64,000 nucleotides of DNA from Ectocarpus siliculosus (taxonomy: Eukaryota > Sar > Phaeophyceae > Ectocarpales > Ectocarpaceae): NCBI GenBank assembly GCA_000310025.1, contig FN649733.1:4066130-4130129 (forward strand). The letters run 5' to 3'. The translations under genes and the position numbers were made by a program. Below, piece after piece: positions 1 to 64,000 of the stretch (its first letter is position 1; every line of letters starts with the position of its first letter). The notes under the pieces are model-generated. The model was not told the origin of the DNA. It did not search any database and was given only the letters and a program-made list of their open reading frames with translations.

Positions 1-1611
1 CTTCCCAGCCAGCCCCCCCCCCCTTGCCTCGCGCGCCACGCTCTGCTGCTGTCTCCGTTGTGGATGTCATGGGGCCGTGGTTGACCCCGTGCCTCTCTGC
101 CCCGGCTGCTGGTGCTGCTGGTGCTGCTGATCCTGCGGAACAATCCCCGCGTGCTGCTCGGCGAGATGCTACGAGTTTCCTCGACGTCCTCGTTGTCGTG
201 GCGTGTACTGCCGCTGTCGCACCTGACAGCAACCGCAGCACTGGCGTCTACCACGGCCGCAGCAGTCCCGTCTTCGAGAGGACGATTGCCACCAAAATTG
301 CTCTCGCAAACTTCGCGGGCGTAACGGCGGGCGCGTGCTCTCCTTCCCTCGCAAGCGAACAGCCCGGGAGGAGAAATACTTGCCCTATTTCTTTGGCCGC
401 CGGCGTGACCCTAGACTATATCCTTCTTTTTTAATTTACCAACGCGCGTTTTTGCGTCCCACCGTACCAAGCACCGCCGGACTCGTGTCTTGCCGCACTG
501 GAACCTGACGTCCACTCTTCTGCTTCCGAGAGCACGAAGAGCACGGCCGGTTGAAAGGTGCGGTGGTACGGTACAGTAAGTCAGTTTCGATATAATATGT
601 ATGTTTATTAGACTACAGCCGTAGCGCTCGATCCTTTGGTGTGCTCATGGAGTGTGTGTGTGTGTGTTTTCGCCCTATTACTATGGCGACAGTCCCCCCA
701 TTTTTCGTGATAAGACGTGTACTGCACTTTTCAGTGTATGTGGAGTACTACACTTTTCAGTGCATTTTTTCGTACAACTACAACCATCCAGGGTCACACA
801 GGAGTGGGTAAACACCAGGGCATTTATCTTCGTTATATTTATTTTCGTGCCCCACCTTCCTCCTGCGGTGCGTGCTGAATTTAATTTTTATCGCGAGAAG
901 GGTCCAGCCGTCCCTTTCCCTCGTCAACCGGACAGTTTACGGACGAGTAATTGTGGCAAAAAAGTCGGGTATGGTAGAAGTATTTTGAGCACGGTGGCAG
1001 CCCTTTTTTGTGGGGGGGAAAGGGCTCCTTGCGGGTGTCTGCTGCAACAGCAAGTTATCGTCATGCTATTAATAGCGTCGCGCTTCCCCGAAAAGTGGAG
1101 GAGATAAAAACACAGGTGCGAATTATTGTCTTCAGCCTTCGCCTTGGGAAGTGAGCGAGGAAGGCGTCAGAACTCGGCCTTATTTATTTCCCTGTGACGT
1201 TGTCGGGTTCAAAGATAAGGTGATGCCATATCGGCTATTGAATTCCAGCGGGGCGAAGAGGACGACAAAAAAAAAGAAAAGAAAGTGTGTTGTCCTATGC
1301 AGTACCATCCCCGTGAAGGCGCACTAAAAGCTGTTAATAGCGGCAAGGCGGGTCATGGAAGGCTATGGTCTTCACCCCCGGGCTTGGCGAACGTCCACCG
1401 GAGTAAAACATTCATTGCCAACACCAAAAAAATAGGTACCAGCAGCTTCATCGAGGCCTACGCAAAGAATTGTCAGCAGTGGCTTGTTTGGCCCTTTTTT
1501 TTTTTTTTTTTCTTCTTAATATGACACATTTTAAAATTATTTACGGTATGCAACAACGACGGTGCTAACCGGTTGACTAATGACAATACGTCGGTCTTGT
1601 GCATACAGCTA
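1..1611. other. Gene-poor left flank
   Basis: The first 430 bases are GC-rich and open on the plus strand (24-434, Ala/Pro-rich, no recognisable domain) and could be the end of a gene lying outside the window, but no splice sites or family match support this. From 435 to 1611 there is AT-richer sequence with a GT microsatellite near 655, an A-run near 1268 and a 20-base T-run at 1493. An open frame at 652-1107 has no recognisable domain. I see no supportable gene here. Confidence 0.4.
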
Positions 1612-1897
1612 CAGAACGCGCCACCACTTAAGAACTTAGCAGTTAAGAACCTGAGCCTCAAACAATCCAAAATCTAAGAACTTGGCCATAAGAACATATG
1701 CTCAGTTCCGACGTTGTATTAAGAACAAGAACCCGCCCGGTGTACCAATGCGCATAGGGATAAGAACGGAGCCCCAAAACGCGGCGGCTGCAAGATAAGA
1801 ACTCAGGAGGCTGGGGGTGACCCAAACAGTTAGTTTCTGATTCGAGGCGGGGGGGGGGGAGAGAGAGGACCTCGTGATGAATTCTTGTACGCGCGGA

Positions 1898-2750
1898 GGG
1901 GGAGAGCGTACTCTCTCTCATGTTTCGCATGCCTTAGCGGTAGGACAATTGACCAACGTCTTCGAGAGGACGCATCCATGTTCCAACAGGATCACTGATG
2001 CCAATCGTTCCTTCCCACTTCGAACTACTTTGTCAAACGTGGCCAAACCATGTTCTCCCTAGCCGATCTACCCTATATCGATATCACTTCCCGCCTTTTC
2101 AACCCACTTCCTATGCCCCAGTACAGCTACCACCGTTTTCTCCTGGCTATTCCATGCCTCAAACACCTCCCTGTACCTTTTCTTCTACATGTCCAACTCA
2201 GTCATGTACATTGCTCTGTCCTTGTCGCCCAACACGGACGTTTCGCAACGACATGAACCCGATCTTCGCTCTCGGAGTCGCATTCACATTGAACTCATCT
2301 TCATCGTCTACCTTCCTGAATCTTCGTCAATGTTCTCGAAGGCCGTTTTCCCCACTCCAAAATTTGACCTTCGGCTTTCTCCCTGCATCCATTGGTCAAT
2401 GTAGGTACCTATACCTTCTTTCAACATCCATACACATGGAGACCCTCCATATCCTTGGATCCTTTTGTTTTATGGTGTTCTCTCTCGGCGAAAGAAGCAG
2501 ATTTCTTGTTCTCGACCCCCTCTAGATCTACCGTTCGTTTCCAATGTACCAGCCTAATCGATTTTGAACTCTTCCTACTCCGTCTACAACCTTAATCCAC
2601 TCCCTCCGGGTCGGAACCCCTATTTTTCTTGTTTGTCCACTTCGCCTCCCAGGCTTCTCTCGGCAATCTCTCCTCTCCCACATCGTACGACATACGGCCT
2701 ACCTGCCATTTTAACCTACTTACGCCTCTTCCCGATCGTAGGAGTTGGAT
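1898..2750 (-). repeat. Left copy of internal ~855-bp tandem unit
   Basis: This stretch is homologous to 2755-3600: both begin with a block containing gtactctctctcatgttt and share blocks such as gccaatcgttccttcc, ccccagtacagctacc and catcgtctaccttcct in the same order. This copy is more decayed than the right one on the minus strand; in particular the cysteines of the zinc-knuckle-like stretch have been lost. Confidence 0.65.
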
Positions 2751-2754
2751 CCGA

Positions 2755-3600
2755 AGGGGGGTGTACTCTCTCTCATGTTTTGGCAGCCTTACTTAGCGGT
2801 TAGACCGTTGACCACGCGTCCTCGACAGGACGGAGCATTGTTCCCACAGGTTCGATCACGGATGGCCAATCGTTCCTTCCTACGTTGCCAAAAAGGTCGC
2901 TCAAACATGTTTTCCCATCGGTATCACTTTCCGCTTTATTTTCCAACCCAGTTCCTATGCCCCAGTACAGCTACCGTCTTCTCCTGGCTATTTACATTCG
3001 TCAATTGTCTTTCTTTCTGTGCTTTTCCCTTCTACATTTTTTCCAGCTAGCTCAGTCATGTACATTTCCCTCTCCTTCTTGTACCACGGACATTCTGCAA
3101 GTACATCAAGATGGTCTTCGCCCTCGGAGCGGCAATCACACCTGGGTTTGTCGTCTTCATCGTCTACCTTCCTCAATCTTCGTCTACGTTCTCAAAGGCC
3201 AACATCCCCAGTCCTAGGTTTGACCTTCAGCTTTGTCTCTGCATCCATTGGCCCTCCATGTAGGTAATCTTTAAATATGTTCCTTCTTTGATATTCCGTA
3301 CACATCGAGACCCTCCGTGCCCTTGGTTTCTTTGGTTTGATCCCGTCCTTCTCTCTCGCCAAAGCAACAACAGATACCTTCTCCTTGAACCCCCTAGACC
3401 TCCCCTCTCCAGTGTATCACCTTTGTCAAGTTGGACCCCCTTCCATGCGTCATCTACAACATTAACTCCCTCCGTAGGTTGGTACACCAATTCTTCTTGT
3501 TTGTCCACTTCGCCTCCTAAGCCTTTCTCGGCAACCTCTCCTCTCCCATACCGTACATGCGGCACTGCCATCTAGGGGGCGATTTTACGGCTACACTGTA
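2755..3600 (-). pseudogene. Right copy of tandem unit; LINE-like ORF2 3' remnant
   Basis: The minus strand around 3176-2988 encodes a stretch with CDC, then EGEDHLDVLAECPWY, a C-x-C...H...C arrangement like the cysteine/histidine segment near the C-terminus of non-LTR retrotransposon ORF2 proteins. Upstream minus-strand frames (3571-3227) are open but carry no reverse transcriptase motif that I can recognise. It is probably a captured, decayed LINE-type tail duplicated inside the transposon. The family assignment rests on one short motif and is tentative. Confidence 0.35.
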
Positions 3601-3831
3601 CTCTTACAGCAGTAGTGTCTCGCGATGAAATCCACGCAGAAAGACCTGTCTGTGTCCTCTGCATACGGCAATCGGTATAGAAATAAGAACAAGAACCCCG
3701 TTTATAATAGATACGTGGATACCTGCTCCAAATAAGAACTTGGAAAATAAGAACATGTGCTCGGTTGGAGGCAACCAATAAGCGTCGAGCCTCAAGCTAA
3801 ATAAGCGGTTCTTAAGTGGTGGCGCGTTCTG

Positions 3832-5339
3832 TAGTGGGATAAAAAACACGGTTTCTAGCCAACGGGCAAAGGGTTATACCAATAGGGGGGGCGAGGGAGT
3901 TGGACGATAGTGTTATATGATAAAGAGTGTCCTGCTTCTCAACCACTACCGTCCGCATGCATACAAGGGAGGACACTCAAAGATACAACCAAGCAGCATT
4001 GCATCTGCATGATCTGTTTCTCCCATATGCTATGTAGTATAGCATCGTTGCCCTGTACTGGTTTGCCCTCTGTCCCACTTCTCTTTTGCCCTACAGCAGC
4101 GGGGAGTGTTGCTATAGTAGCGCCGCCACGTTCACCCCTCGTCTTTACCTCATACATACGCACATCACTACTGCTGTTTACTCTGAAGGCTTGCAGGGTC
4201 AAAGGCCCTTTACACCATCCTCTCTGACGACTGACGCTGATTCAAATCTTCACGTCTGTCCCCTCTTGGACGGGGATATCGATATCCTCAACCCTTTCGT
4301 CGGAAATGGCTGCTGTTGTGTTGCATAGCATCCCCACACGACGGCTGCACATACACCCAAACATTAGAACACGCCGGCAGCTATAGATGTAGCGGCGATG
4401 ATGTAACAAACGCCATCAATGCCCGGGAACCTCTGTCCCCCGACCCCTCTAGTTCTAATTTAGCGCCACCGACAGCGGCTTCAACGTGTGCAAGTCGGGG
4501 GGGCACAACCAACAGAACCAATAGTTCGTCGAATGATCAGGGAGAGGGAAGGAGTGTCGGCACTTGACCTCGTCGTCCACGACTGTTTTCCAGCTTTTTT
4601 TCGTTTGTTTCCGTTCTTCCCGTTTTATCTTGAATGGGTAGTCTTTCTGTGTGTGTATTTATTATTCCTTAATCCCACAGATGCTTGAGTTCCAAAAGCC
4701 TGTAATGACGTTATGACCACAGAGCAGCAGCAGCAGTAGGAGCGACACGAACCCAATGCGCCCGTGTATCCTCTACATTTTGACGCGTCACACTGCTGGT
4801 TTCTACCCACCGATCTGATGAGATTAGAGATTGGGGGGGGGAAGCTTGTACATAGGTGGGTAGCCTTGACACAGCCACCCTCGGACCGTCAGCTAGGTAC
4901 CGCTGAGAGCGGAGATCGACCATGTAGCGCCGCTCAAACGGTGATTGATGCTGCAGATGGGTGTATGCTTTCGTGACGCAAGCGAGGCAACAGCCCGCCC
5001 AACTCCCATCAACGCTTACATTGTACAGCAGTGTACGAAAAATACGCCCCGACCAAGTCGGAAGAAAGGAACGGTCCCTGGAACAACCCCTGGGCGGAGC
5101 GGACCTTACTATCTAATAACGAAGTAAATTACTTGTACAGAACTCGTAAAGGTTGACCAGCCTGTGCTCTGGACCCACACACAGGCAGAGACAGACAGAC
5201 CACACCAAGAAGCATTTCGCAGTGCATCTCCGACCTTGGAAGGCGGGTTAGAACGGCGGTGGTGGGCAGGGTCGATCGCGAACACACGAAATCAATCGGA
5301 AACGCGGTGCAACCGACGTACATCTTGTTGCTGTGGGGA

Positions 5340-5389
<50 letters not shown>

Positions 5390-7150
5390 ATCAAAGCTCT
5401 GTGAAGGCACTGCTGCTGTCTGAGATACTGCCATATGACACGTCAAGGACTGCTGTGCCCAAAGGGGAGAGGCGTTGGTCTGCAAACCCTTCACTGTAGT
5501 TGAAACTTAAATGCGCCGCCAAGAGGCTACGTGATTCCGCTACTCGTCTTACGTTGACCGCGGGCGAGCGCTGGCATTGTCTTCATTCAATTCGCCCTTC
5601 TAGGTGCCGAAGACGGAGCACATACAGCAGCATCAGCCAGTGCACCAAAATCAATCCCCAGCACCAGGTGTAACTATCTCCATCCAAAAGAATCAACGAA
5701 CATGCATACGACACAGATCCAGACAAGCTGCAGAAGCTCGCCCGTGTTGCGCACGCGGGCGGTATTTCTAGGCCCCTCTTGCCTCCAACACCTCCCGCGG
5801 GACGTACCGCACGGCTCTGACGGTTCGCTGTGATACACGTACGGTAGCATTCGGCCTAATGTCGCTCAACACACGGTCAGCGGTGTATTTCACCTGCTGC
5901 AGAAAATTCCAGCAGGTATCTATGCACTGCTGCTGCTGCTGCTGGTCTGCTCAAGAACGACGACTGACGACCGACCTTTGCCCACCCGTGATGGCAGCGT
6001 AGGCGAGACCTCCAACACCTCGAGATAAAGCGTCCAGCAGAGTGCCACACCCGCAGAAACAGTGCCTGAGGCACAGCAGGAAAACGGCGACACCTCGGGG
6101 TGAAGCACTGCTGGTGACAAGCGGTGAAATACGGAGGACTGGGGTTTCGCAATTCGCATTGTTGGCATAGACTAGAACGGACCGTTACCGTTTCACATCG
6201 AAAAATTTCGTTCCATTTTCATTCCCAAAATCAATCGTCGATCGGGGTAGCCGACCAACGACGAAAACAAGAAAAACGAAAAATAAAAAAAACGCGGCGG
6301 GCGGCGATGATCTATTAGAAACAAACCAACCAACAGCAGTACGAGAAATAGTAGCGGCGCGTGCGCCTGTGTAGCACAGACCAAATCGAGTGTCCGGTGT
6401 CCCTGCTTTACCTGCTTGACTATTATAATAAATATCCATATTCAACAGGCTGAGTGGACCGGACCGCCATTCACCGCACGTCACGGCGTGTTGTTGCTAA
6501 AAATAAATTAAATGTATTACTCAGTGTGTCGACTCGACTACTAACTCATGTATAATAATAATAATAATAATAATAGTAGAAGTTTACGACGACCATACCC
6601 GGAGCCCCCGAGTATTTAAAAAATCAGGGCCCCGCTCATCGTGTCAATTCCAAAAATAAATAGACTACATACATACGAAGAAGAAGTACTGTATGTAGTA
6701 GTAGTAGTAGTTAGTATAGTTTGTTGTAGTGTTCTCTTTTTTTTGTTCAGGAAACTACTGCTGGTGGTGGTATTATTATATCGTAGTCTACAGTAAGTAG
6801 TAGGTGGAGGTGTTACTGTTTTGTTGTTGGCGTTGTTGGTGTTGTTGCCGTTTGTTGTGGTGTGTTCGTCGTCATGACATTCATCATGCATGGTCGTTAT
6901 TATCGATCGATCGATGTTGTATGTACAATATATATGTATGTATGTGTAGAATAGAATATTTGTATCTCTTTGGCCCGGTACTTGTAACTTCCAGGCAGGG
7001 TGTCGATTGGTCATCATCACCGGATCCGGCGGTGCTGCTATGTACGGAACGGGTAGATTATGTGTGTATAGTATGTGCATCAGTACAACTAACTACTGTA
7101 TGTTCTTAGTAGTCCAGCCGGCCCCAGAATGAATGAATGAATGTAGATAG
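3832..7150. other. Repeat-rich intergenic stretch before the retroelement
   Basis: No gene could be supported. The stretch contains a CTG/CAG run (5341-5388), a short ATA array near 6552, AGT/GTT-rich simple sequence (6690-6860), GATC repeats near 6903 and a gaat repeat just before 7140. Open frames here are mostly simple-sequence translations. I looked for a 5' LTR matching the region after 16014 and found none by eye. Confidence 0.4.
5341..5388. repeat. CTG/CAG trinucleotide run
   Basis: About 16 uninterrupted CTG units on the plus strand. On the minus strand they read as glutamine in an open frame of 121 codons (5494-5129); on the plus strand as alanine in another frame. Neither frame has splice or family support, so I list only the repeat. 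Confidence 0.9.
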
Positions 7151-8881
7151 ATGTGTGACGAAAACAAACGAGCGCATTTGGCACCACTGCAAGACCACGC
7201 TTCGAGTTCCTCGGGAGTTCGTCCAGGGCACGAGGTTCATGAAGAGGCGGCTGCCAGGGCCACGGCAGTGTCATCGTCATCAGCGCCGACCGCTCCAGCT
7301 CTGCCGCAACAGCCTTTGGTGGTGCCATCAGCGTCGACCGCCCCAGCTCTGCCACAACAGCCTTTGGTGGTGCCCCCCCCCCTCCCGCGTCCGTCTATCC
7401 TGCTCGATCCTTGCTTGGCGACCGGCCACGTCATCGCGTCACCGGCCCACGCGACATCGCCGTTGCCTCCGGATGATGCTAGCTTGCCTTTGTCTTCCAC
7501 GGGGGCGAGAGCGCGGCAGGAGGCTTTGGACGCCGCGGACGCCGCTGCAGCGGAGGCCGACACCATTCGCATTCAAGACAAGATGGACAAACTGAAGCCG
7601 GAACAACTTGATAGTGTCACACGCTTGCCCCTTGGTTCTGATCCCGATGAATTTGCTCGTTTCGCGTCTAGCTGCAAGGGCGTGGTCACCGAGATCCTCA
7701 ACAAAAGCGACGTCAAACGCAAGCAGACTTTCACTTCCTCCACCTGGGTCGCAGGATGGCTTCCGTTGTTGCGCAAACGTGTTCGTGCTGCTGTCGTTGA
7801 AGGTCAAACCACCAACCGTGCCACGCTGGAATTTCTTGATGCCACTTTCCAACAGGTAGAAAATCATCTGCGCAAGGAACCGGCCGGGCCCTCGACGTAC
7901 GCGTTCTTCATCCAGAAATTGGCGGCTGCCTGGGACACTCAAGACAAGAGCTCGGGGATTGATCGTCTTCGTAATTTTGGCGTGTCCACCGGCGAGACTT
8001 ACGGAGAATACATTCGTCGTTATAAGGCTCTGGCCATGACCGTCATGGTTTCTCACCACGCGTTCAAGCCTTCGGATGCGCAAGTGCAGATAGCTGTTCG
8101 AGACTCCATGTTGAAGCAGTTTCCCGTAGTGTCTGGACAGGTGTACAAGGATGAGCAGCTCTCCATGGAAGCCCCTTTTGGGCGACATGCTTCGTGCTTG
8201 GACGATATGTGGGATGTGTTGGACAAGCGTGCATTCGCGCACACGCCGGCGGTACATGGGGACGATTTTTTTTCGGTGTCTTCCACGAATGCTAGGAGTT
8301 CGTCTGCTGTTTCGCGTGCTGTAGCTTCTTCGGCGTTGCGTTCGTCGGTGACCCCTTCGTGGAGCCGAGGTTCTTCGGCTGCGGTGATGAGTGTTGACCC
8401 TCTGCCTAATGATGATCGGGACCCTTTTCTGTTGCACTACAGCGACTGGCCGTTGCAAGGACACTTTCAAGAGGTGTACAATGTCGCTTGTGAGATGGCT
8501 CTAACCAAGAATGATCCACCATTGTTCACCCCCTTGGTCTCAGCTGAAGACCGCCGCAACGCGCTTCGGCTGTACAAGGGCAAGTGCCTCAACTGCTTAG
8601 GCGAAGATCACTCCTTCAAATCCTGTACTCGTGGTTTCATTAACGCCACAGGCCTGCTTAACAATGACATCAAGCTCTGCATGGAAAAAGATCCCGCACT
8701 TTGGAGTCGGTGGAAAAAGCGCATGACCTCGTATAGACGCCCTACAGGACGCAACCCACCCCGTAATCACTCCTCCGGACGAGCCCGCCGCTCATTTGAC
8801 ACATCGGACATGAAACAGTCCTCACACACAGAATCCTCGTCGGAGACTTCCACTTCGGCTAAGAGGGGCTTGGAAGGGTAA
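7151..8881 (+). CDS. Retroelement gag-like part with CCHC knuckle
   Basis: This frame of about 576 codons opens the element. Residues 1-120 are Ala/Pro/Ser-rich and include a near-repeated PALPQQPLVV segment. Residues about 150-400 form a helical, charged region in the position of a capsid. A zinc knuckle CLNCLGEDHSFKSC (C-x2-C-x4-H-x4-C) lies near residue 480, followed by a basic, Arg/Ser-rich tail suited to RNA binding. The role is inferred from order and the knuckle. The true start could lie upstream. Confidence 0.8.
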   Translation: MCDENKRAHLAPLQDHASSSSGVRPGHEVHEEAAARATAVSSSSAPTAPALPQQPLVVPSASTAPALPQQPLVVPPPLPRPSILLDPCLATGHVIASPAHATSPLPPDDASLPLSSTGARARQEALDAADAAAAEADTIRIQDKMDKLKPEQLDSVTRLPLGSDPDEFARFASSCKGVVTEILNKSDVKRKQTFTSSTWVAGWLPLLRKRVRAAVVEGQTTNRATLEFLDATFQQVENHLRKEPAGPSTYAFFIQKLAAAWDTQDKSSGIDRLRNFGVSTGETYGEYIRRYKALAMTVMVSHHAFKPSDAQVQIAVRDSMLKQFPVVSGQVYKDEQLSMEAPFGRHASCLDDMWDVLDKRAFAHTPAVHGDDFFSVSSTNARSSSAVSRAVASSALRSSVTPSWSRGSSAAVMSVDPLPNDDRDPFLLHYSDWPLQGHFQEVYNVACEMALTKNDPPLFTPLVSAEDRRNALRLYKGKCLNCLGEDHSFKSCTRGFINATGLLNNDIKLCMEKDPALWSRWKKRMTSYRRPTGRNPPRNHSSGRARRSFDTSDMKQSSHTESSSETSTSAKRGLEG

Positions 8882-8937
8882 AGAAATGACTTGCCGATGG
8901 CGGAGTTCAGCCGGTACTACCGTCAACAGCAACCACC

Positions 8938-11286
8938 GTGCACCCTTTTGGAGTCTCCCAAGATGTTCGTGTACAGCCTACTTCTTTGGATACTCCCGAT
9001 GTCCCCAAATCACGTTTAGTTTCTCGGCCCGCCTCCTCGTCGCCCGCCTCATCGTCTGCTGGTATTGGACATGACAAACCCACTCCGGCACAACCTTTGT
9101 GGTGTGGGCGACAGGGAGGTAAGACGTCGAGCGGTTCACCCCTGCTCACCTCGTCGTCTCGGGTTACAGAAGGAACAAGAACCTCGTCTACTACTGTTCG
9201 CCAAGACTCTTCTGGTGTTGTCAGCCGGGCCTCTTCTCGGATAGCACACGAGCCTTCTTCTACATTCGCCGGGGATCCCGTCGATTCTCCTTCTCTTTCG
9301 CAGCTTTCGTTGTCTTCGACCGTCCGCTGCCCCCGTGTGACAGCACCTGATACGAATGCGTCTTCCTCTGCTGCCCACAACGTGCTGACTGCACCACTGC
9401 CATCGGGATCGGATGGTAGTGCCCACCATTCTGTGGAAGGTTCGGCTCCTTTGTCACGGGGGAGTAGTCCAGAGCGCCCTGCGTCCATTCACACACATCC
9501 GTCTGCCGCAGGAAAGACTTCTCCTAACGAACGGGTCTCTCATAGCCGTATGGCCTCTGCTAACATTGACCTCGCCGGAGCCGCCGCTCGTAGGCCGCCC
9601 TCCGGATCATGGACCGGAACGACTTCGCCCGCTCCTCCCTCGCTTTCTGGGTCCTCCCCGTCGGAGATGAGGACCCGTCCGCTTGGCCCACCCCCGCCCG
9701 TGCCTGGTGCCCGCTCTTTGCCCCTCCGCCCTGCACCGGCTCCGCCGTTTGATGACAAATTCGAGTACGCTTCGGATGACGTCCTCCTCTTCTGGAAACC
9801 TCCGTCTGTGTTCTCGCAATGGACTCCCTCGGCTTTTGACGTACTGGGGGTACGTTATTCATGTGGTGAGCAATTTATGATGTCTGAAAAAGCGAAGTTG
9901 TTTGGGGATATGACGTCGTATGACAAAATCATGGCTGCAACCGATCCTAAGACACGCAAGTACTTAGGTCGTAACGTACGTCCTTTTGACTATGCCGAAT
10001 GGGAGCGTCGACGAGAAGAGATCGTGCTTACGGGGTCGTATGCCAAATTCGCTCAGAACCACGACATGAAACAACATTTACTGGAGATGGGTACCCGCCT
10101 CCTTGCGGAAGCCAGCCCCTTTGATCGTGTTTGGGGTATCGGCATGTCTGCATGCTTTCCGGAGGCTAGCATTTCATCCAAGTGGGCGTCTAGCGGTAAA
10201 AACTTGTTGGGAAAAGCTTTGATGGAAGTTCGGCGCCTTTTGCGGGATCATCCCCTGTCTGGCGAAGCTCTCCCCGCCTCCACTTCCCCCACCCCCCCCA
10301 TTTCGCAGCCTCTTCCCCATGGCCGTAGACGCATCCACGAGGTTGCTACCGCGGCCGGTTCGTCGTCACGGGAGGACCGGGGTGAAGACCCAGCTTGTCT
10401 CCGTTTGGACGCTCCGGGGGACCATGCTCCTGGTGTTCATCTGGTGGCCTCGACCTCCGCTTGTGCAGACCAACCTCCTCTTCTGGAACACGGGCCCGAT
10501 CTGGTCGGCGGCACGCTCCTGTTGGACTCGGACTCTTACACCACCCGGGTTCTGCTGCATGGAGGACCTACAGCCACTTCTCAACTCGCGCGAGTGGCAC
10601 TGCTGGACTCTGGGTCTCCTGCGTCTTTTGTGTCCGACTCCGTGGTCACCGCCATGATCGCCGCTGGAGCCTTGACAGCTGGCAGCGTTCGTGTTTCGCC
10701 CTCTCGTCGTTGGGGTGGGTTTGGTGATGGACCCGCCCTTGTGACCACTCGGTCAGTTCGTCTCACCGTTAATTTTCTTCATGGAGCTCGAGCTACCGCT
10801 TCTTTGGCGGTCTGGGCCTGCGTTGTTCCAGATGCCGCCATGGGGCACGCCGTGCTTCTGGGTCGTGATAGCTGGATGCGGTTCAACTCTCGCGTGTTCA
10901 CCACCCTCCCCCACCCTGGACCGGACGGCCGGGTTATGGGCGAGCTCACGCTCTCTCCACGTTTCGCCGCTGGCGCTTGTGTTTACGCTACACACGACGA
11001 CGCTCCTGCCTCTTCGTTTCACCTAAAATATGCAGGGAGCTCGGGCATTTCCTTGGGACCGGAGCCTGCTCTGGTTGAGGTGGACCTCGTCCGTTCTTCT
11101 GGCATGCCTGCGCTGATCGGCGAATATCTCGTATCGTTCCGACCCGAAGTGGGTGCGCTTTCGTCCCCCGATGCCTTTGTTACCAATGGTCTCCAGCGTA
11201 TTCCCCTTGCAGGTTGTGCCGAATTGGAGCCGGGAGACGTTCTTGGAGTGTCCACTGCGCCGCTATTACGAGTGCCGGTACCCTGA
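8938..11286 (+). CDS. Retroelement linker, NADAR domain and aspartic protease part
   Basis: A Ser/Pro-rich stretch of about 270 residues precedes a NADAR/YbiA-type domain at about 9760-10250. Matching motifs in order are FSQW, then GEQFMMSEKAKLFGD, LGRNVRPFD, KFAQN and DRVWGIG, with a C-terminal LLGKALMEVRRLLRD helix. Characterised NADAR proteins hydrolyse N-glycosidic bonds, in riboflavin-pathway intermediates (YbiA) or ADP-ribosylated guanine. A retropepsin-like segment follows (10560-10890) with LLDSGS in the active-site position and LLGRDSWM as the late strand. The order gag-NADAR-protease is unusual: Ty3 elements normally go from gag directly to protease. Confidence 0.85.
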   Translation: MHPFGVSQDVRVQPTSLDTPDVPKSRLVSRPASSSPASSSAGIGHDKPTPAQPLWCGRQGGKTSSGSPLLTSSSRVTEGTRTSSTTVRQDSSGVVSRASSRIAHEPSSTFAGDPVDSPSLSQLSLSSTVRCPRVTAPDTNASSSAAHNVLTAPLPSGSDGSAHHSVEGSAPLSRGSSPERPASIHTHPSAAGKTSPNERVSHSRMASANIDLAGAAARRPPSGSWTGTTSPAPPSLSGSSPSEMRTRPLGPPPPVPGARSLPLRPAPAPPFDDKFEYASDDVLLFWKPPSVFSQWTPSAFDVLGVRYSCGEQFMMSEKAKLFGDMTSYDKIMAATDPKTRKYLGRNVRPFDYAEWERRREEIVLTGSYAKFAQNHDMKQHLLEMGTRLLAEASPFDRVWGIGMSACFPEASISSKWASSGKNLLGKALMEVRRLLRDHPLSGEALPASTSPTPPISQPLPHGRRRIHEVATAAGSSSREDRGEDPACLRLDAPGDHAPGVHLVASTSACADQPPLLEHGPDLVGGTLLLDSDSYTTRVLLHGGPTATSQLARVALLDSGSPASFVSDSVVTAMIAAGALTAGSVRVSPSRRWGGFGDGPALVTTRSVRLTVNFLHGARATASLAVWACVVPDAAMGHAVLLGRDSWMRFNSRVFTTLPHPGPDGRVMGELTLSPRFAAGACVYATHDDAPASSFHLKYAGSSGISLGPEPALVEVDLVRSSGMPALIGEYLVSFRPEVGALSSPDAFVTNGLQRIPLAGCAELEPGDVLGVSTAPLLRVPVP

Positions 11287-11399
11287 AGACGGCGCCATCT
11301 TCGATTCCTACCGGCCCCACGTCCTCCACATCACCACATCGGGTCAACGCCGTTGGCCCCAAGTCAGGGACTCGCCGCTCTCCGGACCCAGCCTCCGCC

Positions 11400-14300
11400 C
11401 CGCCTCCTCCGAAGCCGCCTCCACAAGAACTACTTGACCGTTTCTCCGAGGCCCAGCGCTCCAGCTTTCTGCGCTTGTGGGCTAGGCTGCCCGCACATAT
11501 GCATGACATCGCTTTCGATCTACACAACCCGGGATGGACGCCGGAGGCCATTGATCGCTTGGCCGACGCCCTTGTTGAGTATTCCGACGTGTTCTCTACT
11601 TCGAAAACCGATTTTGGTTCCTGCACCGTCATGCCATTCACTCTTTCTGTCCCCGCCGGGACGAAGCCCGTCGCCTTACGCCCGTATCGTATTAACCCGT
11701 TAATGCAGAAGAAAGTGGATGCCGTCTTGGACCAGTATTTGGCGGCAGGGCTCATTCAGCATTCCACTTCTCCCTGGGCTTCTCCTCTGGTCGTCATCCC
11801 CAAGAAGGACGGGTCGGTTCGAATCACCGTCAACTACAAGCGTCTCAACGCCCTGGTGGACTTGGATGGACAACCTCTCCCTCGGGTGGACGGTATCTTG
11901 GATTCTCTGTACACCGGGAAAGTGTTCTTCATCTTCGACCTCAACTCGGCCTTCCACCAGATCGTTTGTGACGAAGACACTGTCCCGCTCACCGCCTTTT
12001 GCACTCCCACGCAGTTGTTCGAATGGCTTCGGATGCCGCAAGGAGCCAACGCGAGCCCGTCTTGGTTCGTCAAGGTCATCCACAGAGTGGTGCACGGTCT
12101 GGAGCGTGTGCTTGCATATCTGGATGATGTTATCTGTTTCGATGAGGAACCTCTGGGACACGTGCTCAACATGATAGAGTTTTTCAAACGGCTGCGCCAG
12201 TACAACCTCAAGCTGTCTCCGGGGAAGGCTCGTGTCGGCGCCACCCATGCCAATTTCCTCGGTCACACCATCTCCCCGGCCGGTGTTAGCCCTGATGGCG
12301 TTAAGGTTCGGGCGCTCACGCACATGCCGCCGCCGACGAATGTTAAGCAGCTTAGGAGCCTTCTCGGTGGCCTCAGCTACTACCGGAAATTCCTTCAGAA
12401 TCTCGCCACCAAGGTGCGGCCTCTCAACTCTCTTCTCAAACAAGGCGTCCCCTTCAAGTACACCCCGGGCATGGTCAAGGTTGTCAAAACGTTGTTGAGC
12501 GAACTCGCGCGACCCCCGATTTTGGTCTTCCCGGATTGGGCTGCGGTCGAGGACAACAGCCGCCCTCTCCGTTTGTGCTCCGACGCGTGCATCGACGGCT
12601 TTGGAGCCTCCCTGGAACAGGAACAACTCGATGGCTCGGTAAGACCCATTGTGTACATCAGCCGCGCTACTCTTCCGGCGGAGCGGAACTGGACCGTTCT
12701 GGATCTGGAAGCTGGTGGCATTGTTTGGGCCATTAAGCGCCTTCGGGGCTATTTGTGGTCAACCAAGTTCATCATCTATTCAGATCACAAAGCCTTAGAG
12801 AGCATTGGCAAGGTTGGAGAACACAACGCCAGGGTACAACGATGGCTCGAATTCCTGTCCAACTTCACCTACACCCTGAAATATCGGAAAGGTTCGGCAA
12901 ACGGCAACGCGGATTTCCTTTCGCGGCTGCCTTTACCAGCACAAGACACGGACACAACCGGCCCCGATTGCATTGATGGTGTCGATCACGCTGGTGTCTT
13001 CCTCATTCGGGCTTGTGGACTCAACTACCACTCGTCGTCTACGCCGGAGGTCGGTTTGGGTGGGCTCCGCCCTCCCTGCTCGGCGGGAGTCTTTTCACCC
13101 CCAGCGCTACAGCCATCCGATTTTGGGGATTTTCGCCGTCATCACCCGCGCCGGCTGGATGCTCGATCGACCTCACCGATTGATTATCAAGATTTTCGGA
13201 GGTCTTCGGGAGTCTTCGTGGTCTCACATGTTTCCGCGTCTCCGGTGCCTGTTTCCTCTTTGGCTCCGGCTACGTCCCGCGGAATGTCTCCGGCCGCGTC
13301 TCTGGCGAATAGATATGTGCACGTCCTGTCTTCGCTTCCGGAGCGGGGACCGCTCATTTCTTCACGAACTCGGGCCAAGACCACCGCTGCTTCTGGAGGC
13401 ACCGTCACCGATCCCACCTATTTCGGACGCCAGCCGCGGGCTACCATCGTCCCTCGGGCATCGTCCACTGCCCGTCGTCCTAGCAGGTCCCGCTCGACAA
13501 ACAAGACCATCCGGACCGGCACGCGTCCCCTGCCGTCATCTGCGAAGCCAACGTCGGCGTTTTCGTCGACTGCCTCTGCGCCACCGGTGCCTTCGCCGGC
13601 ATCGGCGCGCGCTGCATCCTCGGTTTTGCCCTCTATCCAGGTTTCGCCTGGGACTTCGCCCCTCCCGATGCCTCCTCCTAGGGTGACACCGCTGTCTGCA
13701 ACTTCACCAGTCGTTGAGGCTCCTCGTTCTACAGCCTCTTCCGTGGGATCGCTTGACTCTGGGTTGGAGCCGACTGACTTGGACCCCTCACATTTGCGAG
13801 CTTGCGTTCAGAGCTTCGGCACTGTGGACTGGGCTAGGGAACAACAGCGGGAGAGCGAATGCGTGGTGGCTATGCGTTTTCTATCTCGTGGCTCTCCCTC
13901 CCCACCCCCTTCTGACTTGCTCACCCTTAGTGCCCCGCTCCGCTCCCCTCGGTTAGACGATGTCCTTGCGTTGGCGGCGAAAACCAGGCTGCACACGACC
14001 GATGGTAACGTCACCCTCCTCGTACATAAATCGGCGCCATCGCCGATCGGGCGCTCTGGCGGCAGGACCACTCGTCTACCGGATACTGGTGTGCCCCGTG
14101 TCTACGTGCCCATGCTGATGCGTCCGTGGGTCCTTCATGCCTGCCATACCGCCGCGTCCTTCCATCTTGGTGTTCATCGTACACAACGTCTGCTTGAGCG
14201 TTTCTACTGGTGGATTGGTCTGGATCGTTCCGTACGCTGGTGGCTTCGAGCGTGTTTGGTGTGTCAAGCTCGCAAGACTTCGCGTCAAACCGCTCGGTGG

Positions 14301-14840
14301 CCCGTCATCGCTATGCCATTGCCACAGGGGCCTGGTACGGTCGTCGGCGTCGACTTCTTCGGACCCCTGCCCGTGACTGCCAAGGGCAACTCCTACATTT
14401 TGTTGTTCACAGACCGTTTCAGCCGGAGAGCCGACATGTTCGCGGTTACAGCGGCGGAATTTACGGCGAAAGGGACGGCTCACATCTTCGTCAACCAGTA
14501 CATGACCAAGTGGGGATGTCCGACTACGTTATTGTCGGACAACGGACTGCATTTCTGCTCGAAGCTCTCCATGGCGATCTACGAGGTGATGAAAATCAAG
14601 AAAGTCACCACCAGCTCCTACCACCCGCAAACCAACGGCGGCACGGAACGCGTCAATCACACGATGGCTCAGATGCTTGCGGTAGTCGTCAACGAACAGC
14701 AAAACGATTGGGACGTACATCTCCCGCACGTTGAATTTGCCTACAACAATTCCGTGAACCAGTCGACTGGATGGGCGCCGAACGAGATCCATATCGGACG
14801 CATTCCGCGGCTTCCGCTTTCGGTCTTCAAATCCAACGGT
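11400..14840 (+). CDS. Retroelement reverse transcriptase, RNase H, integrase part
   Basis: RT spans about 11700-12330 with WASPLVVIPKKDG, FDLNSAFHQI, LRMPQGANASP and the catalytic YLDD at about 12117. RNase H follows at about 12560-12950 with LCSDAC, the acidic strand of the fold, and a YSDHKAL motif. A Ser/Pro/Thr-rich spacer of about 350 residues separates it from integrase. Integrase has its H-H-C-C zinc domain at about 14130-14270 (CLVCQARK as the cysteine pair) and a D-D-E core at about 14340-14780 (VDFFGP, LSDNG, GGTERVN). The spacer is long for the family and resembles the disordered linker before the NADAR domain. Confidence 0.93.
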
Positions 14841-14899
14841 AGGTGGTCATCAAAGCTTAGCCCGTGACCAACTCGAGTACTGCAACTTGGCTGTCGATC

Positions 14900-16014
14900 G
14901 TCAGCGCCGGGCCTACGACCTGGTCCGTGAGTACAACGCCCTGAAGATCTCGCGAGTCGAACGCCGTAATTCATCCCTGCTGGACGCCATCCACAAGCTC
15001 CCGCAATTTACTGTTGGCGGGTGGGCTTGGGTCTACAACACGGCTGCTACAATTCGACAGGGTGTGCGGAAGGACACGGATCAACAGGTGCTCAAGGCCA
15101 AATTCGCGCTTTCCTGGACGGGGCCTTACAAAGTTCTTGCGGTGGGTCCCGCTTCGGCCGACGCCACCCCAGATGGAAGCCCGTTGGCGCGTAAACTCCT
15201 CTACCTGGACCTGCCTTCTGATCTTTCCGGCCCAGCAGCTCGATGTCGCGTATCTGTCCTTCGTTGCAAGCCCTGTCGCAATCCATACGAGACGGACGAC
15301 CTGCCCCAATCTCTACCCGCTGAGCTTTCGCGTTATGTCCTGCACTCTTTCGGCGATAAATGTCCACCGTTTCACGTCACCGCAGATGATGTGTCGGTGC
15401 CTGTCGGGCGCCTCGAGGTCGACTACATTTCGGGACACCAATTGGTGCGGGGCCGTAGCGGCGTTCTCGCTGTCCTGTACCAGACGCATTGGCTAGGCCT
15501 GACTACTCCTTCTTGGGAACGGGAGTCCGACCTCGATCAATTCCGTCGACACATCCTCTTGTACTGGTCTCGAGAGGTCTGCCAAAGGAAGCAGGGTAAC
15601 CGCACGTATCGAGTGGCTCGGACACGCGCGGCACAACGGGAGCTAGCCCGGAATCGTGGCGAACGCTATTTGCCTCCTGGGGCTGACCTTGTGCTTCACG
15701 CGACTTGGCTCCGTCGCTTCAGCATTTCGCCCCTTCCAGTGGGAGCGCGGCTGTGGTACAAGGCCCGCGACGGATTATGGTGGACAGGACGTATTGGTGC
15801 TCATCAGGACGGCTCGTGCATCGTTCGATTTCTGGATGACCCGGGCCCCAGCGTTCTCCCTCTGCCTGCGCACCTCTACTCCACCGCCTTGGACGCCGTC
15901 TGTGGATCGTGGTGTTTAGAAAAACATCGCTCGCGCCCTTTGGGCGACGCCCGGGATCGCACTCCTCCCATTACTGACTCCTTACCGTCGGCTGTTCCCA
16001 ATATCTCTTCCTAG
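14900..16014 (+). CDS. Retroelement C-terminal part: chromodomain-like and Tudor-like
   Basis: After the integrase core comes a basic GPY-like region (FALSWTGPYKVL, about 15105). At about 15405-15570 is a chromodomain-like segment with VDYISGHQLVRG, THWLGL and PSWERESDL, matching the order of the aromatic strand, W-x-G and WE-x-x-x-L positions of chromoviral integrase tails. At about 15735-15880 is a second barrel-like segment (VGARLWYKARDGLWWTGRI, then VRFLDDPG) resembling Tudor/PWWP-type SH3 barrels. Both would serve targeting to modified chromatin, which is inference from chromoviruses. Confidence 0.65.
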
Positions 16015-16035
16015 CGTCGCCGTTTTAGGTTCGAG

Positions 16036-16130
16036 TTGGTCTATCTTGGATTTTGTTTGTTTGTTTGTTTGTTTGTTTGTTTGTTTGTTTGTTTGTTCGT
16101 TTGCTTGTTTTTTCTTTTTGTTTTTGTTTT
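16036..16130. repeat. TTTG microsatellite
   Basis: About 13 GTTT units in a row from near 16050, grading into T-rich sequence, directly after the retroelement coding part. Confidence 0.9.
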
Positions 16131-16140
16131 CTCCGTGTGG

Positions 16141-16330
16141 TTTGCCTCTGAACACTTGGAACAAGAGTTCCCCAAGTTTCGTCGGTGTTCTTTGCCTCTG
16201 AACACTTGGAAAAAGAGTTCCCCAAGTTTCGTCGGGGTTGTTTGCCTCTGCACACTTAAACAACGAGTTCCCCAAGTTTCGTCGGTATGTTCGCCTCTGA
16301 CCAGGCAAACACCGAGTTTCTCGTGTTTCC
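16141..16330. repeat. 50-bp tandem repeat, three units plus a decayed fourth
   Basis: Exact 50-bp spacing: units start at 16141, 16191 and 16241, each opening tttgcctctg and sharing gagttccccaagtttcgtcg. A fourth, degenerate unit starts at 16291. The repeats lie in the untranslated 3' part of the retroelement. Open frames across them are translation artefacts. Confidence 0.9.
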
Positions 16331-17310
16331 CTTGGTTCGCCTTTTGCCAACTCCTTTTTTTTTTTTTTAGCTCCACCGTGTCGCCGAAGTGTCATCTAGG
16401 CCTGTTACTCGGGCTTCCATCCCGTGGCGTCGTCTTCTCCCGTGGACATTCGTCGTCATCCACACTTCGTTCTACTTCGTCTCCGTCATCGCTACCTGCA
16501 GGCGACGCCTTCATCATCGTCGAGCCCTTGAGTCGTTGTGTTGTTGTGTGTATCTCTGCGACTTTTCTGTGTTGTTTGAGTCTTTCTGTGTTGTGCGTTG
16601 CCAGCGAGCCAGGGCAAGTTCGTCAGATCGCTTCTCAGACGTTGATCATTCATGCTTTGCATTCTTGGTTTTCTTTAGGTCTTGCCGTGGCCGCCTCTCT
16701 ATACGGTTTGAGTTCTCTGACACGCTGGAAATTGTTGTCAGTGTGTTCGCCTGTCATTCATTTCTCCTGCCCTTCTTTGACGCTTTCCTAGATTGGTTGC
16801 GTTGATATCTTCCCCTTTACGTCGCGTCCAGTATCAAAGGCCGTATTCGTTCGGAAATTTGCTTGGGTTTTGAGTTTTGTTGCCGTATTTTGGGGCTCTC
16901 TCGGGTAGTCGCCCTCATTCCTCCCATTGTCATACGCGCGGGTGCGCGTAAAAGAGTGGTGTGTGGCGTTTAGGTTTTGACTTTGTTTCTCTTGCCGTCG
17001 TCTGTTGCGGATAGCGTGCTGTGCAGCACTACATATTTTTCTTGGCCTTATCCCTTCATTGGTAGGAGCGTTGTCATTGAGATGTCGATGTGTTGTCTCG
17101 TGGCCGTTCGCATCCATCTTTCGTCTCAATGATGGTGTGGGGGTCGATTCGGGATGTTTCTACAACTCACCCTCCTTTTTGGATGTTTTGTGAAGAGTCA
17201 TGTCTTCGATTCATGAGCATCAATCGTCAGCTAAAATCTTCGTTGTAGCTTTTAGGATTTGAGCATTGATTTGAGTATAGAATCTGCATATATGATATTC
17301 AGGGTGGGCT

Positions 17311-17560
17311 AGTGTTAAGGAGTGTGGCTGCTAGCTTAAATAGGGTACATCTTATTGTTGATAGGATGTGGGTCGGTCCCAGGAGGTATACCCTTCAGAC
17401 ACCTACCCTCTTAGGATTTGTCTAGTCTGCGTACCCCCTGAGGTGAAGTTGGATCCCCACTTCACCTCAGACCCTTGCTGATCGTCTCTCAGCAATAACA
17501 AGCAACTTTCTCATCTCAACGTGATCGTGGACAAGCGTGTCAACGACAGAACCTACCTTC
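17311..17560 (+). repeat. Possible LTR or solo-LTR fragment
   Basis: The stretch begins tgttaaggagtgtgg, like many LTR 5' ends, and runs through a compact promoter-like region to a segment rich in caa/aac steps (cagcaataacaagcaac) before about 17560. No second copy was found in the window, and no target duplication is evident, so whether it belongs to the Ty3-type element is unknown. Confidence 0.3.
17438..17470. other. 12-bp perfect inverted repeat (hairpin)
   Basis: The arm ctgaggtgaagt (17438-17449) is followed by a 9-base spacer containing ggatcc and the exact reverse complement acttcacctcag (17459-17470). It sits inside the LTR-like segment, where it could act as an RNA hairpin; function is unknown. 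Confidence 0.85.
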
Positions 17561-17767
17561 ATCTATCTCTAGGAGCAAGCTACCGCCCACGGCTTCCCCT
17601 CCTTTAAATACTACTAATATAATAATACACCTACTACCTATTATTTTCTTGGGTCTTGGCAAAGAAGCACCGTCTATATGCATGCATGCATACCATTCGG
17701 AAATCAATCGTAGCTATACCGACCGCCACTCTTCTTTCCCTGTACTACGAAACACGACGATTGATTA

Positions 17768-18513
17768 CGGTTGGCGCCCGCTATTAAGAAATATTTTGTT
17801 AAGAAATTGAGGCTCACTTTTTCACGAAAAATAAGAAAATAGGGTTAAGAAACATTGCTCAATCTGAGTCACACAATTAAGAAATATCTCAATAAGAAAC
17901 ACAGCAGCGACCGCTGCCCTACTACATAAGAAACGAGGGGTTACGGGGGAGTGTGTCGAATAAGAAACAAACCCCACAGCTCTCTCGCTCTTTCCCCCTC
18001 TCCCCCTACCCCCCCCCCTCCCATAGTGCATTATTATTAGTTGTACGCCGAGGGGGAGTGTTTTTTTTTGCGGCGCCCCCTCCGGCCCCCTGCGGGCTCT
18101 GCGCTCTGCTCTGCTGGCGCTAAAGCTCTGATTTTCGTTGTTGGCATGTCAGCGTGCGGGTGAGGCATTATGCGGTGTTCATGCATTTGTTTAGTTTCAG
18201 CCCTCACTCATGAGGGGGGTACAAGACCTTGTAGCGATAGCAAGACGTTGCCGTTGAATACATGTCGCTTCTAGGGAGTGGCCTTACGTGCAGCCGTCGG
18301 TAGTGAGAATCGGGGTTGAGTACGGGAGGCGAGGAAAGCAGAGAAATAAGAAATTGCCGATTGAAGAAATTCAGCAGGATTTGGCTGCACGAAAAAATAA
18401 GAAAAATGATATAATAAGAAACTGAACGACATACATACGCTGAGTTTATATCCCACAATAAGAATTCGAGGCAGGACCTGAAATAAGCGTTTCTTAATTG
18501 CGGGCGCTAACTG
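17768..18513. mobile_element. Short TIR element (MITE-like), TA target site
   Basis: The ends CGGTTGGCGCCCGC... (17768-17791) and its inverted counterpart CAGTTAGCGCCCGC... (ending at 18513) match at 21 of 24 positions and end in TTAAGAAA; both are flanked by TA. The heptamer TAAGAAA recurs about ten times inside both ends in the same direction, with the shared block cacgaaaaaataag. At 746 bp with no transposase frame, it is a non-autonomous relative of the element at 1612-3831: both fit the end formula C-R-G-N3-GCGCC-N5-TTAAGAAM. Confidence 0.75.
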
Positions 18514-19493
18514 TATATAATAGTCAGTCTTTCTTCCTTTCTTCGCCTAAAGGCTACTACTACTGTGCAACCAATAGAGATTTCGGAGACCGTTTACCTG
18601 CGAGCTAGCTCGTTTCCTGTCAGAGCGAACTCGTGACGTCAATAATAATAGTCCACCACACACTACACAGCCAATTGGTTGGGATTTTAGCAGCATAATG
18701 CCGGCGAAAAGGAGGATGGTGGTGGCATGGAGAATAAGTAAAAGAAAAAAGTAGTCTAACGAAGGAGGACGCAGAAAAGAGAGTGATGGATGGAAACAAA
18801 GGCGACGGGGGAGGAGGAAGATTGGCGGCATGGAACCAAATGGCCTTCTTTCCGCACAACAACAACAACAACAACAAACAAACGCCGGAGGCATAGTCTA
18901 CATAGAACGCTGCCCAGACAAAGCAATGACAACAGTATTTATACCTCTGGGCATGCGGTTCTCGTGCATGTGTAAAGGGGAGATGGTCTAAATAAATGTG
19001 TTGACTACAGCAGGCTACAGAAATAAATGTTACATACATAAAGAGGCAAGTCATCTGGCTGCCTTGGCGACGGGGGCGCCACATACGTGCAGTGTTCTCT
19101 AGTTGAAATGATGCATTTTTTTGTCGTCGTCCCTCACAGAAGCTTTCTGTTATCCGGTGGCATTGAAGTCGAAGCAGTTCGTTCCCACTCCCAGAATAAA
19201 TACATGTTTTTCGTGTGTTTCACCATGTGTTGACGAGTCCAGGCTCCTACGGAGGTAGCAACAAAATAGAGCGGAACTTTTCTGCCGCACCAACATGAAC
19301 GGACACGCGTGCGGAGATTTTCTACAGCATCACGTACAATAATCTGTCAACAGGCTTAACATCGAGGAAGTCGACGGTACATCTACAAAAATACTTCAAT
19401 ACAGTCTAACTCTATAATAGCACGCACTTTTTTTACTACAAGAAGCTGGAATGCAGAGGAAAACCACGGAAGGAAGAGGCAGAACACACTTAC
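18514..19493. other. Intergenic, no gene seen
   Basis: A/T-rich sequence with an aac repeat near 18858 and scattered open frames of low complexity. Nothing could be supported as a gene or RNA. Confidence 0.4.
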
Positions 19494-19740
19494 CTGCGCC
19501 CTATGCACATGAACAGATCGATAGCGGACTTGCTCTGCACAGTCGACAACCTCGAAAAGCACGTACGCAGAGTGCTTTTCTACAACGAGACCAACTTACG
19601 CTCTCTTGACTCCTCTCGCACAGTTACCGCAACCGTGGCATTGCGCTCATCAGGGTGGATGTCTCCCTTTGGCTGCGGCTTATCCCTGAGGAGGAGCCAA
19701 TACGAGTGTCTGTTTCGATTGTCCCTACAAATGTTCTAAG
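19494..19740 (-). CDS. Possible terminal exons of the minus-strand gene
   Basis: The minus strand reads YWLLLRDKPQPKGDIHP and on to VTVREESRE, then, after a 20-nt interruption with perfect GTAAGT...TAG ends (19599-19580), AYVLFEVVDCAEQVRYRSV, ending at a consensus donor at 19493. Both halves look like ordered protein and stay in phase across the interruption. The plus strand is also open here, so the strand is not certain. Confidence 0.3.
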
Positions 19741-22700
19741 CGCCTTTCAAACCTCCACCGCCAGTGTATGTAGCAAGCACGCAACTTGCCGGGTTAACAA
19801 GTAACCGCGGTCCACAAAGTCGAAACCTAAACCGCTATAAGGAGCATCGGATTGCATCGCGTTCAAACAAACAACAAGAAAGACGTGCGTTCACGCCTAG
19901 CACCCCCCTTGGGGATGACGCTCCGGCACACCCTACCTGCCAGCTGTTCTTTGGAAGGTGTCGAGCACCATCGTCCTTCCCACATCGAAGTAAAACTTGT
20001 TGTGTTGCTCATTAGTCCCGCCACTACTGCTTTCGCCATTTCCGCCTCTGCTGACGCCGGCGCCGTTTCCGACGTCGCATACTTCGAAGCCCCGGGAAAG
20101 TGTCCCGCGTCCCGCTTTTGAAGGGCTCAACTCGAGCATTGCCGGGGGAACAGCAGCAGCGTCGTTTGATCGCCGTGGTGCCAAAGTCCGCAGGCCAGAG
20201 TTAGCGACGGCATATTCTTCGCTTGATAGTACTTCTTCTTCGCCATCGTCTTTTTTTTTGCGGGTTCGGGTTTGCGAATCCCTTGGCAGCGGAGGAGGGG
20301 AGGATGGCCGATCACCGCGAGCGAGAGCCTTGGAAGAATCACCGCCGGTTTGACCCTCGGTTTGTGCGGTTTCAACTTCTGCCAGCAAGATTTCTCCTTG
20401 TCCTCCTGTCGTGACAAAGTATATGGTGTTGGGGCAGTGGCGAGGACGGGCGGGCGGGAGTACGCGCTGACCTAATTGCCTTAATCTGTCGTATGATTTG
20501 GGATACTACAGTCCCTTTCGAGACCGAGCGCCGTTTCCCCTGTAACATTCCGGCGTTCCATACGGTTACTCTCCCGTACTTTCGAAATGGCAGTGTTTTG
20601 CTTGAGGTGGAAAGTCGGTGCAGCCACAAAGTGTCGATGTCGACTTACAGATATCCTGGGCGTTTTGTTTGAGGCCCTTGGGTGGGAGCGAGAGAACATT
20701 ACAGAATAACAGTCGGACGAAGTATTTCGGAAGTGAAGCTGGCACGCCATGATCCACTGCGTGCGCAGGAACTTTTTATTTTTCAAAATTTAAGCGCTGT
20801 CGACTCCCGACCCATTCCCTCTCGACCTCACCCCTATTGCCCACGCCGAGTGTCGGGTTCGAACAACTGTTGGACGCCGCAGCATCAGAACTCCTTCCCT
20901 TGCTGAGTGGCACGCGTCCGGGTACTTGGGCTTCAGCCGCTGCAGGCGCAGGCGCCGTTCGCACGACTTGATCTTCGACCCGGTCGAAGTAGACTTCGAG
21001 GGCAGAGATCCTCGCTAGAACTTCATCCGCTCGGCGCCTGGCCGCCGACCCCTCGTCGCTACCGGCCCAACCACCACGTTCCTCGAGATTCCGGTTGCCC
21101 TGCAGTTCCCCCGAAGACTCCCTCCCCCCTCTTCGCCCGTCCGTGTCTTTGTGCTCTTCGACCGGGGTGGTGGTCTCAGTCGCCGCCGTTGCGCCGCCAG
21201 TCGGTCGCATCTCACCGCGGCACCCGTCTTTTGGGGGCGTCCCATCAATGCGCGCGACGCTTTGGCAACGGCCATAAGCCCAGCGACTGCTGTCTTTGGA
21301 CGCCCAGGAGTGTTCGTTGGAATCTTCCCCATAGCCGTCCTTCTTGCCGCCGACTGGTCCACCGTTTCGAGGGCAGGGTGGTGGTGGTGATGGTGGTGTT
21401 CCAGTGCTGCCCTCGACGTTGCAATCACTGGGGCATGGAGACGAAGCGGAAGGTGGCGGCATACTCGCTCGCTGCCGGCGGCGGCGTCGTGCTTCTGGGG
21501 GGGGCGGAGTGGGCGGGGGTAACCAGCTCACCGCGACCTCTGCTAGGTCAAGGAGAGCAGTATCCTCCTGGCTGTCCGCCGTCGTTGACCGGCCCTTATT
21601 TTTACGAGGGCGAGGGGAGCGATAGTAGAGGTCGTGGGCCTCGTCTTCGGTTGTCGTTGGAGGTGAGATCGCGATGGTGCCGTCGGCGACCTAGCAGCAG
21701 AAGCAGGAAGCAAGAAGCAGAAAAGCGCAGGTTGGTTGAGGAAGGCGGTCAAAGAGGGAAACGGAAGACAAGTGCTGGCGATGACGTTTTGCAGCAGAAC
21801 TAGCTGTAGGTGCCGCTGATCTTCGGCGTGGTTTCACCATGGTCCTCTGCAAGAGCTGGAAAAGGACACTCTCGTGAGTGCTACAGTATCAGTGTGCTGA
21901 ACGGCCTTTTGACACTGCCTACCTGCGAGAGAGTCATCGTGACCGTTGCTCGAACACTGTTTTCGGACGTTATAAAAACGTTGTGATTCGGAGTCGAAAC
22001 GATACATTCAACTCCCGTGTGCTATACATAATAAGCGACGAAGTATTTGCTACTCTTCGAGACCGGTTTTGACGCTATATCAGAAACCCCAATCACTGAT
22101 TGCTTCACATTGCTTACCACCTGATTCTTCAGCCTCCCACAGTCCTGCTCGCGCGCCGAACGCTCTCGATGTCTCCGTGATTGTGAGCTGCTAGCCGTCA
22201 TTGGCGACGTCTTGCCTTGCCTTAGGGCCCTTATCGGCGACGGCGGTGGGCCGGGAGGCGGAGGGTACCGTTGGCGTTGCAGACCCCCTTTCCTGGCGAA
22301 GTTGCTGCCGTTTGATTGGTCGCTCGACCGAGCGATAGGTTCAACGTGAGAACCGAGATCCATTGCCGGTTCCAAGCCATGCTGCTGGTGCTGGTGCTGC
22401 TGGCCTTCTCGTAACGGTTGACGATCGTCGATAGCGCTGTTCGCGATCCGTTCGTGCTTCACAATGACGGGAGCCGTTTCCGCTGCCGCCTCAGACGCAC
22501 CCTGAGCATGTTTGTCCGGGGGTGCCGCGGGTCTGGATATAGACGGCAGCAGCACACACGTCCAGATTTTCAGAGGGAACCAACAACAGGGGGTATGGGG
22601 CTGTTAGGATTGGGCTCCTCCTGGCCGACGGTACATGAGTGGCAGTGCTGCAGAGTCTCGAGACGGCAAGAATTGCCGTTCTCATGTGATTGACATAATG

Positions 22701-25700
22701 GCACTCAGCAGTATCGACGGGGTGTTGTTGATTGTGCAAACGGGGTTATAGTCGTTCTGACAACGCTGTGATCGACACTCCACATGCAAGCAACGGCAGA
22801 CATTGCACGCAAACAATACACTTACGTTGTACAACTGTGCTCCGCATTTTCACGATCTGTGCCTGCCTGACTGGCCGCATCCACACCCGTGGACCAACAA
22901 GGCCTACGGTAGTGGACCAAAGGGGGTGGCAGAGGAGATGATGCATCCTTGTCTGTCGTACGCGGCGATAACAGCTCGACACTAGAGTCTAACCCCGCCC
23001 TAGACGCCAACTCAACACCGACGCCGACAGCTGCAAAGATGGGCTGCTTCGATCGGAGAGCCGGCGGGGAGAGCGGCAGCGCTTCGGATGACGCCGGTTG
23101 TCTGGAAAACCCTGCAGCCGACGACGTAGCAAGTGGACCAGTTGGTACAGTCCTCGTCGTTGAGCCCTCCAGGATGGCGCCTCCAAGAGGCACCGCTGGC
23201 ACCATCGGCTCAGCCGGACACACCTCCCCTTTCTCGCGTCTGTTGCCATGCACGACCGCCTCTCCTGTTGCCTCAAGATGCAGGAGGCTTGGTGTGCAAG
23301 GCAGCGGCAATAGCAGACAGGGGGACGAAGGAGACGTCGACGGACCAGGGCCGTCACTACCGCCTGCTGTGACGGTAATCGCGTCCAACGGACGTCGTGG
23401 TACTTCTTGGAGAGCTGACCGGGCTCGCGATTCCTCTGCCGGAGGCCCTGCGGCGTTACCTCGCCACGCAGGCATCCGAGGCTCGCCGATGTCCCTGCCG
23501 TGCCCCTCCAGTGGGACCAGAGTGCCATCTTCCGGCTGCCTGTCACTCGCGTTGTGCCCAAGGTACTCGCCGGACACGGTACGGGGGAGGGTCGTGCGTC
23601 CGCCTGCGTCCCGTCTTCCGGACCTCTTGCTAGCAGGCTTTCCTACTAAACTTGCCAGAACCTTGTCATCCGGCTGGTCATCAACGCATACGACGTCCCT
23701 AGTGCAGGCTGCCGCAATCTGCGGTGAGGATACTCTCAGAGTTCGCGACTCTGTTGATACAACACCCTCTCCGTAGCCCTCCTGCTTTTCTGGAAAACAC
23801 GAACCCTTTAGCGGTTTCGTCGCTTGAAGCACTTTCGCAGCGTTGGGACACGTGCCCGTGCTTTCCTGTCTACTCGGTAGGCAGAGCCTCGTGCCAGCAG
23901 GCGCTGATCCTGTTGGACCGAGAACGTGTTGGCGTTGACACGTGTCGGCTTGCGCGCTGCCCTCCCCTTTGCTCGACTTCTCCGGTCCTAGGGCGTCACC
24001 CTTTCCCCAGAGGGGGGGGTTCCCGCCTACTGCTGGAACTCTTTTTTCGATTTCGCTTGCTACGTTTTTCACGACAGACCGTCCGAAAGAACACGAAACT
24101 ATTCTGTTCTCAACATCCGGGCCCTCGCCTTCGATCCGTCCAGAGCCACCACGCACGGTCGCTCCTTTGACTGAAGGGGCCCGAGGCGGTGGGTGACACC
24201 GACGAAGCAAGGAAGATACCCTTCGGTCGGCTTGTCTCTTACGGATGCAAGCTCCCGGGGAAGATTCCCTCGAAACATCGCCGTCATTAGCTTGCGCCTT
24301 CATCTCGTAGCGCACAGAAGGCCCATCGCTACTGTTCCCGCCGTGACCGCCACCGCGATGGCATTTGAGGTCCAAGTTTGGTTGCGGTGGGGTCGCCCCA
24401 TCCTGCGAAAGTGAGGAGCGCGCCTCAGCGGGGAAGACAATATCGACGGTCTGAACCGTCGCGCGCTCTGTTCTGCAAACCGCGGCGCCTCCGTTCCCGA
24501 GGTAGGGAACAATTTGTCGATCGAAGTCAGTCGTGTGGATCGGAGACGGTGCTAGCGTATTCACTGCTGGCTTTCCGGCTTCAATCAAAGCCCCAGCAGC
24601 GACGTCGTTGGTCTCATCTCCTGAGGGCTCTTCTCGTCCCCGAAGCAAAACTTTTACCGCCTCCTGCTTCTCTCCGTCCACGGAGTTTCCAAGGTGGGGT
24701 TGTTCCGCCAAGCCCAGCGTCGACCCATGACTCACGGCACCCGACTGCGGTCTTCTAGACACCCCAAAGCTTAGCACAAATGCTGTTGGTGCTGAGCCGC
24801 AGACGGCTTCATGGGCGACTCCGATTCTCGGGGCAGTCGGTTGCGTCCGGATCATGATGTCTCGACGGGATGAACCCACGTCACTTTCGCCCCAGTTGGT
24901 TCCCGCGTTACCGCCACTCCCGTCGAGCGGTTCCTCGGCAGCGGAGATCTTGGTCGGCTCTGGTGAATGTCGGCGCGTACCACCCATATTTCTCGCGCGC
25001 TGCACGTCGACGAGTGACAAACCTGTCCCGCGGTGTTCGGCTTCTTGCTCGCGGCCTGCTCGCCGTTCTCGTGGAAATACGGCAGCTCTCCTCGCCAGAG
25101 GCGCGAATGGCCTGCTTGGATTGGCTACCCCCACGATATGCTGGGAGGGTGTTTGCAGAATGCCGCTGACCGGCCCAGCGCGAACACCTACGTCAATTCC
25201 GACCCCGGGTGCGCGGACAGGGCGAACGGCGGTAGACTGAGCATGTCCAGCAGTGGCTGTTGTCACAACCGCAAGTGCACGCTCGGTGGAAACGTCTTCT
25301 GGTGTCGAAGGGGGCTCTGGTTCAGCGGGAAGAACGTGAACCACACAAGATCTGTGGGATAAGGACCTGTCTCTCAACACAAAAAATCGTTCTCGACACA
25401 AGGTGGCCTCTCTCCAGAGGCTTGCACCGTGCAGCAGATCCAGCTTTCCTTGTGCTCTCATGAGGAGGCGAGCTCGACGAAGGTCCCGAGAAACCAATAA
25501 CTGTCTCGAGCCACCCCCCGGCGAAACCGAACCAAGGGCGCAGCCGTTGCCACCATCCCGTGGCCATCGTACGGAGGTCGTTTGCACGCCTCTTCTAACG
25601 ATCCACCGATCGCGACTTTCTGAGGCAACTGCAAGCGCCCCCGTAGGTGAAACAGGCTCCTTTCCTTTCAAAGTGCCAGCTGCCCTTCGTGTGACCAGAG

Positions 25701-26055
25701 CCGCCTCAGCCGTCCCCCGCGTCGATAAATGATCAGACAAATGGTTTTCTACCCACAGTTTCCCTTGATCTCGACGACGGTGTCGTTCGCGGTTTCTTGA
25801 CCAATGGGTGTAGCTCTCTATCAAGATCTGGCGCCGTTTTTCCGCCTGTGCTTCGTGTACGTTTGTACTTTGGTTGATCTTGGCAAGCTCGGCAGCTGGT
25901 GCGACAACCGCGTCCTCCGTGCGGATTGCAGACGCGGCGAGCACTCGATCCAGCACTTGGTCCAGATCCATCTTGTGTTTCTCGAAAGGTGTTGTAAAGG
26001 AAAGCACAGAAAAGTTAGCCTTAGCCTTCGCCGAGTGAGGGTTCTTCAAACACAC
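19494..26055 (-). CDS. Large disordered protein of unknown function, multi-exon, ends uncertain
   Basis: Long minus-strand coding runs are best joined as one gene. An exon of up to 1077 codons (26055-22822) opens with an ordered N-terminus (KMDLDQVLDRVLAAS, then a charged helix KRRQILIESYTHWSRNRERH) and continues as Ser/Pro/Gly/Arg-rich disorder. Further exons are likely at about 22555-22130 (His/Gln/Pro-rich), 21690-20776 (begins after a 3' splice site tgcttctgctgctag; ends with a short coiled segment DEVLARISALEVYFDRVEDQV, whose first 20 residues suggest a heptad) and about 20380-19933 (ends HNKFYFDVGRTMVLDTFQ). I recognise no domain. Exon joins, start and stop are not settled; there could be two genes. 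Confidence 0.5.
22822..26055 (-). CDS. Main long exon of the unknown disordered protein
   Basis: An uninterrupted frame of 1077 codons is far beyond chance in this GC-balanced DNA. The start is unresolved: an in-frame Met lies 28 codons inside (KHKMDLDQ), and the frame stays open upstream through a plausible 3' splice site near 26075, so this may be an internal exon. The product is basic and disordered, without signal peptide or membrane segment. A further minus-strand open stretch at 26978-26298, Ser-rich at its end, could be an upstream exon. Confidence 0.6.
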   Translation of the reverse strand: MCLKNPHSAKAKANFSVLSFTTPFEKHKMDLDQVLDRVLAASAIRTEDAVVAPAAELAKINQSTNVHEAQAEKRRQILIESYTHWSRNRERHRRRDQGKLWVENHLSDHLSTRGTAEAALVTRRAAGTLKGKEPVSPTGALAVASESRDRWIVRRGVQTTSVRWPRDGGNGCALGSVSPGGGSRQLLVSRDLRRARLLMRAQGKLDLLHGASLWREATLCRERFFVLRDRSLSHRSCVVHVLPAEPEPPSTPEDVSTERALAVVTTATAGHAQSTAVRPVRAPGVGIDVGVRAGPVSGILQTPSQHIVGVANPSRPFAPLARRAAVFPRERRAGREQEAEHRGTGLSLVDVQRARNMGGTRRHSPEPTKISAAEEPLDGSGGNAGTNWGESDVGSSRRDIMIRTQPTAPRIGVAHEAVCGSAPTAFVLSFGVSRRPQSGAVSHGSTLGLAEQPHLGNSVDGEKQEAVKVLLRGREEPSGDETNDVAAGALIEAGKPAVNTLAPSPIHTTDFDRQIVPYLGNGGAAVCRTERATVQTVDIVFPAEARSSLSQDGATPPQPNLDLKCHRGGGHGGNSSDGPSVRYEMKAQANDGDVSRESSPGACIRKRQADRRVSSLLRRCHPPPRAPSVKGATVRGGSGRIEGEGPDVENRIVSCSFGRSVVKNVASEIEKRVPAVGGNPPLWGKGDALGPEKSSKGEGSAQADTCQRQHVLGPTGSAPAGTRLCLPSRQESTGTCPNAAKVLQATKPLKGSCFPEKQEGYGEGVVSTESRTLRVSSPQIAAACTRDVVCVDDQPDDKVLASLVGKPASKRSGRRDAGGRTTLPRTVSGEYLGHNASDRQPEDGTLVPLEGHGRDIGEPRMPAWRGNAAGPPAEESRARSALQEVPRRPLDAITVTAGGSDGPGPSTSPSSPCLLLPLPCTPSLLHLEATGEAVVHGNRREKGEVCPAEPMVPAVPLGGAILEGSTTRTVPTGPLATSSAAGFSRQPASSEALPLSPPALRSKQPIFAAVGVGVELASRAGLDSSVELLSPRTTDKDASSPLPPPLVHYRRPCWSTGVDAASQAGTDRENAEHSCTT

Positions 26056-28493
26056 GTCGAACTCTCCGCAGAGCTCGCGAGAAGCCGGTTGCTTCGGCGC
26101 ACGTAGCTCGACCGTGAAAACTATTCAACTCATCCCACTCCGTTCATTCTTTTTTGGAGGAAAAAGCAAAACAATATCGTTTCCATATTTTCTACGCGTT
26201 TCATGTAGTAGTGTTAGCGCCACCATGTCACAAATGATGAAACACTCCGTCCGTGTAGCAATGAATTCGACCAACATCTCGAAACACCACTCGCTAACTA
26301 TACCTCCAACGGATCAGCTTCCGACGAGGTACTGCTGCCGGATGATGTACTCTCCGGTGCGATATTGTTGTGCTGGGTGTCCGCACGTCGAGCGCCACTG
26401 TCGTGACATCGGGGTTCTCGGCGACCACTCCCCGAAGTATCGGCAGGTACCCACTTTTTTGTGTTTAGTTGTGCATCGGCACGATACTGTTTACGCCGCG
26501 GTCGACAGGTGCCGCTCGAACCTATGTATGCACTTCTCCACCGGAGAATATCCGAGAGGTACGGAGGCGACGACGCCCTTCTCACGGTGCGAGCGTCGAC
26601 GGTGTTTGGCCCGATCTGGTTCGAGGGCCTGGAACTCCAGTCATCATCAGTCTTTCCCCCCAGTGTTCGTGCCGAGAACGATGCGTGCCGTGCGTCCTCC
26701 ACGCCGTGCCCGGTGCGGGTTCGACACCGTGTGATCCGCACGAATAACCCTCGGTTGGGGTGGCACAGGAAGTATCGATGTCCATCTAGACTTCCATCGT
26801 TCTGTTTAAAAGCGCCGGGAGGAAGTTGTTCATTACTTAAAATCGTTATGGTCCGGGTGGAAATGTCACGAATGCTGCCTTGTGTCTTTGTAAAAAAAAA
26901 ACGGTGTCGGTGCCAGGTCAATGGATACAGTAGTGGGTGAAATCGTCTAACACAGATGAAATATTCAAGTGGTTTCATTTTCCGAATAATGCCAGTTGTC
27001 CGTTATAGTTCCCGTGAATCGGCTGGATCGCACCGGCATGATACAAAAAGCACTACGTATCAACATTGCTGCCTTCAACATCGTGTGTGGTTTCCGCTAT
27101 TTAGTCGCGCAGCACGGCTCCGGCGTCATGCGGCTCGGCACTGTCCTCTTGCCACCAGGAGCAGAGATCAAACATTTAAAACAACAGGAGACTCATCGAC
27201 AACAGATGCTGAAGTTTCAAATCATGGCTGGCGCCATACACAGCCTAAGGATTTTATCCACCGACAATTCCATGACAACGACCTTGACCAACAATATCTT
27301 GTCTCCTTCTCTCCCCTCTCCCGGTAGCAAGTTTCATTGCGTGCTCTGCAATAGCCAAGTGCGAAAAAACTTGCCTGACCCCGTGGAAAGTCGAGCTCAA
27401 CTCCAGCCCAGTATCCCCTGGCACAGTGGATCTGCAGAAACGTTATCGGGATAGTGTCAAAACGGGCGTGTCATGACCTTGCTGACGCCTTGCTGCATGT
27501 GGCCGAATCTATAAACAAACGTGGTGTGTATCCAAAACATGAAGGTGCCATTTTAACGTCATTTGCTTGCTTCTGAAGGTGTCGCCTGTGCTGTGTCACA
27601 GCAGTCACGTAATCTACTTACCTTGCAATGGTCCCTGCATATACAGTCTAGGATTGTACCAGGTATGCATTTTATAGTGCTATGCTTTACCTTGCCCCAA
27701 AAGCGCAAGCGGCCGCTGTTGTAATGTTTGTCTCGTGCCCCATGCGACGAGCTTGACACATATACGCGATCCCCAAGTAGTATCCTGTCCACCACCCAAC
27801 GCGTACACGTCCGTTGGGCAGAGTGAGAGCAGGAGGTGGTGATGAGACCGAGCTGGGCTTCGAAGGGGTCGAAATGGCACTTCCGATCACATGTGTGCTG
27901 CAAGAGCGAACGCCTCCATGTATGTGCACACAACAATAAGCAAGAGCAATGTGCAAATCTCAAACGTTCGATCGATGTTGGGGTCCTCAAGCACATTCTT
28001 TCGTCGATGATGCAGACTGCATTGGCCAAGCTCTTGGTGGTGAACGACTAAAGATGATATGCAGGGTTTGACCTGAACTCGTTCAAGGATACTGCTGGCT
28101 GTCTGGCTGTCAGTGGCTTACCGGACACGTTTCCAGTACGGCCTGAACAACCACTGTGTCATCGCACGCGCCCGCCTTCCTGTACAGCCCTCCTTATCTG
28201 CCACTGGTCCCATCGAAAGCACGGCATTTGGTGGGTACTGGCTCCGTGGGGAAAGAGGCTCTCCGTGTTTTAGGGTATGCGTATCTGGCTTCTACAAGCT
28301 CTGCACGGCTCTTACCCGCTGTCGGCGCAATCGGGCCGACTTCTCAAGTGTATGCGAAGCGTCACAAGTCGGCCCGACCTCAAACCGAACAGCAACAACT
28401 CTCTCTTTTTGTCATTCCACCGCTTCACGCCTTTGCCGTCCTCACTTCCCCACTTCCTCCCACTGCTGTGTCCTTGGAGGTCGCCGTTCGGCC
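26056..28493. other. Mostly non-coding between two genes
   Basis: Several open frames of 100-230 codons exist on both strands (for example 26298-26978 minus and 26996-27454 plus), none with a recognisable domain or convincing splice context. An A-run lies near 26890. The sequence just before 28494 is C-rich and presumably holds the promoter of the plus-strand gene. Confidence 0.35.
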
Positions 28494-31400
28494 ATGAAGG
28501 TTCTGATTGTCGATGCGTTCTCAGGGTCACGCTCAGGACGCCATTCGTTCGCGAAATTTGAAGAGATCGTCCGAAGGGCCTTCCAGGTGGTCGAGAGGTT
28601 CGAGCAAGGCAGGACAGAGTTTGTTGCTCGTCACTTCAGTAATGGGCTCCAGGTATGGAGTTGCGGGGGGGAGGGAGGGGGGAGCTGACACGTGCATCGG
28701 ATAGCTTCCCCTGAAGTTGTTCTGCGAAGTCTAGATGTGCTACATAAAGCAAGGAGGAGAATAGCTTTCATCCTACAAATGGTGTCTGATGGTTCAGGTA
28801 CTGTAGACGGTTGGCTCAAGGCGCGATGGCCCGATCGCCGCCTCCCCTCCATGACAGGATCTCTGCTATGACAATGAGGATTCTTGCTCGTCGTCGAAGG
28901 CAGCTATCGCAGAAGTGGATAAGCTTGACTTCGTTTTTGTTGATGGAGATAGCCGTCTCCTGCCCTGGCACCCTCGCACGCGCAAGGTGAGCTCTTGTTT
29001 CATGAGGATATGAACAAACATTGTTTTTTGGGCCCCTATTATAGACTATGTCACGCTTGCAGTCTGTACTCGTTTTCCATGTCACCGACCTTTTCAACGA
29101 AAACAAATCGACGCGCGGGGTCATGCTCAAGATCTCCTCTTGATGTGTGTATACATTTCTGACTTAGACTATTGGCTCGTTCCTCTGGATTGTCATGGAG
29201 GCCAATCCGAAGCGGAGTATGGAATGGCGCCGGTCGCCCCGGTGGTCCAGTTGGTAGCCTCGAAACCTTCTAGAGGTCAGGTCAGGGGTTCGAATCCCGG
29301 CGTAAGCGAGCTTTTCTTGCAAAGTGAGTTTTTGTCTCGCTTTCGCTCCTGGCCTAGTTGTTGTTGTTGTTGTTGTTGTTGTCTTCACATTAAAAACCGT
29401 TCCGATCTCTCTCTACCCAGTACCTTCGTATGTCCGTACTCATCCAACACTCGACGCGGTCGATTCCCGTGGTCACAGGTTAACTTACCCTAAAAAGGTA
29501 CACTCAAATAAACTGGCCCCGAGGGGTCCGCAAGTCCATAGAAATCAACGACAGATATTCTGGGATCCTCCGCTCCCTCTTCACGCTATGCGGGGTATCA
29601 ACTGAGATTAGCAGTCACTATCTATCATGGGCCGGAGAGAAAGAGGCACACTCCCTTGGTTCAATCTTGGTACTTCACAACGCAAGCAGAGACAAGTCCA
29701 TCTGGCACAGAAAAAGAGAGAAAAAAGAGAGAGAAAAAAATGACAAAGAGAAAAAAAAGGAGAAAAAATAAAAATGGAAACCGTAAGGAGAAGAGAAAAT
29801 AAATGAAAATAAAATGAAAAAATGAAAAAAAGGGCGAGGACAAAGAGGGACCAGGCCGAAAATAACAGGAAGTATGAGGCAGAACAAGGCACACGGTGGA
29901 GAGACCACTAACGAACAAGCAAACACGCAAACATGGCCACCAACCAGCGATACATTGTAGTGGTACGAAATCACTACTACTGGGGGGTTGGTGCAATGGT
30001 GCAGCGTTGGGGGGGACGTGGATAGCGCTAGTTCGTGTGTTGTACACAGAGGGAAGAGAGTGCTGAACTCTTCTCGCATTAAAAATCGAAGGCAAAGTGC
30101 CGCAGGAGGGGACGGTAGAGAAGTAGAGAGGGGCTCTTCTGTGCGACCACAGGTTGGAGTAAACGGCACTAGTGCTGTGGGCGCTGATTTGAAGTGAAGA
30201 CAAAAAAAAATAAAAATGGCATTACTCCACGTTCAATACTGCTCTAGTTTTGCAGCCTGGCGCGTTCAACTTGAAGACCTCTACAGCGGTAGTCTCTGCT
30301 TCTCGCAAAGGAACCATATCAACGTTTTTTTTTATAGATGCGAATATTTTTTTTAGAAAATTTACAATCAAAGAAAGGCGACTAACTTTTGCGTTAACTT
30401 GAGGTAAACTCGAAGGGAGCGCAAACGGAGCAGACAAAAGTCCACGACAAGTTTCCACATGAAACGTTTAAGACCAAGGTGACACATATCTACATATGAT
30501 CGCGTTCTACGCATGCAGAGTCATGCCTCACCCCGAGGGATGCCATTTCGAAGTAGAACAACACTGAAAAAACACGGGTGTGGACTTCTAGCGAGATGAC
30601 TAGAAACATTTACAGCGCTGCCCTGTCTACATCAGTGAGGTTGAGCATTGCAGCACTAACCCATACCAATCGGAGACGAACAACCGTGCCATGTATTGAT
30701 TTACAAGAACATGCAGCCACCCATGTGGAAGATGAGTTCAGACCTTTCCTACACTTGAGCTTTATGTGCCCTACGGTGACAAGCTTGTCGCAAATTTCAA
30801 CTGGGAGACAATCTGTGAGGGCGTCACCACAGCAGTTAGTGCGCAATTACACGCGAGGTTTGCCCCCCCCCCTCGTCCCCTCCGATTCCATCCCCACCCC
30901 CCTGCGAGGTTAAGGCTTACATGCATATTGCACACCGACGAGGCACCGACGAACTTGTTTGTAACTTCCTGCGCCGAATTCAACAAACCTGGCTTTTTCG
31001 GCAGCTTGTTCTGTTTCTCCGAACCGTCATCGGAGCGAAGAAGTGCCTCTTCGCCGCGGGCCCCGGAGCACACATAGTGTCCTACGTGTGTGCCACGGGC
31101 GGCAAGCCCCTGAGAGTCTTAAACGGTGGCGGGAATGGTGGTAGCCTACTCGAGCTATCTTCGCTGCGCCCCGAAGATTTAGGAGGCAGCGGCAAGCCAA
31201 TGTGTGGTGGAGAGGTGAGTTAAGGTCTATTTGTTGAGTTATCACTCTTGAAACCATCAGTGTTGGGCTACCTATAGCAGGCTGTAGAGTCAAACCATCC
31301 CATCGCACTTAACTTCGCCTGGGATATAGAAACCTTTGTTTTATTTGTCTGGCGTGAAACGACAGAAGTACTCGAGAAAACTTCTGGATATAGTGCATCG

Positions 31401-33250
31401 TGAAAGGGTGGCAGTGAATTCCGGCGTGCTTGCCGGTAAGAGAGTCGCACAAGCACATAAGATAAGAATGTCGCCTGGAGGCTCGCCCCCGCCGAAAAGG
31501 ACCTTTCCTGCCTGCCGTCCGCCGTCTGCAAGTCCCAAAATAGTTCTGGTGGTCGCGTGGTTGCGTGACTCGAACTCTCATAGGCAACGCTCCTGTTTCT
31601 GCACATCAACGCGACGCGATGTGACTTGTCGAGGTGCATGCCCACCGACGTGTTGTGCCGAGCTTGACAACGTTGTCGGCAAGACCTGAATGCGTGGTTA
31701 CGAATACCAAGGCGTTGTACAGGAATGCTTTTATTCTTCATCTGTGACTGTGTTTCACTGCTCGGCTTGTCGTGTGGACACGGATAATCACACGGACCCA
31801 GCTTGAAGGGAAGACATATATAGCCGACTCACACCCCGCGTATGCTGACCACACACAGAGGAGAGAGAGTGGGCACGCCATGTGGAGCATCGAGGGGCTC
31901 CGACATTTCTCTCCCTACCACATTCCAAGATACGTCGAACGTCGGTATCACGACCTAGCGCACCAAAAATTCTGTCCCAAGGCGTGCTCGCGTTCTTGAA
32001 CACATGGCTTCCTGATCTCGCGGGGAGAAAACTTTTCCTTTGTCCGTCGGCGGTCCACCGCACGCCTTGAAAGCATTTCCTGCTGTCACGAACCGCAAAA
32101 TGAGCGAGCCCAACCACCTTCCAGCCCAAACACGCGTATTCCCGACTAGCCACCCCTCGGCATGAACTTGGCGTAAGCTCTGACTCCTGTCGCACCCCAC
32201 TGTGTCTTTCGTCCCCTTTCGTTGGCAAAACTCGCGCAACTAAAACCTCAGGCAAAAGAAGTTGTGCTTGACTCGGCCACCGGGGACTTCTATGTGTTTA
32301 ATTTCAAGACGGACCGGTGGGTAGCGGAAGGAAACGTGGGGATCCAGAAGAGCTGCGGTGGAATGGGAGGGGTTGCTGCCGCGATTCTGGCCGATGCGGC
32401 CGGTGGCCAGGGTCACGGTTGTGAGCAAAAGGTACTTCGAGCCGCACGCCTCGGTCTCGTAGAAAACCAAAGTACATCCGTGAGGGTGCATTGCAAGTTC
32501 GTCTTTTAAGCGAGCTCGATCCAGGCTCGCACAGCTGAGAAAATCTTAACCTATCTTGCAGAAACACATTGCTCCCCCCTAATAGGTTCTGCTTGCAGCA
32601 CACCGTCGGGACTCTTCTCTTGTTAACGCAGCTGGCACATCAATTCCTCTTGGTGCCCTGTGCTTTTATTTCTCTGCAATGTCCGTGCCTCCGCTTTGTG
32701 CGTGGGTAAGTTTCCTGTCAACGAGCTGCTCGGGGTGAGACGCAGCGTCCAGAGCGCAGCGGACATCAGCTCGAAGACGCTGCAACGCCCGAAGACCCCC
32801 AGGAGAGTACACGTTACAGGTGTTGCTGACGTTCTCGGCCAGACTCACCGACAAATGGGCCACAGATCTCAGCACAGCCAGCGCTCTTGGCGACGAAAGG
32901 GACGCAAATGTACCTCTTCTGGTCTTGTTCTTGTAGGTGGGGAAGAGATACCTGACACGTTTTGCACTGGGCTGACCACACACCCGATACGTGGCTGGTG
33001 CCGCGCCGGTCTTGCTACAACCCTCGACAGGTTTCAGAGCGAGGTGCTCGTCCGAGTGCGTCCGAAGAGCGTCCAACATCGCTTCTTGAAGCACGTGCAC
33101 TGCGGCGAGTTTATCGCGTGGAGCCCGGGGAAGTGGAGCATCGGCGAAGCAACCGCCGCGCGCTGCAGACAGACGTTCACCGTGCTGGCAGCGTCGAACA
33201 GGGCAGGGCCAGAGGTGGTAGAGGTCGGCAACTGCTTGGCCACCAGGCAT
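28494..33250 (+). CDS. Conserved-type protein with degenerate class I GATase-like N-terminus
   Basis: Five exons join cleanly, all at phase 0: 28494-28652, 28858-28986, 31005-31214, 32252-32431 and 33038-33250, each with AG before and GT after. The first three give a Rossmann-like start (MKVLIVDAFSGSRSGRHSF), a strand and acidic loop (LDFVFVDGDSRLLPWHPRTR) and an elbow-like turn (CLFAAGPGAHIVSYV) followed by VLNGGG. The elbow sits where class I glutamine amidotransferases have G-x-C-x-G-x-Q, but the catalytic cysteine position is proline, so glutaminase activity is unlikely. Later exons read EVVLDSATGDFYVFNFKTDR and FLKHVHCGEFIAWSPGKWSI. Similar proteins without known function occur in protists as far as I recall. 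The gene probably continues beyond 33250. Confidence 0.65.
29236..29526 (+). mobile_element. tRNA-derived SINE, fullest copy
   Basis: The head has an A box (tggtccagttgg) and a B box (ggttcgaatcc) at tRNA spacing, but the acceptor and T stems do not pair, so it is tRNA-derived and not a tRNA. Then come a body, a GTT run (29357-29383), the module cttcacattaaaaaccgttc and a tail gtggtcacaggttaact with a downstream taccctaaaa. It lies in intron 2 of the gene starting at 28494, in sense orientation. The tail modules recur at 53883, 54872 and 55810. Confidence 0.65.
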
Positions 33251-33330
33251 GTATGATCCTGCCTTTGGACCCTCTTTCTCTCGCCAGAAGAAACGGGCAG
33301 ACACTTGTGCTCAGGCCAACGTTTTCGTTG

Positions 33331-33611
33331 TAGAGTATCAAACAATGAAAGCTTTTTCTCCGGATAGGGGTGTTTCGTGCCTTTGCTTGAATCCTGAGCG
33401 CCCATGAGCTAAAAAAAAGCTACAGTCTCCAGGATTGAATAGCCTTTTGAAGTGGGTAGAGTATCAACAATGAAAGCTTTCTCTCGGGATAAGGGTCTCC
33501 CGTGCCTCTGCTTGAATCCTGAGCGCCCATGAGGTCGACGTAACATCACCTTATAGCTACAGCTAAATAGGTACTTCTACAATCTACAGGATTGAATAGC
33601 CTTTGAAGTGG
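33331..33611. repeat. Tandem duplication inside a probable intron
   Basis: Unit 1 (33331-33456) and unit 2 (33457-33611) both run from tagagtatcaa through caatgaaagc, tgcttgaatcctgagcgccc and ggattgaatagcc. Unit 2 has about 30 extra bases containing gtcgacgtaacatcacc. The first unit's last bases abut the start of the second. Confidence 0.85.
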
Positions 33612-34139
33612 GCGTGCCTACTCGTCAGCCTCGCAAGGCAGTTTGTCGACGATGCTGCTTACTATCCACACGTTTGGGCTTGATCGGGTCTCGTCTACTG
33701 AACCAGATTCAACGTTCGGCACGGGTACCAGCACTCCACTGGTCTACTGCAGGCGTTCGTGGAGGACAAGCACATCCTTATCAGGGACGAAAAGTGAGCT
33801 CCTACCACACCTACGCTCTACGATGTCGAAGACCTAACCTCCCCTAGGATTGCCTACAAACACACGGCCAATCCAAGCGATTGCTCTCAAACCTCGTGCC
33901 GGCATTCCTGAGATATCTCCACCTCGCACCACCAATGTTGAGGCACGACTTCCCCTGCTTCGGCACGTAATTTCTCGCCAAGCGCACATGTAATAGTAGT
34001 GCATCTGCATGGACACACCGACACCTTCGTCCCAACCCAGCCTATGGTGCCGATACCCCGAGGTTGCTCCTAGGGGCCCCTCTCCATCGGTTCCTCGTTT
34101 CCTGGCACCCATGTTGCCTTTGCTTCCCCCGGCCCTTTC

Positions 34140-34255
34140 TTGAAAGCCGGATAGATCGAGGGAGCGAGTTCGTGATGAACGGGATGCACACAGCCGACGA
34201 CTTCGACGGTATGTCCGTCAGGAGTTCTCACAAGCAAGCGGCGGCGGCGGCAGAA
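34140..34255 (+). CDS. Probable exon (downstream part of the 28.5-kb gene)
   Basis: Reads GSEFVMNGMHTADDFDGMSV, then HKQAAAAAE, and ends at a consensus donor (GAA then GTAAGA) at phase 0, like the exons before it. The 3' splice site upstream is not clear. Membership of the same gene is inferred from strand, phase and spacing. Confidence 0.4.
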
Positions 34256-36371
34256 GTAAGAGCGGAACCCGAACCACTGCTGTAGTAAGTGGCCCAACGT
34301 GACACCCCCCTGCATAGAGCGCGGCAACCAATCTCCCTGCCACCTTACACACCATCCGTTTCGAGTGTGGTGTCAGCTGAACAGCATTCTGCCGAGTGTG
34401 AAGACCATAGAGCTCTGTTGCGCAGCGTCTTGACGATATAGCCCCCGTGGCGGATACACGTGGTCATTTTCTTTGCCACGTCACCTCCCCCACTTTATGT
34501 ATTCGCTACCGTACACCGTGTGTCCGTGCTTCGGTACCACTACTCCATCGACGCGGCTGGTGGTTTTCGATAGGCTGCCGCCGGGTATGCATCAGAGAGA
34601 AGATCATCAAGGCGGCGTCTGCCCCAGGGTAATAACAGAGGTAAGCGGTCGTGGGTGATAAACAGCACTGCAGCGGGTACGTTCCCAAAAATGAAGAGGT
34701 GAGTCACGATAGTACGAAAAATGCATCATGAGGTAGTCTAAGTGTGTGACAAGCGGTGCCCGTCATGTCAACCGCCCCAGGCTATCAGGGAGGAGAAGGG
34801 CGAGTGTCGGCTGAGTCCATCGTGCAACGCGGTGCCATGATTTTTCAGACTACAATTATTTGTGAATGCGTGAGAAGTCGTCTACACAATCTGCTCAGCT
34901 ATCGCTTTACCCTCTTGCCGTGCACGACGGAAAACGAAAACCTATTCCGCAGAGGCGACGACCACTCCTTGCAAGAGGGCCGTTCCGTTTCCCCGTCGAC
35001 CACAGCCGGCGGAGAAGCCGCGCTTTGCCCCACCGCAATCCACCAGAGCGATTCGAGTTTCTTCTGCCACCTCGGAAAGGCTCGGGAGGACGAAGGATAA
35101 TGACCCATCGGTGTTGGTCGGCAACGCCACTTGTATCGGCGGGGAGGCTACGGGTGGGGGATGCGGTGGTGGTGATAGTCACTGCGGAGCCCGGACAACA
35201 GGATTGGTGCGAAATTACTGTCTCGTTGGTGTTACGCCGTGTAAGAAAGGTTTTGATTCCTTGTTTGTTGGCACACGGGAAAGCGGTCTGCGTGCCACCT
35301 GTGGTGGGATCACTTGAATCAACAACAACACAACCTTCCGGTTGGAGGATACTCTTGTAGACTTATGGAGTATTTCTTGACGCTAGAGAGGGTCTTGACG
35401 CTGTAGAAAGAAGTCGATACTGACGAAGGAGCGCTCGACGATCTATCCCCTCCCACGTAGCAGGGTGATGATGTCGATACGGGGGTGCACGATGGTGGAC
35501 AACGCCAGGGCAGCACAACCGCGACCGATCCAGTCGGACGACGGCGGGTGCTGATGGCGAGGATGGGAGAGGGGCTCGGACTTGATCTGTCCCCGGCGAT
35601 TGACGCCCTGCTCCATAGAGAAGAACATCTCCGAGTAAGCACGTATGTAGACCTAACGTAGGGTTGGGGAGGACAAAGTACAACACAACGGATGAGGCGA
35701 CAGGTTTCCGAGTCGCATTTTGGCTCGTCAGGAGACATCCCAGAATCATCAGTTTCAAGGATGCCGGTTACAGCATAGGACGCCATTAGGCCAGCCGCCA
35801 GAGGCTCCTCTATGTGATAACCGACCTACCCCTCAACACAATTCTTCGTCCGTGTCGTGTGTGCAGAAAAATGCGCAGTTGTCTACCAGTCACACACAAC
35901 TAGAATTGCACAAATAGTGCTATCAAGTCAGCAGCCGCGTATGCCAGCAAGTGAATTCAACCAGACCGGCTTTCACCTTGTCGTCACTAGTGACAGCCAG
36001 CACCAGGCGTGTGTCGGAGCGGTTTCTTCAAAAACCAACTCTGTTGCATGGTTCGGTTCAAAATAAAATTGTGCGTCGGGACGAAGCGACCAGAATCCTT
36101 GCACGTGCTCATGTCTAACGTGGCCTCACAACCCCAGCAGTCCCGAGACAAATATGTTCTCACGGATATCATTAACAAGAAGAGTGCTGGTCACCTCCGT
36201 GCCGCCTTTTCCAGCCTTACGATGGTTTTCGTGCGTTCCTCTCCGTAATACTGTATCTTGCCCTCGAACATGTACCAGGCAACCACTGGCGAGTCTACGC
36301 TCCCTCGAGGAACGGAAGACAATGTAGACCGCCGTCATGATGAGCAAGGGAAAATAAGGAGGCAGCAAGAA
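34256..36371. other. Unresolved region with exon-like plus-strand runs
   Basis: Open plus-strand frames at 34447-34640 (ending before a GTAAGC donor) and about 34866-35320 (basic, Pro/Arg-rich) may be further exons, but frames compete and splice sites are ambiguous. The rest shows no gene. Confidence 0.3.
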
Positions 36372-38046
36372 CAGTATCATCCACAACATGATACAAGCGG
36401 GGGCGGTGCCGAAAATGGTACGACCAGAACCAGAGACGATGATACGCTGTCCCGGGTGAGGTCGCCTGAGAACACCTCAGAACCCGCTTCGTGCATTAGG
36501 TCAAGAAAGGCTCGCTCCGTCGCGGGCGGTGGGGGGGAGAGACGCCGGGATGTGGCGGTGGGATCGGTGGTCAGGGTCCCCGGGCAAGAGCGCAGAAGGC
36601 CTTACAATAACTTCCATCGCTTCAGGAAGGTAAGTGGAAACAGTACCACAGGATCGTCTTCGAAGAAGGTTAACGCTATTATTTTCGAGTGCGAAGGGTG
36701 GTGAGCGTCAAGTTTTCTCCCGCGGAAGTCTACTGAGGCTCGCACGTGTGTGGTAACTCCGTACTCGATTGCGTACATTTATTGGAGCTGTCGTATGCTC
36801 TTGGCCGGCAGTCCAGTCACCACGCTTCAAGTCTAATAGCTATCGATCAAGAACAAAATATATTCACAGGGAGAGACGTGGCCATTTGACAAGCTGTCCC
36901 TTGTGGATTAAAGATGCTCGGCGGTCGCAATCCGCAACGCTTGCGTATATTGTGCCCGACTCGGCCTACTGGGAGTACATACATGCTTCGAGCAGATTCA
37001 TCGCAACGTATGGCGCGCTCACTGGTCCATTTTCCCGCGGCGGAGTAGAGTCCATATCTAAGCGATGCACTTCGTCCGGCCCGTCGTCAATACCGGTTCT
37101 TCGTTCCTTACAACCGTACCACGGCATTTGACCAGATGGAGCGAGAAACGCGGAACGTGTTCTTCTCGCTGGGGTGCGGCAGCGGAAGCGGAAAAGGCTG
37201 CGAAGGGGTAGCTGGTGAAAACAAGGCTCGTGATACATCGCGAGGCGCCGGGGCTGACGGCAACGCTATCAATGTCAAGCGATTTTCGGCCAAATTCGGG
37301 AGAAAGGAAGCGTGGACCCCGATGCCTGAACCGGAGATCAGAACGCAAGGTAGGCTTCGCGGCAAACATTGCTGGCTGACGCAGTGCGCTCATTCATACC
37401 GGCATTGCCACAACACTGCTGATATCGTGCACCAGTGTGGAGACATTACTTCACGATTGATGTCGATCGCCAACGATCGCTCACTGACTCTGCAACCGGT
37501 TGTCGATTGCTCTCCGGCCGTCTTCTCAGGCCCCTACTTGGGTAAGAACGGGTGTGCGTCGTCTACAAAGACCACAAGCTTGAACCCACGACACTTGTTG
37601 ACGAACCCCAAGCGCTGGAAGTTTTCCGGGTCGAAGGTAGGCAACGTGGTACTGCAGCAGGCGATAAAGCTGTAGAGAGGACGCGAGTCCCAGAATGTAC
37701 ACGACGGAACGGCTTCTTGTGTACCTGTGTGCTGATGTAGCTGCTGTAGAATGCTCGGGAATTGCGCGTATCCTTGACCGCGTTCTTGGTGTTTTCTGTG
37801 GTAGGTCGTGCAGATGGATGCAACGCACAGACCCACGCTGTCCGCTTTGGGCATGGGTTGCACGTCATCATCATACAGTTTCCTCCCATTCTCTTGGCGG
37901 AACCTCTGAATAGCCCAGATGAGAGTGCCTTTCCAAGCGTGGCGAGCCCTGACTACAACTGTATGTTACCCCTAAATTTAGCACCATCGCGGCAGAATTA
38001 CGATTTGGCGAAATGGGACATGCGACTGCCTCTGGCGTCAACAAAG
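36372..38046 (+). CDS. Three probable exons of a plus-strand gene
   Basis: An Arg/Gly-rich exon ends at 36629 (PYNNFHRFRK, donor GTAAGT). The next spans 37136-37349 after ttgaccag (METRNVFFSLGC-like start MERETRNVFFSLGCGSGSG, then INVKRFSAKFGRKEAW) and ends at phase 1. The third spans 37919-38046 (FPSVASPDYNCMLPLNLAPS) and restores phase 0; its donor GTTACG is weak. The phases fit through all three. It may be the 3' part of the gene starting at 28494 or a separate gene. No domain recognised. The first exon's start is approximate. Confidence 0.45.
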
Positions 38047-38721
38047 GTTACGGAACCGACAAGACGTGCACGCACGAAATCATTTGCCCATCACACGCGA
38101 TGTGTGCCCAGGCACTCATCATCATATCTCATCTCCGCGCCTTCGCCTTTTATTTGTTTCGCGTTGTCTCCGTCATCTCCAACGGAATATTGTACGTCGC
38201 CAAGACGCGGGGGTGGTCAGGCGTAGGAGAAGGGACTGGCTTTGCAAGGGGTCCGTTCTAGCAAGACAGCACTGAGCGTCGATATCCGGCATTATCCAGC
38301 ATGGGGGCAGGACTAAGACCCACCGATCTATTTGGCTCGTGTGTGGCAGCAAAAGGAGAAACCGATGCGAGTATGCGCGTGATCACCTCCGGACCCCTCG
38401 GCGAAGGAAACCGACACTTCTTGTGTCCGCTCTGACACCCACGTGCTTTGCTTCTGAGCAAGTTGTGGAGGTGTTCTAACTACACGTCACCGCCGGATCA
38501 ACAAAACAACACGACCATACGAAGACCGAGCAAAAACAAGCCCAGAACAAGACTAGACACCAAAAAACACCGCTACACTAAAATGGACATGGAATAAAAA
38601 AGCTGGGTACGCTTTGAGATGTTCGCTGCGCGCTCGCAACGCATACAACCTGCTCTAGCGTCTCTACATGGCATAATAACGAAGTGACGTTTTTCGACGT
38701 TGTATCCGTCCAAACCAAAAT
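38047..38721. other. Converging gene ends
   Basis: Lies between the last plus-strand exon and the stop codon of the minus-strand plastid-targeted gene; presumably holds both 3' untranslated regions. An A/C-rich stretch lies at 38490-38580. No gene seen. Confidence 0.4.
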
Positions 38722-40130
38722 CTACCCTGAGATCGAAAACGGGGGATCCGTGAGCTGCCACCCTGCGTCTTCGACGTAGTGCAGGATGGTGTTCCAAGCC
38801 TTGCCGTACTGCCCCCGCAGGATGCCGATGTCAGGGTGCAGCTCGTGCTCGCACACCAATAGTAGGTTGTCGAAGAAGAGCGCCGACATGTCGTCCTCCG
38901 GGGAAACCAGGTCGTCCTTCTGCGATATCAATCTTTGCCGCAGGGCCTCGGCCCTCTCTTTCTCGTTGGTTGGGTTACCGTCCAGGATGGTGCGGACGAC
39001 GTCGTTGCACGCGATGTTCAACTGCTTGCTCCTCGCCGCCTCTTGTCGTGCTGCCGCCAAGCTTGCCTCCTGCGTTGGTTGTTCGCGGGCCTGCTCGCTA
39101 TTATCATCGGTCGTCGCCTGCACGGTCGTGAACAAACGATTGCGGTGGATGTGTGTTCACTGTATGGCGTGGCTTTTACTCGGCGGTGCTCTCTGATGTA
39201 AGCCTTCATGCGTCTGGAAGCAGCGTCGCCTTGGGCACACTGCATATACCTGCTTTGCATACCCGTTTCTTGGATTTGGGCTATCCTAGAGGACGGCGAG
39301 GAAGGGTGTGGGGGCCCGAGACATGCTGTTGCCAGAGAACTCCAAAACTCTTGTATCTAAAAAAGCGAAGCATTTCTTATGCTCGCGAACGCGTCGAAAA
39401 CCTAGCACCGCCTTGTATGTTGTACTGCGAGTATACAACAATGTAGTTGTCACGACGACGGCCACGAAAGCACCCACGCAAATCGGACAAGGGAGAGGGA
39501 TGCCGAACCGGCCCCCTGACCGACTCAAACAACTACTATTATAACGGCAGTTTGTTGCCGCTGGCTGGTACCGAAAGCTACTGCTACATGTACCCAGAGG
39601 GCCTATTTCCAAGTTTCATATTTTTTTCTCACGCTGCTTCCAGTACTAGAGCACTTTCTTCCCCAACTCTAGTTCCATACTGCCCCAACACTAGGCCATT
39701 CTACTTGTAAGTGATCTGCAGCAGTACGGCTGTCCTTGACTGTTGAACGACGACCAGTAGGCACCACACCCGATGCATCAAACAGGAACAACATGAGAAA
39801 CATGTGTGCATGTATAACAACACGATACACATGTTCCGTTCTCTCGGGTCTTTTGCATGACAAGGGTAAACGATCAAGGAGAGGCCCAAAGATCGCACCA
39901 CCCACCTGCAGCGCGATGGCGTTTACTGCTGCTGGCCGCTCTCCTACCCAGCTTCCTCCTTCGCACCGAGCTAAACGACGGCTGCTGCTTGCAGGCGGCC
40001 GAACTGCTGCTCTTCGATAGGCTGATAACGGAGACGAATTCGCTGGTACCACGATGAAACCGGAGCAAGGCAATGAGAGAAACACACACGAAGCCAACAC
40101 GGCCGCCATTCGCGTGGTTAGGGGTACCAT
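38722..40130 (-). CDS. Small, probably plastid-targeted protein of unknown function
   Basis: Two exons, 40130-39906 and 39117-38722, join at phase 0 (CTGCAG/GTGGGT donor; cgtgcag acceptor) to give about 206 residues. The N-terminus reads MVPLTTRMAAVLASCVFLS, a hydrophobic signal peptide, then PCSGFIVVPA: a phenylalanine right after the likely cleavage site followed by an Arg/Ser/Ala-rich stretch, the bipartite pattern of plastid import in algae with secondary red plastids. The mature part is charged and helical (QEASLAAARQEAARSKQL, then DDMSALFFDNLLLVCEHEL and GILRGQYGKAWNTILHYVED). No family recognised. Start could be Met7. Its start codon faces that of PHF5A, 274 bp away. Confidence 0.7.
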
Positions 40131-40404
40131 CGTTCGCGTGTATACGACGTAGATGCGAGGCGGAGCTTGCGAAACCACAGCACGCCGCACAAGGAACTTT
40201 TTGTAGGAACGAGTCTGGGGGCACGCGAATAGGTATCCTGAGGGGTACGTAAAATATGAGATGCGAATCGCGTGGCCTCTCCGCCAGCCAGCTCGACAGC
40301 TGCAGCACACAGCAGACAGAGCGAGAGCAGCGTGCGTGTGCCGCACTCACATCCTGTTGATCGACCCCTGAAGTAGAGCTGAACCGGGACGGTATTGGTG
40401 GATC
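40131..40404. promoter_or_regulatory. Bidirectional promoter region
   Basis: 274 bp separate the start codons of the minus-strand plastid-targeted gene and the plus-strand PHF5A gene, so this must hold both 5' leaders and the core promoters. An A/T-rich block (gtaaaatatgag, about 40251) is the only TATA-like element; no other element is identified. Confidence 0.55.
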
Positions 40405-42523
40405 ATGGCGAAGCATCACCCCGATCTGGTCATGTGCCGGAAGCAGCCTGGCATCGGTGAGTCGATCCACGAGCGTTTTCTGCGTCTACGTCTCCCTCTG
40501 TTACTGCGTGATCGTAAGGGTGATTCGTGCTTGTGGAGAAAGGAGAGCCGCGCAACATTAGCTTATGGGCTTATGGAATATCCTTGAAGCCCCTCCATCG
40601 CATGCTTCCCAAGCCTTTCCTGTTATTTTGTTTGCGTACTTGAGTGAAGAAGCAGCATTGGCGGGCGTATCTTGGCATTTTCCACCAAGCAACGAACGAA
40701 GGCTGCACATCTAGACTATGCATACATACTGCTGCACAACGGGTGTCTAAGACCTGTGATTTGCACAGTCACGCGGGTCTGCGCCTCAAGTTTCCTGTTG
40801 ATTGGCCCACCTCGGTTGAAAGCCGGTTCGTTTATTTTAGGCGACCACGGCGGTGATTGTCCCGTCGCTATTGTAAGGGCAGCCGGTGCATCCACAAAAA
40901 AAAAAACCGACGCTGTACAACATATGCAGCCAAGGGCATTCCACCGCCCCGTCCGCCACCTCCGGATTTCGTCCATCTCATCATCCTGCAGTAAACTTGG
41001 GGTGGATCCTCAAGTTTCCTGTGTACAGCAGTCTGCCGAAGCCCCCATTTGTAGTATGTTCCTCCTCCACGTGTGTATGTTTACCCTCACCCTCCATATC
41101 CCTCCCTTGCTTGTGCCTTCTCCGTCACCTGCCCCCCCTCCTCGCTTGTTGTCCCCCGTTCCTCGACCTTGGTACAAATAAATACAATAAATACCCGAAT
41201 CGTCGCATGGAATCGGATCGGTCTGCGCCACCACGCTGCAATCATCCCCGCAGCCATCGGCCGGCTGTGCGAGAAATGTAAGAGGGAGGATCAAGCCAGA
41301 GAGTGTTTTCTGACGGCGTGTATCACGGGTGGTGTGTATGTTGTATGTTGTAGCGTTCGACATGCCTCAGCGATGCTTTCCCTGCACCTACACCAGCTCT
41401 CTCTCGCTTTTGACGTCAGGTACTGCGATAGCAGCTGCCTCGCTCTGTTGCCGCTGACAAACGGGCGCATCCGGGCCGCTGTACATAAAAAGCAACCTGA
41501 TATTGTGTGTCGTTATTTTATGATGAGATTATAGATTATGTCGTTGTGCGCGATCGGGGCTCTGCCTGATCCGTCTTCTCGGGACACGGCTCTTGTATTG
41601 GATACAAGTATGTATTATACTACAATATGCTATTGCTGTGTATTAGCCCACCCCTCCACTTGCACTTGTGGTTCATCCTTGTGAGAGATAGCTTAGGCCA
41701 GCGAAAACCCGACATTTCGCTCCGTCCCGGCATGCGAGGTTTCTGGCCTACCGACTACGGCATGCTTTGACATTATTTAGTAAAGCCCCCTACCACAACC
41801 ACCACCACCACCACCACTATCGTACCCGCTCACACCCGCTACAATCACGTTTTTCTGCGACTGACATGTCAGGCGATGGCAAGTGCGTCTTGTGCGATGC
41901 TCACCTCCCCTTGCTCGTTGCTCCTCAAACAAACGTGGCTTCTGTGACTGTGACTGTGACTGCGACTGCGACTGACATGTCAGGCGATGGCAAGTGCGTC
42001 GTGTGCGACTCTTACGTGCGCCCCTGCACGCTAGTCCGCATCTGCGACGAGTGCAACTACGGCTCCTTCGAGGTGGGTTGTAACTGTAATGTTTGTGCGG
42101 CCCATCATACGGTGTAATCACGAAAAAACACCAGGACCGCAGCAGCTTGGTTCACGAACATTGCGTTAAAAAAAGCCGTCGGTTACACGCGCGTGACATT
42201 GTTATCTCGGATAGATCTGTACTCCAGCTTTCTTGCGTCAACCTTCGCTGCCTGCTCCCCATGGTATTCTATGTCGTCGCTCGAAATTTATCGAGACAGA
42301 ATTGTGCCGTGACCGGTCGCTTCTCGAACTTTTCTTGTTTCCCCTCTTCTCCCAGGGACGGTGCACGATCTGCGGCGGGCCCGGCATCTCGGACGCCTAC
42401 TACTGCCGCGAGTGCACCCAGCAGGAGAAGGATCGAGACGGGTGCCCCAAGATCGTTAACCTGGGCAGCTCCAAGACCGACCTATTCTACGAGAGAAAGA
42501 AGTACGGCTTCAAGAAGAGATGA
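40405..42523 (+). CDS. PHF5A: PHF5A/Rds3, zinc-knot subunit of SF3b
   Basis: Four exons (40405-40456, 41254-41277, 41984-42072, 42356-42523) give 110 residues, the exact length of the family. It starts [16 protein letters not shown] and ends [19 protein letters not shown] with a basic tail. The knotted fold's CxxC pairs are all present: CEKC, CVVC, CDEC, CTIC and CREC, plus the single cysteines. In the U2 snRNP, PHF5A packs against SF3B1 and forms the pocket for the branch-point adenosine, in the nucleus. Exon 2 is a 24-nt microexon. Upstream of exon 3 a near-exact copy of its acceptor and first codons exists (41855-41889). Identification is by close similarity to a highly conserved family. 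Confidence 0.97.
41855..42000 (+). repeat. Duplicated 3' splice site and exon-3 start in PHF5A
   Basis: A 35-base block is identical at 41855-41889 and 41966-42000: it covers the acceptor (gacatgtcag) and the first codons of exon 3 (DGKCV). The copies are 111 nt apart, and a hexamer array (tgactg/tgcgac) fills the end of the spacer. The first copy continues as CVLCDAHLP, a diverged echo of CVVCDSYVR, so the duplication once covered more of the exon. Confidence 0.9.
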
Positions 42524-45500
42524 TGCTGGTGGCCTGCGCCGCGACGACTTGGTTGACCAGATGGGTCAATCAGATCAGTCGTTGGGGGCGCCGGCCGGGG
42601 AGGATGAGGAAGGAAGGGAAATAAACTACATTTTGGCAACGGGGCGCTTGTGTGTTGCCCCGGTACTGCCGAGTGTTACGGAATGGAAGGAGGAAATCAA
42701 GTGCTTCACGGAAAGATGCATGTTTTTGTATTGCACGGCATAGTTGCAAGCAGCGGTGGTAGAGGGAGAGGGTGATACGCTGCTCTTTTGTTATAACGTT
42801 GGTGTTTCTTTGTTCATGCGGGACTTGCTAAATGACAGACGGAAAAACAGGGAAGGAAAAAGGGGGAAAAACAACTGAGCATCAGGTTTTTTCCTCGTTA
42901 TACCTGGGTAGGAGGAGGGTGGGTAGGTCAGACTTGAGGGGAAAGGGAAGATGGAAGTGCATGCGTGGGCGTTGCTCTCAGGCAACAAGCGGATAGGAAG
43001 CCCGCAGCTACTTTCAGATTTGCCAGCGGCGAGAGCAACTCTGTGGTGGGGTGCATTTCCCGAAAACAATGCGATTGTCTAAAGGCTGCAACAGACTGTG
43101 TTCGCTTGCTGACGGGACCGCCTCGTGCGCACCACTGCACCTAGTTGTCGGTCATATAGGACAGTTTTTTGCTCGGTGTGAGAGCCTGTGACTTGCCAAC
43201 ACACCACACGAGAAGAGATGGCACGATGACAAGCATGGATTTCGCCAATCGAGAGAGCTGCGTTTTTCGGTTGAAGGGTTGACCGTGATTCAAATACGAG
43301 CCTTGACAAGTGGTCGAGTTCGACTTGGACGTGGGTCGTATTGTGCACACGACCCGGTAGTGAGTATTGGCTACTACTCCCCAGGCGCTACTCCACACGC
43401 GGTGTGTTCCGTTGGCAACCTCTCTCTGCATGCCTTGTGTCTTTGGTCGGTTTTCGACGAGGAACAATTTCCGTGTCTATCTTTCCCACGACGCAACCCA
43501 GCAGATTTTCTGCGAGTGATTTGCTGATAACCCGCATCCTTTGTTCACTGTTGCGAAGGTGGCAACCACTGCGCTGCCGTTGTCGTGTTGACTACTGTAT
43601 GCAGTGTGGCGGTCTGGTCCTCACCGACTGGTTCCTGTTCGGTGTGTCATGTCCTGTCATGTCATGCCTGTCACACGACTCTCGCTCAATATTTCCACAA
43701 CACCATTGCACATTGCCATTACACAACGCCATGTGTGCCTTACATCAATGCGCCTGCACACTATGTGCCAAGTTGAACGTAGATACAGGATGGAAGTTCG
43801 AAGGCTCGGTTGTTTCACTACTGTTGGTAACCTCAAAATGAATCTTCCAGACACGGATTTCCAACCTCGGCGGAGTCACACGGCCTTGGAGTTTTTCTCG
43901 CATTGTGCCCAACCAGCTGGTGGCAGCGATTAAATTCGTGCGGACACACAGCAGTCGACCCTGCACGGTCGACGAGGGAACGGAACCGCGAAGTCCTTCT
44001 CTTGTCTCGATGACCACTGTTGTAAGCCAAGCACCGCAGAAGGACGTTGGTAGAAAATAACATGGAATGTCCTCCTGTCTGTGTGGTTTTCCTCCTGTCA
44101 CCCTGCCTATAGTAGTACGCCCACCACGCATAGGCATTCCGAAAGGCGTACTGTAGAATGGACGTCCGACCCACAGAAACGGGATGGCACATACAAGATT
44201 GTAATCAAACGCCATGTGTATGAAGACGCCCGAACCCGCGTACACTTGAACGTTCGTTCATAGTCGCAAAAAATAATAATGTGCGAACCCCAACATCATG
44301 ATCGAGAAGGGAAAACACAGTAAGAACAATAACAGTGTACGGTTCGGAGCGGCAAAGGCTCCGCCAAAACCTATGCGCGGGAACCAATTCTCTGAACACA
44401 CACGGGGCGGCAGGCTATCCCCGTGGGATTGCGATACATATCTAAGCGTATTCTACACTTTCAAGTCGTCATCTCGGCCCGCTACTGGCGTACGGTCGTC
44501 TCGAAAACAGCCCAGCTGCTTCCAGACTCTTTCTCACATTTGTGGATGATGCCCGGGTGACGTTTACGTCGATTGGTTTCGAGAAGGAGGAAGGGAGGGG
44601 AGTGAGGGCCACGGGGAGGGGAGGGGCATGCGTTGAACGTCAGAGACAAGAACAAGGGCAAAAGTAGACGCCGAAAAACGACCGTTTAATTAGCTTTATC
44701 TCCGTGGCAAGGACCGGCGGACTGTTGCGTCGTTGGTGCTGTTGGTGCTGATCGAAACCGGATCAGACCAGACCAGACCAGACCAAAATGCAATTATTGT
44801 ATCAGTTGTGTCTTTTCGTGCATTAGAGGCCGGTGCGGATGGTTGGGCTCCAAACGAAGCTCTTCCAACGACCACACCGCGCACTACCCTTCGTGTTGTG
44901 GCCGGATGCGCATCAATACATAGGTACGTACGACGATATAGCCTTTGCTTTTCTCTCGCTGTAGAAACGCCCGGTGCCACCAAGCTTTGACACCTCAAAA
45001 ACTTTCGTTCGTGTCGGTGGGGCTGTATTCTCCCTTACCGAGGGGATGCTTGTCGCTTGCCGTCCGAGGGTTGGCGTGGACGGTGTTCTCGGGGTGCTGC
45101 TGCCGCCGCTACCGTTGTTTTGGGGTCGCGAGCTAGAGCCGGGTCTCGGAGAGGATCGCTGCGTGAAGGGTAGGTGTGTCGAGCCTGAGGTGAGCGGGAG
45201 GTTCAAGGTTTCGACGAGTGAATTCACGGAGAAAAACAGCGCTTCCGGCTGTTAGCCCCGGACAAGCGCCTGTGTTGTGAAAATATCAAAAAAGAAACTT
45301 CATTGGCTCAATGGAATCACGTAAAAACAGGTAGACCGAGGTGCCAGGTGTGGTTCTTGGATGTTGAACAACGTCGGCTCCTTCCGTTCCCAGCAGATTC
45401 CAAATTGGGGCCGGAACGGGACCTACAAATCCAGCTATCCCAACATGTTGAAATCTTGATGCAAGAGGAAAGAAAGAGTAGGCAGCACGTGCCACCGCCA

Positions 45501-46211
45501 AGCAACGTACGAACGGGCCTCACGGAATGATAATGTAGCTGTCCACACAAAGCTTATGCTTATCAAGAGGTCAAAACTCCGATTTAAGAGCGCGACTCAC
45601 GTAGCTTAGGCGACGGAGAGCTTGCGCGCAGAGAAGGCGTCGGGGTCCCTGCTCGTACACTACGATCCGTGGGCGATAATGGTAATAGCCCTTGCCTTTT
45701 CGCCACCTGTGGGCAACAACAAGGAGGTGTAGGAGGTTAATCACCAGGAACTACGGCTTTATGGGGCGGTTCGACCGGTCAATGCATGGCAGACGTGGGG
45801 GATTTTGTCGAGCTACTTGGCGCTGTTGTTTTTGGCGCTGATTTCCTCGTCAGCCCAATCAAAGCGGGGGACACGTCCGGTAGCTAGCTGTGTCCGCTTG
45901 ATTGATGTTGTTCTGCCCCGCTGTGTCCGGTCGGCGTGCGTGCGAGGGAATCTGCTTTCCCATGATCACCGACGCCCTGACCTATCGAGTCGTGAGTGCG
46001 GTGAACGCAGGTAAATAGGCGCCGTCGTGACGGGGGCACCAAAGTACAACACGACCAACAACCTCGGCGAGGACGACAGCAACAACACACGTCGTTTCTA
46101 GAACAAATAATGGCTACGATTCATCCACGCGCACATCCTAATTGTTTCAGAAACTATACGTGACAGCTATCCGCGCAACGCCCCGCGCACACACGGAAGT
46201 GCATATCCGGA
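42524..46211. other. Downstream of PHF5A; no firm gene
   Basis: Contains PHF5A's 3' region and several unresolved open frames (minus 44245-43745; minus 45227-44913, Ser/Pro/Thr-rich, after a plausible acceptor). A GACCA repeat lies at 44765-44785. Apart from the exon-like run at 45332-45529, nothing reaches the level of a supported gene. Confidence 0.35.
45332..45529 (+). CDS. Exon-like plus-strand run, unknown
   Basis: After a possible acceptor (cgtaaaaacag) the plus strand reads CQVWFLDVEQRRLLPFPADS and then LSQHVEILMQEERK to a stop near 45530. Composition looks like ordered protein, but no neighbouring exon or family was found. The minus strand is also partly open. Tentative. Confidence 0.25.
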
Positions 46212-46281
46212 TCCCTAACCCTAGCCCTGACCCTAACCCTAACCCTATCCCGAACCCTAACCCTAACCCTAACCCTAACCA
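46212..46281 (-). repeat. Interstitial telomeric repeat (TTAGGG on minus strand)
   Basis: About eleven CCCTAA units, several with single changes, on the plus strand. The vertebrate-type TTAGGG hexamer is also reported for brown algae. The tract ends six bases before the stop codon of the minus-strand coding exon at 46287. Confidence 0.92.
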
Positions 46282-46286
46282 ACCCC

Positions 46287-46606
46287 TCAACAAAAACCGA
46301 TTTTATCTACTGTATAAAGAAAAATATTATTCTTCCCTACCGGCGTAGCACTCCCCGACGGTGGCCGCTTCAACGATCCCGGCCGTGCAGCCAACAACGG
46401 TGACCGGGGCGCCGGGCTAGACACCTGCCGCCTCGACACTGACCCTGCCGACGAGAGACGCGACGAGCCCGGCCTGCCCGTGTCTTGTCGCGCGCCACGA
46501 GGAGGCGTGCTGGAGAAGAGGCCCTTGTCTGTGCCACCGCCGCCGCCAGTAGAAACCCCCGTGGCGGGCCGCTTCTCGAGAAGGGAGTCGGAAGCATGGA
46601 AGCACG

Positions 46607-46652
<46 letters not shown>

Positions 46653-47267
46653 CGGGGGGTGAGAAAAGAAAGATAGGTGCCCATCACGTGCGATTGGACG
46701 AACCGTGTTCGTTCATGGTGTCGGAGTGCTGGGAGTCCGCCGGCCGAAACTCTGGGAAGGAATAATGGTCGCATGCCTGCAAACTGTATTTAGTTAGAGA
46801 CAACAGCTTCGCTTGATTACATGGGCTGCGGCCACTGCCAGAGCCATGCTGTCGAGATTTTTTTTGAAGTGTCAATACGAAAACACTGACTCGTCGACGC
46901 TAACATACGCACAAAACTAAGCACCTTCTTCCAACCAAAAACGCACTCTCGAAGGATTTCGCAACAAAAATCTCGACTGGGCCAGCAGTGACCTCCGCCT
47001 TCACCACTCGTTCCTCCTTTGTCGCAACACACCTGTGGCCTCATCTGCTGCTGCTGCTGCTGTTGCTGCTGTGCTAGCGGTGAGGAAGCTTGTCGCCCGC
47101 CTCGAGGAGCCAGGACTCCCCGCCCCCCTCCGGACGAGTCCTCCGCCATTGCCGAAACCGTGCCACCGCCGCTGCCGCTGCCGTTCTGCCAGGCCGGTCG
47201 AAGCGGGCGGCCTAGCGTTCCCGGCCGATGTGCCGCCGCCTCAGCCGGTACCTCTCTTCGTTGCTGC

Positions 47268-47314
<47 letters not shown>

Positions 47315-47404
47315 TCGTTGTCGTCGTTGTCGTTGCTCTTTCTGGTGTTGTTGTTGTTGTTGCTGGTGGTGGTGGTGTTGCTGGTGGTGTTGCTGCTGCT
47401 GTTG

Positions 47405-47442
<38 letters not shown>

Positions 47443-50371
47443 CAGAAACACCCTGCACCCGCCCAGGCGACGCGTTCGGCGCGGCCATCGGCACTGGTCT
47501 CGGCGTGTCCGGTTTTCTACCACTCGCTTGGCCGCCTAGCCGAAGAGGCCGCCCTGGCACCGAAAACGGCAATGGCATCAAACACGCTCCGGCGCCGGCC
47601 ACCGCTGGCGACGCGGATCGATGAGGCTCACGTTGCTGCTGCTGCTGCTGCTGAGACTGACTGCTTTGGTCCAGCGGGGCACGGCCTCGAGCCGCCGCGG
47701 CGTCGGCGTTGTCTGCTGAGCCGGACGATCGCGGAGGTCCCTGGCCGGTTGGTGCCATCTCCCTCGCAGGGACTGTATGTTCCTGGCGGGAGTTTTCTCT
47801 TCGCCGACCGCTGCCACCGCCCCCACCGGTACCGCTACCTGCGGATCTATCCTCGAAGCGGCTGTTGGGTGCAGGCCCCCTTTTCGCCAGCGTCCCCGCT
47901 GCTGGTCTCTTCTCTTCCCTGGCCCAGCCGAACCTTTGCCCGAGCTTCCCGATGGGCGAGCTGCCCTCATCGCTGACTCTTCTCCCCTGCGCACCCTGGT
48001 GACCGCTGGCTAACACCTCGGCGGCCTCCGCTCTCTGGCGCCACCTGCGAGTCTCTGCTTCAGCCGCTTCACGTCGCCCGACCTCTTCCGAGTGGACGAG
48101 CCGTAGTTCGTGCAGGGCCTTGTTCGCCTGGTGAAGTTCGCGATACACACGCTTCTTGCTATCGTTGCCTAACAACCACAGCAGCAGTCGCATGTATCTT
48201 GTCGTCGGCTACAATACAGCTAGTGCCTTGATGGAGTGGAATGCACGCTCTGTTTCGTAAATGGGACAGCAGTAGGTTAAAAAAGGAGAATCGTTTGAAA
48301 CGTTGAAGTGCGTAGAGTCTGCAGATACGAACCATCGGTGCACCCATCCTCTCTTCCGCTAGACACGAACGGGGTTGAGAGGCAACGCCGGTGCAAATCA
48401 CCGTTCCCTTCCTAGCGTTCATGCGTGTGCGTGCTCTTCTCAAGTAACACAGAGTAAAATACATAGGAAGCCTGTTCTGGTGGTACGTAAACGCATGGAG
48501 CGTACTTAGATTCCCAGCACCTGGTTCGCGGCAGAGCGGAAATGGTCAAGCTGAAACATGACCACATCGTTTGCCGCCTTCAACTGTGTCGACGGGTTCT
48601 GGACGCGGGAGGGGGGTACAGGAGGGGGACGAAAGGGGGTAAGGGGGGAGGAGAACATGTCATGCGGCCTGTGTCAAGCTTTGTATGGCAGAAGGGAGAG
48701 AGAGTTACGGCGTGCGTGTAAGGCACCGAATCGGTGCTACGGGAGTGATCTAGCTCATATTCCACTACATTAACTGTAGTAGTGAAGGATAGTTATGTAC
48801 CCATGAGCGGGAACAGATAGATAGATGCTGTTGGTGGTTTGGGGATGACATGTTCATGTCCCCAACACGAGATAGAGAAATATATACTTTGTTTAGTTTG
48901 CCTCATCGGGTGGCGATTCGTACTGCAAAGACTACAGCAAGGCTTCTTGGGTAGATACATGTCTAGCCTAACCAACGATAAGTACGACTTGTTCTCGAAT
49001 TTTATTGCGTCCCTCCAAAAAAGTAAAAACACGCACACACGCACGTCACCCAAACGAAACACTCCCGACCATATATTTGTTTTATGGCGTCCCCAAAACT
49101 GAAAATTAAAAAAATAACCATTAACTACATTAAACAACACTGCAGCAGAGAGAAATTAAATGTGGAGCCGGTGGCACTGCAATAGAGAGCAACAGACAGC
49201 AAAGCAGTAGGTCATCAATGAAAATTGGAGGGTGGTACCGAAAGTATGTACCCGGTAAATATAAAGGAAAAGCAACAACGGAAACGTCTCGGGGTCGGGG
49301 TACAGTTCCGGTTGGGAGCCCCTACAGTACAGCAGTACCTCAACCCGCGATTTGTAGAAAAACTCTCACGAACTGAACGTGCTACCCATCAACTTGTCTT
49401 CATGAACCCACTATATAGTAGTAGACGCATCATGCACACAACGACCAATTGTAAAAGTCAATAGTAAACTGACCATTCTAATGTGAAGACAACAACCGGT
49501 CACCGACAGACCTACGGCAGCAAGCCGTAATATGCCACCATATCGATGCTCCTTTGAAAAAGATGTCCCTATATGCTGTCTGGGAAATCGTAGACATACA
49601 GGTAGTTTCTGACGCTATGAATTCATTGCTTATCTGTCTCAGACTCGTTTCTATGATAGAGATGGATTCGTTGTGTAATATTAAGAAAAAAAAAAATAAT
49701 AATAATAAGAACTCCGTTCGTTTGTGTTGTACCTGCAGGTAGTCCCGCACCTCCGCGGGGGGGTTATCCAACACCGCAGCGCGTGCATTGAGGCCACAGT
49801 GCGGGCAGGTGGATGGTTGGTTCCCTCGACAGCACCCTGTGGCATGTTCCATGTTGCATGGAGGATATATATAGAGAGAGAGACAGAGAGGAGGAAATCA
49901 CCAGGAACGAAGGCAGGCCACGATACCTACAGGAGGGTACCGTAGTGCCTGTAGAGCACTGTTCCGAGGATGGTCATCAATCACGGCTACAAACCATTGC
50001 GGTGCTGCTACGGCGGTACCGTAGTTATCGCCGTCGTCATAGACTGGAGTCTCGACAATTTTTGGAAACGTTTGCCGGCTGAGGGGAGAGAGTGCTTCAC
50101 CATCAGGGAGGGCAGGGAGAGGGGGAGAGAGAGAGAGAGACAGCCGGCGACGATCCTTTTCAAAATTTGAAATGTTGTGTGTGCGGTCCTGTACGTATAG
50201 GCGTGAACGCGGGCAAGAGAAACGCGCACACACGTCACACATACCTATCTATACACAACCGAAGAGAAGGCAGAACTCACCGTGGCAGATAAAGTGCCCA
50301 CAGGACAACAAGAAGCCATTGGTACCGCTGGCGATCTGCGTAAGACAGCCATTGCAGATCGGGTTGAACAT
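46287..50371 (-). CDS. Zip3/RNF212/HEI10-like RING protein with coiled coil and polyQ tail
   Basis: Exon 50371-50281 starts MFNPICNGCLTQ and ends LLSCGHFICH at phase 1; exon 49836-49733 continues GCCRGNQPSTCPHCG and ends at phase 0. Together they form a complete C3HC4 RING that starts six residues from the N-terminus, as in the meiotic SUMO/ubiquitin ligases Zip3, RNF212 and HEI10, which mark crossover sites on synapsed chromosomes. Exon 48168-47033 adds a coiled coil (RVYRELHQANKALHELRL...) and long glutamine runs; exon 46574-46287 adds a Ser/Pro/Arg-rich tail ending NIFLYTVDKIGFC. This RING, coiled coil, basic Ser-rich tail order fits the family. At least one exon between 49733 and 48168 is missing, because the phases do not match. 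The join is inference; the last two exons could be a separate gene. Confidence 0.55.
46606..46653. repeat. GTT microsatellite
   Basis: About 16 GTT units on the plus strand. Located in the intron just upstream of the last exon of the RING-type gene (minus strand), where it reads (AAC)n; an open glutamine frame through it is not needed by the splice model. Confidence 0.9.
47033..48168 (-). CDS. Coiled-coil and polyglutamine exon
   Basis: Begins after a good acceptor (ctgctgtggttgttag), reads NDSKKRVYRELHQANKAL into about 60 residues of charged heptads, then Gly/Ser/Pro-rich disorder with four glutamine runs, two of them of about 15-17 residues and one with interspersed histidine. The donor CACAG/GTGTGT at 47033 follows the last Q run. 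The CTG tracts on the plus strand (about 47041, 47264, 47395, 47634) are the coding strand's CAG runs. Confidence 0.6.
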
Positions 50372-53300
50372 GCCGCAGGTCAGCTCCTTCTTTACATTCA
50401 GGATATCTAATGTAGCGATCGATGATGTGATGAAGCCTCTGCGGTGTCGATGTGCAATGGACTAACACCAGCCTTAACGATCAACCCGAAGGATTGCCTC
50501 TCCAGGCATGTATATATGAGCTTACTACTGTAGGTCAGTTCCCCGTGCCGTGGTGCTGCTCGGTGGAGTGTTAGAGCGGCCCCGCGGATCAGATGCATTC
50601 GTTTCTTCGCACCCTCACCCCCCCATCGTGTTGCTCGGAATTTGAACATTTGAAAATTGGGTCGTCTGTTGTTGGTTCAAATCACATTCAATTGAAATGC
50701 CGAGGAGGAGATCGCACACACCTCGCGTGTGAACGGAGGCAAGGACACCCCGCGTGAAGCAGATTGGAGAGATCATCGCCTACCTCTTCGAGTGGTACTT
50801 CTCTACATAAAAAATATATATATATTTTAGCGGACAAGTGTTGGTCCATCACCGACTCCTCTCTCTCTTGTACACACACGACGAGAGTAACCTACCTCCT
50901 CCGGGGTGGTTTTTCTTACCGGACCGTCTTCGTGTTGCTGCGTGTTAACTATGTCAGTGCTTGGGTGGCAGCAGTGTAGGCTTTCCTGTTTTGTGAACAC
51001 AGGGTTTTGTTTTTTCCAGAGTGCGCATGACCGCGCGTGTGCCCCTCGAATTTCTCCAGGCCTTGCCAAGCCGGTATGTTTTTTCGTGACGAAAACGACT
51101 GCCACTTTTCTACCAAATACTTTAGTAGTAGATGTTGTTTGCTAGAGAGGTCACTCATTTCCTGCCGCGTCTTCCCATGGTCGCATGCATATGTTCTATG
51201 CAAGAAATGATGCATCATGCAAGGCTGAGGGAAAAGACTGCACGGCACCACCAGACAAGCTGACCGAGAACCAACCGAAGAATAGCTCCACTGAAAGTAC
51301 TCGGTCGGTTGTTTTGATGCGTGCGGCGTTTTGGGCACACCAAAACACCCGTATAGTATGTAGATAGCAGCAGCCTCAGTGTTGTCGCGAGGGAATAACA
51401 CTGGTGGTGTGGCTTTTCAGCGTATTTTGCAGGAACAACGACCAACACTTCTACCCCCGCATCCCTTTTCGTCTTGCCTGCTCAACTTATCTTCTTCTCT
51501 TTCTGCCTTTTCCCACCCGTCGCCCAATTGCGTCTGTCTTACGCTTTCCCCCCCCGTCTCCGTCCGATTTCCTGTCTTATCCCCCGCTTTGCCCGTTTGA
51601 TTCATTCAGATCCGAGAGCATCATCGCGATCCGCAGTCATACGACACTGCCGGAGAGCAGTCGTGAGCATTGGTCGCACATCCACCCCTGGTTCAACCGC
51701 TTCAGCAACATTATCCATTTTTTGTGGCCGTGCCTCGTCCCGTGAGTCTCTCGCGTAAGCACAAGGAGAATCTCAAGCAAAAAAACTGCGTGTTGCTATG
51801 AAGTCACGTCGCACCACTATTTTGTGGAATCTACTCCCACCCCAATTGCACAGGCATCGACTCGGACTGTTGCCGTAAATTGCCCTTTAGTGCGTGCCTC
51901 CGACCCTCATCCTTCCTCCCTACAACGTACGTACTACGTGTACACCGCGCCGTTCTTCCTTCTTGCATATATCGCATACACGCGATCAAGGTTTCCAGAT
52001 ATCTAGAGACGATTCGTTCGCCAAAGCCCCGCCCCCTCCCCCTGCTGCTAACACACGACATTATCCTCTCGTTCCTTCCTGCGCGCTCACGATCGCAAAA
52101 AAAAACCTCCAAAATTGAGCCCATGACACATCAGGCGAGTTCTAATCAGCTAATCACATGAGTGTGTGGCGTGGTCGTCCCAAGACTCGGCAACGTGTTT
52201 TTCCTTGCTAAAGGTCGGTGCGTCCAGTTCCACTACTGTATTACAGAGAAAACATCTCCAGCACAACCACTTCAAAGGTGCAAGTCATCAGAGGCAGTGA
52301 GTAGCCGCGAGCAGGCAATTCCGAACAACAGATGGCGGCATCAATCTGAACAGAACATGCGACCAGTCAGATTGATCGACTACGCTGCCCGTGTCGAAAC
52401 CACCAAATCATGCAGATTTCAACAGCTGGCCGGCCAACAGGCACGCTCGCCTCCGTCCAAGAACCAACCCCACGGAAGAAGTCCAAATAAATGTATCGGT
52501 TATTGTCACAACGCCCCCAGCACGACTCTTGAAACCCAGCAAAATGAGGCCAGAAACCCGTTCGGTGCTATCCTACTGTACCACCCTGCATCCCATCCCA
52601 TGCCACCCGATCCGCTTCTTCCACCCGCGGCGATTGTCACAGCAGTCACAAGAGAGTAGCAGACGCAACCATACCCTTGCATACCATGTTGCTAAGCCCA
52701 GTTTCTTGATACCACTGCAGCACTCGTCCGTCGAACCAAAACAGCGCCTGGCGTGCCACAGGTCGTCCCGCCCAGTCAAGTCACTAGAGCCAGCATCGAC
52801 ACGATAGGTGCAACTGAAGCGCGCGGTGCTCGCCTTTCAACTGATTCCGCGTGAACGGATGTGATTGGGTAGTCGTCGTCCGCCGAACTAGGCGGGTCAT
52901 CCAACCCACCTTACCGCCAATACATGTGATCGGCCACGTCTCATCGCTAAAACGAGTTGCTCATCGGCTCGTCACATCAACCACCGGACAGACCCGTCCG
53001 AAGGAACCAAACATCAACCAAGACTATCTGGAGGTCCTTCGCATGGCACCAGTCACACCACCGAGCCGGCCTACCATCGATAGGACAGTCAGGTCTTGGA
53101 ACGGACCATAGAATGAATGGACCCAACAATCTGGGCCGACAATCCTACCATGACACTCCATGTCGAACTCAACTGTGATGGTACCCGGTAACCCGCCTAA
53201 CCCATATTGAAAGGATCATATGCAAAGGATTGACTGTCCCCGAAACGCTTGGCGCCGAAACGACTTTCCAGCCATATCACACCAATCGGTCCATGTGGTA

Positions 53301-53571
53301 GATCATTCAAACCATATCATGGGCCTACCACATATCACCGATATCGAAATCTCAGCAAAAGAACCAATCCAATAGACGTACGAGCAGGAGTGCCTCTCCC
53401 GTGACTTGGGCTTGCTCTGCTGGTGCTTTCATTTCGGACGACAATCAACATCGGCTATTAGCTATCCCTCTACCTTGCATCATCAATCCGAGCCGATCGA
53501 CCCACACCACGCCATCGAGCCATCCACAACCGGAGACTCAATCCAAGCAAGCACTATGCTACCACCACTGC
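50372..53571. other. Intergenic between two minus-strand genes
   Basis: 3.2 kb with no supported gene. 51440-51620 is C/T-rich. 52150-53400 differs in texture, rich in CCA/ACC steps with low strand symmetry, and may be an old repeat. A short plus-strand frame ending VKQIGEIIAYLFEWYFST near 50813 looks protein-like but has no upstream context. Confidence 0.35.
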
Positions 53572-53796
53572 TCAGTCCACCTCCATAGTTGCCACTTGGA
53601 CGGATGGCGTTTTCGTCTCGAAGGCTTCTACGGGCATGGCGTCGAAGTCCGGGGGGAGGTCATCGTCCCCAATGGAGCCGACACCGTTGGAGACGGGCAT
53701 GGGTGCTGGGCCATCATCTGCTTCTCCAACAATCACGAATCCGTGTGCTCCACCCTTCACGACAGACGCGGTCACAAGACATAACACATGCACACA

Positions 53797-53847
<51 letters not shown>

Positions 53848-54605
53848 GAGAGGAAGGTGATCACAGCAGAAACCACTCCAAAAGGTTGTGGTTGTTGTCT
53901 TTACATCAAACACCGTTCCGATCTCTCCTCACTACACTACCTTCTACTATCCGTAATGGTCCAACTGACTCGACCGCCTTCCGCGGTCACTGGCCAACGA
54001 CCGAAAAAGACTTACGCAGGAAAAAAACCAACAGCCAAACCACGTGTGCCATTTTCATTGTTCTTAATGCAACACAACTAATCAATCTCCTCTATCAATA
54101 GAAAAGGGTATATTCATTGGTACAATAATGAATTCGCGTTTCGTGTGGTCTGTGCATCCATCGAGGGATAAGGGAGCACGCAGTGCGGGTGAGGCACCGT
54201 TGAAAATGGAAGCAGATAAAACACCAATAAACAACGATTTCCACCGTTTACGTCTCAACAAATTGGTTTTCTTTCCACGCACAGAGACAGCGACGAGACA
54301 ACAACGTGCAAGACAGGGCTGAAGCCGTTTGGATACATTACTCAACGCGAATCTATTTCAGCTAGTACCTCTTCCGTAGCCTTGTTGTATGTAGTATAGC
54401 TACACAAACACAAAGCATCCACGCTATGATTTATTTCTCCCCAAACCAAAAAACTGCAACCCACCCACCCCTCCTCAAAACACTCCTCGGTATTTCATAC
54501 CTGTTCTGCCCCCGGTTGCACCTCAGCCGGCGTAGGATGCTTCTTCTCCGGCTCCTTCGTGACGGCAGGTGCTTCTTCTACGCTTGGTTTCCCGAACACT
54601 CCCAT
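53572..54605 (-). CDS. C-terminal tail exons of the U2AF large subunit
   Basis: Exon 54605-54501 reads MGVFGKPSVEEAPAVTKEPE and on to VQPGAEQ; exon 53754-53572 reads GGAHGFVIVGEADDGPAPMP and ends QVATMEVD with a stop. Both introns are phase 0 and match the phase-0 end of the UHM exon at 55575. Human U2AF65 ends a few residues after the UHM, so these exons give an acidic extension. They could instead be a small separate gene starting at the Met. Confidence 0.6.
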
Positions 54606-57600
54606 CTGGAAGCAAACAGCAAGCACAAGGCAACGTGGAAAGACAAGCAAGGTTAAGTACGCTCATCGCATTCTCTAGCATGCAAGAATCGGGCCACCAA
54701 GACATGAAAATGTACAGTACGTATGATAGGCGGCAGAACCCGTAAAGAAAAACAAGGGGGGTGGAAAAAGGGAAAAAACATGCACTCGAGCGACCAAATG
54801 TGAATGTCTAACCGACGGGCCGGACACCATGTTACTGTTGTCGTCACAATTAAGACAGCAGTTCCGACCAATGACTCTGCTCAGTACCTTCTAACACCCG
54901 TACTGGTCCAAGTGACGCGGACACCTTGCGTGGTCACAGGCCAATTACCCCTAAAAGGTGGTACACATTTCGAAATATCAAAAAAAGAAAATACGTGGCC
55001 CCAGAGAGGAAATGGTCACAGGTCAATTACCCCTAAAAAAAGCTGGTACAATCTCAAAAAAAGAAAATCGCCACACACGAAAGGACGAGGGGAGAAAACG
55101 AAAGTGTCATGCACACCACATGTCCTTGTGGGTAGCCGGTCATGCAATACACATGGACAACAATTGGCCACACGACCCAGGTCGTGACATAGACATGCAG
55201 GCATGCACGTGTGTAAAACGTACGTAGGCTGGCTAAGGTGACTACGAGCGCGAGAGACATCATGGCACAAACATAGGACAAGAACGGCCGATATCGCCCA
55301 ATATCGCGTACCACAATGCACACCTGAAAAAATAAACCAAACAAGAAGCGCGGCTTCCATGGGCCGTGTCGACGACTTTGCTTCCCTGCCGAAAAAAAAA
55401 AATCGAACTTGTATCACCCAAAAATACACAAACATCGAACAAGAACCAACAGCCAAAAGACAGGGAGCGAAAACTCGCCGAACTCCCCCCAGCCAGTATC
55501 TGTATCTAAAGGCATTCGTATCACGAGGTAGTTGGCGATAGCGACAGAACTTGCATTAAATCCATACTCTGTACCTGGAAAAGATCCAGCGGGTAATAGG
55601 TGGCCTTGACGGCCTTCCCGCCGAACTTCCTCCCCGCCAGAGCGTTCCTGCCCTTGGTAGCCCCTGCGACGTCCTCGAACTCCACGAAGATCTCACCCAG
55701 GCCAAGCACTTCCTTGCCATCCTCGGGCCTAGGGACCTCGGCGCTCCTGCGGTGAGGGGTAGATACAGTTGTCAAACGTAGATACAGCTGTCAAGCGTTT
55801 CGGGTTTGTTCCGCTTGTTGTTCGCTTGTTGGCTGTCGCGTCTTCGCATTAAAGCTCTTTCCGGTCTGCTCAGCAGCCTGCCTCTTGTTGTTTGTTTATT
55901 GTTATCTTCGCTCATAGACAGCAGTAGTGCCTGATTCAAGTTGTACAACCGGTGTTTGCTTCTGTCAACGTCCCTCGTGTCAACACGCAGCGCCATTTCT
56001 CTGGCGACAACGTATCGTGTTAGCGGAGGATTGAAAGCAAGACGTGGAGCAGCTCCGGGAGGAAGAAGAGCTCCTGCTGTTGAAGAAGCCAGCCGTCGCT
56101 GAGGTTTCACTCTCAGGTGCGTGCACGTGTTGCCGTCTTGCTTTCAAATTGTAACAACCCTCAGATCAAACAAGACAGGGGGGTGAGTAGCAGGAGCTCG
56201 AGCTGGCGCTGCTTGTGAGGGCTCAAACAGGAGTGGGTGGTTGGTTCATCCTTCATTCTTTGAACTTCTTTGAATTTCTTATGCCCTGGCGGGCATCTTC
56301 CGTACAGCAGTAGTTCAAGGGTTTTCGACGGCTGACACCACCACACTTTTTGTAGATAATTTACAAGCAGTCCAAGTGCATGAGAGCCCGTGTGTCGACG
56401 CGCGAATGCATGAATGCATGACATATTTAGTATAGAAAACCGGTCTGCCCAGTAAGTTCTACATAACATCCGTGGCCAAGACCAACTGCCCACAAGAGGA
56501 ATGTTGTACAAAAAAAAAAAAAACTAGCACTTTGAGTCGTTTCGAGTATTTGTTGTGTTGTGTGCATGTTGGACAAAAAAGAAGTGGGCACAGCGCTCCT
56601 TCCCGTGTTGTACATACCTTTTCGGGTTATTCGGTACCATGTGGTTTTCATGTTGGGCAAAGGATAAAACAGTATGCTTAGTACAATACATTTCGCCAAG
56701 GGAAAACCTACTCGATCCGTTGCGATGTACAGCATGAACGCGACGCAAAAAAAAAAAACCGCCGGTGTCTTGAGGCCAACACTGGGTGGTACAGCATCGA
56801 TACAGCATCGAGACGATGTGGCTGGGTAGACATTATCCTATCTGTTCTGGTCTGGTCTGATCTCGTCTTATCTGATTGGCTACTTGGCTGATTGGACTTA
56901 CTTGACCTTGCCGTACTGCTCGCACTCCTCGACGACGTCACCCTTGATCTCCGCGTACTCGGTATCGTCCGCAAGCTCCTGGTCAATGCAACGGACAGCC
57001 CATCCATAACGACGGCGACGACGATCGTGACGTCGAGCGTATGCGTACCACAAACAAGAACAAGAACGAGTACAGTATACATACTCCTATAGACAGCCAG
57101 CAGTGCACACTAGTGAGTGCACAGCCAAAACATAGCACAGCATAGCACAGCACAGCACAGCACAGCACAGCACAAAAACAACCTCCCATTCGCAGAACAA
57201 AGAAAATGTTCCGTGTACTATTGTTGGACAACAAGTCTTCCCATAATCATCTTTATCCACCAAGCAGTGGGCCTGTGTTTCTTGAGGAACAACTTTGCCG
57301 CAGATAGAAACCAACATACGTCATGAAGGCAAAACAAAATACAGCAAATATTCTGAGAAGGTTCGACAATAATCGCTACACCACCTGCACCCAAGTGACT
57401 TTCGGCACTCCGACCTTCAGTACACCCAGCAGACACACGTTCGGTGCCAACAAAAAGTAACGTAAATTATCCTCTCCAACGAAAGACACAACGGAACACA
57501 AAACGAACGCCCTCGTACCGGCAACGCACGTAGAGAGTAGACGGGAGAGGGACAGACTTCCACGAGACAGTCACCTCCACACACCCTTTTTTTACTTTTT

Positions 57601-60600
57601 CACGCCCTCTACAGCCTTCACTTCACCACCCTGCAGTCGTCGCAACTCGTGTCAAATACAGATTCATCATCAGTGAGTTCACAAACGGAATTACGTTTTT
57701 GTAGGTCGGGTGGGATGGTCTCTAATATGTTCTCCTCTGCTCTTGCGAGTGTTCATTCTTTTCTTACCTCTACGTTAATGCAATACTGCATGCACGCGAC
57801 GTGATGCTTCCTTCAGCAACATCCAAATGAAACACAAACCAATGAAACAAAAAAAACAACCACACGTACACGTACATACCTCGACTTCGACCATGTTGGA
57901 GAGGCGGACGACACAGGTAGGCTCGACGTTGTCCTGTTCATCCTCCACTTCCTTCACCTATGCATGATACGATATGCACACACCGAAACAGAGGTCAATA
58001 CAACAAACACGAGACGCCAGCAAACAAACGATAACACGCAAGCCCAGCAAGATGATTGGAGACGGAAAACGGAGAGTTGGGATGGTGGGCAAAGGAGTCG
58101 AGTCTAGACAAATATGAGACAAAAACTACGAAAGGCTTTCTAACGACACAGATTACAGCAGGGCGGAGCAACGAGGAAAACAACACCCCTCTCGAAACGT
58201 CTAGACCACCCGCAGCAACACTGGGGGGTGCTGCGGGTGAGCGTGTAGTCGCGTGCTTCGCGCCGTCCTTATGGTCTAAAACCGAGTGCGAACAAAACGA
58301 AAAAACAAGTGACGTCTTCGCCCTGAAGCGTCCAATCACCACACATGTACATGACAACACATCACATGTACATTGCACGTAGTGCATCGCATGTAGAAGT
58401 ACATCACAAGGTACATAACAAGCCCTACACAAACGTGTCCAAACGCCCTGCTTGCTATTTCGTGCTGACTGATTTCTTGAGCCGCAAGAGAAACAAACTC
58501 CCACCGAAAAAACTTCTGTACACCTCCCCTCCGCGAATCAATCGACTGGCACTGTCATGGTACGCGCATAGTAACCAATATAATTGCACTTCGGCTTTAC
58601 CTTGACCGGCTTGAGCAGAGTTGCGGCCATCATGGCGGGCACCCTCTGCACCATGAGCTTTCCCTTTCCGACGGGTAGACCGGACAGCCCGCTGAGAGCC
58701 AGCTGACCGTTCTCCATGTCCGTGTACTCGAACACCGCTGTGCCCTTAGATTTGCCGGAGGAGTCCTGCCACAAGACAACCACACGTTTGGACGGGGCAA
58801 AACATAAAAAAAAATAAAACACCGGTGTGCATGGACAAGAGAAAAGCCCGTTGTGTCAACGTGTCCTATTTAGTAGCACTCCCTCTCACCTCTTTGGCAA
58901 CCTACAGAAACTGTGTGAAGCCTTTCCTTTTGCTTGCGTCTAGATACCAGAGACCCTTTTCGTGCCAAGCTCTCAGTGGGCATGAACACACTTTTCACGC
59001 CAGCACAACATGACAAACAAAGGCCTACACCAAGCAGTCAACAAGCACAAAACGAAAACAAGCCTGACAAACGTTCGACAAACACGACCCCGCCTTTTCC
59101 CGCACAGGTTTGAGACCGTACAGCAGTATCATTACAAGACCCGTCCAACGCACACATCCACCCATAAAAGACAGCACAATCAGCTTTGTGTTCCAACGTA
59201 TTCCAACGCCGCCGCTCTACTACACGCCCTCTTCCTTCGAGAAGGTTCAACACACAAATCACACAAACTCCGAAAGACGGAACAACATTAACATTTCTTT
59301 CAGCGCAATCCCACGCCGCCGCTCTCAATGACGCCACGCCCTCTTACCTCGAGAAGGTTGAACACACACATCAGATGAACCTCAGCAAAGACAGAAGAAG
59401 CAACTTTACGTTCGAGTGTTCCCGGTCCGTCCGCTCTCCTATGCCCTCTTACCTCGAGAAGGTTAAACATACACATCAGATTAACTTCTGAGAACGACGG
59501 AACCGACATTCCTTTCAGCGTGTTATTGCAAAACGCCGCGGCCTTCTGTGTGACGCCACGCCCTCTCACCTTGAGAAGGTTGAACTTCTTGAGCTCTCCG
59601 AAGGGGCTGAGCAGCTCCCTCACGTGATCGTCCGTGAGCGAATCGGGCAGGTTCATGACCATGAGGACGCTGCTCTCCTCCTTCTTAGGTGCCACGGCAG
59701 TCGCACCCTGTCACCGTCCGCATGCACATTCACATGTTCATCGTTTCATTTCTCAAGATTGCGTGGTTGTTGTGTTTTGCGTGCGGAGAGGTCTCGTGAC
59801 GACATCACTCAACCACAACCACCACCACCTCTAGCATCGACGACAACAACAACAAAAACGACAACGGCAGTGAGCCTTCGCTTTACATAGGTCAACAAGA
59901 CAAGGCAACCAGTACGTCCTACCCATTTTGTTCCTCCTAACCTCCTGAGAATAACCAATCTGATCGATTTCCCCAAAACCTTCAAATCAGGACTTGAAAG
60001 AGTGTTTGGCGTTACTTATGGAAAGCGGGGGATTCACCAGCCTCCGGAAGTGATGCCACTGAATGCTCCATCCCACACTAACTTACCGTATCTACACGGC
60101 AAGAACAAACGGGGTCTAAGAAATGCTGTCAACACTGGTTTCAAGTGACCAACAAAACCCGAACAAACCAAAACAAGTGAAAAGAAACGAAACACACCGA
60201 CGCTCCCACGGCTGCTGCTGCAGCTGCTGCTGCCGCCGCCGCTCCGGGCCCGCCGCCCCCGCCAACAATCCCCGCCGTCGCCACCGCCGCCGCCGCCCGC
60301 GCCGCTGCTGACGGGTCTCCGCCGACGCCTCCAGGCAGCGCCACTCCTGCACAACACAACAAAACACACCACAACACACCACAACAGATCCCCAACATGC
60401 TCCCGGTTGATTGTTTTCTATTCTATGCGTTTCTTCGTTCTCACTCCTTCTGTTATGGATCGATCGATCCATGTTTCGCTTGTGTCACAACGCTACCTAT
60501 AGCTCAAAGTTCGGACTAATTTGATGTGCAACAACGACAACAGCATCAAGCCCTTGCCTGTCAAAGCTTGGAAGCCCGCTGCCGCCACTGCCTGCTCCGC

Positions 60601-63505
60601 AGCCGCCGCCGCCGATTGCGCCGCCTCTTCTGCCGTTGGTCCCCCGACAGCGATGGCCGTAGCGTAAGCGGAAGCTCCCGCGAGGGTGGCTGCGGGAAAT
60701 GGCTGGGGTGTGACTATAGGGAAGGTCTGTTTGTATTTTGTTTTCGTTGAATTGTTTTGTTTTTCCCCCAAGTTCGTTACGTTGGCACCGATTGTCAACA
60801 ACAACAACACAACAACAACAACGGGAGGGTGCGGTGCGGTGCGGTGGGATCGGGGGGGGGAGGGGGCTCAAGGGTCAGAACGATTTAGCTGCACTACGAG
60901 CTATGATCGCGAGACAGGAGGGGTTGAGCTGGAGTTGCAATAGAATAAAGACGAGTGACATACTGCTGTAATAGCGCTAGCCCGGTTTGGTTGATGTGGT
61001 AAGAAAGACGTGGTACTGCTGTAGGATAAGAGACGAGACTGCTTGTGTGGTGTGTGCGTTGCGTGGTATGGTGTCAAAAGGTGGGGTGTGTTTATCGACA
61101 CTGGCGATGTGATACTTTATCAGAGAAGGCGGCCCATTGGCAGATGAAAAGGAACACCACCGCCAATTTCCATCCGAGCAGCTTCAGCGACAAGAGATGT
61201 CGTCCAAGAATTGAAGCAACGCCAACGCATTTACCTACGACACGTGCAGCGTCGATTCAACCACTGCTTCGACGACAGACGCACCCATTTCACCGCAGCG
61301 AGTGGGTATCTTGGGCTAAACCTTAAAGGGAGCGGCGGCGGGCGGGGTGGGTGGGTCCATATACCACCAAGATCATCACGAACATAAAATACCATACCAG
61401 TAGCATACTAGTTAGCTGATACAAGTATCGGAGGAGGGCACAACGACAATGACGATGACAATTAGCCTCTCTTACCGCCGCATGCGCCTTGGGTCGGCCG
61501 AATTTAAGGTGACCCGTACCGCACTGGATGCCTGACATTCGTCCCAAAGTGGCGTTAGTCTCCTGCTCGGGGCAGAAACACAAAAAAGAGAGTGCGTGCA
61601 TCAGTCGATGAAAACAGACGTTAAAGTACATTCCAGCTTGTGGCTCAGCGGTCAGCGGAAGAGTACTGCTGTGTATCAGGCGAACATGAGAATGACCTAC
61701 ACACACCAGACGTGGACAACGCAGAAGCACTACAGCAGTAGCGCACAAATGCGCGGCTAGAGTTTTGGCATGACACAAAGCACATACTCTTCCTCCGTCA
61801 TGTCTATCTTGGGGAAACAGTTTCTCAAAAACATTGGACACGCTGTAACGGTAATCAACCACGGCAGACCAAAAACGAAAAGTACGCAGGCTCGTGGGAG
61901 GAGAATAAATAAAAAAAAAGGCGGTATATCACGGGTACAGTATTGCCTCTGTTAACGCTATGGATTCATTGCCAAAATGATGTATCCTGGACTCTTAAAT
62001 CTGTAGGAAGACATGGGTTCGTTTTGTGATACGTCGTGTAATGGTTAAGAAAAATAACAAGAACGGACTTGCCTCCTCCGTGCGAAGCTCGATGAAGGCG
62101 AAGTTAGTCCCGTCTGGTCCCATGGCTATCCTTATCACCGGATTGCCCGCGCTTGTGGCAATCTTGAGGTATTGCATGGCTGCGTTCAAAAAGTCCTGGG
62201 GGAATCAACAGACAAGAGACAGTTTTCGAGTCCGGGTCGACGGACGGGGGGGGGGGGGGGGTTAATCTTCAGCACCAGGACATGTCATCCATCTGAGCGG
62301 GTTGAAAATAGCTGCTGGGGAAGGTCCTGTGTGCCGATTGATCCTATGCATGTTCACAGTATAAGCCATGCCAAGCGCAAAAAACACTCGGGACTTCCAC
62401 ACCCGGGTTACCAACGGCCGCCAACAAATCAGGCATCGTCCACAAATTTCATCCCTGCAGAGGACGCCCCGTTACACGCAAGATACTAACACCCTTCATT
62501 GCATTGTTGGTCGTCACAGCTAAATGCTGTCCTATCTCCTGTGACACATATGTACGGGGTTCCACCAATTGCTTGTGCGACAAGATGGTCATCAGTGCGG
62601 GACCCCCCCCTCCACCCCTCCCACCCCCCACCCCAATCACGCACCTGCAGCTGAACCCCCGATACCCCATGAGGCAGACCGCCCACGTGCAGCTCCCGCA
62701 TGACCTTGTTGGCCGCTAGAGCTGCCGAGGAGGGCGCCGCTGCTGCCGCCGCCGCCGCAGCCAGTGCACCCGTGGCTCCAGCGCCTGCCATACCTGGCAA
62801 GCCCGCCACTCCTCCCGGGTACGCCAGGGCGGCCGACACGTGAGCCATGGCGCTGGAAGCGATGGCCGACTGGAATGGGGTTGGAGAAAGAAAAGGAAAT
62901 GGGAACAGGAGAGGTATTGGTCGAGTGCGCCATGGCCAACATAATTGATCGTTTCCAAACAGCAGAAAGTCAGCGCTGCTTTGTCACCATCAAAACAGCA
63001 CAAGCACCAAAAATCAACGCCACACCTTTCAAGACCATAGCCTCCCTCTTAACATCGCCACCACAAGCAGCCCTCCCCCACCGTCGCCCCCTACAATAGA
63101 AAAAACGGGCAACAGGACTACAGCCGACACAGCACAGCAAACCGCATCATCAACACACCACCCGCCCCAGCTTGACATCCATCCAACAGAAGCCGCCGCT
63201 CGCTCACCTCAGCCCCTGCCCCAGCCGCGCTTGCCGCCGCCGCTGCCGCACCGACACCCACCGCCGCCGTAGGGCCGCCCGCCGCTGCCGTAGCCGCTGT
63301 CGGCGCTCCTGCCGCCAAAGCCGCGGCCGCTGCGGCGGTGGAACCCCCCGCCTTCTTCTGCTCTTCCTGGGCCCGGAGTACCTCGAGCTTCTGGAACGCG
63401 TCGGGGATGCTGATGCCAGGGTTCTCGCGGATGACGAACTCTAAAGTGATGGCGGGGACTTCGGCCTTCGCCTTCTTCGAAGCCTCCTTCTTCTCCCTCT
63501 GCTTC
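53572..63505 (-). CDS. U2AF2: U2AF large subunit (U2AF65), 5' end not resolved
   Basis: Thirteen exons: 63505-63208, 62869-62645, 62195-62073, 61562-61476, 60702-60558, 60346-60198, 59707-59570, 58765-58601, 57957-57880, 56978-56902, 55746-55575, 54605-54501, 53754-53572. Phases agree throughout. RRM1 has ELHVGGLP and TNFAFIELRTEE; RRM2 has VLMVMNLPDSLTDDHV and SKGTAVFEY; the C-terminal UHM has an acidic helix (EIKGDVVEECEQYGKVK), EVPRPEDGKEV, GEIFVEFEDV and the R-x-F loop GRKFGG. It binds the 3' splice-site pyrimidine tract and SF1 or SF3B1. Odd points: Ala/Gly-rich linkers encoded by whole exons, two GC-AG introns, and an acidic tail of about 95 residues after the UHM. The N-terminal RS/ULM region is not seen. 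Confidence 0.9.
53801..53846. repeat. AG/CT dinucleotide run at a splice site
   Basis: About 23 GA units on the plus strand. On the transcribed minus strand this is (CT)n ending some 47 nt before the acceptor of the last U2AF exon, so it would form its pyrimidine tract. Confidence 0.9.
53883..54005 (+). mobile_element. SINE fragment, body and tail
   Basis: Matches the fullest copy from the GTT-rich spacer (ggttgttgtctttacatc) through accgttccgatctctc to the tail (gcggtcactggccaacgacc). The tRNA head is missing. It sits in the last intron of the U2AF gene, antisense to it. Confidence 0.5.
54872..55075 (+). mobile_element. SINE tail with duplicated end
   Basis: Carries cagtaccttct, a gtccaagtgacgcgg stretch and the tail ggtcacaggccaattacccc; the tail block is then repeated (ggtcacaggtcaattacccc at about 55014). 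It lies in a U2AF intron, antisense. Confidence 0.5.
55800..55890 (+). mobile_element. Diverged SINE module
   Basis: Shows the TTG-rich spacer followed by gtcttcgcattaaagctctttccggtctgctc, matching the central module of the other copies with several changes. Located in a U2AF intron. Weak. Confidence 0.25.
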
Positions 63506-64000
63506 CTGTTGTCGTTGGAGAGGGAGGCAGGAGCGGAGAGAGTGGGAAAGAGGGGTGCAGGAAAACGAGGTGCTTGGTGCTCCTGTTGATACGTCCATGT
63601 GTTGCGGTTTAGCAGGGTCTCGTGTCTACTGTACTTCTCTCTTTAGCTTATTCAGGCGATTCGCTTGTCTTGGACGTTTCTTACATCATGGGCTGCCAAT
63701 GTGAGCCGTCAACCTTACCTTTACAGGCACAACAAACTCATGACGAGCTGAGCAGGAGTCTAAAAATGATTGCACGCGTGAATTTCCGGGGCGTGGCGAA
63801 GGCAACATGAGCAACCATCACAGCATTGCAACCCAACCGCCGCCCATCAGGCAACCGTCGACCCCCCCGTCTTCACCAGCAACAACCCCCAGACACAACA
63901 AAAACGACAACGATGACCACCACCAGCAACAACAACACTTCAGTAACACCACCCACAACACCACCACCAAAACACCAGTACCACCAGCAGTATACTACCA
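63506..64000. other. Upstream of the visible U2AF coding exons
   Basis: The minus strand has a consensus donor (CTGTAAAG/GTAAGG near 63718) whose exon meets a stop in all likely frames, so it may be a 5' untranslated exon; the protein's N-terminus is then upstream or poorly resolved. The last 150 bases are ACC/AAC-rich simple sequence. Confidence 0.35.

Follow-up and report, generated by a model that had tools for sequence, protein, structure and literature searches.

The window, a stretch of 64,000 nucleotides of Ectocarpus siliculosus DNA (contig FN649733.1, positions 4,066,130 to 4,130,129 of the forward strand), holds a Ty3/Gypsy retrotransposon copy with a NADAR domain in its polyprotein. 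Its features are collected in Table 1, and all positions given here are those of the window. Other copies were taken from the same assembly (189.5 Mb, 492 contigs), ten of them fetched in two stretches each. A search for the EsV-1-7 repeat, typical of brown algae, gave 880 candidates in this assembly, at least 150 of them scored, and no match in 14 control genomes, which makes a brown-algal host likely. The copies C25, C158, C36, C15, C42 and C33 align from window position 7168 to 17608-17616, and further places in the assembly likewise begin at 7168. Searches with the LTR and the leader found no 5' LTR in the window, only the 3' LTR being matched, and the 3.2-kb leader of copy C36 had no match in the window. 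Compared with C36, the window copy is thus without the 5' LTR, the leader and the N-terminus of gag. Its 3' LTR is 98% identical to the LTR of C36 over 299 positions. The window gag ends at an earlier stop (8879-8881) following a small frameshift, and the window pol is spread over three frames. This copy is dead and decayed, being both 5'-truncated and frameshifted, and its NADAR part is still open despite the decay. Two sets of repeats were also seen: a 0.6-kb direct repeat upstream of the element (2077-2688 and 2917-3556, 74% identity), and three direct repeats with 50 bp spacing in the 3' part of the element (16126-16300), the latter also present in other copies.

Table 1. Features of the element copy in the window (positions within the window; E, E-value).
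Feature	Position	Strand	Evidence
Ty3/Gypsy copy, 5'-truncated at 7168	7168..17608	+	alignment to six other copies
C-terminal part of gag, CCHC knuckle 8585-8626	7168..8881	+	open frame 7151-8881; motif
Site where other copies have the in-frame gag-pol UGA	8887..8889	+	window sequence; TGA-C of the copies
Pol N-terminal linker	8890..9789	+	pN/pS 0.69, seven copies
NADAR (YbiA-type) domain	9790..10245	+	PF08719, 4.9e-44; active-site residues; pN/pS 0.19, seven copies
Protease region, DSGS 10606-10617	10561..11286	+	motif and place; pN/pS 0.11, seven copies
RT, RNase H, integrase, in the next frame	11079..14867	+	Pfam matches
Pol C-terminus, third frame; weak chromodomain-like stretch 15415-15570	14758..16014	+	PF00385, E 0.19
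3' LTR (TGTTAAGG...CCTTTAAA), preceded by a purine-rich tract	17313..17608	+	LTR of copy C36

The window pol gave Pfam matches to PF00078 (4.4e-25), PF17917 (5.9e-28), PF17921 (6.5e-14) and PF00665 (1.2e-6), with RT, RNase H and H2C2 above the Pfam cut-offs and rve slightly under (29.2 of 32.6 bits). By the order of these matches RT and RNase H precede the integrase in Pol, which is the arrangement of Ty3/Gypsy elements. Reading for motifs located YLDD at 12117-12128 and SDNG at 14535-14546, which we take to be the RT and integrase motifs, in the same way as DSGS is taken to be that of the protease; the protease region was without a Pfam match and was assigned by motif and place. The PF00385 match at the end of Pol is under the cut-off, as are those in the C-termini of copies C36, C23, C57 and C46 (E 0.011-0.16). 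A Tudor-like stretch (LWYKARDGLWWTGRI) was noticed by eye following the chromodomain-like one, within the same part of Pol, and has no Pfam match.

The match to PF08719 (NADAR) comprises residues 301-452 of the open frame 8890-11286 (+) and covers positions 2-163 of the 163 positions of the profile, with 150.9 bits against a cut-off of 35.1, which places the domain in the NADAR superfamily. In PHROGs the domain matches phrog_1017 (5.1e-44), and 8bau_A ('NADAR domain-containing protein', E 1.4e-16) is the best relative with a solved structure. The original prediction had named five NADAR motifs, which are all present in this frame and at the place it gave, and the similarity it hoped for from a profile search was found with the E-value of Table 1. 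It was also right in seeing a NADAR captured by a Ty3-type element, with the gag zinc knuckle upstream and protease, RT, RNase H and integrase downstream. Its placing of the domain between the gag-like part and the protease is correct as to order; relative to intact copies, the domain is located after the gag stop and therefore belongs to Pol. The presence of a NADAR inside a Ty3/Gypsy polyprotein is confirmed as real.

For the active site, 37 NADARs were extracted and 35 used, the broken ones of C89 and C46 being dropped. These sequences represent six subfamilies and come from high-scoring places, not from a random sample. Residues were mapped by alignment to 8bau, the chain numbers of which are two ahead of the numbering in PMC11543638, and the roles of the residues are those given in the accessible part of that paper; from its residue numbering, 8bau is taken to be the Phytophthora nicotianae NADAR. 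Equivalents of E43, R79, W89, R93, E125, D130 and W133 (Phytophthora enzyme numbering) occur in 35 of 35 sequences, and those of K50 and K75 in 34 of 35. With the Glu of the distal ribose (E43) and the Lys of the phosphate (K50), the element NADARs fall in the YbiA subfamily, and the class is YbiA-type because the E125 position carries Glu, not Asp or His. Y84 is replaced by Phe in all 35, a conservative change of the contact, and the adenine-side ribose is held by D86, whose equivalent the element NADARs have lost; therefore the substrate may differ from ADP-ribose. When the window domain is aligned with 20 relatives from bacteria and viruses, no variation is seen at the equivalents of E43, K50, K75, R79, W89, D130 and W133, and almost none at that of E125; the equivalent of R93 is listed in neither group. 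The predicted active site is kept almost whole.

PF08719 gave 230 candidates in this genome, and 150 places were scored (i.e. at least 150), of which 129 are free of stops over the match, by manual count. With the window RT as query, 150 places were scored of 441 candidates, at 50-100% identity. A NADAR lies within 8 kb upstream and on the same strand at 122 of the 150 scored RT places, the distance between NADAR and RT being 1447-1769 bp in 118 of those 122. A one-off insertion, which other copies lacking the domain would have indicated in the original prediction, was rejected on these counts. The NADAR is a trait of the lineage, at a nearly fixed place over six subfamilies.

Twenty-eight of the 150 scored NADAR places are without an RT among the RT matches listed, and 28 of the RT places are without a listed NADAR. 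Sixteen of the latter were examined; six have a NADAR or a fragment of one and ten do not. At those ten places, the same 1.1 kb also had no similarity to gag or the Pol N-terminus (family A and C queries, E<=1e-3), and they therefore look truncated or rearranged and not like losses of the NADAR only. One of these ten (L104, G000:C26:254093-254689) has an RT 56% identical to that of the window, in a frame of 1802 amino acids, and the expected 1.1 kb contains nothing similar to Pol or NADAR; it is possibly a NADAR-free sister element or a rearranged copy. Very long frames of 10,887 and 6,365 amino acids surround the NADAR places G000:C3:3913787 and G000:C489:435177; they may reflect stretches of N taken for open frame, which occurred elsewhere in the fetched sequence.

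An LTR pair was found in nine of the ten fetched copies, none being seen in C15, and the length from LTR to LTR in these nine is 13.1-14.1 kb. The two LTRs are 100% identical in C36, C23 and C89, 99.3-99.7% in C25, C158, C42 and C33, 98% in C46 and 85% in C57. All five insertion sites printed show target-site duplications of 4 bp, as read by eye. The NADAR is intact in C36 and C23, both with identical LTRs, and damaged in four of the ten long-fetched copies (C89, C46, C33 and C57). The C89 copy (L025, G000:C89:160001-170000) has identical LTRs of 269 bp, and the middle stretch of its NADAR is out of frame, so that a young copy can be without a working domain.

In copy C36 the gag frame comprises 1286 amino acids from the methionine of MSSGY, and Pol continues in the same frame after the stop. 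Gag and pol form one frame split by UGA followed by C in six of six copies checked (L013, L011, L017, L021, L025 and L027), which belong to families A, B and C. Copy C57, of family F, lacks this alignment of the gag and pol frames. Where a UGA divides the shared frame, the NADAR would come from read-through, and the gag-pol junction (8879-8892 in the window) makes stop-codon read-through at the gag UGA likely.

Selection was measured by plain Nei-Gojobori counting of pN/pS, not by a codon model. Within families the NADAR has a pN/pS of 0.15 (A), 0.19 (B), 0.18 (C) and 0.10 (D, one pair), while the values of 1.01 for family E (pS only 0.006) and 0.51 for family F (three pairs) are based on very few differences. 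Between families pS is 0.71-0.86, i.e. saturated or nearly so, and the amino-acid identity is 55-80%. The domains of family A were compared using seven copies (six for RT and the N part of gag). Here the NADAR (0.19) takes its place with the protease region (0.11), RT (0.12), integrase (0.16) and RNase H (0.21), followed by the C part of gag (0.23), the Pol C-terminus (0.33) and the N part of gag (0.38); the linkers have 0.27 after the NADAR, 0.69 before it and 1.02 before the integrase. Copies decay after insertion, and for the active lineage the values therefore probably set an upper limit. The NADAR is under purifying selection of an enzyme-like kind.

A NADAR tree, as the original prediction had proposed, was built of 81 rows, namely 13 element, 67 bacterial or viral and one oomycete sequence, the last being the one eukaryotic NADAR in it from outside the elements; five of 72 loci had been left out because they were short or broken. 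In this tree the element NADARs group as a single clade (support 99/99) among bacterial and phage relatives. Together with proteins of bacteria and phages, the clade is nested in a starred group that does not include the oomycete protein; the position of the latter is unsure, since it sits on a long branch, as several viral proteins do. For the twelve best relatives from outside the elements, identity to an element copy is 48-56%. 8bau and E. coli YbiA (PDB 2b3w) share family and active site with the element NADARs, whereas 8bau is 31-42% identical to element copies among the 150 matches listed and stands outside the element clade on a long branch. The accessible part of PMC12477816 reports almost only bacterial hits for the Ectocarpus element NADAR, and our tree agrees. 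The best explanation of these relationships is a long-established lineage in which the N-terminal part of Pol would once have acquired a YbiA-type NADAR gene from a bacterium or phage. A viral contig of very large size (L081, IMG/VR, 528,957 bases) was also seen to carry a NADAR, 44% identical to that of the window.

The oomycete protein was also used as a query on the genome; it gave 178 candidates, at least 150 of them scored, and the top-scoring places were already in the Pfam listing and, where the sequence is known, belong to family B. No stand-alone host NADAR was identified among the places listed with this query, nor in the two of the 28 NADAR places without a listed RT that were read, which are of family E (L004) and family A (L098).

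The original prediction knew of no described retroelement with such a cargo, which does not hold. PMC12477816 (2025), as far as its text was accessible, reports a YbiA-type NADAR at the Pol N-terminus in one of four Ectocarpus Gypsy lineages, as well as NADARs in Tx1 LINEs of the Pacific oyster. As the architecture is already in print, it is not a discovery. The Gypsy-12_Ec32-type lineage described there is likewise a brown-algal Ty3/Gypsy with the NADAR at the Pol N-terminus and bacterial proteins as nearest relatives; it is given a putative chromodomain after the integrase, where we find the chromodomain-like stretch under the cut-off (E 0.011-0.19 over the copies). By comparison with the accessible description only, no difference from that NADAR lineage was found, and the present element probably belongs to that very lineage. 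The Tx1 LINE of Crassostrea gigas, compared by the same kind of description, shares a NADAR borne by a retrotransposon but is a non-LTR element having the NADAR in ORF1, where the domain is called divergent. Other reports of NADARs in transposable elements were not found in the literature covered, i.e. without preprints and most subscription papers. The words 'readthrough' and 'stop codon' are absent from the main text of PMC12477816. Beyond the accessible content of that paper, the present work adds the purifying selection, the catalytic set in six subfamilies and the UGA between gag and the NADAR-bearing pol, and with these the element becomes a case open to testing and no longer a mere curiosity.

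NADARs can undo the ADP-ribosylation of guanine in DNA (accessible part of PMC11543638). On RNA, no other hydrolase family was found able to remove ADP-ribose from guanosine, an activity in which E. coli YbiA was weaker than the E. coli C7 NADAR (PMC11833690). On this background we tentatively favour the reading that the element NADAR is a packaged hydrolase removing ADP-ribose from guanosine in the RNA or cDNA of the element. The domain would be produced only upon ribosomal read-through of the gag UGA, and would thereby enter the particle in step with Pol. In the particle or at reverse transcription it would act as an N-glycosidase on ADP-ribosylated guanosine of the element RNA or cDNA; an adduct left in place would stall RT or mark the molecule, and the eraser would keep the template readable. 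The position in Gag-Pol fits such a packaged eraser, and the packaging with the particle put forward in the original prediction is consistent, as to position, with a NADAR lying in Pol after the gag stop. The active site and the selection suit an enzyme, and the undoing of host ADP-ribosylation put forward there may be its role.

As to enzymes that could write the mark, DarT gave no match at E<=1 in a profile, six-frame search of the genome, where introns can hide genes, and it is absent from the Pfam matches of four window frames. A toxin-antitoxin pairing of DarT and NADAR was rejected on these two results. The genome gave four short matches to PARP and one to the macrodomain. Human PARP10 writes marks on uracil, which the NADARs tested did not remove (PMC13036486). 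Since there is no DarT match and there are only traces of PARP, we hold the reading of a nucleic-acid eraser no more firmly than tentatively. The stronger proposal, an active guanosine-ADP-ribose eraser packaged to defeat an algal ADP-ribosyltransferase that would mark retroelement RNA or cDNA, a eukaryotic arms race, we regard as doubtful. Retroelements persisting with an ADP-ribose eraser would imply restriction by nucleic-acid ADP-ribosylation.

The domain could instead act on small molecules in the cell and not on the nucleic acid of the element, cleaving N-glycosidic bonds in signals derived from NAD or ADP-ribose or in intermediates of the riboflavin pathway. Such roles of NADARs have been described or proposed (PMC11125620, PMC9503650) and would go with the adenine-side ribose contact (D86) not being kept. 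However, the fusion inside Gag-Pol favours a function in the particle or on nucleic acid, and the polyprotein NADARs of eukaryotic RNA viruses have been argued mainly to target macromolecular ADP-ribosylation (PMC9503650), which leaves a small-molecule role rather unlikely.

We give a lower probability to a binding function, in which the domain would recognise ADP-ribose or modified nucleic acid and bring particle or integrase to chromatin that is ADP-ribosylated, or would simply bind RNA, with catalysis being secondary. The weak chromodomain-like stretch at the end of the same Pol, together with the putative chromodomains that the accessible part of PMC12477816 gives for three of the four Gypsy lineages of Ectocarpus, makes chromatin targeting plausible. 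But the catalytic Glu would be dispensable in a domain that only reads the mark, and it is present at the E125 position in every sequence used; NADAR and integrase are at opposite ends of Pol.

The authors of PMC12477816 state the possibility that the enzyme acts in processing the RNA intermediate of transposition, a reading on which it would have no part in counter-defence. The accessible text names no specific step, though, and ADP-ribosylated phosphate ends of RNA are not acted on by NADARs (PMC11833690), so that we consider such RNA processing improbable. That the domain is a passenger without function, as the decayed window copy and the four damaged NADARs could suggest, is very improbable, because six subfamilies share 55-80% of their residues and the catalytic set in spite of saturated or nearly saturated synonymous sites, and the simple counts in families A-D (pN/pS 0.10-0.19) point to dN/dS below 1.

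A comparable cargo for the packaged eraser favoured here is the AlkB-type m6A demethylase of an orchid Ty3/Gypsy element, as given in the accessible part of PMC9289625. It is likewise a captured eraser of a nucleic-acid modification, and its activity was demonstrated in vitro; it differs in being a separate extra ORF, similar to plant demethylases, and in its chemistry. According to the same text, LTR elements of Citrus carry a YgdH domain, which is otherwise found in LONELY GUY proteins. SLOG/LOG domains are counted within the same NAD-ADP-ribose network as NADARs (PMC9503650), and by analogy the Citrus YgdH may be a second capture of this kind.
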